Shown here: one piece after another, positions 1 through 50,391 of the stretch
Layout: every line of letters starts with the position of its first letter
How positions within the stretch are numbered: the first letter of the stretch is position 1
NCBI GenBank assembly: GCA_016200145.1
Contig: JACQFH010000079.1
Location: 1 to 50,391 of the forward strand
DNA length: 50,391 nucleotides
Origin: Planctomycetia bacterium
GTDB lineage: Bacteria > Planctomycetota > Planctomycetia > Planctomycetales > Planctomycetaceae
Direction: 5' to 3'
The notes under the pieces: generated by a model
What the model was told of the DNA's origin: nothing
The model's database searches: none
What the model saw: only the letters and a program-made list of their open reading frames with translations
Program-made: the position numbers and the translations under genes

Positions 1-1
1 G

Positions 2-505
2 CGAGCGGCATCCGTCACGGCACTGCGACTGCGCGACACGTCGAAGGCGCTGCCGTACTACCTGCGGGCCCTGAAGAACAGCGTCAACATCGTCGTCAAC
101 CGGGCCGCCGATGCGCTGGCCCAGTTGGGGACCGAGGCGGTCATTCCGCAGTTGATCGACGCCCTGGTGACCCGGCACGTGTACGTCGAACTGGTGCCCG
201 ACATTGCGCCGGGGATCAGCACGAACGGAAATATGGTTCCCGTCGGGCAAGTGGTGCTGCCTCCCAGCATCGAGGCCCTGCTGGCAACGGGACAGCTTCC
301 CTACGGCGTGAGGGTCGAAGCGCCCGCCAGCAACGTGCGAATGAAGGAAATTACCTACGAAAAAGACGAAGAGAACCAGTCGGTGCTCGTGGCGCTGACG
401 GCGCTCACGAGCGAGGATTTCGGATACGACGAACCGGCCTGGAAGCGCTGGTACAGCGCGCAGAAGAACACCGCCGTCGGCAAGAAGCGCAAAGTCAGGC
501 CGTAG
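2..505 (+). CDS. HEAT-repeat-like protein, C-terminal part
   Basis: The reading frame is already open at the left edge of the window, so the start lies outside it; about 167 residues are visible. The N-terminal part shows an alpha-helical HEAT-like unit (alternating Ala/Leu with 'ADALAQLG' and '[10 protein letters not shown]'), the kind used as a protein-protein scaffold. A polar beta-rich stretch follows. The end reads '[13 protein letters not shown]', which resembles the closing segment of secreted planctomycete HEAT proteins in which a repeat array ends in an aromatic, Asp-rich motif. The Lys/Arg-rich tail ends at a TAG. The next gene starts 59 bp downstream on the same strand. The precise role is unknown. 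Confidence 0.7.
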
Positions 506-564
506 TCGGGTCCCTCGAACCGCCGTTCATCGGGCTTGCATCCGAAGCCACTTGAGGACAGCGA

Positions 565-1446
565 ATGGAATCCGAACGGCGTGCTCTTCGCCAGCAGCTC
601 GAAGCCCTGTCTCTGGCGGGCCTGACGCACCTGCCGCGCCGGGAAGTGCGCGGCGCCGCTCTGCCCCGGACGGAGTTACTTGTCGCACCCCCCGTTGCGG
701 ATCGACCCGTCCCCATGCGCTCCCCGGCGCCCCCGCGGCCAATTGTCACACCGCCCGTAACGAAGAGTCCCATGAAGGAAAAAGCCGCCGTCAGTTCCGC
801 CCAGACTTTGTTCGACTCGCCCGAAGCCGTACCGCGTGTCGCGGCGCCCGAAACGCCGGCTGTTTCGCCGGCCGGAAAGCAACAGGCCCTGGCCGTGCTC
901 AATGAAATGGTGAAGGTCTGCACGCGCTGCACCGAACTGGCGGCGACGCGCACGCAAACGGTGTTCGGAGTGGGGAATCCCGCTGCCCGCGTTCTGTTCA
1001 TCGGGGAAGCGCCGGGGGCCGATGAAGACGCACAAGGAGAACCGTTCGTCGGCAGGGCGGGGCAGTTGCTGAATCAGATCATCGCCGCCTCGCGGCTGAA
1101 ACGCGAGGAAATCTACATCTGCAACGTGCTCAAGTGCCGGCCGCCTGGAAATCGCACTCCGTCGGAAGACGAAAGCGCCAATTGCCGCGAGTATCTGCTC
1201 GGTCAGCTTGCGGCGATCGACCCCGAATACATCGTGTGCTGGGGCGCGGTCGCGGCACAGAACCTGCTGACCTCGAAGTTGAGCATCGGCAAGCTGCGAG
1301 GCCGGTTTCAGCAGTATGGCCGGGCGAAGGTGTTGTGCACGTATCACCCTTCGTACCTGCTGCGCAATCCCGCCGCGAAGAAAGACGTCTGGCAGGACAT
1401 GCAGTTCCTGATGGCCGACATGGGCGTGGATTTGAAGAAAGCGTAG
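565..1446 (+). CDS. Type 4 uracil-DNA glycosylase (Fe-S, UdgA-like)
   Basis: Removes uracil from DNA at the start of base-excision repair. The family signature is clear: the motif-1 loop 'GEAPGADED', '[11 protein letters not shown]', and the motif-2 loop 'HPSYLLR' near the C-terminus. Four cysteines at about residues 119, 122, 191 and 207 have the CxxC...C...C spacing that binds the [4Fe-4S] cluster of family 4 and 5 enzymes. The protein is about 293 residues; the first 110 are a Pro/Arg-rich, low-complexity extension that the catalytic core does not need. The ATG at 565 follows a GAGG-type ribosome site. Family assignment is secure; any role for the extension is unknown. Confidence 0.92.
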
Positions 1447-1617
1447 GCGCCCGCCACGGCTGCGCGCAGGCAATGCCAACAGTGGGAGGAACGGAGCGGC
1501 GAGAGGGGGAGAGACGAGAAAACGAGAAAAATTACGATGGCGAAGCCATCGTAATGTGTTCTGCTCTCGTGTCTCGCCTCTGCGTGCGAATGAAGAGACG
1601 GACTCGCGGCGCGCAGA

Positions 1618-2559
1618 CTATCCGGCGGAGAGCTGGAGCGTGCGCAGCTCGCGCGGCACCTGGAAGTGCACGTTTTCTTCGCGGACAGTGATCTCTTCGA
1701 CCTGCGCGTCGTAGGTCTTGCGCAGGTACGAAACGCATTCCTGCACGACGACCTCGGGCGCGCTGGCGCCGGCGGTGATCAGCACCGCCGAAACCCCGGC
1801 GAACCACTCGGGGCGCAGCTCGGAAATGCCGTCGATGAGATAGGCGGGTTTCCCCTGCTCGGTTGCCATTTCTCGCAGGCGCTGGCTGTTGGAGCTGTTC
1901 TGGCTCCCCAGCACGATGACGAGGTCGACGTCGGGAGTGAGAGCCGCGACGGCCTCCTGCCGGTTCGTCGTGGCGTAGCAGATGTCTTCTTTGGTGGGGC
2001 CGACGATGTCCGGAAAGCGCTGCTGGAGCCGTTCGATGACGCGGTTGGCTTCGTTGACGCTCAATGTCGTTTGCGTGAGGTACGCCAGCCTGGCGCCGGG
2101 GGGCACGTCGAGGCGGTCGACATCGTCGGCCGAATCGACAAGTGAAATCTTTCCCGGCGCTTCGCCCATCGTCCCGATGACCTCGTCGTGCCCCTCGTGG
2201 CCGATCAGGATGATGTGGTAGCCATCGCGTGAGAACCGCACCGCTTCGAGGTGCACTTTGGTGACCAGCGGGCAGGTGGCGTCGATCGTCCGCAGCCGGC
2301 GCTGCCGCGCCAGGTCGCGGACCTGCGGCGAGACTCCGTGAGCGCTATACAGCAGGATCGAGCCTTCGGGGACTTCGTCAATCGAGTCGACGAAGGTCAC
2401 GCCCTGTCCGGTGAACCGCTCGACGACGTACTTATTATGGACGATTTCGTGGTAGACGTAGATGCCGGTGCCGCAGACCTTGAGCGCCTGGTCGAGGCAC
2501 TCGATGGCCATGTTGACCCCGGCACAAAACCCGCGCGGATTCGCCAGCAGAACTTTCAA
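1618..2559 (-). CDS. ispH: 4-hydroxy-3-methylbut-2-enyl diphosphate reductase
   Basis: Last enzyme of the MEP isoprenoid pathway; converts HMBPP to IPP and DMAPP with a [4Fe-4S] cluster. The three cluster cysteines are visible in 'NPRGFCAGV', 'DATCPLVTK' and 'DICYATTNRQ', and the substrate-binding His motifs in 'YHEIVHNKYVV' and 'YSAHGVSP'. I place the start at the TTG at 2559: it gives 313 residues, the usual IspH length, puts 'KVLLANPRGFCAGV' at the very N-terminus as in the family, and has a GAGGGG ribosome site just upstream. The longer frame to 2772 runs through repeats and is not protein-like. A GAATTC-GCGA-GAATTC hairpin lies in the leader at 2587-2602. Confidence 0.93.
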   Translation of the reverse strand: MKVLLANPRGFCAGVNMAIECLDQALKVCGTGIYVYHEIVHNKYVVERFTGQGVTFVDSIDEVPEGSILLYSAHGVSPQVRDLARQRRLRTIDATCPLVTKVHLEAVRFSRDGYHIILIGHEGHDEVIGTMGEAPGKISLVDSADDVDRLDVPPGARLAYLTQTTLSVNEANRVIERLQQRFPDIVGPTKEDICYATTNRQEAVAALTPDVDLVIVLGSQNSSNSQRLREMATEQGKPAYLIDGISELRPEWFAGVSAVLITAGASAPEVVVQECVSYLRKTYDAQVEEITVREENVHFQVPRELRTLQLSAG

Positions 2560-2941
2560 TTGCCCCTCGTGTTCGGTTTTGTAGAGGAATTCGCGAGAAT
2601 TCCGCCTGCGTCGAGAACAAAGTCGGCGAAACGACGCCACGACCGAATTGTAGCAGATACCCCGAACAGCGGAACCCCGAGTGAGGCGTGAGGCGTGAGG
2701 CGTGAGAAACATGGAGACGACATTGCCGTGCGCGGTTGAGTCGCCGCGTGCTTGCCTCTTCGCGAGTCTCAAGCCTCAAGTCTCACCCTTGAGTCGCCGA
2801 GTGCTGGCCTCTTCACGAGTCTCAAGCCTCGCCCCTCAAGCCTGATCGAAGCCTTGAGCGTCGCGGGGGCGGCATTGCATAATGGAGGGAACCCAGATTG
2901 GCGGGGTGATCGGGGGCAATCCGGCGTCGGGAGAACGGGCG
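2560..2941. repeat. Intergenic stretch with tandem and direct repeats
   Basis: About 380 bases without a convincing gene between the divergent ispH and TPR genes. It holds a short hairpin (2587-2602), a 7-bp tandem array of the unit GTGAGGC at about 2682-2708, and an imperfect direct repeat of about 43 bp with a 53-bp period (2736-2778 and 2789-2831, both starting TTGAGTCGCC and ending with CAAGCCTC). The two divergent promoters must lie in this interval, but I could not identify either with confidence. Confidence 0.7.
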
Positions 2942-3469
2942 ATGGACGACAAGGCGCGCAATCGGCGCCTGAAATTGCTGGCGGCGTGCGAGGGATACAC
3001 GGCGCTGGGAATGTACCAGCACGCGCTTGAGTCGCTCGGCAAAATCACATGCGATGACGGGGCGGTCTTCGACGTGAATATCCGCCGCGGCGAAGTGCTT
3101 CGGCAGCTCGAGCGGCACGACGAGGCGCTCGTCGCGTTCCACCGAGCGTTCGACGACAACCCCGACGACGTCGATCTGCTGATGGCGATGGCCTGGTGCT
3201 ACAAGCGCACGAACCAGTTGCCCCGCGCCATCACGTCGATGGAACAGGCCTACCGGATCGCTCCCAAACAGCCGGTCATCCTGTACAATCTGTCGTGCTA
3301 CTGGTCGCTGGCGGGGAACAAGATGCAGTCGCTGTCGTGGCTCGGCAGGGCACTGCGGATGGACAAGGGGCTCCGCCGGCTCATCGACGACGAATCGGAT
3401 TTCGATCCGCTCCGCCACGATCCGGACTTCCAGATGATCCTGGGAGCGATCGACCAGAAAAAGGGGTAA
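2942..3469 (+). CDS. TPR-repeat protein
   Basis: A helical protein of about 175 residues with tetratricopeptide units: 'YTALGMYQHALESLGK', 'LRQLERHDEALVAFHRAF', 'MAWCYKRTNQLPRAITSMEQAY' and a more degenerate unit 'YNLSCYWSLAGNKMQSLSWL'. The end, 'DDESDFDPLRHDPDFQMIL', is the usual C-terminal cap of small TPR proteins. There is no signal peptide, so it is probably a cytoplasmic scaffold or chaperone-like adaptor. The ATG at 2942 has a GGAGAA ribosome site; an in-frame ATG at 2882 would add 20 residues of unconvincing sequence. Partner unknown. Confidence 0.8.
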   Translation: MDDKARNRRLKLLAACEGYTALGMYQHALESLGKITCDDGAVFDVNIRRGEVLRQLERHDEALVAFHRAFDDNPDDVDLLMAMAWCYKRTNQLPRAITSMEQAYRIAPKQPVILYNLSCYWSLAGNKMQSLSWLGRALRMDKGLRRLIDDESDFDPLRHDPDFQMILGAIDQKKG

Positions 3470-3471
3470 CA

Positions 3472-3490
3472 CCGAGTACTCAGTACTCGG
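3472..3490. repeat. Palindrome CCGAGTACT-C-AGTACTCGG
   Basis: A perfect 9-bp inverted repeat around a single C, starting three bases after the TPR stop codon. The same GAGTACTCAGTACTC core recurs at about 27,671-27,686 in the gap between the LRR and GTPase genes, so this is an interspersed repeat and not a gene-specific operator. It has no U-tract and is not a classical terminator. Confidence 0.6.
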
Positions 3491-3509
3491 GAATTCAGAC
3501 AGGAAAAAA

Positions 3510-4784
3510 ATGCGCAAGATTACGCTGGCAATTGTTGCGGTATTACTTCTCGTGACTGCCCCATCCGCCCGGGCCGAGAACTGGCCGGGGTGGCGCGGGC
3601 CGCGGGGGGACGGTACGAGCCAGGAACGCGGCGTTCCCGTCCGCTGGAGCGACAGCGAGAACATCGTCTGGCAGACGCCGCTGGCGCACCGCGGGCATGC
3701 GTCGCCGGTCGTCTGGGAAAATCGCATCTTTCTCGTGGGCACCGATCTCGAACGCCAGGACAGGACGCTCTCGGCCTTCGACCGGAAGACCGGCCGCGAG
3801 CTCTGGTCGAAGCGAGTCGTCCATACGCCTCTCGAACGCAAACACCAGCTTAACAGTTTTGCGTCGAGCACGCCGGTCGTGGACGGCGAGAGGATCTACG
3901 TCAGCTTTCTCGACGAAGGCAAGATGTTCGCCGCGGCTTACGACTTCGAGGGGAATGAGCTGTGGAAAGTGCGCCCGGGCGCGTTCTCGAGCGTCCACGG
4001 CTACTGCAGTTCGCCGGTGCTGTTCGAAGACAAGCTGATCATCAACGGCGATCACGACGGCGACGCGTACCTGATCGCCCTCAATAAGACGAACGGTGAG
4101 ACGATCTGGAAGACGCCCCGCGAGAACCGCACGCGCAGCTACTGCACGCCGATCATTCGCGAAATCGACGGGCGGACGCAAATGGTGCTGTCGGGGAACA
4201 AGTGTGTGGCCAGTTACGATCCGCACGACGGCGCGCGGCACTGGATCGTCGACGGCCCGACCGAACAATTCGTGGCGTCGGTCGTGTACAGCCACGGGCT
4301 GTTGTTCGTGACGGGGGGCTTTCCCGAACATCATGTGCTGACGATCAAGCCGCAGGGGGCAGGCAACGTCACCAGCTCGCACGTCGCCTGGCACCACACG
4401 GGGAAACTGGCGTCGTATGTGCCGTCGCCCATCGCGGTCGCGAACTATTTTATCGTCGTTTCTGACGACGGACTGGCAACCTGCCTCGACGCACAATCCG
4501 GGAAAGAGCAATGGTCGCAGAAGCTCAGCCGGCACGTGAGCGCGTCGCTTGTGGAGGCCGGCGGGCTCGTTTACGTGCTCGACGACAACGGAGTGACCCA
4601 CGTCATCAAACCGGGCCCGAAGTTCGAAGCGGTGGCCGTCAACCGGCTGCTGAAGCCGGCGGAAGGGGACGACGACCGCGACGTGTGCTCTGCCTCGCCG
4701 GCGATCAGCCAGGGGCAGATCTTCATCCGGTCGGACAAAACGCTCTACTGCATCGGCAAACCGTCGCCGATCGCTCAAAAGTAG
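3510..4784 (+). CDS. Secreted PQQ-like beta-propeller protein
   Basis: A 424-residue protein with a clear Sec signal peptide (residues 1-22, hydrophobic core ending 'PSARA') and then repeated beta-propeller blades of the PQQ/BamB type: 'LSAFDRKTGRELWSK', 'AAYDFEGNELWKV', 'LIALNKTNGETIWKT', 'TCLDAQSGKEQW'. The blades carry the AxD(x)nG(x)nW-like repeats of this fold. It is about the length of BamB but lacks a lipobox. In planctomycetes such proteins are abundant and mostly uncharacterised; no quinone-dehydrogenase residues can be assigned, so I call the fold only. It starts 40 bp after the TPR gene and may be co-transcribed with it. Confidence 0.85.
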   Translation: MRKITLAIVAVLLLVTAPSARAENWPGWRGPRGDGTSQERGVPVRWSDSENIVWQTPLAHRGHASPVVWENRIFLVGTDLERQDRTLSAFDRKTGRELWSKRVVHTPLERKHQLNSFASSTPVVDGERIYVSFLDEGKMFAAAYDFEGNELWKVRPGAFSSVHGYCSSPVLFEDKLIINGDHDGDAYLIALNKTNGETIWKTPRENRTRSYCTPIIREIDGRTQMVLSGNKCVASYDPHDGARHWIVDGPTEQFVASVVYSHGLLFVTGGFPEHHVLTIKPQGAGNVTSSHVAWHHTGKLASYVPSPIAVANYFIVVSDDGLATCLDAQSGKEQWSQKLSRHVSASLVEAGGLVYVLDDNGVTHVIKPGPKFEAVAVNRLLKPAEGDDDRDVCSASPAISQGQIFIRSDKTLYCIGKPSPIAQK

Positions 4785-4837
4785 GTCCCGCCGGGCGGGC
4801 GGGATCTGCGTCGCCCTCTGCGGGCCCGATGGCAGGC

Positions 4838-4870
4838 GACGCACCCGGGGACTTACGTCCCCGGCTCACC
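4838..4870. repeat. Interspersed palindrome family A, copy 1
   Basis: GACGCACCCGGGGAC-TTAC-GTCCCCGGCTCACC, a hairpin with an 8-bp stem and TTAC loop (GTAA on the other strand), lying between the convergent PQQ and Mrp genes, 7 bp from the Mrp stop. Six related copies occur in this window. Here it may also act as a bidirectional end-of-transcript hairpin. Confidence 0.75.
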
Positions 4871-4877
4871 AGGGCGT

Positions 4878-5969
4878 TCAGAGCATCTCCAGCGTCGGCA
4901 TGGCGGGGGTTTCGAGCAGCGTGCGGGCGATCTGGATGGCGGTCTGTTCGCAGATGTTCATCAGGTGGCCGCGCGACGGGCAGCTCTCGGCGAATAAGTC
5001 GCGGATTCTTCCGGCGTCTCCGTTGACGCGGATCTGCGCGTCGATCGGAATCTCCCCCAGGAACGGCACGTGCATCTCGGCGGCTTTCTGCTTCGCGCCG
5101 CCGCGGCCGAAGATGTCGCCCGACATGTTCTCGACGAGGCCCAGCACGGGGATCTTCACCTTTCGAAACATGTTGATCGCCTTGACGGCATCCAGCAGGG
5201 CCAACTGCTGCGGAGTACAGACGACAACGGCCCCGGCGAGGCCCAGAAGCTGCGACAGGGTGAGCGCGATGTCGCCGGTACCGGGGGGCAGGTCGATGAT
5301 CAGGTAATCGAGCTCGCCCCAGGCCGTCTCCGCGAGGAACTGGCGGATCGTGCCGTGCAAGATCGGGCCGCGGACAATGATCGGCTCGTCGGGCCCCACG
5401 AGAAATCCGATCGACATCACCTTGAGCCCCTCGGCGTCGATCGGCTGGATGCGGCGGACCGCTTTGCCGTCGGGGCCCTGCTCCTCGGCGATTTCGGGAC
5501 GGTGCCCCGGCCCGCTCACGCCCAAGAGGTGTGGAATGCTGGGGCCGTAAATGTCGGCATCCATCAGGCCCACCCGGGCGCCGCACAATTGCAGGCCGAC
5601 GGCAAGCGAGGCGGCCACGGTGCTCTTGCCCACGCCCCCCTTGCCACTGCCGACGGCGATGACGTTCTGGGCCCGCAGCCCGATCGCGCCTCCCGACTGC
5701 TTGCCCTTCACGTGAGCGTCGAACTTCACATCGACGTGGCCGATGCCCGGGATCTTCGCGCTCAGCACGGCTTGAATCGCCTGGCTGATGCGTTCGCGAC
5801 GCGGGTACGCGGGGGTGGGAAGATGAATCGTCGCACTGACGGCATTACCGGCGCCGATCTCGATCGGCCCGACCATGTCGAGATCGACGAGAGAGCGGCC
5901 GATTTCCGGATCGTTGACGGCTTTCAGGGACTCACGGACCTGGGATTCAGTAATTGTCGCAGCGCACAT
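4878..5969 (-). CDS. Mrp/NBP35-family P-loop ATPase (Fe-S carrier type)
   Basis: A 363-residue ATPase of the Mrp/ApbC/Nbp35 family, which carry or insert iron-sulphur clusters. Residues 1-80 form an MIP18/DUF59-type domain ('VNDPEIGRSLVDLDMV'). The deviant Walker A 'GSGKGGVGKST' is near residue 110, followed by the switch segments 'LMDADIYGPS' and 'LIIDLPPGTGD'. The family's CxxC pair, normally between 'VENMS' and 'DIFG', is missing: the protein reads 'LVENMSGDIFGRGG'. The ferredoxin gene lies 188 bp upstream on the same strand. Without the cysteines, cluster carriage as usually described is doubtful. Confidence 0.9.
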   Translation of the reverse strand: MCAATITESQVRESLKAVNDPEIGRSLVDLDMVGPIEIGAGNAVSATIHLPTPAYPRRERISQAIQAVLSAKIPGIGHVDVKFDAHVKGKQSGGAIGLRAQNVIAVGSGKGGVGKSTVAASLAVGLQLCGARVGLMDADIYGPSIPHLLGVSGPGHRPEIAEEQGPDGKAVRRIQPIDAEGLKVMSIGFLVGPDEPIIVRGPILHGTIRQFLAETAWGELDYLIIDLPPGTGDIALTLSQLLGLAGAVVVCTPQQLALLDAVKAINMFRKVKIPVLGLVENMSGDIFGRGGAKQKAAEMHVPFLGEIPIDAQIRVNGDAGRIRDLFAESCPSRGHLMNICEQTAIQIARTLLETPAMPTLEML

Positions 5970-6157
5970 TTCGTACAGCAGCCTTCAGCGGTTCGTCAGA
6001 GGTGTTGGAATTGGTGCCTGCAAATTCTTGCAAGGCATTGGCAGGAACACAAGGGGGGAACTGGATTGACTGAACGTCGAACATCGAACGTCGAATGGTT
6101 TTGCCGGGGCTGGCAGCGCGAGCGTGCCCCGGCCGCTTTTTCGGCGGCCGGGGCACT

Positions 6158-6358
6158 TCACCAGTCTTGCGTGCGCATCGTGATGGCCGTGGCGGGGCAG
6201 ACGGCTTCGCACACGGCGCAGTTGATGCAGGCCTGCGGGACGAGCACGACTTCACAGTCGCGGGCGATCGACAGGCATTCCGTGGGGCAGACGTCGACGC
6301 AGTCGCCGCACAGCGTGCAAAGGCGCGAGTCGACATCGGGCAGGAGCTGGCGGGACAC
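6158..6358 (-). CDS. Small 2[4Fe-4S] ferredoxin
   Basis: A 66-residue bacterial-type ferredoxin and electron carrier. Both cluster motifs are complete: 'CTLCGDCVDVCP' near the N-terminus and 'CINCAVCEAVCP' near the C-terminus. It is cytoplasmic, with no signal. It lies upstream of the Mrp ATPase on the same strand; the 188 bp between them contain a short tandem array (about 6,071-6,097). Its electron partner cannot be read from this locus; a link to Fe-S maturation is inference from adjacency. Confidence 0.9.
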   Translation of the reverse strand: MSRQLLPDVDSRLCTLCGDCVDVCPTECLSIARDCEVVLVPQACINCAVCEAVCPATAITMRTQDW

Positions 6359-6439
6359 GAATCGTGATTTCGGATCTGGGATTTCGGATTTCGAATCTGT
6401 TTAGCGGCGAGGCGCAGCCGAGTCCCTATTGATTCTCGC

Positions 6440-7591
6440 TCACTTCAACCGTCTCATCGCCTTCAGCATATCAGTTTCGAGCTGTTGCAGATCGTCGCCG
6501 AAGGCGGCGCGGAACTCGGCGAGGCGTTCTTCGGGGGTGTCGATGACCAGCCGTGGTTTCGACGACAGCGCATTCAGGTATTTGACGTACGCCTCTTTCT
6601 TCGAGCGAATGAGATAGAAGCTTAGGGCCCAGGCCTCGGCATAAGCGTCGGCCGCGGCTTCGGCCTCGTTGAAGCGGGCGTCGGACGAGAGCAGGGTCTT
6701 CAGCGAATCGGGCTTGCGGCGGCCGGCGGAGAGAAAATTGCGGAATTGCCCCAGGCGCTCATCATTGACGGCGCCGGCCGTTTTCCAGCCGGTCTTGCTC
6801 GACAGGTCGGGGGTTTCGAAATACATCGCCATGCCTTCTACGAGCCACAGCGGATTGTCGGCATAGCGCGTGTGCATGCCGCTGTTGAATGCGATCTGGT
6901 GCGTCGCCTCGTGGATCACGGTGGCGATGTTGTATGGAACGGCGGAGACCTGCCGGTTGATGTCCGAGGCGTCGCCGATGGGCGTGGCGTCGGACGACGT
7001 CAGGTCGTACAGCACCATCCGGTTGGTGCCGATGGAGTAATAGCCCTTGGCCGAAGCGACGTCGGCGCCGGCGTCTTTCGTGGCGAAGGCGGCGAATTCC
7101 TTTTCGGTGGCAAAGACGAGGGCCACCAGGGGAAACTCCGGCTCGACGAGCTTCATGCCGCGCTGCTTCCAGTAGTTATGAAACGACAAGTACAGCCGTT
7201 CGAACAGCGCCCCGCACCACTGCGCGTAACCCCGCCGGGCGCTGGTGCAGATCACGTAATGCTTCGTGACGACAGTGTCGAATTCGCGCCCTAGCTCGGC
7301 CTGCAACTGTTTGGCGAGGGCCGCATGGGGCAGCGGGCGAAAGGGTTCTCGCGCGTCGTCGCGCGAAACGAGCTGCGGCTTGTCGATCGTCCACAGGCGG
7401 CCGTCCTGCCCGATCAATAGCAGGCCCCCATCGTCGGCCTCGGTGAGAATTTTGCCCGCGACCTCGTGCGCCTGTGCGTCGTCGTCGCGCCATTTCAGCC
7501 GTTCGAGCGCGGGACTGGCGCCCGTTTGCGCCGCGGCGCTGCGCGCGAGAAAGGCCAGCAGCGACAAGATCAACAGTGCGATGCGACGCAT
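6440..7591 (-). CDS. DUF1570-family secreted zinc-peptidase-like protein
   Basis: 383 residues starting at 'MRRIALLILSLLAFLARSAAA', a signal peptide; this start (7591) is preferred over the longer open frame to 7708 because it makes the signal N-terminal. The C-terminal half has 'VIHEATHQIAFNSG', an HExxH zinc motif, followed about 20 residues later by 'WLVEGMAMYFE', the gluzincin-type glutamate arrangement seen in DUF1570. The N-terminal part is a short beta-rich domain ('EVAGKILTEADDGGLLLIGQDGRLW') typical of planctomycete members. It is probably an exported protease or binding protein; the substrate is unknown. Confidence 0.82.
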   Translation of the reverse strand: MRRIALLILSLLAFLARSAAAQTGASPALERLKWRDDDAQAHEVAGKILTEADDGGLLLIGQDGRLWTIDKPQLVSRDDAREPFRPLPHAALAKQLQAELGREFDTVVTKHYVICTSARRGYAQWCGALFERLYLSFHNYWKQRGMKLVEPEFPLVALVFATEKEFAAFATKDAGADVASAKGYYSIGTNRMVLYDLTSSDATPIGDASDINRQVSAVPYNIATVIHEATHQIAFNSGMHTRYADNPLWLVEGMAMYFETPDLSSKTGWKTAGAVNDERLGQFRNFLSAGRRKPDSLKTLLSSDARFNEAEAAADAYAEAWALSFYLIRSKKEAYVKYLNALSSKPRLVIDTPEERLAEFRAAFGDDLQQLETDMLKAMRRLK

Positions 7592-7969
7592 GCACGTAGT
7601 ATGACGCGCAGCGCGACGCGTGGGAATGCTTATTGTTTCGCGCCGCTCGTTTCGTGTTGCTTGGACGCTCATGAGCCTGCAAAACCTGCTGGAAAAGATC
7701 ACGAACAAGCACGAGGAACGCCAACGGTCCCGGGTGGCCGAATACCTGGTGGTGTGAACGATTACTGAGCTGGTTACCGCGCAAGGTTACGATTTCCTCA
7801 GGTTACAAATCCTTCAGGGTGAGACCTCATCGGGCCAACTCGGGTTTTCATCGTATGCTTGTTCGGAAACAATAGAGGTCCTCAACGACACCGATTTTTT
7901 CCTTATCGAGCCCCCTCCCGGCCACCCTGTCTGGGTCAGACTCTGTTCCGAAAGGCACGCACCAGCAAC
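7592..7969. other. Gap upstream of the efflux operon
   Basis: About 380 bases between the divergent DUF1570 and efflux adaptor genes. A 28-codon frame at 7671-7757 (+) starts ATG and reads 'MSLQNLLEKITNKHEERQRSR...'; it looks coding-like (charged helix) but has no clear ribosome site and may be the remnant of a longer gene. Three copies of GGTTAC follow at 7772, 7785 and 7801, a possible binding site for the regulator of the efflux genes. No -35/-10 pair is convincing. Confidence 0.45.
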
Positions 7970-9109
7970 ATGAGAATTTCAGCGATTGCAATCATCGTCC
8001 TGGCACTTGTTTCCCTATCGCAGTCAGGCTGCGATTTGCAGGCCAAGGGAGAATCGGAAACAGAATCACATGAAGAATCGGCGTCCCACGAACACAAGAT
8101 CGTGGTCACGAGCCCCGTCCGAAAGACCGTGATCAGCACTCAGAAGTACGTCTGCCAGATCCACTCGTGTCAACACATCGAGGTCCGTGCCCTGGAGGGG
8201 GGTTATCTCGAGGAGATCCACGTGAAAGAGGGCCAGACCGTGAAGAAAGGGGATCCCATGTTCAAGATCCTTCCGACCATTTACCAGGCCAAGCTCGACT
8301 CCGAGAACGCCGAGGCCGAGCGAATTCAAATCGAGTTCAATAATGCCAAAACCCTGTCGGATAAAGGGATTGTCTCGCCCCAGCAACTCGCGCTCAAACG
8401 GGCCGAGCTGACAAAGGCCCAGGCCCGCGTGAAGCTGGCGCGGACCGAACTGAACTTTATGGAGCTCAAGGCGCCATTCGACGGCATCGTCGACCGCCAG
8501 CACTACCAGCTCGGGAGCCTGATCGACGAAGGGGACGTGCTGACGACGTTTTCCGACAACTCCGTGGTGTGGGTCTACTTCAACGTGCCTGAAGCCCGCT
8601 ATCTCGAATACAAGGCCGAACTGAACAGGCAAATGGCCGGCGATCCTCATGCCGATCTGCAGATCGAATTGGAACTGGCGAACGGCAAGATCTTTCCCCA
8701 ACCCGGGAAGATCGGCGCCATCGAAGCCGATTTCAACAACACGACCGGAAACATCGCCTTCCGCGCCGACTTCCCCAACCCGGATGGCCTGCTGCGCAAC
8801 GGCCAGACCGGCACCATTCTGATCCATCGCTCGCTGGAGGATGCCGTCGTCATTCCTCAACGGGCGACTTTCCCGATCCTTGCCAGGCGGTACGCTTTCG
8901 TCATCGGCGACGACAACGTCGTTCATCAGCGCGACATCACGATCCAGACCGAGCAGGACGACATCTTTGTGATCGAGGAGGGTCTTGACGAGGAGGACAA
9001 GATTGTCCTCGAGGGAATTCGACAGGTTCGCGATGGCGACACGAAAGAAGAATACGAATTTCAGTCTCCCGCAGAGGTTCTTGCTCACCTGAAGCATCAC
9101 GCGGAATAG
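7970..9109 (+). CDS. RND efflux periplasmic adaptor (MFP/HlyD family)
   Basis: 379 residues. It bridges the inner-membrane pump and the outer-membrane channel. N-terminus 'MRISAIAIIVLALVSLSQSGC' is a signal with a cysteine that could be lipidated, although the lipobox (QSGC) is poor. A His/Glu/Ser-rich linker follows, then the split lipoyl/barrel-sandwich domain ('LEGGYLEEIHVKEGQTVKKGDPMF' and 'ELKAPFDGIVDR') around an alpha-hairpin of about 60 residues, and a C-terminal beta-barrel and membrane-proximal domain. The start at 7970 is chosen for the signal peptide; the open frame extends 37 codons further. The pump gene follows after 13 bp. Confidence 0.9.
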   Translation: MRISAIAIIVLALVSLSQSGCDLQAKGESETESHEESASHEHKIVVTSPVRKTVISTQKYVCQIHSCQHIEVRALEGGYLEEIHVKEGQTVKKGDPMFKILPTIYQAKLDSENAEAERIQIEFNNAKTLSDKGIVSPQQLALKRAELTKAQARVKLARTELNFMELKAPFDGIVDRQHYQLGSLIDEGDVLTTFSDNSVVWVYFNVPEARYLEYKAELNRQMAGDPHADLQIELELANGKIFPQPGKIGAIEADFNNTTGNIAFRADFPNPDGLLRNGQTGTILIHRSLEDAVVIPQRATFPILARRYAFVIGDDNVVHQRDITIQTEQDDIFVIEEGLDEEDKIVLEGIRQVRDGDTKEEYEFQSPAEVLAHLKHHAE

Positions 9110-9122
9110 GCATTCGGCATTC

Positions 9123-12100
9123 ATGTTCTCGAAGTTTCTGCATCGTCCGGCCCTGGCGATCGTCATCTCGCTGATCATCCTGTTCATGGGTGGGCTGGCG
9201 ATTACGTCGCTGCCGATTTCCCAGTTCCCCTCTGTCGCGCCGCCGAGCGTGGTGGTCGCGATTTCGTTTCCCGGCGCCAGCGCAAAAATCCTGGTCGAGT
9301 CGACGCTGGTGATCCTGGAACGGGCCATCAACGGCGTGCCGGACATGCGCTACATGACGTCCGCCGCCACCAGCGCCGGCGAGGCGACGATCATGATCAC
9401 CTTCGAGCCGGGCACCGACCCGAACGTGGCCGTCTTGAATGTGAACAACCGGATCCAGATGGTGAAGAACCAGCTCCCTCCGATCGTGGAGCGCGAGGGG
9501 ATCATCGTCATGCAGAACATGACGAGCATGCTGATGTACGTGAATGTCTTCAGCAAAGATCCGAAAATCGACCAGAATTTTCTTTACAACTACGTCTCCG
9601 TCAACCTCCTGCCGGAAATCCAGCGGACCCGTGGAGTCGGACGGGCCCAGATCCTGGGCAACCGGGCTTATGCCATGCGGGTCGAGCTCAATCTTGAGCG
9701 GATGCGCGCCTACAAAGTCTCCTCCGCCGACATCATGGAGGCGATCAAAGAGCAGAGCATGATCGGTTCGCCCGGACGGCTCGGCCAGGCGACGGGCACG
9801 ACGTCGCAATCGATCGAATACGTGCTCACCTGGGTGGGGCGCTACAACAAGCCGGAACAATACGAAGAAATCATCCTGAGAGCCAACCCGAAGGGCGAAA
9901 TCCTGCGCCTGAAGGACGTCGCCAAAGTCTCGTTGGGCTCTTCGTTCTACGACCTGTACTCCGACATCGACGGTTATCCTTCCGCCTCCATCGTCCTCAA
10001 GCAAAGCCCCGGCTCCAACGCCGCCGAGGTCATCGATCAGGTCAAAGAGAAGCTCAAGGAGATGAAAGGGGAAATGTTTCCCCCCGGCATGGACTATGCA
10101 ATCAGCTATGACGTTTCCAGCTTTCTGGATGCCTCGATCGAGAAGGTGCTGCACACCCTGTTCGAGGCGTTCGTGCTGGTATCGCTGGTGGTCTATCTGT
10201 TCCTCGGCGACTTCCGCAGCACGCTGATCCCGACACTGGCAGTGCCAGTCTCGCTGATCGGGACCTTCTTTTTCATGAATGTGTTCGGGATGTCGATCAA
10301 TCTGATCACGCTCTTCGCACTGGTGCTGGCGATCGGGGTCGTGGTGGATGACGCGATCGTGGTGGTCGAAGCCGTGCATGAAAAAATGCACGCCAAACAC
10401 CTGTCCCCCTACGCGGCGACCAAAGAGGTGATCAGCGAGATCAGCGGCGCAATCATCGCCATCACCCTGGTGATGACCGCCGTATTCATTCCGGTGACGT
10501 TCATGCCCGGGGCGATCGGCGTGTTCTACCGCCAGTTCGCCCTGACGATGGCCATGTCGATCGTGCTCTCGGGCGTGGTCGCCCTGACGCTCACACCGGT
10601 GCTCTGTGCGATGATTCTTAAGCCCCACACGAAGCCACTGGAACAGCGCGGTCTGATCGGTTTCGTTAACCGCGGCATCAAAAAGGTCGCGGGCGGCGGC
10701 GCGAACGCGGTGCGCGGCGTGCTGGCTGTGCTTCTGGGCCTGGGCGCGGGGTACGGCCTCTATGAGCTGCTGCACGTCAAGATCGTCCACGAACTGGTGT
10801 CCGAGCAGTTCGCGCTCACCGAAACGAGGTCCGTCGTGATCGGCAGCGTCATGGCCGTATTGTTCATCCTCACGTTCCGGTCGATGTTTTCGGGAAGCGA
10901 GCCGGGCGAAGAGAAGAAGCGCGGGCCGCTCGGCATCTTTCTGCACCAGTTCAACCGGGGCGTCGAGGCGGTGACGAACGGTTTCGTCGCCGTCGTGAGT
11001 CGGATCATCACGCGACGGCTGCTGACGATGCTCGCCATCGGGTGCTTCGGCTACGGGATTCTGCTGGTGAACCAGGTGCTGCCTTCCGGCTTCATTCCGC
11101 TCGAGGACCAGGGGGTCATCTACGGGATCATCCAGACGCCGCCCGGCTCGACGCTCGAATACACCAACGCCAAATCCCACGAGCTGCAGACGATCTGCAA
11201 AGAGTTCGACGAAATCACGTCCGTCACGTCGCTGGCCGGCTACGAGATTCTGTGCGAGGGCCGGGGCTCGAACGCGGGGACCTGTCTCATCAACTTAAAG
11301 CCCTGGGCCGAGCGCAAGCTGACCTCGAAACAGATCATCGAGGAGCTCGAAAAGAAAGGCCGCGGGATCGCCAACGTGAAGCTTGAGTTCTTCGAGCCGC
11401 CCGCCGTTCCCGGTTTCGGCGCGGCCGGGGGGTTATCGCTGTGCCTGCTCGATAAGACGAACAGCGGCGACTACGACGCGTTCGCCAAGGTGACGAGCGA
11501 CTTCCTGGCGGCGCTGGGAAAACGCAAGGAATTGAAGGGCCTGTTCACGTTCTTTGCCAATAACTACCCGCAGTATGAGATCATCATCGACAACGACGTC
11601 GCCATGCAGAAGGGCGTGTCGATCTCCGATGCGATGGAGAACCTCTCGATCGTCGTGGGCAGCACCTGGGAGCAGGGCTTCGTCCGCTTCGGCCAGTTCT
11701 ACAAGGTGTATGTCCAGTCGTCGCCCGAATTCCGGCGGTACCCCAAGGACCTCGAGAACATGTTCGTCAAGAACGACGCGGGGGAGATGGTGCCCTACTC
11801 CTCGTTTATGAAGATCGAGAAGATGCAGGGCATGAACGAGATCGACCGCTATAACTTGTACCCGACCGCAATCATTCAGGGAGCTCAGGCGACCGGCTAC
11901 AGCAGCGGTCAGGCCATCGCGGCAATCCAGGAAGTCGCCAAAGAGCTGCCCCATGGTTACGGCATCGGTTGGCAAGGCCTTTCTTATGACGAGGCCAACA
12001 AGGGGAACACGGCGATCTATATCTTTCTGATCGTCGTCATGTTCGTGTATCTGGTTCTGGTCGGGCAGTACGAGAGTTTCATCCTGCCGCTCGCGGTGCT

Positions 12101-12578
12101 CCTTTCGCTGCCGGTCGGTCTGTTAGGGTCCTTCCTGATGCTGAAGTCAATGGGGCTGGCCAACGACGTCTACTGTCAGATTGGCCTCGTCATGCTGGTG
12201 GGACTGCTGGGCAAGAACGCGATTCTGATCATCGAGTTCGCCGTGCAGCGCCGCCAGGAAGGACTGAGCATCAAGGATGCGGGCATCGAAGGTGCAAAAT
12301 TGCGGTTCCGGCCGATCGCGATGACATCCTTCGCCTTCATTGCCGGGCTGATTCCGCTGGTCCGCGCGACCGGTCCCGGCGCGATCGGAAACCGCACGAT
12401 TGGCACCACGGCCGTCGGCGGTATGCTGATGGGCACGCTGGTGGGCGTGTTGGTGATTCCCGGCCTGTATTACCTGTTCGCCAGGTTTTCCGACGGCCAC
12501 AAACTGATCCGGGATGAGCACGATGACCCGCTCAGCGAGCTCCTGGAACGCCACGATTCGCCCGCGCATCCCGCGTAG
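9123..12578 (+). CDS. RND multidrug efflux permease, AcrB/HAE1 type
   Basis: An 1151-residue inner-membrane proton/drug antiporter. Hallmarks: N-terminal helix 'LHRPALAIVISLIILFMGG'; porter-domain sequence 'PISQFPSVAPPSVVVAISFPG'; proton-relay acids in TM4 'VVVDDAIVVVEAV'; relay lysine in TM10 'GLLGKNAILIIEF'. It is about 100 residues longer than AcrB. The extra length lies between 'LKPHTKP' (about residue 500) and 'LPSGFIPLEDQG' (about 653), a span of some 60 residues in AcrB but about 153 here, with two additional hydrophobic segments ('VRGVLAVLLGLGAGYGLYEL' and 'VVIGSVMAVLFILTF'). It forms an operon with the adaptor. Substrate unknown. Confidence 0.93.
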   Translation: MFSKFLHRPALAIVISLIILFMGGLAITSLPISQFPSVAPPSVVVAISFPGASAKILVESTLVILERAINGVPDMRYMTSAATSAGEATIMITFEPGTDPNVAVLNVNNRIQMVKNQLPPIVEREGIIVMQNMTSMLMYVNVFSKDPKIDQNFLYNYVSVNLLPEIQRTRGVGRAQILGNRAYAMRVELNLERMRAYKVSSADIMEAIKEQSMIGSPGRLGQATGTTSQSIEYVLTWVGRYNKPEQYEEIILRANPKGEILRLKDVAKVSLGSSFYDLYSDIDGYPSASIVLKQSPGSNAAEVIDQVKEKLKEMKGEMFPPGMDYAISYDVSSFLDASIEKVLHTLFEAFVLVSLVVYLFLGDFRSTLIPTLAVPVSLIGTFFFMNVFGMSINLITLFALVLAIGVVVDDAIVVVEAVHEKMHAKHLSPYAATKEVISEISGAIIAITLVMTAVFIPVTFMPGAIGVFYRQFALTMAMSIVLSGVVALTLTPVLCAMILKPHTKPLEQRGLIGFVNRGIKKVAGGGANAVRGVLAVLLGLGAGYGLYELLHVKIVHELVSEQFALTETRSVVIGSVMAVLFILTFRSMFSGSEPGEEKKRGPLGIFLHQFNRGVEAVTNGFVAVVSRIITRRLLTMLAIGCFGYGILLVNQVLPSGFIPLEDQGVIYGIIQTPPGSTLEYTNAKSHELQTICKEFDEITSVTSLAGYEILCEGRGSNAGTCLINLKPWAERKLTSKQIIEELEKKGRGIANVKLEFFEPPAVPGFGAAGGLSLCLLDKTNSGDYDAFAKVTSDFLAALGKRKELKGLFTFFANNYPQYEIIIDNDVAMQKGVSISDAMENLSIVVGSTWEQGFVRFGQFYKVYVQSSPEFRRYPKDLENMFVKNDAGEMVPYSSFMKIEKMQGMNEIDRYNLYPTAIIQGAQATGYSSGQAIAAIQEVAKELPHGYGIGWQGLSYDEANKGNTAIYIFLIVVMFVYLVLVGQYESFILPLAVLLSLPVGLLGSFLMLKSMGLANDVYCQIGLVMLVGLLGKNAILIIEFAVQRRQEGLSIKDAGIEGAKLRFRPIAMTSFAFIAGLIPLVRATGPGAIGNRTIGTTAVGGMLMGTLVGVLVIPGLYYLFARFSDGHKLIRDEHDDPLSELLERHDSPAHPA

Positions 12579-12605
12579 GGTGGGTCGAACGAAGTGAGGC
12601 CCACC
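12579..12605. repeat. Stem-loop GGTGGGTC...GGCCCACC
   Basis: Directly at the stop codon of the permease gene, GGTGGGTC-GAACGAAGTGA-GGCCCACC forms a GC-rich hairpin. It sits between the convergent permease and outer-membrane-factor genes and could end transcription, although no U-run follows. It resembles common interspersed intergenic repeats of planctomycetes (recollection, not checked). Confidence 0.5.
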
Positions 12606-12657
12606 ATCGCCCGCAACTCAGCGCTCACGCATGCGCCTTGTCGGCCTCCCCTGCTCT

Positions 12658-14307
12658 TCACCCCCGGGCCTTCCCTTCGGTCCAGGCCCGGCCACCCATG
12701 TCAGACACTCGAACGCCCTGCGGGGCTTTCCGCTTGTCGGCGTCTTTGGGCACCTCCGGCGCCTCCGGTTGCGGCGGCTTCTCATCCTTATCCCCCGGCG
12801 GCAGAGCAGGATCGACGATCGTCGGCTGCAGGAATTCGCCGTATTCGCCGGAGTTCGACATCACGCAGCCGCCGCCCAGGGCCTGATAGGCGTAGATGAT
12901 GCCGGCCAACTGCTGCTGCTTGGTTTCGATCAGGGCTGTTCTGGCTTCCAGCAGGTCGCGCGTGGCCAGCAGCACATCGACGTATTCGACTTTGGCAAAC
13001 TCGTCCCCGGTCGGCAAGGTGAATAGCTCCAGCGCGACGCTGACCGACTTCTCGAGGGCTGTCACCTGCTCCTGCTTGATGGCCACGCTTCCGCCGTAGT
13101 TCTGCACCTTGGCCATGCTGTTGATGACTTCGGTGAAGGCATTGAGGATCGTGCGCTGGTAGTCATAGAGCGCCTGCAACTGCCGGGCGTTCGCACTCAT
13201 GTAGTCGGCCTGAATCGCCATCTTGTTGATGACCGGCCCGACCATCTCACCCGCGGCGCCGGCAATAAACGCCCCCGGGTCGAGCAGATACCGGGGGTTG
13301 AATGCCTCGGCCCCAACGCGTGCGGTGAGGTCGAGCCGGGGGAAGAAGCGGGCCCTCGCGACCAGCACGTCGAGCCCGGACGCTTCCAGCTCGTGCTCGG
13401 CGGCGCGGATGTCGCGCCGATTCTGAAGGAGCTGCGCCGGCACGCCGACGCTCAGGATGTTCCGGTCGAGCTGAATGAGGTCCCATGCCGTGCGCTGCAC
13501 AGGCTGCGGATAGCGACCGACGAGGAAGTTGATCCGGTTCTCGACCTCGATGATGCTCTGCCTGACGATCAGCCGCTGGCTTTCGCTCTTGCGAACCTCG
13601 GCCAGGAAACGCTGCACAGCCAGCTCGGTCCCGCGGCCCGCATTCTTCTGGAACCTGGCAACTTCGAGGCTCCTCTGTTGGATCTCGATGTTCTGATCGA
13701 GAAACACCAGCCGTTTGTCGAGCGCCGCCAGCTCGAAATATTTCTCGGCAGTCTCTGCAATCAGCCGCGTGATGAAGTAATTCCGCGCCTCGACTGCCCT
13801 GCAATAGCGCTGGATCGCCGCATCCCGGGCGTTGCGCAATTGCCTCCAGATATCGACCTGCCAGAACAGGTCGGCGGAGAGCAGAACATTTGGCAGCGGA
13901 TCGGGATACCGCCCGCCGCCGGGAAAGGTGAGCTGGTCTTCCGCCGCTCCCAGGGGCATGAACCGGCTGTTTCTGTCGACGCCCCCCCGGCCGCCGCCCG
14001 TGATGAACGGCAGATAGGCGCCTCGCCGAGCCAGAATTTCATTGGCGGCGATTTCGACTTCCTGATTCCGCAGCTTCAATTCGAGGTTGGAGGCCAGTCC
14101 CTCGGATATCAATTCCAGCAGCACGGGATCATTGAAAAACTCGTCGACGCCAATCTGAGCTGAGTTGTTCTCGCTCGTCGCCCCATTGAAATCTCCCGGC
14201 AGGCCTGGAAGCGGGTCGGGATGTCGAAGTTTGGGGATGTTACAGCCCGACAGAACCAACAGCAGGCTGCAAGCCATCACCTTCGCAATCACGTGCTGCT
14301 TGCGCAT
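12658..14307 (-). CDS. Outer-membrane efflux lipoprotein, TolC/OprM (NodT) family
   Basis: About 549 residues. Outer-membrane channel partner of the adjacent RND pump, encoded convergently. From the ATG at 14307 the N-terminus is 'MRKQHVIAKVMACSLLLVLSGC', with an ideal lipobox LSGC; the frame is open 14 codons further up. The two halves show the duplicated coiled-coil/beta-strand plan of OEP proteins: 'AIQRYCRAVEARNYFITRLIAET', 'EVARFQKNAGRGTELAVQRFLAEV', 'RRDIRAAEHELEAS', 'ARFFPRLDLTARVG'. The C-terminal 60 residues are Pro/Lys-rich and go beyond the normal OprM end. Opposite orientation implies a separate promoter from the pump genes. Confidence 0.9.
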   Translation of the reverse strand: MRKQHVIAKVMACSLLLVLSGCNIPKLRHPDPLPGLPGDFNGATSENNSAQIGVDEFFNDPVLLELISEGLASNLELKLRNQEVEIAANEILARRGAYLPFITGGGRGGVDRNSRFMPLGAAEDQLTFPGGGRYPDPLPNVLLSADLFWQVDIWRQLRNARDAAIQRYCRAVEARNYFITRLIAETAEKYFELAALDKRLVFLDQNIEIQQRSLEVARFQKNAGRGTELAVQRFLAEVRKSESQRLIVRQSIIEVENRINFLVGRYPQPVQRTAWDLIQLDRNILSVGVPAQLLQNRRDIRAAEHELEASGLDVLVARARFFPRLDLTARVGAEAFNPRYLLDPGAFIAGAAGEMVGPVINKMAIQADYMSANARQLQALYDYQRTILNAFTEVINSMAKVQNYGGSVAIKQEQVTALEKSVSVALELFTLPTGDEFAKVEYVDVLLATRDLLEARTALIETKQQQLAGIIYAYQALGGGCVMSNSGEYGEFLQPTIVDPALPPGDKDEKPPQPEAPEVPKDADKRKAPQGVRVSDMGGRAWTEGKARG

Positions 14308-14844
14308 GGCTCTGAAGAAACATACGGCGGGGGGCTTCTGTCGCATCATTGAGCGCTCTCATCGCACGTGATCTGGAGGGAGCCAGCGAGCGCTGGCAAG
14401 ATCCAGGTGCACCCGACCCGGCGATCAAATTGCTACAGACCGCGAGAGCATAGGCGCAGATAAAGTCGCCTCAATTGTTATCGGCAGAAAAATCGATACA
14501 GGACATTTCATCGTTAATTACAAACCCTTAAGGCTGCCCATATTATGATGAGCGGGCCCTGGCGTAAGAAAATTGCCGACACGAATTTCCGCGGGAAACG
14601 CCACAAACCCGAATTTTGAAGATCGCAGCCCTGGGCTGTGAATTTCGCCCGGTTCGGGGCTGGCGGCAATGCTGTTCGTGGGGAATGTGAGGCATCCCTG
14701 CACCGGTTTCGTAGTCGAAACCCGACGGAGGCGGACTGTTTGCCCCAGGCGGATTTCGCTGGTGCGATTGGTCTCCCAGGCTTTGCCGGAGATCACTTTG
14801 CCAGTGCCCGGTCGCTCAACTGAAAAAATTCACGACATTTCGTC
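14308..14844. other. Long intergenic region, no gene seen
   Basis: About 540 bases between the divergent outer-membrane-factor and BlaI genes. Short open frames exist on both strands (for example 14,518-14,796 on the minus strand), but none has a ribosome site, recognisable motif or coding-like composition. The region is AT-richer around 14,450-14,560, which may hold the promoter of the outer-membrane-factor gene. Confidence 0.5.
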
Positions 14845-14895
14845 TTGACTTGCTCTTACCGCAGTAGTAACATCCATCTACTTCGGTAGTAGTAA
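14845..14895 (+). promoter_or_regulatory. Promoter with two BlaI-like operators
   Basis: A near-consensus sigma-70-type promoter: TTGACT (14845-14850), 17-bp spacer, TAACAT (14868-14873). Two similar imperfect palindromes overlap it: TTACCGCAGTAGTAA (14856-14870), across the spacer and -10, and CTACTTCGGTAGTAGTAA (14878-14895), at and just after the expected transcription start. BlaI/MecI regulators bind dyads with TAC/GTA half-sites, so these are probably the autoregulatory sites for the gene starting at 14921. The start codon follows the second site by 25 bp, after a GGAGGA ribosome site. Confidence 0.72.
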
Positions 14896-14920
14896 GGCCC
14901 CGGAACGGAGGAATCCACGG

Positions 14921-15316
14921 ATGAGCAGGAAACCGCAACTGGCGTCGCTGCAACTGGCCATCATGCGAATTCTGTGGCAGAAAGAAGCCGCCACGGTCGC
15001 CGAGGTCCGCGACACCCTGGCCGCCGAAGGGCGCGAGCTGGCCTACACGACCGTGGCCACGATGCTCGCCAAGATGGAGCGCAAGGGTCAGGTGGCGCAT
15101 CGCGCGGGGGCCAAGGCGTTCGTGTACTACCCGGCCCTGCGACAGGAACAGGTCAGCCGCTCGATGGTCGCCGACCTCGCCGAGCGGCTGTTCGGGGGCG
15201 ACGTTCCGCTGATGGTCAGCCATCTGCTCGATGGCTGCGAATTGTCGCCTGAGGAACTGGCGCGACTGAAGGCGCTGATCCGCAAGAAAGAACAGGAGGA
15301 CCGCCATGCCCGCTGA
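14921..15316 (+). CDS. BlaI/MecI/CopY-family transcriptional repressor
   Basis: 131 residues. A winged-helix repressor that dimerises through its C-terminal helices and is inactivated by a proteolytic signal in the Bla/Mec paradigm. Family features: 'LASLQLAIMRILWQKEAATVAEVRDTL', recognition-helix segment 'LAYTTVATMLAKMERKGQVAHR', and the dimerisation segment 'RSMVADLAERLFGGDVPLMVSHLLDG' ending 'LSPEELARLKALIRKKE'. The CopY CxC(x)4CxC metal motif is absent. A GGAGGA ribosome site precedes the start. The frame overlaps the M56 gene by 11 bp, so the pair is translationally coupled. Confidence 0.94.
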   Translation: MSRKPQLASLQLAIMRILWQKEAATVAEVRDTLAAEGRELAYTTVATMLAKMERKGQVAHRAGAKAFVYYPALRQEQVSRSMVADLAERLFGGDVPLMVSHLLDGCELSPEELARLKALIRKKEQEDRHAR

Positions 15317-16976
15317 CTTAGCCACAACAGCCGCGATCATCCTGTCGTGGGGCGTCACCTATCTGTTGCATTCGACGATCCTCGTCGGGGGAGTCTGGGC
15401 ATCTCTGCGGTGGCGCACGCCGGCGGGGCACGCGCTGCGGGCAGCGCTGTGGAAGACCGCGCTGGTGGGCGGCGTGGCGACCGCGACGGCTCAAATGCTG
15501 CTGCTGCCCGCTGGGCCGTTGGGCGTATTGACCTGGACGTTGCCTTCCGTTGCGGCCCAATCGGAGCCCGATACGGGAAGCGATCCTGCGACGGCACAGG
15601 CCGCGTTGCATTCCCCGGTCGCATCAACCGGTTCGTCCGCAATGGCGCCCGAGGTGTGGATCATCATGGGGCCCGAGCCAGGGACTGAGCTGCAACCGAC
15701 CGCCTCGCCGCCGAGCCTGGCGAACGAAACATCTCGTCCAGCCGAGGGGGCAGTCGCTGGCAGGACGCAAGTTGGCGCGTGGCTGGCACAACATGCAGCC
15801 TCTGGACTGCTGCTTTCCGCGTTTCTGGCGGCAGTGGTCGCCGTAGCGATTGGCGTGGCACGGTCTGTCTGGCAGACGCTGGTTCTGTCGCGGAAGCTGG
15901 CGGGGTACCAGCCGCTGGAACGAGGGCCGGCGCGGGAGTTGCTCGACGAATTGTGCCGCTACGTGCCGCGCGCTCCGCGCGTAACGCTGCTGGCCGCGCC
16001 CGACGAAGCGGAACCCGCCGCGCTGGGCGTGCGGGAATGGACGATCGTCCTGCCCCGCCGCGCGATCCGGGGCTTGTCGCGCGACGAGCTGCAGTCGTTG
16101 CTCGCGCACGAGCTGGCGCACCTGGTGCAGGGTGATTCGCTGTGGCTGTGGATCAGTCGGGTCGTCTGTTCGTGCCTGGCGTTTCAGCCGCTGAACCACC
16201 TGGCCCGTCGGGAATGGCAGCGGGCGGCGGAGTTTCTGTGCGACACTTGGGCCGTTCGTCACACGGGCGCGCCGTTAGCTCTGGCCCGGTGTCTGACCGA
16301 AGTCGCAGGATGGCGGCTGGGCACGCAACCTTCCGCCGCCCTCCTGGGGGCGACCGGTCGCAAATCGGGGCTCGTCGATCGGATCGAGCGCCTGCTCGAC
16401 GCACGGCCGCAGGTCGAAAGGGCCGACGAGCATGGCGCGCGGCAGACCGCCTGCCTCTGGGGAGGCTTGGCGCTCGTACTGCTGGCGTGGTGCGCCCCGC
16501 GCGTGAATCTGGTCGCCGCAGAGGCGACGCGGGTGCGCCAGACAGGTGAATCGGCGACTGCCATCGACGACGCGATTGTTGAAGAAGGCATTGTCGAGGC
16601 GGAGGACGTTCTGAGCAAGGCAGCGGACGACGCGAAACTCGAAGTGGAGGGCGTGCAAGAGCCGGCGCGCGACGTCGCGGAAAATAACGCGGTTCGTGCA
16701 GAAGATCGCGCTGTCGACGGCGGACGCGTGCGGATCGCGCCGCAGTCGGTGCGGCAGATGCTGGCGGCGCTCGATCGCGATCTGGCGGCGCTCGAAGCCG
16801 AGCTGTTGGAACTTCAACCGCTGCTGCACAAGGCGGGCGCTGCGCCGCAGGCCGCGCGGCTGGCGGCGCGCCTGAACAGCGAAGTTGCGAAATTGAAGCA
16901 GCGGCGTGAGCTGCTCAAGGGCGGAGCGAAATTGCCTGCAGCCAAATCGTTCGTCAACGGAAATCCCGATTTGTAA
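15306..16976 (+). CDS. M56 (BlaR1/MecR1-like) membrane metallopeptidase
   Basis: 556 residues. Expected to be the membrane partner that relieves BlaI repression. Transmembrane helices occur near the N-terminus ('AAIILSWGVTYLLHSTILVG') and before the peptidase domain. The zinc site is HELAH at residues 268-272, with the distal glutamate in 'RAAEFLCD' (about 309). After a further helix ('CLWGGLALVLLAWCAPRV', about 385) there is no penicillin-binding sensor domain of the BlaR1 type; the extracytoplasmic tail is acidic, then a coiled coil ('LAALDRDLAALEAELLELQPLL'). The signal sensed is therefore probably not a beta-lactam. A Pro/Thr/Ser-rich insert lies at about 80-160. Confidence 0.88.
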   Translation: MPADLATTAAIILSWGVTYLLHSTILVGGVWASLRWRTPAGHALRAALWKTALVGGVATATAQMLLLPAGPLGVLTWTLPSVAAQSEPDTGSDPATAQAALHSPVASTGSSAMAPEVWIIMGPEPGTELQPTASPPSLANETSRPAEGAVAGRTQVGAWLAQHAASGLLLSAFLAAVVAVAIGVARSVWQTLVLSRKLAGYQPLERGPARELLDELCRYVPRAPRVTLLAAPDEAEPAALGVREWTIVLPRRAIRGLSRDELQSLLAHELAHLVQGDSLWLWISRVVCSCLAFQPLNHLARREWQRAAEFLCDTWAVRHTGAPLALARCLTEVAGWRLGTQPSAALLGATGRKSGLVDRIERLLDARPQVERADEHGARQTACLWGGLALVLLAWCAPRVNLVAAEATRVRQTGESATAIDDAIVEEGIVEAEDVLSKAADDAKLEVEGVQEPARDVAENNAVRAEDRAVDGGRVRIAPQSVRQMLAALDRDLAALEAELLELQPLLHKAGAAPQAARLAARLNSEVAKLKQRRELLKGGAKLPAAKSFVNGNPDL

Positions 16977-17006
16977 AAACCTGTCACCACTCGAAGGAGC
17001 TCAATC

Positions 17007-18239
17007 ATGAAACGTGTTGCTTTTTGTCTGTTGTGCGCGGGACTGGCCGCGCTGGGTGTGGCGGTCTCGCGCGGGCAAGATCTGCCGAAACCTCCCACGG
17101 AAGGTGTCGTAGACGTCATCCGCTTCGTGGACAGCGGCACCGTTGGGGAAGACGAGATCGTAGTGGAGGACGCCAGGCTGGAAGTCACGAAACGGGCGGA
17201 GGGCGGGGGCGATTCAAAGTCTGACCTCGTCGAAATCGAAATCGGGTCCGACGGCGTGTTGCAAGGCGGCGGCCAGGGCGGGTTCCGCGTTCAGGTCGAG
17301 AATGGCGACGTCGTGATCTCGAACGAGGACGGCAAGATCGTCGAAAAGCATCAGTTTGGCACCGCTCCTTCGGGAGGGTTCGCGCTGGTTGCCGGACGGG
17401 GCGCGCCAGTCATCGATCCGCAGACCCGCGAACAGCTCGAAAAAGTCGTGGCCGGTCTGAAAGACGAGGCCAAACGCCTGGCGGGAGAAGGAAAGAAAGA
17501 AGAGTCCGTGGGAAAATTGCGGTCGATCGAGGCGATTGAGCATCTGCTGCATGGCAAGGGTTATGGTGTCAGCGGCAGTCGGGTGATTCGTATCGCCGGC
17601 TCGGGCCCCCAGGCGGAAGAGTTCAAGAAGCTCTACGTGCGGCGCGATGAGCTGGCCAAGCAACTGGCGACGAAAGCCGACGCCGGAGATGAGGGGGCGG
17701 CCAAGATCAAACAGGAGCTTGCCGAAATCGAGAAACAGATCGCCGAGAAGCAAAAGCAGCTTGGCGGCGGACGGGCCGCATTCATCCAGGGGTTCGGCGG
17801 GGGCCAGGTGGGTCCGCATCCCCAGGGACTTCCCGGCATGCCCGCCATGTCCGGCATGCACGGCATGGGAGGCGTGGGAGGTGGGGGTATGATGATGCGG
17901 TTTGGAGGCGGGGACCAGAAATCGCAGGCCCTGGCACAGCAGGCCGAAGCGCTGTCGCATGCCGCCGCGCGCCTCAAAGAAGCCGGGTTGGGCGATCAGG
18001 CCAAGGAACTGGCGGCGCAGGCCGAGAAATTGCGAGACCAGGCGCGCAAGGCGGAAAAAGAAATGGTCGCGCGCATGCAGGCCCAGGGGCATACGGGCGG
18101 ATTCGGCGGCGGCGGAATTACCATGTTCGGCGGCCCGCCGGCCGGCGATTTGCAGCGCTCGATCAAAGAACTGCAGGAACAGGTGCAGCAATTGCGCAAA
18201 GAAGTTGCGGAAGTGCGCGAGTTGCTGCAGAAGAAGTAG
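17007..18239 (+). CDS. Secreted coiled-coil, Gly/Met-rich protein
   Basis: 410 residues, 30 bp after the M56 gene and so probably the third gene of the BlaI operon. N-terminal signal peptide (to about 'AVSRG'), then a beta-rich stretch, a coiled coil ('RRDELAKQLATKADAGDEGAAKIKQ...' about 210-255), a low-complexity segment full of Gly, Met and His ('GMPAMSGMHGMGGVGG', about 275-300), a second helix-rich part and a final coiled coil ('LQEQVQQLRKEVAEVRELL'). A GGAG ribosome site precedes the ATG. I do not recognise a family. The Met/His tract could bind metal, but this is a guess. It is a possible effector or substrate of the M56 peptidase. Confidence 0.8.
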   Translation: MKRVAFCLLCAGLAALGVAVSRGQDLPKPPTEGVVDVIRFVDSGTVGEDEIVVEDARLEVTKRAEGGGDSKSDLVEIEIGSDGVLQGGGQGGFRVQVENGDVVISNEDGKIVEKHQFGTAPSGGFALVAGRGAPVIDPQTREQLEKVVAGLKDEAKRLAGEGKKEESVGKLRSIEAIEHLLHGKGYGVSGSRVIRIAGSGPQAEEFKKLYVRRDELAKQLATKADAGDEGAAKIKQELAEIEKQIAEKQKQLGGGRAAFIQGFGGGQVGPHPQGLPGMPAMSGMHGMGGVGGGGMMMRFGGGDQKSQALAQQAEALSHAAARLKEAGLGDQAKELAAQAEKLRDQARKAEKEMVARMQAQGHTGGFGGGGITMFGGPPAGDLQRSIKELQEQVQQLRKEVAEVRELLQKK

Positions 18240-18255
18240 TCGCTGAATTTGACGT

Positions 18256-18368
18256 TCACTCCGTTTAGCGTCGAGGCTCCGCCTCGCATTAAGAACCGAG
18301 GCGCAGCCGAGAATTCTTCTCTGGATTGGCGCTGCAAACAAAACATCCTCGGCGCTAAACGGGAGTGA
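18256..18368. repeat. MITE-like inverted-repeat element
   Basis: About 110 bp bounded by near-perfect inverted repeats: CACTCCGTTTAGCG (18257-18270) and CGCTAAACGGGAGTG (18353-18367). The interior holds nested GAGGC/GCCTC dyads. A related half-element (GTTTAGCGGCGAGGCGCAG) is at about 6,399-6,417. It has no coding capacity. It is probably a mobile miniature element or a REP-like folded repeat. Confidence 0.6.
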
Positions 18369-18388
18369 TGATCTGCTACAATTGGCGC

Positions 18389-19330
18389 ATGACTCGAACG
18401 CGCCTCGTCATTGGTTGTGGATATCTCGGCCGGCGCGTCGCCCGGCGCTGGCTTGCGGAAGGCGGCGCTGTTCACGCGCTGACCCGGTCGCCCGAACGGG
18501 CGGAAGATCTGCGACGCGCCGGGATTGCGCCCCACGTCGGAGACGTGACGAACCCTGCGTCGCTCGGCGACCTGCCCGAAGTCGATACGTTGCTCTACGC
18601 GGTCGGTCTCGATCGCAGCACGGGGCAATCGCAGCGAGACGTGTCCGTCGGCGGCCTGGCGAACGTGCTGCCGCGAGTCGCCGGCAGGGTCCGCCGCGCG
18701 ATCTACATATCGAGCACCAGCGTCTACGGCCAGGACGGCGGAGAATGGGTCGACGAGTCGTCCGAATGCCGTCCCGAATCCGACAACGGGAAAGTTTGCC
18801 TGGAAGCGGAAGGCGTGTTTCGGGTGGCATTCCCGGCGGGCAATATTCTGCGACTGGCCGGCATTTACGGACCCGGGAGACTCGTGGCCCGGATCGAAGC
18901 GCTGCGTGCGGGCAAAGCCCTCGAAGGCAATCCCGACGCCTGGCTGAACCTGATCCACGTTGATGACGCGGTCGCGGCGGTGCTGGCCTGCGAACGCCGC
19001 GGAGCGGATGGCGCGACTTATGTCGTCGCCGACAACAAACCGTGTCCGCGCCGTGAGTATTATTCCGTGCTTGCGGCGATGATCGGCGCCCCGCCCCCAT
19101 CCCCCCCCTTAGCAAGGGGGGGCCAGGAGGGGTCGCGCGGTGAACATCCACGAGATCAAATTGAAACTGAAGCAAGACAAGGAGAGGGGGAGAGCGGGAG
19201 ACAAGGAGACAGTGCGCGGGGCGCGCTCAACAAGAGGTGCAGCAATCGCCGGATGCGGGATGAGTTGCAGGTCGTCCTGCGGTTTCCGAACATGCGCATC
19301 GGGCTGCCCGATGCACTGTCGCGACGGTAA
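18389..19330 (+). CDS. NAD(P)-dependent SDR/epimerase-like oxidoreductase
   Basis: 314 residues from the ATG at 18389. An extended SDR-type protein: 'LVIGCGYLGRRVARRWL' is the GxGxxG dinucleotide motif, 'LLYAVGLDRS' and 'YISSTSVYGQDGGEWVDE' are the next strand and active-site region, 'LRLAGIYGPGRL' and 'NLIHVDDAVAAVLAC' are family signatures. The C-terminus is odd: after 'LAAMIGAPPP' about 41 residues of low-complexity, charged sequence intervene before the expected end 'ALNKRCSNRRMRDELQ...FPNMRIGLPDAL'. That DNA (about 19,100-19,222) contains a palindromic repeat, pointing to an in-frame insertion. Substrate unknown. Confidence 0.83.
   Translation: MTRTRLVIGCGYLGRRVARRWLAEGGAVHALTRSPERAEDLRRAGIAPHVGDVTNPASLGDLPEVDTLLYAVGLDRSTGQSQRDVSVGGLANVLPRVAGRVRRAIYISSTSVYGQDGGEWVDESSECRPESDNGKVCLEAEGVFRVAFPAGNILRLAGIYGPGRLVARIEALRAGKALEGNPDAWLNLIHVDDAVAAVLACERRGADGATYVVADNKPCPRREYYSVLAAMIGAPPPSPPLARGGQEGSRGEHPRDQIETEARQGEGESGRQGDSARGALNKRCSNRRMRDELQVVLRFPNMRIGLPDALSRR
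19102..19122. repeat. C7-TT-AGC-AA-G7 palindrome inside the SDR gene
   Basis: A perfect inverted repeat (CCCCCCCTT / AAGGGGGGG, 3-base loop) at the left part of the suspected in-frame insertion in the SDR gene, followed by an AG-rich, GGAGAGGGGGAGAG-like stretch. Similar GA-rich micro-repeats occur between genes at about 1,500 and 21,000, which supports an intergenic-repeat origin. Confidence 0.65.
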
Positions 19331-19359
19331 CACGAAGCCGAGGGCCTGATTGACGGTCA

Positions 19360-19414
19360 GCGCACCCGGGGGCGACCAATTCTCATCGAATCGGTGCCCG
19401 TACCCCCGGCTCGC
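19360..19414. repeat. Palindrome family A, long form, copy 2
   Basis: Between the SDR gene and surE. Outer arms are those of family A (GCACCCGGGGGC...CCCCCGGCTCGCC on +), but the loop carries an extra inner inverted repeat, ACCAATTCTCATCGAATCGGT-like. A nearly identical long form is at 29,663-29,718 in the opposite orientation. Confidence 0.7.
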
Positions 19415-19443
19415 CCTCGATCTTCGATCCTCCATCTTCTTTT

Positions 19444-20133
19444 ATGAAACTCCTTCTGACGAACGACGACGGGATCGACGCCGCGGGCCTGGCGGCGCTG
19501 CGGGTGGCGGCCGAGGCGGTTGGCCGGCCGCTGATCGTGGCGCCCGAGCGCTGCCATTCCGGGGGCGGGCACCAGGTGACGACCCATCATCCAATCCGAG
19601 TTTCGCGACGCAACGAGTGGTCCTACCTGACCGACGGCACGCCTGCCGATTGCGTGCGCGTGGCGCTCGACCGGCTCGCCCGCGACACCGACTGGGTTCT
19701 GGCGGGAATCAATCATGGCGGCAATCTGGGGGCCGATCTGTACATGTCGGGAACGGCGGCCGCGGTCCGCGAGGGAGTCCTGCACGGGAAGCCGGGGATC
19801 GCCGTTTCGCATTATCACCGGAAGGGGATCGACCCGCTCGACTGGCCGCGGGCGACACAGTGGCTGACGCCGATCCTGCAGGATCTGTTGAGCCGGCCGT
19901 GGCAGCCCGGCACGTTCTGGAACGTCAATCTGCCGCACGTACCGGCCGGCAGCGCGGCCCCCGAGGCCGTGTTCTGCGAAGTCGACCCATCGCCATTGCC
20001 GGTGAGTTATGAAGCTGTCGGTGAGCTGCTGACGTACAAGGGCAACTACCACGAGCGCCCGCGCCGCGCCGGAACCGACGTCGACATCTGCTTCAGCGGC
20101 CGGATCGCGATCTCGCGCGTGTCGGTTTTCTAG
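19444..20133 (+). CDS. surE: 5'/3'-nucleotidase SurE
   Basis: 229 residues. A metal-dependent nucleoside monophosphate phosphatase. The N-terminal signature 'MKLLLTNDDGIDAAGL' has the DD metal ligands; the family Ser motif is seen in 'ERCHSGGGHQVTTH'. 'LTDGTPADCVRVAL', 'VLAGINHGGNLGADLYMSGTAAAVREG' and 'FWNVNLPH' are further conserved blocks, including the metal-binding Asn. Length is slightly short of typical (about 250). Nothing links it functionally to its neighbours. Confidence 0.93.
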   Translation: MKLLLTNDDGIDAAGLAALRVAAEAVGRPLIVAPERCHSGGGHQVTTHHPIRVSRRNEWSYLTDGTPADCVRVALDRLARDTDWVLAGINHGGNLGADLYMSGTAAAVREGVLHGKPGIAVSHYHRKGIDPLDWPRATQWLTPILQDLLSRPWQPGTFWNVNLPHVPAGSAAPEAVFCEVDPSPLPVSYEAVGELLTYKGNYHERPRRAGTDVDICFSGRIAISRVSVF

Positions 20134-20236
20134 GCCCAGTGCCGGCAGGCGGGACCTACATGCATGGCCGGCCGCGCATTTGTCGCTCCGCGGGCGCCGG
20201 TTGACGGGTTCAAATCGTTCGTGTTACAAGGGATTC

Positions 20237-20920
20237 ATGGCGAGCATCACGATTCAGGTCCTGGAGGGGTTTGAGCGCGGACGGATCTTTGGCGAATTGC
20301 CCACGCCCGTCACGATCGGTCGCGAGGAAGACAATACGATCCAGCTCAACGACGAGCGCGTCAGCCGGTTCCACGTCAAGATTCAGGAAGACGCCGGGCG
20401 GGTCATTCTGACCGACCTCGAAAGCACGAACGGCACCCGCATCAACGGGCACCCGGTACAGATGCGGGTCTTGCAGTTCGGCGATCAGATGTCGATCGGA
20501 CGGTCGCTGCTGTTGTATGGAAGTCCGCAGCAGATCGACGAACAGGTGCGGCCGGCGGAATCCGAGGGCACATCAAAAGATGAGCCTCGCGATTTTCGGG
20601 CGACGTTGCACACGGTGCCGACAGGGCCAGAGCGGGCCGGGGACGCAGACGCCTCGCAGACCGATGACGACATCAAAGCCCTGTTTCCCAACGGCCCGCC
20701 GGAGATTCCGCAAGATCTGAAGATGGCGCAGACGGCGCAGCTTTCGGACCTGGTGGCTTTTGTGCACGACGAGATCGCGCAATTCGTCGATTCGGCCGTG
20801 GAAGACCGCAAAGGGACCGCCGCACAGATGAAGATCGAGCGCGACCGCTGGCAGCGGCTGCTGAAGCTGGAGATGCAACTCGCCCAGTACCTGCGCGAGA
20901 TTGCCGATCCGCAGCGGTAG
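20237..20920 (+). CDS. FHA-domain protein
   Basis: 227 residues from the ATG at 20237, which has an AAGGGA ribosome site; the longer open frame to 20180 is not needed. Residues 1-100 form a forkhead-associated domain, which binds phosphothreonine peptides: 'VTIGREEDNTIQLNDERVSRFHVKI' (the GRE and SRxH motifs) and 'LTDLESTNGTRING' (the NGT motif). The remainder is a charged linker and a C-terminal helical/coiled-coil segment ('FVHDEIAQFVDSAVEDRK', 'RLLKLEMQLAQYL'). It is probably an adaptor in Ser/Thr kinase signalling; no kinase is in the window. Confidence 0.88.
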   Translation: MASITIQVLEGFERGRIFGELPTPVTIGREEDNTIQLNDERVSRFHVKIQEDAGRVILTDLESTNGTRINGHPVQMRVLQFGDQMSIGRSLLLYGSPQQIDEQVRPAESEGTSKDEPRDFRATLHTVPTGPERAGDADASQTDDDIKALFPNGPPEIPQDLKMAQTAQLSDLVAFVHDEIAQFVDSAVEDRKGTAAQMKIERDRWQRLLKLEMQLAQYLREIADPQR

Positions 20921-20942
20921 CCGCGGGTTGCGGCGCGAGCCG

Positions 20943-20975
20943 GCGAGCCGGGGACGTCAGTCCCCGGGTGCATCC
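20943..20975. repeat. Palindrome family A, copy 3
   Basis: GCGAGCCGGGGAC-GTCA-GTCCCCGGGTGCATCC, a canonical short copy 22 bp after the FHA gene stop. It is probably also a transcript-end hairpin. Confidence 0.75.
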
Positions 20976-21339
20976 CTCGGTAGATGGGTACGTGGAGGGC
21001 GAGGGGCGAGAAGCGAGAAACGAGAAGAGCGAGGCAGTTGCCGCTGAACGTGTCGCGGGGAGGGCTGTTACGCACTCTCTCGCTGGCGCTTTGGGTTGGT
21101 ATTGGGGGCCGGACGGGATAACCGGCAAATCCCGCAATGGCGGCAGTGTCGGGCCGCGCCACGAGGGCAAGGGCTGCGGGTTTTTCCGATCGCGAATTGA
21201 CTGAACTCCGATCGGGGACACAATAAAGGAGTGGTGTTCGGTCGGGCGGCGCCGCTGAGGGCAACTCAGATAGGTTCCTCCTCACGCGCCCCCGTCCCCC
21301 AGGCACCAGGGAACGGTGCAGAACCTTCGATCGCTTTCC
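20976..21339. other. Gap with GA-rich micro-repeats
   Basis: About 360 bases with no convincing gene. At 20,995-21,036 there is a degenerate GCGAGAAGCGAGAAACGAGA array; related arrays occur at about 1,500-1,535, 19,181-19,215 and 29,740-29,766. No promoter was identified. Confidence 0.5.
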
Positions 21340-21486
21340 ATGAGCACGACCCTTCACGTCGAGAAACCCGATTCGCGTCCCACGCCGGCATCGCTCGAGG
21401 ATCATGTTCCTTCGAAACTGCGATTCTCCCGCTCCGCCGCAGCGCTGGTCTTCTTGATTGGACTGGCGCACTGGTGCTACAGCATG
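21340..21486 (+). pseudogene. Possible N-terminal fragment of the next membrane protein
   Basis: From an ATG at 21340 the frame encodes a soluble leader 'MSTTLHVEKPDSRPTPASLE' and then a good transmembrane helix 'RSAAALVFLIGLAHWCY'. The continuation in this frame soon becomes Arg/His/Ala-rich shadow sequence, while the hydrophobic protein continues in another frame from about 21500. The two pieces read as parts of one polytopic membrane protein separated by a deletion plus frameshift. A sequencing error is also possible. Confidence 0.45.
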
Positions 21487-21499
21487 CAGCGGCTGCACC

Positions 21500-22768
21500 A
21501 TGGGAGTGCAGTTTCTGCACGCATTGGCGATCAGCACATGCCTGGCACTGCTGGCCGGGGCCTGCTTCCGCCGCACGCGCAGCTTCGCATTCACCGCGCT
21601 CGGGCTGGCGACGCTCGAGATTCTCAACTGGTATCAGTTTCAGATCGTGCGGCCGCAACTGGCCGGGATGGTCTGCTGCGGCGTGCTGCTGACGCTGATT
21701 TCGTCGCGCCGCTGGCGGTCCTTCTATTGGGTGGCGATTCCAGGGACGCTGGCGCTGTGGGCCAACGTACACGGCTCGTTCATCGTGGGCCTCGCGCTGC
21801 TGGCGTGTGCCACGCTGGGGCGGGCGGTCGACGTCTGGCGGCGGACGGGACGCTGGTCGGCCGCACGCAACGACGTGCAGGTGCGGCGGCTGTTTCTGGC
21901 GACCGAACTGGCGGTCGTCGCGGTGCTCGCCAATCCTTACGGCCTCAGGTTGTACGGCGAAGTGCTGACGTTCTCGTCGAACCCGAACCTGCAGAGCCTG
22001 ATCGAATGGGACCCGCTGAACTTCCGCACGATGCAGGGCGAGCTGGCGTTTGCCGCGGCTTTGGCGCTGGCCGTGGCGTATCGACTGAGTCCGCGGCGCG
22101 TACCGGCCGGCGAAGCCCTGGCGCTGGTCGCGTTGGGCGCGGCGGCAATGTGGTCGGCGCGGTTCCTGGTGTGGTGGGCGCCGCTCGCGGCTGCGTGCCT
22201 GGCGATTCATGGCCATGCGGCGTGGCGGCGGTTTCATCCCCTCACGGGACCGGCCGTGCCTGCCGTTCGCAGCGGCAAATGGACGGCCGTCACGATCGGC
22301 CTGGTGTGGATCTTCTTCGCCTGGACGCCGTTCGGCATGCAGGTAATTCACGGCAAGACGTCTGAGCTCCGCGCGAGCGTCAGCAAAGACACCCCTCTGG
22401 GAGCGGTCGAATGGCTGGTCGAGCATCCTCCGGCCGGGCCGGTCTTTAACACCTACGAATGGGGCGATTACCTCGTGTGGGCGGGGCCGAAAGGCCTGAA
22501 GGTGTTCGTCACGTCGCAGGCGCACCTCGTGCCGCGCGAAGTGTGGCGCGATTACCTGACCGTGATCAACGTGGGCTCGGGCTGGGACGAGATTTTCGAC
22601 CGCTACGGGATCGACACGATCGTGGTGGACAAGGCCGACCGCGCGGCGCTGATTTCGAAGCTCAAGGACGACACGCATTGGAAGAGGAGCTACGAAGACG
22701 GTCTGGCGACGATCTTCACGCGCCAGAGCCGGCCACAGGCACCGGAAAGTAACGCACATGCCCCGTAA
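21500..22768 (+). CDS. Polytopic membrane protein, probably N-terminally truncated
   Basis: About 422 residues from the ATG at 21500. Several transmembrane helices are visible: 'FLHALAISTCLALLAGAC', 'LAGMVCCGVLLTLISS', 'FYWVAIPGTLALWANVHGSFIVGLALLAC', 'LATELAVVAVLANPYG', 'AFAAALALAVAYRL', 'KWTAVTIGLVWIFFAWTPFG'. The C-terminal 120 residues are soluble ('PVFNTYEWGDYLVW', 'DRYGIDTIVVDKADRAAL'). It resembles planctomycete membrane proteins of the glycosyltransferase-39-like style that are usually longer at the N-terminus (recollection). No enzyme motif is evident. It overlaps the next gene by 11 bp. Confidence 0.7.
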   Translation: MGVQFLHALAISTCLALLAGACFRRTRSFAFTALGLATLEILNWYQFQIVRPQLAGMVCCGVLLTLISSRRWRSFYWVAIPGTLALWANVHGSFIVGLALLACATLGRAVDVWRRTGRWSAARNDVQVRRLFLATELAVVAVLANPYGLRLYGEVLTFSSNPNLQSLIEWDPLNFRTMQGELAFAAALALAVAYRLSPRRVPAGEALALVALGAAAMWSARFLVWWAPLAAACLAIHGHAAWRRFHPLTGPAVPAVRSGKWTAVTIGLVWIFFAWTPFGMQVIHGKTSELRASVSKDTPLGAVEWLVEHPPAGPVFNTYEWGDYLVWAGPKGLKVFVTSQAHLVPREVWRDYLTVINVGSGWDEIFDRYGIDTIVVDKADRAALISKLKDDTHWKRSYEDGLATIFTRQSRPQAPESNAHAP

Positions 22769-24035
22769 TCGACAGGCGCAGTTCAGTTTCTGGCTCGTGC
22801 AGGCGATCGCGCTCGCGGGCATCGGGTTCTCTGCCCTGCGCGGCGGAACTGGCCGGGCCGATTTGCGGATCCTGCCGGGCAAGGCGCCTGACGTCGTGCA
22901 CATCGAGCGCGAGCTGCCGCTGCGGGTCGAATCGCTGTACGACGACCCGGAACTGGTCAGCGACGAAGAATTGCTCAAGGTGCTGAAGCAGGTCTTGCCG
23001 AAGTTTTCGCAGCAGAACCTGAAACCGAACTTCGTCGAACACGCGCTGCGGATCTGGGGGGTCGATGCCGAATTCCGCGATCCGCTGGTGCTGTCGGGCC
23101 CGCAGCTTCGCGACGTGCTCACCGACAACGGCCGGTACCTGGCGTCTTGGGGAGACAAGGTGCAACCCCTGCTGGTCGAATCGCGCGACGGGGTCGAAGT
23201 GCGGTGGGGCAAAGAAGAAGGGGCCAGCGTGCACCACGATCACTGGATCGCCTGCCTGGCGGAAGCCGGCGCGCCGCTCGACGAGCCGATTTTCACTCCC
23301 GCGAAGCACACCCGCACGATCAACGACGCCGTGCAGCAGGCGCTGCGCGACTTTCGCGTCGACGAGCGCGAATACGAATGGTCGGCCATGGCGTTTGGGT
23401 TGTGGCTGCCCCCGGTCAAGACCTGGCGGGCCGCCGACGGCAGACAGGTTTCGTTCGAAATGCTGGTGCACCGCCTGCTCCGCGGCGACAAGCGATTCGG
23501 CGTCTGCTCGGGGACGCACCGCCTGTATTCCCTGGTGCTGCTGGCGCGGCTGGACGATCAGTTCTCGATTCTCTCGCCGGAAGTTCACGAAGAGATCATG
23601 GCCCACATGCGCGGCGTGCGGCAACTGCTGATCGACTCGCAGTTCGCAGACGGGCACTGGCCTTCGAACTGGGAACTGGGCGCCGAGGCCCTCGCCAAAC
23701 CGATTGACGACCCGCTGCGGAAGCAGGTGATCTCGACGGGGCACCACCTGGAATGGATGGCGATTGCGCCCGAAGAGCTGCATCCGCCGCGCGAGCTGAT
23801 TCGCAAAGCCGCCCGCTGGGCGATCGATACGACGGTGTCGCGCACGCCCGCGCAAATCCTGGAGCACTACACGTTTTACAGCCACATCGGCGGGGCTTTG
23901 AGCCTGTGGCGCAAGACCCGCCCGGCTGATTTCTGGCGGGCCCACGAAGATCAGGCCGCGGCGCTGACCAGCAATCCGGACGCACCGGCGGACTTACGTC
24001 CGCCGCTCGCCGACGAGCACATCAACGAGAAATGA
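22758..24035 (+). CDS. Conserved hypothetical protein, helical-toroid-like
   Basis: 425 residues, translationally coupled to the membrane protein upstream (11-bp overlap). An N-terminal hydrophobic segment ('WLVQAIALAGIGFSAL') acts as a signal anchor, so the rest is probably extracytoplasmic. The body is mostly alpha-helical: 'VCSGTHRLYSLVLLARLD', 'DGHWPSNWELG' and 'STGHHLEWMAIAPEEL' recall the repeated helical pairs and QxxDGxW-like turns of alpha/alpha-toroid proteins, but no catalytic motif is sure. The final residues 'NPDAPADLRPPLADE' are encoded by a copy of palindrome family A, which seems to have extended or replaced the original C-terminus. Confidence 0.78.
   Translation: MPRNRQAQFSFWLVQAIALAGIGFSALRGGTGRADLRILPGKAPDVVHIERELPLRVESLYDDPELVSDEELLKVLKQVLPKFSQQNLKPNFVEHALRIWGVDAEFRDPLVLSGPQLRDVLTDNGRYLASWGDKVQPLLVESRDGVEVRWGKEEGASVHHDHWIACLAEAGAPLDEPIFTPAKHTRTINDAVQQALRDFRVDEREYEWSAMAFGLWLPPVKTWRAADGRQVSFEMLVHRLLRGDKRFGVCSGTHRLYSLVLLARLDDQFSILSPEVHEEIMAHMRGVRQLLIDSQFADGHWPSNWELGAEALAKPIDDPLRKQVISTGHHLEWMAIAPEELHPPRELIRKAARWAIDTTVSRTPAQILEHYTFYSHIGGALSLWRKTRPADFWRAHEDQAAALTSNPDAPADLRPPLADEHINEK
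23979..24011. repeat. Palindrome family A, copy 4, inside a coding region
   Basis: GACGCACCGGCGGAC-TTAC-GTCCGCCGCTCGCC, in the last 20 codons of the upstream gene. Against copy 1 the stem changes from CCGGGGAC/GTCCCCGG to CGGCGGAC/GTCCGCCG: both arms changed together, so pairing is kept. It is in the opposite orientation to copy 5, 28 bp away. Confidence 0.75.
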
Positions 24036-24038
24036 CCA

Positions 24039-24070
24039 GCGAGCCGGGGCCGTCAGTCCGCGGGTGCGTG
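24039..24070. repeat. Palindrome family A, copy 5
   Basis: GCGAGCCGGGGCC-GTCA-GTCCGCGGGTGCGTG, a degenerate copy starting 3 bp after the stop codon. It makes an inverted pair with copy 4. Confidence 0.65.
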
Positions 24071-24280
24071 CGCTGGGTAAACGGCGCTGTTACAACAGGA
24101 ATTCTCTGCTCTGTCTGGACAAATGCCCGCAAATCTTGCCTGATCGTCTCAATGTCACAGAGCTGTGAGCCGATTTGAAAAGGTGAATACCTGATGCGGA
24201 ACGGCGGAATTCGTGACGAAACGCGTGCTGCGGGCAAAAGATACGGAGTTGCCCGACCCGGCGATTTCACCTAGAATGTG

Positions 24281-26086
24281 ATGGAGCATCCCGTTTTTGC
24301 AGCTTGGGAGTCGCAATTCGTGGCCGAACTGCCTCGGATCCTGGTTTACGGCGGAAAGAGCGAGCAGGCCGAATTGCTGGCGACGGCGTTGGAAGGCCGG
24401 TTCTTGCCGGTCCGGGCGCAGCGGATGGAAGATGCCCTCGAGCTGCTGCGCGGGAGAGACTTCGCAGGCGTCTGCCTGCTGAATTGCCAGACAGCCCAGT
24501 TCTGCGACGCGGCCCTGTTTCCGCAGGCGGGCGGCATTCTGTCGCAAGTTCCCGACGGGCTGGCGATCCTCGATGTGCGCCTCAAGATCCTCTGGACCAA
24601 CCGGCGGTTCGACGAGCTGAGCGGCGGACCTGAGTCGAAGGTCGGATTGGGGTTCTACGATGCGTTCGGCGCCCCCGAAATTCTCGGGCCTGATCTCAGC
24701 CCGTTCCATACCGCCCTGGGAACGGGGACGGCGGCCCGCAGCACCCTGCGGCTCGGCGAAAAGACGTACTTCCAGGTTCACGCCACGCCAATCACATCGG
24801 CCGAGTGTCCGATTCCCTCGTACCTGGTCGTTTCGGTCCGCGATGTGTCGGCCGAGGTTTTGCAGCAGCAGAAGCTGAGCGCGATTTATCAGGCCGGGCT
24901 GGAACTGGGGGATCTTTCGCCCTCCGAGCTGCTCGATATGAACGTGCAGGATCGGGTCGAGCTCGTCAAATCGCGAATCATCCACTACACGAAAGACCTG
25001 CTCGAATTCGAAACCGTCGAGATCCGGCTGCTCGACAAGGCCACGCAAAAGCTCGAACCGCTGCTGACCGTGGGCATGGTGCCGGAAGCCGAAACCCGCG
25101 AGCTATACGCCCGCCCGCAAGGGAACGGTGTCACAGGCTTTGTGGCCTCCACCGGCAAGAGCTACCTCTGCGAAGACACGACGAACGACCCCCTGTACCT
25201 GATCGGCGCGGCCAACGCCCGCAGTTCGCTGACGGTGCCGCTGATCCTGCATGATCAGATCCTGGGAACCTTCAACGTCGAAAGCACGCGGCCCGGGGCG
25301 TTCAACGAGAACGACCTGCAGTTCCTCGAGCTGTTCAGCCGGGAAGTGGCCGTGGCCCTCAACACCCTCGAGCTGCTGGTCGCCGAGAAGATGACGACCG
25401 CCGCCGAAAACACCGAAGCCATCCTGCGGGAAGTGGCCAACCCCGTCGACGAAATCCTGAACGACACGGCGTGGATTCTCGAGCGCTACATCGGACACGA
25501 CCCGAACGTGGGCGAGCGGCTGCAGCGGATTCTGAAGCACACGCGAGACATCCGGTCTCAGATCCACAAGGTGGGCGAGGCGAGTACGCCGCAGGGGACG
25601 AACGCCCCGTTGCCCCCGCGGTCTCAGCGGCCAAAGCTGCGGGGCAAGCGAATCCTGGTCGCCGATAACGACGAACTCGTCCGTCGCACCGCCCACGAGC
25701 TGCTCGGCCGCAACGGCTGCGAAGTCGAAACGGCGCACAACGGCGAAGAAACGCTGCTGATGGTTCGCAGTTTTCAGTACGACGTGGTGCTGGTCGACAT
25801 CCGCCTGCCCGACATGAGCGGGTACGACTGTTTCTGCCAGATCCGTGAGAGCCAGGAAAACATGCCGGTCATTCTGATGACGGGCTTTGGTTACGATCCG
25901 GGGCATTCGATCGTCAAGGCGCGGCAGCGGGGGCTCAAATCCGTGCTGTACAAGCCCTTTCGCGTCGAGCAATTGCTCGATGAAGTCGAAAAGACGGTCA
26001 ATCCCCACGGCGCGGCGATCGTGAATCAGGGGGACGCCGCGGGCACGACCGTGGCCGCCCCGACCAGCCAGTCGACGGCGTCGTAG
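24281..26086 (+). CDS. PAS-GAF-receiver signalling protein without kinase domain
   Basis: About 601 residues. Residues 15-75 form a receiver-like domain lacking a phosphoacceptor ('RILVYGGKSEQAELLATALE'); 85-200 a PAS domain ('VPDGLAILDVRLKILWTNRRFDEL'); 220-375 a GAF domain ('ARPQGNGVTGFVASTGKSYLCEDTTNDPLY'); 380-440 a helical hairpin resembling a DHp domain but with no phospho-His; 450-575 a complete receiver ('RILVADNDELVRR', 'VVLVDIRLPDMSGYD', 'ILMTGFG', 'LYKPF'). There is no HATPase domain, so it cannot autophosphorylate and presumably takes phosphate from another kinase. The start could also be the GTG at 24278 or 24320. Confidence 0.87.
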   Translation: MEHPVFAAWESQFVAELPRILVYGGKSEQAELLATALEGRFLPVRAQRMEDALELLRGRDFAGVCLLNCQTAQFCDAALFPQAGGILSQVPDGLAILDVRLKILWTNRRFDELSGGPESKVGLGFYDAFGAPEILGPDLSPFHTALGTGTAARSTLRLGEKTYFQVHATPITSAECPIPSYLVVSVRDVSAEVLQQQKLSAIYQAGLELGDLSPSELLDMNVQDRVELVKSRIIHYTKDLLEFETVEIRLLDKATQKLEPLLTVGMVPEAETRELYARPQGNGVTGFVASTGKSYLCEDTTNDPLYLIGAANARSSLTVPLILHDQILGTFNVESTRPGAFNENDLQFLELFSREVAVALNTLELLVAEKMTTAAENTEAILREVANPVDEILNDTAWILERYIGHDPNVGERLQRILKHTRDIRSQIHKVGEASTPQGTNAPLPPRSQRPKLRGKRILVADNDELVRRTAHELLGRNGCEVETAHNGEETLLMVRSFQYDVVLVDIRLPDMSGYDCFCQIRESQENMPVILMTGFGYDPGHSIVKARQRGLKSVLYKPFRVEQLLDEVEKTVNPHGAAIVNQGDAAGTTVAAPTSQSTAS

Positions 26087-26089
26087 GCA

Positions 26090-27556
26090 TCAGCGAACAA
26101 CGCGCGTGTCGGGCATCAGGCGCTCGAGTTCTTCGGCCCCCTTGGCACTGACCTGCGTTCCGAAGAGATACACCGCCTGCAATCGCTTCAGGCTGTGCAG
26201 GTGCGCCAGGCCCGCATCGGTGACGCGCGTGCGACGCAAGTCGAGCGTCACCAGCCCCGAGAGTTGCGCGATCTGGGGGAGGCCCGCGTCGGTGATTTGC
26301 GTGCCTTCCAGATTCACCTCTTTCAGGTTCGTCATTCCCGCCAGGCCCGCCAGGCCGGCATCGTCAACCTGGGTCTGGACGAGCAGCAGCGTTTCGAGCT
26401 GCCGCAACCCCGCGAGATGCGCCAGCCCGCGGCCGGCCACGCGCGTGTGCGCCAACTGCAGGACGCGGAGCGATTCGAGAGGCCGCAGATGCGCGAGGGC
26501 CGCGTCATCGACTCCCGTCCGTCGCAGATCGAGCATCTGCAGCGACTGCATCCCGCGCAGGTGGGCGAGCCCGGGGCCTTTGACCTGCGTGCCTTCCAGT
26601 TCCAGAAGTTCCAGGCTGGTCAGCCCAGCCAGGTGGGCCATTCCTGCGTCGGTGATCTGGGTGTAGTCGAGGTTCAGCGATTTCAGCCCGGTCATCCCCG
26701 CCAGCGGCGCCAAACCCTCGTCGACGAGCGTGGCCTTCGTCATGCGAAGCGCCTTGATCTCGTCGTCGCCGCGAGGGCGCAGGTGGATCCTGCCTCCCAG
26801 ACGCTCGAGCGACTGGTATTTTTCGTACTGCAGGCGCTGTGCGCTTGTCAGCGCGCGGGCCAGTGACTTCGCAAACATCGATCCCTCGCCGAATGGACCG
26901 ACTTCCAGCAAGTCGCGCAGCGCCTGGGCCTGGCGGATCACGTCTCCCGCAACTCCTTGCCAGGCTCCGTCGTCGAGCAACTCGCATTTGCGCTTTTGTA
27001 TGCGAATCTGTTCGAGCAGGTGTTTGATGTCGCCGCGACCGGCGAGCTGGAGCTTCTGTTTCTGAATTTCGGCCAGACTGCACACGAGGTCTGCCGTCGA
27101 TAATCGCGCCTGCAGCAGAAACTCGAGCTGGTTGCCGGCCGCGCCGAACGCGTCGCCCTGATAGCCCCCGAAGACCGTTTTTGCAAATGAAACTTGCGCC
27201 TGGCCCATCGGGACAGGCACCGGGCGCGGCACGCCGGGCTCGGGCACGACGGCATCACCCGGCAGGTCGTCGAAATCATCATCGGAGTTTGGCTCGGCGT
27301 CGGCAGGTCGACGTTGCCTTTCGGCCTGCGCCTTCTGCAATGCCGCCTGCCGGGCCTTCTGGGCTTCGAGCACCTGCTCGGCCTTGATGCGCTCGAGCTG
27401 CAAGCGCTGCTGAGCGTCGTCGGCCGGCTTGCGATCGGGATTGTCGGCGATCGCAGTCGACGAAAACGCGGCAACCATCAGCGACCAGCCCACGGCAGCG
27501 ATCGCCAGCCATGTCGTACGCGTCCGCATAAGTGCGTATTTCGCCGTCATCCCCAT
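26090..27556 (-). CDS. Secreted leucine-rich-repeat protein
   Basis: 488 residues. The ATG at 27556 has a GAGGA ribosome site 7 nt upstream. The N-terminus is a signal peptide ('TWLAIAAVGWSLMVAAFSSTAIA'), followed by a Lys/Gln/Arg coiled-coil stretch, a Pro-rich linker, an all-alpha middle with a long 'VCSLAEIQKQKLQLAG' type segment, then about nine LRRs from residue 255 to the end, each of the form 'GLAHLAGLRQLETLLLVQTQVDDA' (24-residue units, GALA/RI-like). Such secreted LRR proteins are common in planctomycetes; ligands are unknown. It converges on the signalling gene with a 3-bp gap. Confidence 0.86.
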   Translation of the reverse strand: MGMTAKYALMRTRTTWLAIAAVGWSLMVAAFSSTAIADNPDRKPADDAQQRLQLERIKAEQVLEAQKARQAALQKAQAERQRRPADAEPNSDDDFDDLPGDAVVPEPGVPRPVPVPMGQAQVSFAKTVFGGYQGDAFGAAGNQLEFLLQARLSTADLVCSLAEIQKQKLQLAGRGDIKHLLEQIRIQKRKCELLDDGAWQGVAGDVIRQAQALRDLLEVGPFGEGSMFAKSLARALTSAQRLQYEKYQSLERLGGRIHLRPRGDDEIKALRMTKATLVDEGLAPLAGMTGLKSLNLDYTQITDAGMAHLAGLTSLELLELEGTQVKGPGLAHLRGMQSLQMLDLRRTGVDDAALAHLRPLESLRVLQLAHTRVAGRGLAHLAGLRQLETLLLVQTQVDDAGLAGLAGMTNLKEVNLEGTQITDAGLPQIAQLSGLVTLDLRRTRVTDAGLAHLHSLKRLQAVYLFGTQVSAKGAEELERLMPDTRVVR

Positions 27557-27768
27557 TCCAATTTCCTCGTAGCCGAACTCGCCAGAGTTCGGGGATCGTG
27601 CAAATCCAGCTTACCGCCCTTGCGTCGCAAGGTGAAGTTCAACTCGCAAGCGAGGATGGAGGCTAGAACTGAGTACTCAGTACTCAGTATTCCGCACTCC
27701 GAATTCCGCACTCCGCATTTCATCATCTCCTCTCTCGCGCAGCGCCGCGTTTGTGCTAGATTAGCCGC

Positions 27769-29643
27769 ATGGACGTGTCGACCCGGCAGAATACCACGAT
27801 CCCCTTTGCCGCCTGCGCTGCAGAAGTGCGGCGGCTGGCCGCTGCTCTTGCGGCCCTCGAACAGTCGTCGGCCGTCTTGCAGATCCCGCAATTGTCCGGG
27901 CGCGAATGGTACGAGTCGCTGCGGCGCAAGTTGATTCCGCAGCTTGCCGACGAGCCCTACATCGTGGCGGCGGTTGTGGGGGGCACGAATATCGGCAAGA
28001 GCGTGGTCTTCAATCACCTCGCCGGCGGCCGCATCAGCGCCTCGAGCCCCCTGGCCTCGGGGACCAGGCACCCCGTGTGCCTGGTTCCGGCCGGTTTCGA
28101 AACGCGGCACGATCTGTCATCCGTCTTTCAGGGGTTTTCGCTGTCCGCGTGGACCGAGCCCGATGCCGCGCTCGAGGACTGCCCCGAGCACCGCCTGTTC
28201 TGGAAGTCGAGTCCCGAACTTCCTCCGAATTTGCTCGTCCTCGACAGCCCCGATATCGACAGCGACGCCGAAATCAATTGGCTGCGGGCCGACCACCTGC
28301 GGCACTGCGCCGACGTGCTCGTCGCCGTCCTCACGCAGCAGAAGTACAACGACGCGGCCGTCAAGCGGTTCTTTCGCAAGGCGGCAGGAGAAGACAAGGC
28401 GGTGATCGTCGTCTTCAACCAGTGCCAGCTCCCCGAAGACGAGCAGTTCTGGCCGCTGTGGCTCGACACGTTCTCGCGCGAGACCGGCGTCGTGCCCGAT
28501 CTCTTGTACATCGCGCCCAACGACCGCCGCGCCGCGGAATCCAATCGGCTGCCTTTCTACGAACGCCCCTGGCCTCCGGGAGCGAACGGCCAGGCCAGCG
28601 CCGATTCGGCCCCGCACGACCTGGCCCGCGACCTCTCGGGAATGCGATTCCACGAAATCAAGTTCCGCACGCTCCGCGGCGCGCTGGCCCAGTTGCTTTC
28701 GCCGCAGGAGGGCGCGCCGGCTTATCTGGACGAGGTGCGCCTGCGCAGCGCGTCGTTTCAGGACGCCGCCCGGCTGCTCTCGAAGCAGGAGCTGATCCGC
28801 ATCGACAACTGGCCCGCCGCGCCGGTGAATCTCGTCGTCACTCACATTCGCGAATGGTGGCGCACCCACCGCTCGGGCTGGACGAGAACGATCCACGACG
28901 TGTACGGCACGCTGGGGTCGGGCCTGCTCTGGCCCTTCCGCTGGGCGAAGCAGAAAATCTCCGGCGAGGCGCCCGATCCGCGCGTGGCCTATCGCGAGTC
29001 GGAACGCAAGATCATGCTGCTGGCGATCGACACGCTGTACTCCGAGCTGACGCGCTTGAGCCAGCTCGGGAACGACCTCTTGCGGCCGCGGCTCGAGGCG
29101 CTGCTGGCCGGCGCGTCGCGGGCCGAATTGCTGGCGAAACTTGCCGCCGCGCTCGAAGCGCTCGACGTCGATCAGGAGCTGAGCCGCGTCGTCGGCGCTC
29201 AGATGCAGCTCTTCCGCGAGGAGAATCCCAGCACGTTCGGCATGTTCCGCAAGCTCGATGCGATGGCCGCCGCCTTCCGGCCGATGACGTCGGTCGTGTC
29301 GTTCGCGTACGGCGGCGTGGCCGGCGACGCTGTCGTCACGAGCATGGCCCACTCGATGGCCATTCGCATCATGGGGGACATCGGACTGGGGACCGGGGCC
29401 GTCGTCGTGGGCGAGACCGCGCTGTTGAGCACGGCCGGCGGCCTGCGCCTGCTGGAAGCCCGCTTCCGCCAGTTGCAGGCGTCGTTCACGACGCAGCGCG
29501 CCATGTGGTTCGCCGAGTTCCTGCATCAGAACATCCTGGGCGACCTGCACGCCGAACTTTCCACCGCTGCCGGCGTCACCGACACAGCGCCCTTCGCCGA
29601 AGTTGCCTCCAGCCTCGCCCAGCTCAACGAGCTGCTGACGTAG
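27769..29643 (+). CDS. Dynamin-like/GTPase-domain protein
   Basis: 624 residues. A P-loop GTPase: G1 'GGTNIGKSVVFNHLAGG' at about 71-87, a likely G2 Thr in 'LASGTRHPVC', G3 'LVLDSPDIDSDAE', and a degenerate G4 'VIVFNQCQLPED' in place of N/TKxD. The remaining 350 residues are helical with membrane-associating character ('GGVAGDAVVTSMAHSMAIRIMGDIGLGTGAVVVGETALL' type). Overall it resembles bacterial dynamin/YcjX-like stand-alone GTPases. No signal peptide. It starts with ATG in an open promoter region after an interspersed repeat. Confidence 0.8.
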   Translation: MDVSTRQNTTIPFAACAAEVRRLAAALAALEQSSAVLQIPQLSGREWYESLRRKLIPQLADEPYIVAAVVGGTNIGKSVVFNHLAGGRISASSPLASGTRHPVCLVPAGFETRHDLSSVFQGFSLSAWTEPDAALEDCPEHRLFWKSSPELPPNLLVLDSPDIDSDAEINWLRADHLRHCADVLVAVLTQQKYNDAAVKRFFRKAAGEDKAVIVVFNQCQLPEDEQFWPLWLDTFSRETGVVPDLLYIAPNDRRAAESNRLPFYERPWPPGANGQASADSAPHDLARDLSGMRFHEIKFRTLRGALAQLLSPQEGAPAYLDEVRLRSASFQDAARLLSKQELIRIDNWPAAPVNLVVTHIREWWRTHRSGWTRTIHDVYGTLGSGLLWPFRWAKQKISGEAPDPRVAYRESERKIMLLAIDTLYSELTRLSQLGNDLLRPRLEALLAGASRAELLAKLAAALEALDVDQELSRVVGAQMQLFREENPSTFGMFRKLDAMAAAFRPMTSVVSFAYGGVAGDAVVTSMAHSMAIRIMGDIGLGTGAVVVGETALLSTAGGLRLLEARFRQLQASFTTQRAMWFAEFLHQNILGDLHAELSTAAGVTDTAPFAEVASSLAQLNELLT

Positions 29644-29662
29644 CGGCGCAAGCAAGAATTCT

Positions 29663-29718
29663 GCGAGCCGGGGGACGGGTACCAATTCGATGAGAATTGG
29701 TCGCCCCCGGGTGCGTCC
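29663..29718. repeat. Palindrome family A, long form, copy 6
   Basis: GCGAGCCGGGGG...CCCCCGGGTGCGTCC, in which the loop holds ACCAATTC-GATGA-GAATTGGT, an inner perfect 8-bp inverted repeat. It matches the long copy at 19,360-19,414 in reverse orientation. It lies 20 bp after the GTPase stop. Confidence 0.72.
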
Positions 29719-29821
29719 GTCGGTCCCTGGGCGTCGATGGGGAGAGGCGAGAAACGAGAGATTGTCGTAACTGAGTACAGGGCACTCTCTGCTCGCACGT
29801 GATGCATGCCCATTAACCGAC

Positions 29822-29854
29822 GCAGCCACCGGGGGGCTCACGTCCCCGGCTCGC
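29822..29854. repeat. Palindrome family A, copy 7 (degenerate)
   Basis: GCCACCGGGGGGCTCACGTCCCCGGCTCGC. It overlaps the last codons of the small membrane protein gene that ends at 29838, so it supplies that gene's C-terminal residues 'PSEPGT'. Confidence 0.6.
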
Positions 29855-30074
29855 TCGGCCGCTCTTCCCCGTGCCGATTCGTGCGCCGCACAATGATCCA
29901 GATGACGGCGGCCCCCAGAAACGGGCCGGCCGCCGCGACGACCACCGCCATCACGACACCCAGCAGCGACCAGGCTTCCCCGCCGAGCGTCCAGATTGCG
30001 CCGACGACGATCAGACAGTACACGAACGACGCGAACAACAGCCACGCCACGGGTGAGATTACGCGCTTGCCCAT
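29838..30074 (-). CDS. Small two-helix membrane protein
   Basis: 78 residues, two transmembrane helices ('PVAWLLFASFVYCLIVVGAIW' and 'LLGVVMAVVVAAAGPFLGAAVIWIIV'), with a positively charged C-terminal tail ('RRTNRHGEE'). No family recognised. The ribosome site is weak, but the hydrophobic pattern and low shadow-likeness favour a real gene. It starts 30 bp downstream of the conserved hypothetical gene at 30105 and may be co-transcribed with it. Confidence 0.55.
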   Translation of the reverse strand: MGKRVISPVAWLLFASFVYCLIVVGAIWTLGGEAWSLLGVVMAVVVAAAGPFLGAAVIWIIVRRTNRHGEERPSEPGT

Positions 30075-30104
30075 GCACCGATTGTACGTTGGCCCTGCGC
30101 AGGC

Positions 30105-30872
30105 TCAAACCAGAACGTCCTCGTTCTTCTGCTTTCCGCGGATTCCGCGCTTGTAGCAATGGTTCCCGGCGTCGACGATGCCTTCGGTCTTGTCGACTTT
30201 CAGGAATTGCCCGGCCAGTCGCATCGATTCCGCCCAGTCCATCATCGAATGCGTCTGGCCGTCGGAGACCTGACAGTACAGGATGTGGTCGAAGTCAGCC
30301 CGCTCGTGGACCTTGCCGTCGTGAATGTGCACCGTGGGAAAAAAGAGTTTCGCCGGCTCGGCCCGCGGGAACTCGAACGCCATCGGGTGGACCTTCTGCT
30401 GCTTCTTGGCCTCTCCCTCTTTGAGCTTGAAGACCGCAAAGCCGTAATCGCGGTAGCGCGGAAGCTGATCCCACGCGGCGTCGGGAAGCCGGAAGCGCTC
30501 GTCGAGCCGGGAAAAGTCTTTGATGGACGGCACAAACGAGGCGCCGAAATCCCCCACTTCGACGACTGGCAGCGGTTTGCTCTTTTCGGCCAGCGAGCCG
30601 ACCCCGCCGGTCGACCGACTGGCGACGGCCGCCTTCGGCTGGGGAAAACCCCGCGGCATGTCGTCGAAGAATGTCGCATAGCCCTTCAGGCTGATGAATC
30701 GCACGGCGTCGTCGGGCGACTCTTTGGGCACGGGGATCGGCAGGATCATCGCCAGGTCCTCTTTTGTCTGAATCTTCATGCTGTACACGACAAACTGCCG
30801 GTTCTCTTTCGAGCTGCGGGCGAAAATGTTCGTGTTGGACACGTGTTCCACGTTGCGTGAGAAGCAGCACAT
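30105..30872 (-). CDS. Conserved hypothetical protein
   Basis: 255 residues. The ATG at 30872 has an AAGGAA ribosome site 6 nt upstream. No signal peptide or membrane helix. Readable features are 'VVYSMKIQTKEDLAMILPIPVP', 'FISLKGYATFFDDMPRGFP' and 'MAFEFPRAEPAKLFFPTVHIHDGKVHERADFDHILYCQV', which has a His/Asp-rich cluster. This looks like a globular enzyme or binding protein conserved in other bacteria, but I do not recognise a named family. Confidence 0.75.
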   Translation of the reverse strand: MCCFSRNVEHVSNTNIFARSSKENRQFVVYSMKIQTKEDLAMILPIPVPKESPDDAVRFISLKGYATFFDDMPRGFPQPKAAVASRSTGGVGSLAEKSKPLPVVEVGDFGASFVPSIKDFSRLDERFRLPDAAWDQLPRYRDYGFAVFKLKEGEAKKQQKVHPMAFEFPRAEPAKLFFPTVHIHDGKVHERADFDHILYCQVSDGQTHSMMDWAESMRLAGQFLKVDKTEGIVDAGNHCYKRGIRGKQKNEDVLV

Positions 30873-30987
30873 GTTTATTTCCTTTCAGAATTGATGTCAC
30901 GGTCCGCCACGACGCAGCGGACAGGAGCTTGGCGTTGGGCGCAATTGAGACGAGATGAATCGTCAGAAGGTTCCTTTCGTTCCTAGT

Positions 30988-31488
30988 TTAGAAATCGGGA
31001 TGCCTGCACTCGAGGTCTTTCAGCATTATTACCAGCGAATCGAGCGACTCGCCCGCTGAATAGGTCTTCGCCATTTGCGGATCCGTCGGGCGAAACTGTA
31101 GATAACTCTGCGCCCGGGGAGCATGCCGAACGTACGCGTCCCAGACCTTGTCGACAGTGCCCAGCGTGACAGGTTCGCGAAGCATCGATTCAACTTCTCG
31201 CACGAACGGTTCCCGCTGCTCTTCAGGGAAATAGCTTGGCCCGCCATAGTTTCCGTGCAGGTTGAGCGTCCAAAACACGCATAGCGCCCAGGCTTCGGGC
31301 GTCACGTCGTCGGGGCGCTGCGGAGCGAGTCGCAAAATCAGGATCTGAACATGCTCATGCCAACGACGGTGGACGTGAGCCTTGTACATCAGCCAGGAAA
31401 ACGTCGCCGCGTAGGACCCGACCGACATCCCAACGATGATCAGGACCGTCTTGAACCATCGCCGATAAACATTGGCCTTGGTTTCCAT
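30988..31488 (-). CDS. Membrane-anchored hypothetical protein
   Basis: 166 residues. An N-terminal basic patch ('YRRWFK') precedes one transmembrane helix ('TVLIIVGMSVGSYAATFSWLMY'), and a soluble helical C-terminal domain follows ('WALCVFWTLNLHGNYGG', 'VESMLREPVTLGTVDKVWDAYVRHAP'). No family recognised. GC content is lower than in flanking housekeeping genes, a possible sign of a recent arrival. Confidence 0.6.
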   Translation of the reverse strand: METKANVYRRWFKTVLIIVGMSVGSYAATFSWLMYKAHVHRRWHEHVQILILRLAPQRPDDVTPEAWALCVFWTLNLHGNYGGPSYFPEEQREPFVREVESMLREPVTLGTVDKVWDAYVRHAPRAQSYLQFRPTDPQMAKTYSAGESLDSLVIMLKDLECRHPDF

Positions 31489-31708
31489 GAGCGAATCTGC
31501 GGTACCAAACTTTGAGATTCGCGACCCGCCAGCTTGTTGAAAAACGCGATTGACGCAGAGCCGCGCCCGTCAGGAAGCGGTTTTTCTCCGGATTGCAATG
31601 CATCAGACCGCTCCCTTACGGTCGCGGCTCATTCTTCAACGGACTGCTGCGAGGCCGTCTTGGGAATTCTGGCAGGCTCAAAATGCCAGCCGTGCTGACT
31701 TCCGTGAA

Positions 31709-32293
31709 TCAGTCTCCGAATTCGCCCTTCGCCAGCTTTTCGTAGAGCGCGTCTCTGGCCGTGCCTCCCGGCAGGGTCTTGGCAAGTTTCACTGCGGATT
31801 CCACCTGATGTGCTCGTGCCAGAAGCAGCACGGCTTTATGAATCAGCGTTTCTTTGGCAGTACCCCCCGCGAGTTTGTCGAGGCATTTTGTGAGAACGTT
31901 TGCGTCGCCAGCCCGCGCGGCATCCTCGGCCAGCTTGTAAAAGAGACCGTCTTTCGTTGTCCCGCCGGCGAGTTGCGAAGCCGCTTCGAAGCGGGCGGAA
32001 AAGCCTCCCTTGTCGGCAGTTGGCGACGTCGATTTGCCCGGCGCATGTTCCTTGAGCAGCGCGACATCCTTTTTCACGACTTCGAGTTCGGCCCGCATCG
32101 ACGCCACGTCGTGACGCAGCTTGTCGCTTTCATCCCTTGACGATTGATTCGCCGCGTTTGCGGCTGGCCCCTGGGCCGATTGCGCTGCGGCCGGGCTTGC
32201 CGTCCCGGCTGCATTCTGATTGCAGCCGCTCAACCAAATGACCGCGAGCCACACCGCGCCGATGGAACGGACGAAATGCGAAGTGTCGCTCAT
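31709..32293 (-). CDS. Putative lipoprotein with coiled coil
   Basis: 194 residues from the ATG at 32293. The N-terminus 'SIGAVWLAVIWLSGC' ends in a good lipobox (LSGC), so it is predicted to be lipidated. A low-complexity Ala/Gln/Ser linker follows, then a coiled coil ('DKLRHDVASMRAELEVVKKDVALLKEH'), then three similar units of about 35 residues with pattern 'LAGGTTKDGLFYKLAEDAARAGDANVLTKCLDK', resembling short helical repeats. The start codon sits at a tandem 20-bp duplication (32,289-32,328). Confidence 0.68.
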   Translation of the reverse strand: MSDTSHFVRSIGAVWLAVIWLSGCNQNAAGTASPAAAQSAQGPAANAANQSSRDESDKLRHDVASMRAELEVVKKDVALLKEHAPGKSTSPTADKGGFSARFEAASQLAGGTTKDGLFYKLAEDAARAGDANVLTKCLDKLAGGTAKETLIHKAVLLLARAHQVESAVKLAKTLPGGTARDALYEKLAKGEFGD

Positions 32294-32328
32294 CGGAAAT
32301 CCCAGTTGCTCATCGGAAATCCCAGTTG
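32289..32328. repeat. Tandem 20-bp direct repeat
   Basis: The unit CTCATCGGAAATCCCAGTTG occurs twice in perfect tandem, covering the start codon and 5' leader of the lipoprotein gene on the minus strand. It duplicates the initiation region (each unit carries a CAT, that is ATG on the minus strand). Confidence 0.7.
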
Positions 32329-32484
32329 TAGGAGGAATTCGTCGTCCAGGAGCGGCCCACGCCGTTCGGCAGGCCGATCGAGTGAATGCATTGTGGATGC
32401 ATTGCGATGCGAGCGTCAAGCCGGCCAGATTGCGATCGGATCAACCATTCGCCGGTTGATTGTCGTGTGTTCAGCGACGACGTC

Positions 32485-32775
32485 CTATTGCAGTTGCTGC
32501 ACGATCTTCTTCGCGATCCCGCCCGATCCATCGGTGGCGACGTGCCAAAGCTCTCCGCTCGCCGTGTCCACGATGTAGCAGCCACGACTGCCGGGTCCGA
32601 CTTGATTGCCGTGTCCCCACGCAGAAATTTGGAACCGTCCCACTTGCTTCGGTAGCGAGACCGTTCCGCCGGGAGCTTGCGCTTGTGCAACTGACTGTCG
32701 TTCTGCACCGCCTGCGGCGAAGCCGACCGCCAGACCGACAAGCAGCAGCACGATTGACCAGTGACTCGATTTCAT
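32485..32775 (-). CDS. Small secreted protein
   Basis: 96 residues from the ATG at 32775, with an AGGAA ribosome site. Signal peptide ('HWSIVLLLVGLAVGFAAGG'), then a compact beta-like domain: 'VGRFQISAWGHGNQVGPGSRGCYIVDTASGELWHVATDGS', which reads like one propeller or WD-like strand set, and a helix at the end ('IAKKIVQQL'). No family name. The open frame extends to 32862 but the internal ATG gives the signal peptide. Confidence 0.68.
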   Translation of the reverse strand: MKSSHWSIVLLLVGLAVGFAAGGAERQSVAQAQAPGGTVSLPKQVGRFQISAWGHGNQVGPGSRGCYIVDTASGELWHVATDGSGGIAKKIVQQLQ

Positions 32776-32965
32776 AGCAGCGTTCCTTTCATTTGCAGGA
32801 AAATTCTGGCGCTGCGTGGCGCCATCCAATGAAATTCGCGACGGACGAGCCATTTCGAGCATTCTGCGAGCTCACATTCTACTTCACGCTGATTCAGTTT
32901 CGCTCTTCGACCTAAAACCGGCGGAGTTGCAGAACGGCCGCAAATCGCTACGATGACGGTCACTC

Positions 32966-33055
32966 GGAGAGGTGGCAGAGTGGTCGAATGCACCGGTTTG
33001 CTAAATCGGCATCGCGGGTAAACTGCGATCGGGGGTTCGAATCCCCCCCTCTCCG
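32966..33055 (+). tRNA. tRNA-Ser (GCU anticodon)
   Basis: Cloverleaf by eye: acceptor GGAGAGG (32966-32972) pairs with CCTCTCC (33048-33054) plus discriminator G; D-arm GGCAGAGTGGTCGAATGCACC; anticodon stem CCGGT/ATCGG with loop TTGCTAA, anticodon GCT at 33000-33002; long variable arm typical of serine tRNAs; T-arm GGGGGTTCGAATCCCCC. CCA is not encoded. The gene lies immediately upstream of a tyrosine recombinase gene, so its 3' end is a likely attachment site. Confidence 0.95.
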
Positions 33056-33066
33056 CTCGCCTGACT

Positions 33067-33098
33067 GCCCATGAGCCATAAGTCTTTGGCTCATGGGC
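33067..33098 (+). terminator. Strong hairpin after tRNA-Ser
   Basis: GCCCATGAGCCA - 8-nt loop - TGGCTCATGGGC, a perfect 12-bp stem 11 bp after the tRNA. It is followed by a modest T-rich stretch (TCTGCATTTCT). It probably ends tRNA transcription and insulates the recombinase gene; alternatively it belongs to the recombination site. Confidence 0.6.
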
Positions 33099-34473
33099 GT
33101 CTGCATTTCTGAAGTGTCCTCAGAGAGTCCCGATCTGGTACCTCTGCTATCACGAACACGGCCGCAGGCGACGGCCACGGGTTGGCCACGAGAAAACTGC
33201 CGCCGAGCAGTTGGCTGCCCAGATCAATGCCCAGTTGCTGGTGGGCGCGCCCGCCGCGCTCAGCTTTGAACCGGTCTCAGTCTTGGAATTGCGACAGCGC
33301 TGGCTGGACCACCACGAGCAAATCCTGCGATCGTCAATTCAGACGGTGAATCGATATCGGACGGCCACCGAGCATCTTATCCGGTTCTTCAACGACGGGC
33401 GGGGAACGCTGTCAACAGCCCATTTCCAGACGATGCATGCTGAAGCCTTCGTGCGGTATCTGCGCGGCATCAAGGTGGCCCCTAACGGGCACCGTAATTC
33501 GAAGAAACGACCGCTGCTGGATAAGGGAATCCAGTACATCCTGGAGGCGTGTCGGACGATGTTCAGCTATGCGCTTAAGCGGCGGCACATGCCTCCATAT
33601 TCCGACAATCCCTTCGCGGCACTTCAACTCGAGAAGATGCCAATCGACCACTGTCGCCCGGTCGTCCTGCTGACACCGGATCAGGAGCGGGAATTCCTGG
33701 AGGCCTGCGACGAATGGCAGTTCCCGATCTTTGCGACACTTCTCTTCACGGGAATGAGGCCAGGGGAACTTACTCACCTGCTCCTTCCCGACGACCTCGA
33801 CCTGGAGCGGCGCCTGATCTTCATCCGCAATAAACCGCGATTGGGCTGGAAGGTGAAAACCCGAAACGAGCGCGCGATTCCGCTGGTCGAGCCGCTGGTC
33901 GATCTATTGCGGATCACATTGGCGGGGCGATCGACGGGCCCGGTATTCCTGCGACGGCGGTTCTCCCTGGACCATCTGCCACTCCTCACAGGAAAAGTCG
34001 CTCGGTCACTGGAGGCCGAAATCGAGCGCCGAATCGAAGAAGCCGGCCCGAATGCGAATCAACCCCTCAGTCGGACCGCGATGGCTGCCATTTCACGCGG
34101 AGTGTGGCGCGACGCAGGCGCGATCAAGACCGACAGGCTCAGATCGGAATTCATGTCGCTGACGGCGGACATCGGACTTCCGGAGTTGACCTGCGCGAAG
34201 CTTTTGCGCCATCAGTTCGCGACCTGCCTGCAAGACGCCAACGTCGATCCGTTAATTCGCAATGAACTGATGGGCCATTCGGCGGCAGGCACCCAGTCAG
34301 GGATCGGACTTGGAATGACAGGCGTTTACACGCACACGCGATTTGTGACGAAGCGAAGACAGTTGGAATCGGCATTGCTCGGGCGAGACGCGATGGCTGT
34401 CGTGATCCGCTGGCTCGAAACACGCCGCAACGGGGTCGCCGAGCCAGCGTCAAAGCTGCCGGATAGCCGTTGA
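33082..34473 (+). CDS. Tyrosine recombinase/integrase (Int1)
   Basis: Integrase, probably of the element at the tRNA-Ser gene. Catalytic residues: Arg in 'FTGMRPGELTHL', a Lys in 'VKTRNERAIPL', box II 'KLLRHQF' (the H/K-x-x-R variant with Lys), His in 'ELMGHSA', nucleophile Tyr in 'GVYTHTR'. The SAM-like N-terminal DNA-binding segment is 'LRQRWLDHHEQILRSS'. The first ordinary start is a TTG at 33211 (420 residues), but the frame stays open back to 33082 and includes 'PIWYLCYHEHG', an N-terminal motif of planctomycete integrases, with no ATG, GTG or TTG to start it. The 5' end is therefore uncertain or truncated. Confidence 0.85.
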   Translation, partial: VFGSWASAFLKCPQRVPIWYLCYHEHGRRRRPRVGHEKTAAEQLAAQINAQLLVGAPAALSFEPVSVLELRQRWLDHHEQILRSSIQTVNRYRTATEHLIRFFNDGRGTLSTAHFQTMHAEAFVRYLRGIKVAPNGHRNSKKRPLLDKGIQYILEACRTMFSYALKRRHMPPYSDNPFAALQLEKMPIDHCRPVVLLTPDQEREFLEACDEWQFPIFATLLFTGMRPGELTHLLLPDDLDLERRLIFIRNKPRLGWKVKTRNERAIPLVEPLVDLLRITLAGRSTGPVFLRRRFSLDHLPLLTGKVARSLEAEIERRIEEAGPNANQPLSRTAMAAISRGVWRDAGAIKTDRLRSEFMSLTADIGLPELTCAKLLRHQFATCLQDANVDPLIRNELMGHSAAGTQSGIGLGMTGVYTHTRFVTKRRQLESALLGRDAMAVVIRWLETRRNGVAEPASKLPDSR

Positions 34474-34980
34474 TCGCGACAACGCTGGAACAGTGAATCG
34501 CTCAGTCCAGCGTCTCACTGCACGCCCTTCTGCTACGAAGGCGGCGGGTGCTCCAAAGGAACGTCCAGCTGGGAATGGTGACTGAGCGTCGGCTCTCCCG
34601 CTTGCCGTCTTGCGTCATTTGTATTTGTTTATAAATATCTAAATATTACTCAATAAAGAGGCATATATAGTAGAGGGAGAAAGCATAGTCATCCCCGAAA
34701 TTGTTCCGCCCCGCCCATCTTGCCTGCAAGCGGGAGGGTGAGGAATTCCATTTAGCTGTCGCGAATGCGGCATTCAGAAAGGAAATCTCGCCTGCTGCCA
34801 CTGCCCGAAATTCGCTGATGTTTTGCCGCCCCACGCAATCCTGCGTCGGTGCCGTCCATCGCGAAGGCTGGGTAGCCTGATGTCCACGAAATTGTTTCCG
34901 TTATGTCAACGGCTCGCGCACGAGCGATCTCCACAGATCGCCTCCGTGCGCGGGGGCGATCATCCTCCGAAGGATTCGCC
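34474..34980. other. AT-rich spacer and leader hairpin inside the cassette
   Basis: About 500 bases with no gene. At 34,614-34,690 is an AT-rich patch (TATAAATATCTAAATATTA) that contrasts sharply with the GC-rich surroundings. At 34,915-34,952 a long hairpin, CGCGCACG-AGCGATCT / AGATCGC-CGTGCGCG, ends 28 bp before the start codon at 34981. The AT patch may be a recombinase or replication-associated site; the hairpin may control the sigma-like gene. Confidence 0.55.
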
Positions 34981-35634
34981 ATGAACAGTCTTAGTGTTTC
35001 CGTGTCGCCCGGTCCTTCCCTCGAGGCCTGGCAGCAGCTCTTCCTGGTCCACGTGCTGCCTGTCGTCAATGAACTGTCCCGTTTCCGGTTCCGCAAACTG
35101 CCGCGGTTTGAACAGGAGGAAGCGACGGCCGAGGCAACGGCCGGCGCCCTGGTCAGCTTCCTCCGTCTAATCAAGCGGGGCCGCCGTCCCCACGAATTCG
35201 CGTCTCGCCTGGCGCGGTTCGCCATCTTGCGCGTGCTCGCCGGCCGACTGGCGAGTACTCCCGACCGTAGCCGGGACGTGCTGTCGCGCTTGGCCCGACA
35301 ACGCCGTGCGATTTCTGTCCAGAGCCTCGACGCAGACGCGACCCATGCAGAAGTCGGTTGGCAGGCCATGCTGATTGAGGATCGGCGGAGTACCCCGGCG
35401 GATGTGGCGGCGAGCCGGATCGACTTTGGCGACTGGCTGTCTGGGATGACCCCCCGTCGCCGGAAAATCGCCCGGATGCTGGCTGACGGCTACAGGACCG
35501 AAGAAGTGGCCGAGCGATTCAACCTGTCGCACGGCCGCATCAGTCAGATGCGCCGCGAATTCGAAGCGTCGTGGCACAACTTTCAATCGGACGATGACGC
35601 CGGCGCAATGTCCCGTCAGCAGGCGGCCGCCTGA
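34981..35634 (+). CDS. Sigma-factor-like/HTH regulator
   Basis: 217 residues from the ATG at 34981 (AGGA ribosome site). The layout resembles ECF sigma factors: an N-terminal helical region with 'EQEEATAEATAGALVSFLRL' (region-2-like) and a C-terminal region-4-like HTH, 'RRKIARMLADGYRTEEVAERFNLSHGRISQMRREFEASW', at about 160-198. Region 2 is degenerate, so whether it is a true sigma factor or a DNA-binding regulator is open. It lies between a recombinase and a TOPRIM-like gene on the same strand and probably controls the cassette. Confidence 0.65.
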   Translation: MNSLSVSVSPGPSLEAWQQLFLVHVLPVVNELSRFRFRKLPRFEQEEATAEATAGALVSFLRLIKRGRRPHEFASRLARFAILRVLAGRLASTPDRSRDVLSRLARQRRAISVQSLDADATHAEVGWQAMLIEDRRSTPADVAASRIDFGDWLSGMTPRRRKIARMLADGYRTEEVAERFNLSHGRISQMRREFEASWHNFQSDDDAGAMSRQQAAA

Positions 35635-35691
35635 GAAGAGTCGCCTCCCCGCATCACCAGCTTTGCCCCCTTTTCCAAAGAGGACTCTCCA

Positions 35692-36387
35692 ATGATTCTC
35701 GAATCTGTCGAACCGGCTCCCGACGATCGATCTCACCCTGGTCACGAGGTTGTCGGTTGTCCCCGATCTCTTCTCCGGCGAACGGTGCGGCTGATCGTCG
35801 TCGTTGAGGGAGGCAACGACATTCGTTTTCTCAAGCGGATCAGCCTGATCTTGAATGCCGCGGATCCCGAACTGCCCGATCTCAAGGCGCTCGAACATGC
35901 CGGCCAATTGCTGTTCCTGCCGATGGGTGGAAGCAACGTTCGGTACTGGACCGAGCGCCTGGCCGGGCTCGGTGTGCCCGAGCTCCACCTGTACGACCAC
36001 GAAAGTGTACCGGAGTATTATGAACGGCAGGCCCTGGCTGCACTCGTCAACCTGCGTCCGGCCTGCCGCGCGTTCGTTTCGTCGAAGCGGTCGCTCGAAA
36101 ACTATCTCGACCGGCAGGCCATCCGCGAAGCGCGCGGAATCGATGTGGAATTCGGCGACCACGACGATGTGGCGCAGATCGTCGCCGCCAGGTTTCTTGA
36201 GAGTCGGGGTGGTCCAGAGTTGCCCCGGCTTCCGTCACGGGCCAGGCGGCGCCTTATCGGTTCGGTCAAAGGCTGGCTGAACACGGAGGCCGTCGACCGA
36301 ATGACCGCCCAGCGGCTGGCGTCCCGCGATCCGACCGGGGAAGTGCGGATGTGGATGAAGGCGATTCTGAAGGCGACGTCCTGCTAA
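35692..36387 (+). CDS. TOPRIM-like protein (OLD/DUF4435-like)
   Basis: 231 residues. 'RLIVVVEGGNDIRFLKRI' at 33-50 has the Glu motif of TOPRIM nucleases; 'ELHLYDHE' at 97-104 supplies the D-x-E pair; 'SKRSLENYLD' at 131-140 resembles the 'KREIENYL' motif of stand-alone TOPRIM/OLD-type nucleases. No ATPase domain is fused. It is probably a nuclease or nicking-type enzyme of the mobile cassette; a defence role is possible but unsupported. The ATG follows an AGGA site. It converges on the AAA+ gene with a 55-bp gap. Confidence 0.6.
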   Translation: MILESVEPAPDDRSHPGHEVVGCPRSLLRRTVRLIVVVEGGNDIRFLKRISLILNAADPELPDLKALEHAGQLLFLPMGGSNVRYWTERLAGLGVPELHLYDHESVPEYYERQALAALVNLRPACRAFVSSKRSLENYLDRQAIREARGIDVEFGDHDDVAQIVAARFLESRGGPELPRLPSRARRRLIGSVKGWLNTEAVDRMTAQRLASRDPTGEVRMWMKAILKATSC

Positions 36388-36442
36388 TGGTGTCGAACTC
36401 CTCCGTGGCGGCCGGAATCTCCCGCCCCAGGCTGCGTCATTC

Positions 36443-37408
36443 TCAGCCGGCGCGCCTGGCATTTCCGGTCGGCACGGATTCCTGCCTTGATTCTGCCAGT
36501 CGACGGAAATATGCGGACTGGCTCTTTCCAGTCCGCCGATGCCATTCGGCAGCCCGTTGTGGCAAAGTCTCGAAATTCGAAGCGATTTCAAGTGCGATTC
36601 GTCGTTCGGCCTGCATCTGCTCGGCCCGTGTCAGATCCTTGGTCGGGTGCTCCAGGGCCACCACCTGCTGCTGAACGCTGCTGCGGACCAAGTCGTGCCA
36701 GTCGGTCTCCGTCAGCCCGGCGGCAAACAACCGATAATCGGGGATGGCCTTGTCGACAAACAGCCGCAGCGAGGGCCGAAGTCCCAGCCGCTGTGCTTCG
36801 CCGATCACGAACTCGGCGACCATCCGCGCATTCTCCGGAGAGACGCCGGGCATGCCGCCGTCAGCCAAATGAAAGATCAAGGAACAAATCTGCGCGTCCG
36901 ACGGTTCGTACTCGACGACGTTCATCCGGTCACGAAGCGCCTGGAGCACGGCACCGTGATGACCGATCAGAGGCAGGTTGGCGATTGCGATGATGCCCCC
37001 AGTGAAGTGGACAAGCCGGTCCCCCTTCGCGGTTTTGTAGCGTATCGTTCTCGTGTGGGATCCGTTGTGTGGATTGCCGATGGCGGAGAGCAGCAGCTGC
37101 AAGGCGATCGGCTGACCGAAGATCGACGTGATGTCGTCCAGGACGATCACCCGGTCTCGGTTTTCCGAAATCAGTTCGAAGAGGCCGATGGGAGTCAGAT
37201 GGCCGCTGGCGAAGGCATAACTCACGCCCAGCTTGTCGAGCGTCGAACGGACGGTGTACGTCTTCGAAGTACCGGCCCGACCGAAGAGGTAGAGCCCATT
37301 GGCGTGGCGATGGATCACTCCCCGTACGCGGTCTCGGATCAGTTTGAGCTGTTCGCACAATTCCTCGTAATGGCTGTTTTGTGGCACGGCCGTCTCCGTG
37401 TTTCTCAT
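36443..37408 (-). CDS. AAA+ ATPase, mobile-element type
   Basis: 321 residues. Walker A 'GRAGTSKT' at 43-50, Walker B 'VIVLDD' at 87-92, sensor-1-like 'IIAIANLPL' near 140, and an arginine-finger-like 'LRDRM' near 165. The N-terminal part is a short helical region and the C-terminal 120 residues are a helical lid. It resembles DnaC/helicase-loader and plasmid/phage ATPases. It is probably co-directional with Int2 (upstream at 37520-39046, gap 111 bp) and may serve replication or target selection of the element. Confidence 0.75.
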   Translation of the reverse strand: MRNTETAVPQNSHYEELCEQLKLIRDRVRGVIHRHANGLYLFGRAGTSKTYTVRSTLDKLGVSYAFASGHLTPIGLFELISENRDRVIVLDDITSIFGQPIALQLLLSAIGNPHNGSHTRTIRYKTAKGDRLVHFTGGIIAIANLPLIGHHGAVLQALRDRMNVVEYEPSDAQICSLIFHLADGGMPGVSPENARMVAEFVIGEAQRLGLRPSLRLFVDKAIPDYRLFAAGLTETDWHDLVRSSVQQQVVALEHPTKDLTRAEQMQAERRIALEIASNFETLPQRAAEWHRRTGKSQSAYFRRLAESRQESVPTGNARRAG

Positions 37409-37519
37409 TTCTCACTTTCTCACTTTGATCGAGTGCGAACGTACCCAGGACCAATCGCTCGCCGAATGCCTGCGTCGCTCTCCGATCGCCTTCAGCACTT
37501 CGAACGATAGACCATCTCC

Positions 37520-39046
37520 TTACGAGCCTGCCTTCGGCTCGGCTTCGATTGTCGGAAATCCCAGTTCGTCGGTGCGCCGCGACACCGCTTCGACGAGCGG
37601 CTGGAACACATGATCGACGGCCCGCCGGTAATGGGCCTGCAGGTCGTTGAGGTGCGAGTAGGCGCTGATCGCCGCGCGGCTGGGTGAATGGCCCATGAGG
37701 TAGCGCCGGTAGAATTCGGGCATTCCGGCGTTTTGCATAAGCGTGCTGAACAGGTGGCGGAAGTCCTTCAGTGTCGCTACGGCGGGCCAGTTGAGATGCC
37801 GTGCCAACCGCTGAAATTCATGTTCAATGTTGTCGTACTTGAGAGCGCCCGCGTCGTGCAGGATCTGATCGCGAATGGCCCGGCGAGTTCCTGCCGAGGC
37901 CGATTTGCCTGCTTGGACGCGCGCATCGAAGGCAGCCACCACACGATGCAAGGGCGCGTGCAGGAGCGGAGGCTTCTCAGTTCCTTCGACGACGGCGCGC
38001 CTCATGAACAGCAATCCCTGCTCCCCGCCGCCCGGGTGCGGGGCGAGTAATCGCGCTAGCGGTCCGATCACCGGAAACCGCTTGTCGCGCCGCCCCTTCG
38101 TGAAAAGGTCGAGTTCGGCAATGCACAGGACATGGAGCCAGGCGTCGTCCACGTGCTCCTGAAAGATGCTGCAGGGTTCGGCAGCGCGAAGACCGCAGAA
38201 CATGAGCGTGGCGAACAGAGGCAACTGAAAGCGATCGCACGCCAACAGGAATTCAGCGGCCATCGCGGTCGTGACGTCGGGCTCTCCGAACAGAAAATCG
38301 CGGGCCGGCTCCCGGCTCTGGCGCCGGCCGCCGAACGGATTGCGAAAACCCGAACCGAAGAGCCGCCCGCGGTCGGGATCGGCGCCCCAGCTGAACATGC
38401 TCCTGACGACATTCTCGACGTACCGGCCGGCCATCATCGGCCGGCGTTCGGCGCCGGCATGGCCGTTCGGAGAGATTCGCAGGTTTTTCAAATAGGCACC
38501 GAACTGCAATGCGAAATCCCGATCGACCTGCGTCGCCGAACGATAGGCCGCGCTGACGTGCGGCTGCTCGACAAAGGTAACGTAATGATCCAGTGCCGAC
38601 GCATACCGCCGGACGGTCCGGGGATCGATTTCTCCGGCGTCGGCGCGGCGACTTAGGTCTTGAGTAAACCGCTCGACGAGCTCGCCGTGCCGAACCCGTC
38701 GGGGACCCTCACCCGACTGCCGGAATTGTTCGAGCCGTTCTTCGATTTCGCGGGCCCGCGAAATGGCCGCCACGAGATCGCCATCCACCCGGGCGGAAAG
38801 GTTTCGGCCTGCGGTCCGGTCCCACCACTGTAATATATAGTGATCCCTCCGCTGATAGATCCGAACCCGTTTCGGGCCGGCAATCCCAGTGGGGAAGTCG
38901 GCGACCCGCCGCCAGCGGTGTTTTTCGCCGTATCGTTCAGCCCACGACCGGGGTGCTGCCGCTTCGTCCCCGTCCCGGTCCGGGTCGACGGCCAGACGTC
39001 CTTCTGCACCCTGTGAATCCATGTTGCCAGTCCGGTCTGCAGACAC
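37520..39046 (-). CDS. Tyrosine recombinase/integrase (Int2)
   Basis: Up to 508 residues; a start at 39022 ('MDSQGAEG') is possible. Catalytic residues: Arg in 'FCGLRAAEP', Lys in 'FTKGRRDKRFPV', box II 'TLKDFRHLF' (K-x-x-R variant), His in 'YLMGHSPS', Tyr in 'ISAYSHLND'. It shares with Int1 the blocks 'NPF', 'DAGA-K-D...EF', LMGHS and the Lys in box II, so the two look like divergent paralogues. It faces inward toward Int1 around a three-gene cargo. An N-terminal acidic leader and 'RRVADFPTGIAGPKRVRIYQR' resemble an arm-binding extension. Confidence 0.85.
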   Translation of the reverse strand: MSADRTGNMDSQGAEGRLAVDPDRDGDEAAAPRSWAERYGEKHRWRRVADFPTGIAGPKRVRIYQRRDHYILQWWDRTAGRNLSARVDGDLVAAISRAREIEERLEQFRQSGEGPRRVRHGELVERFTQDLSRRADAGEIDPRTVRRYASALDHYVTFVEQPHVSAAYRSATQVDRDFALQFGAYLKNLRISPNGHAGAERRPMMAGRYVENVVRSMFSWGADPDRGRLFGSGFRNPFGGRRQSREPARDFLFGEPDVTTAMAAEFLLACDRFQLPLFATLMFCGLRAAEPCSIFQEHVDDAWLHVLCIAELDLFTKGRRDKRFPVIGPLARLLAPHPGGGEQGLLFMRRAVVEGTEKPPLLHAPLHRVVAAFDARVQAGKSASAGTRRAIRDQILHDAGALKYDNIEHEFQRLARHLNWPAVATLKDFRHLFSTLMQNAGMPEFYRRYLMGHSPSRAAISAYSHLNDLQAHYRRAVDHVFQPLVEAVSRRTDELGFPTIEAEPKAGS

Positions 39047-39206
39047 GCGTCCCGACTCGTCGCGCCGGTGACCATCACCTTGCGCTCCGACGGAATCTAG
39101 CGTGACAGCCGACGATCACACGGCGCTCACAACTCGGGCAAATATCTGTGATCGCCCCAAAAAAGTGCTGTCGACTTGCCGGCCTGCGTCGCGGATAATT
39201 CGCCGT

Positions 39207-40574
39207 ATGTCCCCAACACTCACCAGCGAGACGCCTTCCCGAATCGCCTTCGCAATCCGACGGTGCAGGCAGATTGTTCCCGAACCACTGAAGCGGGGGG
39301 CGCCGCTCCCCTTGCGCGAACTTCGCGTTTGGCTGACCGACGATCTGTGTCCGGTAATCGAGGATTACGTCGGTCGCCCGCGTTTCCAAAAATTTGCCTG
39401 CTGGCCGCTGCAAGCGCTGACGGAGGGGGCCGAGACGCCTGATCGGCAACTCATCGTGGCCGTCGACGGGACGATCGTTGCCATGGCCAAAACGCTGTCC
39501 GAACTGTCGACCGACCCTGCTGCCCGGGAACAACTCGACAAACAAAATCTGCGGAAGGGCCTGGCAGTGGAGGAATTAGTCGAGATCGGGGCGAATTCGT
39601 GTCGGCGCCTCGGAATTCGATCCGAACAGGTCAACGTGCTGCAGGTCGGTCTCAACCAGGTCTCAGAGATTGCAGGACGGCCGTGGAAGGACTTGGTCTG
39701 TGCCACTGACTATTTCGAGCCCGAGCAGGAATGGAACGATTCGGACGATGGCCATTCCGTTCAGCGTGCCGAGCTCATTGTCTCCGCCAATCCTGAACTC
39801 CATGCTATCGGGAATTTCGTGGTGCGCGGCCTGCTTCAAAGAATTGACTCCATCTGCGCTCCGCTGGAGATGGTTCGCGGCTGGTGTTTGACCGCTCTGG
39901 CCGGCATGCCGAAGAATTGGGCAGAACGTCGTCAGCGGATCGAGAGCCAGTGGGACGAGCTTCAACAGCAGGTCGCCCGGCTCCGCGCAGGATGTGTGAC
40001 CGGTAGCGACAATCATTTGCGAGAATCGTGCATCATTCTGACGCAGGTTTATGCGGCCTTTCATCCGGCTCCTGATATGGCGTGGCTGGGCCTGCCTGAC
40101 GCCGTAATTCGCGAGGGGGCCAATGTGCTGCGCGTTCGCCTGCAGCAGTTTGACAGTGCGGAAATGATCGAAAGGATTGCAGCCGCCGTGGTCGATCTAG
40201 CACAACTTTACAAGGATTGTGACGTCGACCTGTCCGCGCGTGATGAGGCGATTGCCGGTGGCGGATTGGTCATTGACGTTGGACAGGTCAACGTCTTTTG
40301 GGAAGGCTTGCTGGTCGGCGAGGATTTGAAAGGGCGACCGTGGGATTTGCTCGTGGCGCTCGCCAGGAAAGCAAAGCTTCGGGCGCAGGTGGAAGAGCGC
40401 GATCTCCAGCTCGACGATGGAAGATCGGATTCGTTCATGCCGACGAATCGTAATCGACTGAAGCTGGCCCTTCCAGCTGGGCTCGACCAACTCATCGTTC
40501 GGGGAAACATTCCTCGCTCGTACAGGCTGAAGCTCGAACCTCAGAGAATTCACATTATCGAGCGCAAACTGTAG
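39207..40574 (+). CDS. Uncharacterised element protein with winged-helix-like C-terminus
   Basis: 455 residues from the ATG at 39207; the frame is open to 39102. No enzyme motif. Two blocks look related: 'INVLQVGLNQVSEIAGRPWKDLV' type in the first half and 'VNVFWEGLLVGEDLKGRPWDLLVALARKAKLRA' in the second, the latter like the wing and recognition helix of a response-regulator-type winged-helix domain. The last residues, 'LPAGLDQLIVRGNIPRSYRLKLEPQRIHIIE', end in a beta hairpin. It is possibly a DNA-binding regulator of the element. Divergent from Int2 with a 160-bp gap. Confidence 0.6.
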   Translation: MSPTLTSETPSRIAFAIRRCRQIVPEPLKRGAPLPLRELRVWLTDDLCPVIEDYVGRPRFQKFACWPLQALTEGAETPDRQLIVAVDGTIVAMAKTLSELSTDPAAREQLDKQNLRKGLAVEELVEIGANSCRRLGIRSEQVNVLQVGLNQVSEIAGRPWKDLVCATDYFEPEQEWNDSDDGHSVQRAELIVSANPELHAIGNFVVRGLLQRIDSICAPLEMVRGWCLTALAGMPKNWAERRQRIESQWDELQQQVARLRAGCVTGSDNHLRESCIILTQVYAAFHPAPDMAWLGLPDAVIREGANVLRVRLQQFDSAEMIERIAAAVVDLAQLYKDCDVDLSARDEAIAGGGLVIDVGQVNVFWEGLLVGEDLKGRPWDLLVALARKAKLRAQVEERDLQLDDGRSDSFMPTNRNRLKLALPAGLDQLIVRGNIPRSYRLKLEPQRIHIIERKL

Positions 40575-40893
40575 CGCGCCCTCAAATCCGATCGCCGCCT
40601 CGATGCGCCACAGCCACATGCGCGACATCAGGTGCGGCTGGCCTGCTCTACGCGCGGCAAACTCGGTGACGGCATTTGCCGCTCTGACGGGCAGCCCGGC
40701 TCATCGCCGTCCCATCTGCCGGTGATTGCCAGTCCGGCGACGCCGTGCCACGTCGACCGCGGCTTGGCACCATCGACGTCTTTTCCAGGAATCACACTGA
40801 ATTCTCATTCGTGTGATCGTGGTGTGATTCCCCCCATCTACCGTCGAGGGCCGTGGCAGATCACTGCGCCCTCGACTTTCACGGAGGCTCGCA
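40575..40893. other. Gap with operator-like repeats before the recombinase operon
   Basis: About 320 bases without a gene. The GGAATCACAC...GTGTGATTCC dyad at 40,788-40,831 is described separately; a strong GGAGG ribosome site follows for the gene at 40894. Nothing else is recognisable. Confidence 0.5.
40788..40831. promoter_or_regulatory. Inverted repeat with three ATCACAC/GTGTGAT motifs
   Basis: GGAATCACAC (40788-40797) is the perfect inverse of GTGTGATTCC (40822-40831), 24 bp apart, with another GTGTGAT at 40811-40817 in direct orientation to the second. It lies 63 bp before the start codon of the recombinase operon and is a plausible operator, or the crossover region of the serine recombinase. 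Confidence 0.55.
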
Positions 40894-41220
40894 ATGATCA
40901 GCCAGAACCCAAGTTCGAGTAGTCCCCACGGTCAACCCGCAGGATGCCGATCCTCAAGCCCGAATTCTCCAGCGACGTCCGGCCCGAACGGCCAGGTCGA
41001 CCGACAACGATGGGCCCAGCTCATCGCCGACGGCGAGATTCCGTTCCCAGTCGGGCTCAGCGCGCTGGACGAACAGGCGCTTGTCGGAGAGGTGGCCCGT
41101 CGGCGCCGTGCCCGGCTGCTCAAATACATCGCGTGTCAGATCGCCCTGTCGATCAAACGCAGTCTCGCATCTGCCGCGCTGGAGAATCCCGATGATCAAG
41201 AACAGCTTCAACCCAAATGA
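40894..41220 (+). CDS. Small leader protein of the recombinase operon
   Basis: 108 residues, after a strong GGAGG ribosome site. A Ser/Pro/Gly-rich disordered N-terminal half, then a charged helical half ('LSALDEQALVGEVARRRRARLLKYIACQIALSIKR'). No known family. It overlaps the serine recombinase gene by 29 bp, so translation is coupled. It may be a partner or regulator of the recombinase; no HTH is evident. Confidence 0.6.
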   Translation: MISQNPSSSSPHGQPAGCRSSSPNSPATSGPNGQVDRQRWAQLIADGEIPFPVGLSALDEQALVGEVARRRRARLLKYIACQIALSIKRSLASAALENPDDQEQLQPK

Positions 41221-42424
41221 GTGCCATCCTTATGTCCGTTACGGACGCATGTCCGATCCGTCGCAGAACCCGCGAAGTCCTGAGCAGCAGTTTGCCATGA
41301 TCGACGAAACGCTGCGGCGGGTCGGATTTCCGTGGGTCCATGTGAGGGATTATCGGGACGACGGAATCACCGGGCGACTGATCAACAAGCGTGCCGGCTT
41401 CAATCAAATGTTAAGTGACATCAAATCCGGCATTCTGCAGGTCGATCTGATCCTCGTGGACACTTACGAACGGTTCGGCCGAGCCGAAGAACTTCCCGCA
41501 CTGCGTCGCAGGCTCTACAACCGTTTTGGAGTTTTGCTGCTGACGGCCGATTCCATGTTCTGCGATCCGACGACCGTGCAGGGAAAGGCCCTGGCGATGG
41601 TCGAGGCGATCCGTTCGACCGAAGACGGCCGGATTAAGGCGCACAACGTCATCCGCGGCAAAAGAGACGTCGCGCGGTTGAAGCATTGGCCGGGGGGAGA
41701 GCCGCCGTTCGGCTTCAAACTGCAGACGGTGATGTCCGACCGGAACGGTCGGACCGAGGTTGATTACTCGATCCTGGTCCCCAACCCGGAGACGTCCTGG
41801 ATCTTGCAGTTGATCTTCCGCACGGCCCACGAAAACGGGTGGGGAACCGGGCGTCTCGCCAAGTTCTGCAATGCCCACGAGGACATCCCGGCAACATTCA
41901 AGCCGTTTTACGCGGCGACGGTCGGCTACTGGTTGCAGAACCCGATTTACTACGGCGAGTTGCTGTGGGAGGCGCACAACACGGGGATCGTCGAGGACAG
42001 GCGGATCCGCGAGCGCAATGTCGAGGAGGACATGCTGCGGATTGCCGACTTCTGCGAGCCGTTGATCGCGCGGGAAATCTGGGACGCGATCCGGGCCCTG
42101 CGGCAGGAACGATCGGCCCGGATCAAGGCGGCTCGCGCCAGGAACTCCGATGCGTCTGCCAAGTTAATCGACGCGCCGGTTCCCGGCCTCGCGCTGAAGT
42201 ACCTGCTGACGGGCCTCGTCCGGTGCGGCCACTGCAACCGGGCCATGACGCCGTCGTCAACGCAGCCGTACACAACCCAGGGCGGAACCGTGAAGCGGTA
42301 CGTCCGGTACGTGTGCCCAGGGTACCTCGAAGGCGCATGCCCCAACGGCACCAGGGTCTCTGAGGATTGGCTGCGTGAGCAGGTCGTGGGGACGATCCGC
42401 GAACGGCTGTTCCCCGGTTCGTAG
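41192..42424 (+). CDS. Large serine recombinase, catalytic and zinc-ribbon part
   Basis: 410 residues from the ATG at 41192 (GGAGAA site). The catalytic domain has the nucleophile Ser21 in 'YGRMSDPSQ', then 'DDGITGRLINKRAGFNQML', 'LVDTYERFGRAEELPALRRRL' and 'ALAMVEAIRS'. The recombinase domain follows ('GEPPFGFKL', 'NPIYYGELLWEAHNTG'), then a zinc ribbon ('LVRCGHCNRAM' and 'CPGYLEGACPNGTRV'). The protein stops just after the zinc ribbon; the coiled-coil region usually found there is encoded by the next gene at 42503. It probably performs site-specific integration or excision. Confidence 0.88.
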   Translation: MIKNSFNPNECHPYVRYGRMSDPSQNPRSPEQQFAMIDETLRRVGFPWVHVRDYRDDGITGRLINKRAGFNQMLSDIKSGILQVDLILVDTYERFGRAEELPALRRRLYNRFGVLLLTADSMFCDPTTVQGKALAMVEAIRSTEDGRIKAHNVIRGKRDVARLKHWPGGEPPFGFKLQTVMSDRNGRTEVDYSILVPNPETSWILQLIFRTAHENGWGTGRLAKFCNAHEDIPATFKPFYAATVGYWLQNPIYYGELLWEAHNTGIVEDRRIRERNVEEDMLRIADFCEPLIAREIWDAIRALRQERSARIKAARARNSDASAKLIDAPVPGLALKYLLTGLVRCGHCNRAMTPSSTQPYTTQGGTVKRYVRYVCPGYLEGACPNGTRVSEDWLREQVVGTIRERLFPGS

Positions 42425-42502
42425 CCCATTTGCAACTTGTGCCGGCCGGCGTCGCCGGCGCTCATCCTTACGGTCAACAACAAATTTCGGGGGATATTCG
42501 AC

Positions 42503-43549
42503 ATGGACGTGAAAGATCTTGAATCGAACGCGTGGTTTCGGCCCCTGCTCCAGGACGTGCAGCGGGAATTCGATCGCCTGATGCTCGCCGAGCACGACCA
42601 GCGTCCCGCTCTGCAGCAGGAGCTTCAGGCACTCGAGCGCAACATCTCGGGGTGGTCGGCGTCGCTGGCCAATCCGTCACTGGGCGCCGCACTGCGGCTG
42701 GCCATCGAGGTGGACTGGGAACAGGCGCTGGCCCGCAAGCAGAGAATTGAGCACCAGCTGGAGGGCCACGACCGACGGCTGACGTGGTTGCGTTCCCTGC
42801 TCGATCCGCAAAAAGTTGTCGACTGTCTCAATCGGCTCGATGACGTGTTGGGATCTGCAAACGCGACGCGGGGGAACCTCGAGCTCTCACTCCATATCGA
42901 CTCCATCGCCTGCTTTTCGGACGGGAAGGTCGTGATGCGGACTTCGAAGCTCGGAGCGCTGGCGGGCGTGGCGGGGATTCTGCGGGATCCCGGGGTTGAA
43001 ATTGAAAGGGATGAGGAGGACTGTGCAGGCAAAACGGCATGCCACCAGGCAACTCCCCGCCGCAGGCAAGTCCTGCAGGTGGACAGCCTGGATGGCCAGG
43101 GCGACGAACTGGAAGCCGCGGCCCACTTGGCCGCTGATCCGCGCCGGTTTGCAGGACTGCCCGAAGACTGGTTCTGGGAGGACGTGTTTCAGATTCCGCG
43201 GCGGATGTGCTGGTCGGAGCAGCACGCACTGGATGTGGCCGAATATCGTCTGCTGCACCGTGCGTCGATCAAGAACACGGCCGCTCATTTCGACAAAGCC
43301 CCGCAGACCATCCGGGAGGCACTCAAGTGCGCCCAGGCGCACGGGATCGACGCGACCGGCGAGACGATGAACCTGCCGCGCAGCCACGGCTGGGCGATTT
43401 CCAACGCGGCCGACGTGCAGGCCTTCGTCATCGCCCAGGGATGTACTGAGGGAGAAGCTGCCAGACATTTCGGCGTCTCAGAAACCACGATTGCCAGGGC
43501 TTTGAAACACGCCGGGTCAATGCCTGCGTCAGAATCAGATGCCGAATAG
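42503..43549 (+). CDS. Split C-terminal half of the serine recombinase, with HTH
   Basis: 348 residues from the ATG at 42503 (GGGGG site). The first part is a helical/coiled-coil segment ('LQQELQALERNISGWSASL', 'RKQRIEHQLEGHDRRLTWLRSLLD') and 'LSLHIDSIACFSDGKVVMRTSKLGAL', matching the coiled-coil and following strand region of large serine recombinases. It starts 78 bp after the catalytic gene. The second part adds two helix-turn-helix-like segments: 'NTAAHFDKAPQTIREALKCA' and 'GEAARHFGVSETTIARALKHA'. It may act in trans to complete the recombinase and bind DNA. Confidence 0.72.
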   Translation: MDVKDLESNAWFRPLLQDVQREFDRLMLAEHDQRPALQQELQALERNISGWSASLANPSLGAALRLAIEVDWEQALARKQRIEHQLEGHDRRLTWLRSLLDPQKVVDCLNRLDDVLGSANATRGNLELSLHIDSIACFSDGKVVMRTSKLGALAGVAGILRDPGVEIERDEEDCAGKTACHQATPRRRQVLQVDSLDGQGDELEAAAHLAADPRRFAGLPEDWFWEDVFQIPRRMCWSEQHALDVAEYRLLHRASIKNTAAHFDKAPQTIREALKCAQAHGIDATGETMNLPRSHGWAISNAADVQAFVIAQGCTEGEAARHFGVSETTIARALKHAGSMPASESDAE

Positions 43550-43781
43550 CGTTGCAGCCCGCGCGAATCCCGATCGACCCATCCGGCGATCGGAACGCGT
43601 GGAGCGGCCGAAGTATTCCGGGCAGCATCGACTCCTGACCTCCGCTCCCTTTTTTTAGCTCTCGGCTGCCTCCATCACGAATGCGTCGATGACGGTGCAG
43701 CGGCCACCAATTGATCAGGTGTTCGAAGCGGCCGGGAAACGGGACGGACTTCACGGCTTTTGGAAGTAATCCCCGACTAAC

Positions 43782-44015
43782 ATGCGGATTATGATTCCGG
43801 ATGTCGATCTCTGTAACGACAAGTGCAGCAATGAGTTACAAAATCTGAATCATGTGGCTTGCACGCCGGCTTGCACTGAAAAGCAGAGCGGGGGAGGGGA
43901 GAGCCTGCACCGTGTCATCGATGCGTGGTCATTCTTGCCGGAACACGTCCGCCAGGCAGTTCTGCTGATCGTCGAGTCGGCGGCGGATGCAGTCGGGAGG
44001 GCTCGGCATGAATGA
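43782..44015 (+). CDS. Small protein coupled to the Replic_Relax gene
   Basis: 77 residues; an alternative ATG is at 43791. Cys-rich N-terminus ('DLCNDKCSNELQ...CTPACTEK'), then a helix ('SLHRVIDAWSFLPEHVRQAVLLIVESAADAV') of the type seen in small planctomycete element proteins. The stop overlaps the next start (ATGAATGA), so translation is coupled. No family recognised. Confidence 0.6.
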   Translation: MRIMIPDVDLCNDKCSNELQNLNHVACTPACTEKQSGGGESLHRVIDAWSFLPEHVRQAVLLIVESAADAVGRARHE

Positions 44016-45012
44016 CCATCAGGCCCGGCCGCTTCGCAAGGTTTCGCTGAGTATTTGGGACTTGCCGGCATCACTTCTGACGCAACCGCACAATTTTAGG
44101 CGGCGGATGCCTAAGCGGGGGAGGGAGCGATCGCACCAGATGGCGATCTTGGCGTTCATTTACCGGAATCGGTTCGTGACGGCTTCGCAAGTGCGACGAC
44201 GGTTCACTGAGATCCTGAAGTCCGATCGGACGACACGCCGTCATCTCGCGGAAATGCAAGAATCGCTGAAATATCTCGATCTGGTGCCGACGCCTTCGCC
44301 GCTGTGGCCGAAAGTCTATTCAGTGTCATCACGAGGGATGCGAAAGCTGACCCAGGCCTTTCGGAAGAAGCGGTCTTCATGGCAGCCGCCGGCCGGCGAA
44401 CGAGGGAGGACGGGATTTTCGATCCATCATGTTTACCACGAACTCGCCTGCACGGAGTTTCTGCTCGACGTCTGCGAAGCCGCGAAAATGACAGGTGCTG
44501 AAGTGCTCGAATTGCAACGGCGGTCGCTCGTGAAAAACGACGCGTTCCGCCTAACATCAACATCGGGAACACGATTGGTCCCTGATGGAATGTTGCTGTT
44601 ACGAACGAGTCAAGGGATGATCTGCACGTTCGTCGAGGTCGACACTGGATCGATGTCGATGAATTCTATCGCCGACAAACTGCAGCGGTATTCGGATTGG
44701 AGTGCCTCTGATCATGGGCAGACTTACGTCTCAGACTTGTACAGAAAGCACGGGGCGAACAATCCTCAGTCCAGATTTCGAATCGCGATCGTTTGCAGCA
44801 ACAGCCATCACACTACGAACGGCCAGCGACGCCTTCAGGCGATACTGGGCCTGGCAGATTCTTTACCGCCGTCGATTCGGAGAAACGTTTGGCTGACCAC
44901 GGCTGCTTTGGTTCGAGATGCGGGGAATATTCTGGCCTGTGCGATCTGGTGTAGAGCCAAAGGCGGCAATGCGGGCCAGCCATTTCTTCACCGACTTCCC
45001 GGGTCAAATTGA
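44008..45012 (+). CDS. Replication-relaxation-like protein (Replic_Relax)
   Basis: 334 residues from the ATG at 44008, with a GGGAGG ribosome site. The N-terminal winged helix ('QMAILAFIYRNRFVTASQVRRRFTEIL...TRRHLAEMQESLKYLDLV') and the middle block 'SIHHVYHELACTEFLLDVCEAA', 'LVPDGMLLLRTSQGMICTFVEVDTGSM' fit the Replic_Relax family found on plasmids and integrative elements, whose members are thought to help relax DNA for replication. It supports the view that the region is a mobile element. Confidence 0.72.
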   Translation: MNDHQARPLRKVSLSIWDLPASLLTQPHNFRRRMPKRGRERSHQMAILAFIYRNRFVTASQVRRRFTEILKSDRTTRRHLAEMQESLKYLDLVPTPSPLWPKVYSVSSRGMRKLTQAFRKKRSSWQPPAGERGRTGFSIHHVYHELACTEFLLDVCEAAKMTGAEVLELQRRSLVKNDAFRLTSTSGTRLVPDGMLLLRTSQGMICTFVEVDTGSMSMNSIADKLQRYSDWSASDHGQTYVSDLYRKHGANNPQSRFRIAIVCSNSHHTTNGQRRLQAILGLADSLPPSIRRNVWLTTAALVRDAGNILACAIWCRAKGGNAGQPFLHRLPGSN

Positions 45013-45146
45013 CACGGCAGATCATGAGTGCGTTGTCACGTTCCTGCAACGACTTGTAGGACACGGACTTACGGCAACCAGATGCCTGACCTCCCACCGC
45101 TATCTCATAACCTACGTCCAGCGGGATCACTTACCGATACACTCTA

Positions 45147-45467
45147 TTAAGGAGGCGAGTCCTTACTTTGTCTTTTGCTTTCGGCTCGCCGACGCACGAC
45201 CTGATCTCGGTGATACGCTACTACAAACAGCCCAGTTATACCGAGACCGCAACCAAGATAGAAACTTGTCACTACAACTGCTTGCACATACGGCAAGTGG
45301 TAAAAAGCGGCCAGCATCGTGTCTCCACGCCCCCGAATCCGATTCGGCAATACATAGTCCTCGACATATTTCGTAAATGTGAAAGCAATGAGCGCGACCC
45401 AAATCCCCATAAACAGCATGCAGGGGCCAGGGTAATTTCTGAACAGCCATTTAAGCGAATAAATCAT
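45147..45467 (-). CDS. Small two-helix membrane protein (possible immunity protein)
   Basis: 106 residues from the ATG at 45467; the open frame extends to 45542 (131 residues) with no clear ribosome site for either start. Two transmembrane helices: 'CMLFMGIWVALIAFTFTKYV' and 'AVVVTSFYLGCGLGITGLFVVAY', with a basic tail ('RDQVVRRRAESKRQ'). AT-richer than the surrounding DNA. It lies just downstream of the RHS gene on the same strand (148-bp gap), where immunity genes of polymorphic toxins usually sit; that role is inference. Confidence 0.55.
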   Translation of the reverse strand: MIYSLKWLFRNYPGPCMLFMGIWVALIAFTFTKYVEDYVLPNRIRGRGDTMLAAFYHLPYVQAVVVTSFYLGCGLGITGLFVVAYHRDQVVRRRAESKRQSKDSPP

Positions 45468-45615
45468 AGATACCTGGCATCTCGTTATCGAGAAGTGCTC
45501 CCTAAAAGTCGACGCGAACAGCATCTTAAACACCGTGATCATTCAGCATCGTGGCGAAACGTCCAATGTCCGCTGCAACATCTGGACATCAGGTTCTGGT
45601 CATAACATTCATAGA

Positions 45616-48600
45616 TTATTGGGGCACGCCCGCAGCACCCAAAACCGGTTTGCAAAAGCCGTCCGCGATGCAAATCTTCACAAGTGCGTTCTGTTGTCCA
45701 TATATACATTCGCAGAATGCCTTGCAATCTAGATTAAGTTGGTCTGCGTTTGGAGAGGCCTCACCAGGTGGAGGTCCGTTGATCCAGTTGTTCACGTTAT
45801 GAAGGAAGGTGCTAAGCTCCGTGAAGCAGTCGGATTTTCCCTGCGGAGTGCGGCAGCCACCAACGGTCCCAAATGACATCCAGTACGAGCACCTGGTGTA
45901 GATATTGAACCAGTTGTTAAGCGGTTTGTTTGCGGCACAGCATTCGTTGGCGGCGATGGATAGATTTTCAATCGTCAGCTGCTTCCCTGCCGGAATCTTG
46001 CAGGAGTGCGGCTCCTTCCGAGTTTCCGGGCCGTAGCCAAAACCCACGCAGTTGGTGCAAAATCTATCAAATGTACAGCAGACATCAAATGTGAATTCGA
46101 TCGGCTTCGGGGGAGCAGGTTTTGCAGCTTGGTTGCCAGAGGGGTCGGTCAAGTTGATCGAACGTGACATGACATATTGATACATGGAGTCCCCGAGTTG
46201 TCGACTCAGGGAATCCCTGCTTAGCCAGGAACCGAGTTGAATGTGAAGTAATCTATTTCTTGCTAAGTAAAGGCCGACATGGGGATCGAACCGATATCCG
46301 CAATACAAGGTCTCGAATGCATAGAATGACAGCAAAGTGTCGACAAATGAAGAGGTCATAAAGCCGGTGCTGCCATAAGCGGAATAGTCGTATCGTTCTT
46401 GAATGTCGCCAGCTGCGTTTGCGCTGACGATAACATTCCAGTTCGGATCCTGAAACGCAAACAGCCGTTCAGTTAGAGTTCCAGCGCCGTTCGGATCGCG
46501 GTCTCGCAAGAGCAAATCGTCAATGTAGCGTCTACCCCAGACGAACTGGCAGTTCGGCGTCGTCAATACGCCGATCCGTTCTTCAATTGTTTGCCACGCG
46601 GCGGTATAGATAAAATGGCGAGTCTCCGACAATACTCCCGCCACGAAACCATTCCGGATGGTCCGATAACGGCGGCCGTCATAAGCGTTCGTCTGCACCG
46701 TATTTCCCGAATGATCGACGAGCTTAACCAGCCGGGTCCAAGCGTCGTAAGTCGCAGTGTAGGCCGCGGTGGGTGTCGCCGGCTGTGGCATCGTCGTCAT
46801 GTTGCCGGCAGCATTGTAAGCCGGTTGTGTCCAGGCTGATCCGACTGTGTTCGTGATCGCGGTGATCTCGTTTACCGTGTTCGCCGACCGGTTCTGAACG
46901 AGATCCCAAAATCCGCTTCCCGTGTCATCCTCCCGGAAGTTCCGCCAGTTGCCCGTGCTGTCCAAACTCCAGCACTGGGCGAAATCCGGATTCTGGATTG
47001 CCGTCTGCGAGAAGTTCAGCGTGCCCCGCTGCATGCTCTTCAGTCGATAGAGCCCGTCATAAGAATACAACTCGTCGAATTCGGCGCCGTACGCCTCTGC
47101 GACGAGGTCTTTCCGCCACAGGCGATTTCCCGAGCGGTCGTAGCCATGCTGGATGCGAACGAGGTTCGTGCCGGCAGCTGAGCTGCTGCTCGATGAGCTT
47201 GATGAGGAGCCGGCCATCGGAACCCAGGTCAGGTCTGTGACCCGGCTGAAACGATCGAGTCCGCGGTAAATGTCACCGGTGTCGGGGTCGTTTCCACCCT
47301 GAATCCCGACGAGTGTATATTGGATTCCAGGTTGAGGCTCGTTGAATTGGACAATACTGTTCCGTCCAAGATACGAGTAGTCCGCCAAGTGCGTGACGCC
47401 GTCATGATCGATGAACGACGCGATCCGCGAAGCCGAATCGTTGATGCCGCCGGAAGTACCATAATCGTAATTGAGGAGCCGGCCATTCGGGTAGGTCATT
47501 GACGTCGGGCGAATCGTATTGGCTGACCCGTCCGCATGAGCGTACTGGACTTTCGGGGTGCTCGCCACGTTCACGGCTCCCGAATGTGATTGGTACTCGG
47601 TGACCAGCTGGCCGAACGTATTGTACGTCTTCTGCACGTCGTTCACAACGTTTCCTTGGCCGACGGTGGCGTTGTCGTAACTCGTGATGTTTTGCACGAG
47701 TCCGCGGACTTCGTAGGTCTTGCTGATGCGGAGGACGGCGGTGTCCACGCCAGCCCCCGCGGTCGTGATGCGATCCGCAGTCTGCCGGCCGAGCAAGTCG
47801 AAATCGAACGAGTGTACGGTACCGTTCTGGTCGGCCAGCGTCGTGACCTGAGACTGCCGGTTGTAAGTGAACGCTTTCTGGTCACTGCCACCGACCGAAT
47901 CGGGATAGATTTCGTAGCGCTTCAACAGGCTGCTGGCGATCGCCGAGTCGGAGAGAGTCGTGCCATACTGGTACGTCGTTGTCTGGTTGCCGGTGGTCGC
48001 GTTGACGGCCGAAATCGTGGCCAAAACACCGTCAGCCGTGAAGGTGAAAGTCGTCGTCCGGTTCTTGTCGTCACTTGCGGCGCATGAGTTCGAACTGCTG
48101 CTCGACGACGAGCTGCTGCTCGTTGCGATGTAGTTCTCGATGAGTGTGAGCCGTCGGCCGACGTCATCAAACGACTGGTAGGTCACAGTCCCGGCGGTAT
48201 CTGTGGCCAGATAATCTTCGCCGCGCGCGTTGAACGTGGTCGAGTTGACCAGGCAGATGTCGGAGCGCGCCGGAATTGTCGCCGAGCGAGTCAATGCGAT
48301 TCCGCCGTTCGTGCCATAGTCGGCTGTGGCGACAGGTCGGCCGAGCGCGTCGAAGTAGATTGCCGAATACGTCACGCGAGAGTGTGGTGTCGTCGACGGA
48401 TCGCCGAGCGCGCTAAGCTGACTGGCGGCGGCATTGTGGTAGCGCAGACGCTGCGTCGTCTGGATGCCGTTGTTGGCGGCATCATATGTCGTTTCCGTTT
48501 GTTCGAGAATCACGTCATTGGCGACAGAGAAAATGTCGGCATAGCTGGCGTCAGTACCGTATCCAGTGTATTTGACGGCATCGCGGCCGAGGCTGTCGAT

Positions 48601-50391: not shown

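Follow-up and report, generated by a model that had tools for sequence, protein, structure and literature searches.

The recombinase genes and their surroundings

The stretch of DNA analysed here, in the following called the window, comprises 50,391 nucleotides of a planctomycete contig and holds two inward-facing, paralogous tyrosine recombinase genes next to a tRNA-Ser gene (Table 1). Their products, Int1 and Int2, both match tyrosine recombinase profiles (Pfam, PHROGs), are 30% identical over 326 amino acids (blastp, E=8e-35) and have the LMGHS, DAGA..K and NPF motifs as well as the R and Y boxes in common. A preceding sequence-only reading had taken them for divergent copies of one recombinase family, which was supported by this similarity, the common motifs and a tree of 56 sequences, where Int1 and Int2 form two sister clades (support 100/100 each). 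The same reading had placed the feature at 33082-39046, with three genes (HTH, TOPRIM and AAA+) between the recombinases. Both recombinases and all three genes were located there, the AAA match being weak and the AAA gene lying on the minus strand like Int2, but the conserved unit was found to run on to 43.5 kb. Going by the sequences compared, its conserved order is tRNA-Ser and Int1 (forward), the cargo, Int2 (reverse) and then, all forward, a regulator, a small gene, a large serine recombinase and an HTH gene.

Table 1. Features of the tRNA-Ser locus in the window with the evidence for each
Feature	Position	Strand	Evidence
tRNA-Ser(GCT), putative integration target	32966..33056	+	ARAGORN; same gene and conserved upstream flank, without Int1, in same-genus genome G001
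attL core GAATCCCCCCCTCTCCGCT (tRNA 3' end plus 1 nt)	33039..33057	+	Islands L108 and L140 bounded by the corresponding 20-nt stretch as direct repeat
Hairpin just inside left end	33067..33098	+	9 of 11 pairs with compensatory changes over 16 islands
Deletion scar, 3 nt replacing 118 nt of sister copy	33133..33135	+	Comparison with contig C510, same genome
Int1, tRNA-Ser-type tyrosine integrase, 5'-truncated	33136..34473	+	Pfam, PHROGs, comparison with C510
Sigma-70-like HTH protein, cargo	34903..35634	+	NCBIfam sigma70-ECF superfamily E=4e-7, below curated cut-off
TOPRIM-domain protein of OLD/Gabija/PARIS type (predicted), cargo	35692..36387	+	AlphaFold2 model and VIA-align
AAA-type ATPase (weak match), cargo	36443..37408	-	Pfam
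Int2, second tyrosine recombinase	37520..39046	-	Pfam, PHROGs, tree
Site A (GTGAGCGCCGTGTGA), direct repeat with 11-bp period, upstream of int2	39116..39130	-	Motif count
Regulator family A, helical domain and OmpR/GlnR-type winged helix	39207..40574	+	Conserved beside Int2; start at 39207 inferred
Site A (GTGATCGTGGTGTGA), upstream of small gene and serine recombinase	40813..40827	+	Equivalent gap in 8/8 regulator-A loci tested
Small conserved gene before serine recombinase	40894..41220	+	Relatives at same place in 12 other loci
Large serine recombinase	41192..42424	+	Pfam Recombinase E=6e-13, zinc ribbon E=1e-12; start inferred
HTH protein after serine recombinase	42437..43549	+	Profile match, conserved position

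Attachment sites and the state of the window copy

The association with tRNA-Ser that had been claimed for the window was recovered in related loci, where the pair is tied to tRNA-Ser and the islands, by their sequence, are integrated at the 3' end of tRNA-Ser genes with several different anticodons. In two islands that encode both Int1 and Int2, L108 (7.4 kb) and L140 (12.9 kb), the borders are formed by a 20-nt direct-repeat core that starts at the GAATC of the tRNA T-loop. Directly before int1, inside the left end, three TTTGT(G/A)GC(G/A) repeats were identified in nearly all paired islands, and two repeats of this type locate to the right end of L108, L140 and G063, some 125-150 bp from the core; a clade of solo Int1s possesses a different repeat in a similar layout. 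Arm-type sites on both sides of the core are the usual plan for heterobivalent integrases, such as those of lambda and Tn916. With the att core lying in the T-arm of the tRNA and arm repeats three to the left and two to the right, Int1 presents the anatomy of a heterobivalent tRNA-Ser integrase of this lambda/Tn916 type, and integration of the islands at tRNA-Ser is very probably carried out by Int1.

While a direct repeat of the tRNA end bounds islands of the family (L108, L140), none was found for the window copy, as a right-hand att copy was identified neither in the window at up to 4 mismatches nor in the genome at up to 2. The attL core has one other copy only in the same genome, at a tRNA-Ser(GGA) on contig C510, beside which the 5' region of Int1 is present once more. 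From the tRNA end inward, the window and C510 are identical over 103 nt; the 118 nt present in C510 and absent from the window comprise the beginning of int1 (the ATG and 24 codons) as well as three TTTGTGGCG arm repeats. C510 itself ends inside int1, the Int2 region of that copy being outside view. The reading frame of the window Int1 is open from 33082 to 34473 (+), and the earlier statement that Int1 begins just after tRNA-Ser holds insofar as the gene adjoins the tRNA, but what adjoins it is a truncated copy in which, relative to C510, the start codon and 24 residues are missing and none of the three arm repeats is left. Judged by this comparison, the window region is the left part of a decayed island copy, which is probably no longer able to move by itself because its Int1 is devoid of the N-terminal start and of the arm sites. 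The syntenic tRNA-Ser(GCT) of G001 is preceded by the same upstream flank and lacks Int1, but its post-tRNA sequence is unlike that of the window, so that it does not represent a clean empty site. For the hairpin following the tRNA a function as recombination structure was considered, as it covaries; however, since the G001 tRNA-Ser without Int1 also possesses a hairpin, the assumption of a terminator is simpler, and the hairpin is probably a terminator standing in for that of the tRNA.

Conservation of the recombinase pair

Loci were obtained from searches of relatives and from a scan with the Int2 alignment over one genome each of 84,980 species, with a genome check behind ten loci. Both recombinases were identified at 23 distinct loci across Planctomycetota (window, G004, G005, G011, G083, G098, G104, G143, L128, L129, L133-L136, L139, L140, L141, L144-L147, L149 and L151), the named hosts of which are planctomycetes as labelled, whereby one record is titled only 'bacterium' and metagenome bins may be mislabelled. 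The head-to-head arrangement noticed earlier in the window recurs at each of them (23/23), no other orientation being found. The distance matrices of Int1 and Int2 correlate strongly (Mantel r=0.89, p=1e-4, 13 complete pairs), and vertical descent with the hosts could contribute to this congruence of the trees. On these grounds Int2 appears as an old paralogue, co-inherited with Int1 and always facing it.

That Int1 and Int2 might regularly occur alone, an outcome which the sequence-only reading had held to speak against a paired system, was observed in part. Int1 without visible Int2 was found 12 times, whereby most of these (8/12) form a separate clade (support 100/100) with different arm repeats, and the remainder locate among or adjoin the paired Int1s in the tree, with the contigs of L104 and L106 being too short to judge. 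A few nest in the paired lineage: no Int2 was found within about 50 kb after Int1 in G063 and none over 9 kb in L110, which belongs to the paired Int1 lineage. Because some islands of this lineage show no Int2, Int1 may be able to work alone. Among the loci examined, no Int2 without Int1 was encountered on a contig of sufficient length to decide the matter.

The regulator and serine recombinase module

Adjoining Int2 and divergent from it lies a regulator gene, for which two families without detected mutual similarity were identified. The C-terminus of the regulator-A model matches the GlnR DNA-binding domain in Foldseek (probability 0.99, target TM 0.70), with an E-value that is not significant, and several members of family B possess a cysteine-rich C-terminus. 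A large serine recombinase is found beside Int2 in 18 loci including the window. Upstream of int2, site A (GTRA-N7-GTGA) is present in 9/10 regulator-A loci and site B (GCGC..TGCCTA) in 12/12 regulator-B loci, none of which has site A; site B was likewise found in L102 and L128. These int2-side sites were first spotted by eye and then counted, the sole prior prediction being that of site A on the serine-recombinase side, which was tested subsequently and found upstream of the serine-recombinase operon in 8/8 regulator-A loci. Site B precedes the serine recombinase in 9 of the 12 regulator-B loci. Chance occurrence of either site amounts to about 0.3-0.5% per 300 bp, and the two copies of site A listed in Table 1 are the only ones in the 12.4 kb of the window examined. 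Across these loci, the kind of site (A or B) goes with the family of the regulator that separates int2 from the serine recombinase. As one and the same site precedes both recombinase genes, it was proposed that the adjoining regulator controls the two together, a proposal which the distribution of the sites supports. The serine recombinase is not essential, because the bounded islands L108 and L140, in which Int1 and Int2 are present, lack it.

The organization of this module invites a different explanation, namely that Int2, the regulator, the small gene, the serine recombinase and the HTH gene represent a second mobile unit that once inserted and became fixed at the int1 3' end, meaning that Int2 would have no role at tRNA-Ser. 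Consistent with this, int2 runs up to the 3' end of int1, the two stop codons even overlapping in G004, G005 and L102; moreover, Int2 is absent from some related Int1 islands and has a regulator of its own. However, the copy of the int1 3' end which is expected from such a nested insertion at the far side of the block was found in 0/15 loci, even though decay could hide one, and the one longer match, in L129, was identified as site B. Likewise, the strongly congruent trees of Int1 and Int2 and the fact that no Int2 was demonstrated without Int1 argue against two independent units, which renders this explanation unlikely while keeping it worth consideration. A function of Int2 as partner of Int1 is favoured over that of an integrase belonging to a unit fixed at the int1 3' end.

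Cargo between the recombinases

The gap between Int1 and Int2 ranges from 0 to about 17 kb across loci and is filled with changing cargo, the largest gaps being those of L141 (about 15 kb) and L139 (17 kb), whereas L140 has its cargo placed beyond Int2. The five-gene order Int-HTH-TOPRIM-AAA-Int, which had been put forward as a possible conserved unit, did not recur: the HTH-TOPRIM-AAA set was found in no other locus examined, and pairs exist without cargo or with unrelated cargo. ThiF, JAB and AAA genes belong to the cargo of L141, L142 and G104, with a relative of the TOPRIM gene residing within the cluster in L141 and L142. In the genome of the window (G000), contig C107 harbours relatives of the sigma-like gene (57% identical at the protein level) and of the TOPRIM gene near the AAA gene of a ThiF/JAB/AAA-type operon. 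The AAA protein of the window has relatives in 16/99 genomes, its own included, none of them beside Int1/Int2 in the loci examined. Since the HTH and TOPRIM relatives lie near ThiF/JAB/AAA-type genes elsewhere, the cargo of the window resembles a fragment of some larger operon to which a separate AAA gene is added.

PADLOC, PHROGs and NCBIfam revealed no named system for the window; PADLOC returned a weak GajA match only (E=0.0065), and the nearby AAA gene is on the opposite strand to the TOPRIM gene. The TOPRIM-like protein has no Pfam match, and its AlphaFold2 model (mean pLDDT 83) gave nothing significant with Foldseek alone. With VIA-align, the top rows are all OLD or GajA (Z 9.7 to an OLD nuclease and 8.5 to GajA; Z 8-9.7 over 134-167 residues), hence the protein is predicted to possess a TOPRIM fold of the OLD/Gabija type.

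That the cargo varies in size exactly at the Int1/Int2 junction could also mean that Int2 inserts cargo there, as an integron integrase does with cassettes, and a 38-bp motif lies near both cargo ends in L128. This motif, found at the Int1/Int2 3' junction of L109, L128, G083, L134-L136 and L125, was considered as a cassette recombination site, but a genome search identified it also upstream of xis-int operons and of a TOPRIM gene elsewhere, which characterizes it as a probable promoter. Moreover, it is missing from many loaded islands (window, G104, L141) and the cargo of L140 resides on the other side of Int2, so that cargo capture by Int2 is considered improbable. That unrelated recombinases have gathered by chance at a tRNA-Ser hotspot of integration is to be thought of, since several elements do assemble at such sites (tandem islands in G083), but this is a very remote explanation, already largely refuted by the constant gene order and orientation in 23 loci from many genera, the congruent trees and the common control sites.

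Proposed mechanism

Considering the att anatomy, the co-inheritance of the pair and the common control sites, a planctomycete family of tRNA-Ser islands is suggested, in which Int1 recombines at tRNA-Ser and a co-regulated module of Int2 and serine recombinase assists or controls mobility, a proposal for which we consider the balance to be even. Here, Int1 would carry out recombination at the tRNA-Ser att site, and the regulator would control Int2 and the serine recombinase together. Both of these recombinases are then assumed to act with Int1 in excision or transfer, for example within a mixed complex of recombinases or by resolving or rearranging the island in a second step. Action of Int2 on the tRNA att site itself is purely putative. 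A more far-reaching version assumes a new class of element, in which the convergent paralogues are an obligate pair on one tRNA att site and Int2 and the serine recombinase are co-induced by an exchangeable regulator. This version is doubtful; if true, mobility would be gated by two chemically different recombinases.

Comparison with known systems

Prokaryotic element groups with tyrosine recombinases comprise ICE/IMEs, SEs, GInts, RITs and Tn554 (PMC10214605). Little is understood so far about those of them that use several tyrosine recombinases, namely Tn554, SEs, GInts and RITs, and the island family adds a phylum, a convergent paralogous pair and a serine recombinase with a common control site. 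No paper on planctomycete elements of this type was found in the open-access literature, and with earlier description elsewhere being possible, the tRNA-Ser islands with paired recombinases are apparently undescribed so far. Their defined DNA sites, i.e., att cores, arm repeats and two regulator-specific sites, render the division of labour between the recombinases directly testable, and the islands illustrate a route by which operons of ubiquitin-like and other defence-like type may be passed between planctomycetes. Regarding the cargo, the TOPRIM protein resembles those of OLD, Gabija (GajA) and PARIS in its predicted fold, but its domain is stand-alone and not fused to an ATPase.

A RIT element consists of three tyrosine recombinases in a row, whereas the islands have two only, which face each other. 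GInts are defined by the ginABCD operon with three tyrosine-recombinase-type genes and a small protein (PMC5385486); like them, the islands have several genes of this type at one end and a variable cargo, but with two convergent genes and a serine recombinase in place of ginABCD. SEs possess a four-gene cluster (intA-tfp-intB-srap), imperfect inverted repeats at their ends and a 6-bp footprint (PMC9345347, PMC10214605). Two tyrosine recombinases with catalytic residues are common to both, while convergent genes, direct-repeat tRNA ends and another gene order and content set the islands apart. Tn554, of which the element had initially been a reminder despite its differing cargo and layout, also unites two tyrosine recombinases in one element, but carries the tnpA-tnpB-tnpC set between imperfect inverted terminal repeats (PMC10214605). 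The likeness fails on target, layout and gene set, as the islands have tRNA-Ser direct-repeat ends, a pair that is convergent at all 23 loci and a regulator and serine recombinase beside it. Differing from SEs, GInts, RITs and Tn554 in gene set and orientation, the island family is, by its att anatomy, to be placed in the ICE/IME group. With tRNA-targeted islands and integrative elements it shares the tRNA 3' end as target, direct-repeat att cores, an integrase beside attL and arm repeats on both sides, and what it adds to this plan is a paralogous tyrosine recombinase facing the first one, together with a large serine recombinase that has its control site in common with this paralogue.

Insertion sites, cargo and associated motifs

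At G063:C1 995523-1027850 (loci L105, L168 and L169), tRNA-Ser 3' ends lie in opposite orientation with additional copies of the att core between them, which suggests that islands integrated there from both sides or stand in tandem. In a genome of the same genus as the window, the sequence past the matching tRNA-Ser(GCT) (L186, G001:C650, below 3673) resembles, on the opposite strand, the terminal part of another serine recombinase, one distinct from that of the window; unrelated elements may thus use this tRNA as an insertion hotspot.

Immediately past the conserved block of the window, a Replication-relaxation family protein is encoded at 43987-45012 (Pfam Replic_Relax, E=1e-18). The large protein at the contig end contains runs rich in serine as well as YD-repeat-like sequence, and GC drops to 50% directly ahead of it.

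A 38-bp motif, around TGACACGTTT-N7-ATATTTAG, was repeatedly found close to integrase genes in several planctomycete elements, its sites including positions upstream of xis-int operons; it is probably a promoter of mobile-element genes.

Features in the window and compared loci (L) or genomes (G)
Feature	Location	Strand	Remark
Large protein	window 45616-50391	-	extends off contig end
ThiF-JAB-AAA operon	L141 11435-18322		cargo between Int1 and Int2
ThiF-JAB-AAA operon	L103 5416-15638		cargo between Int1 and Int2
38-bp motif	L109 8862		
38-bp motif	L128 11550, 20718		
38-bp motif	G083:C1 4503851, 4504177		
38-bp motif	L188, L189		

The ThiF-JAB-AAA operon of the Int1/Int2 islands, which also encodes small conserved proteins and in some cases includes a TOPRIM gene, is similar to ubiquitin-like defence operons.
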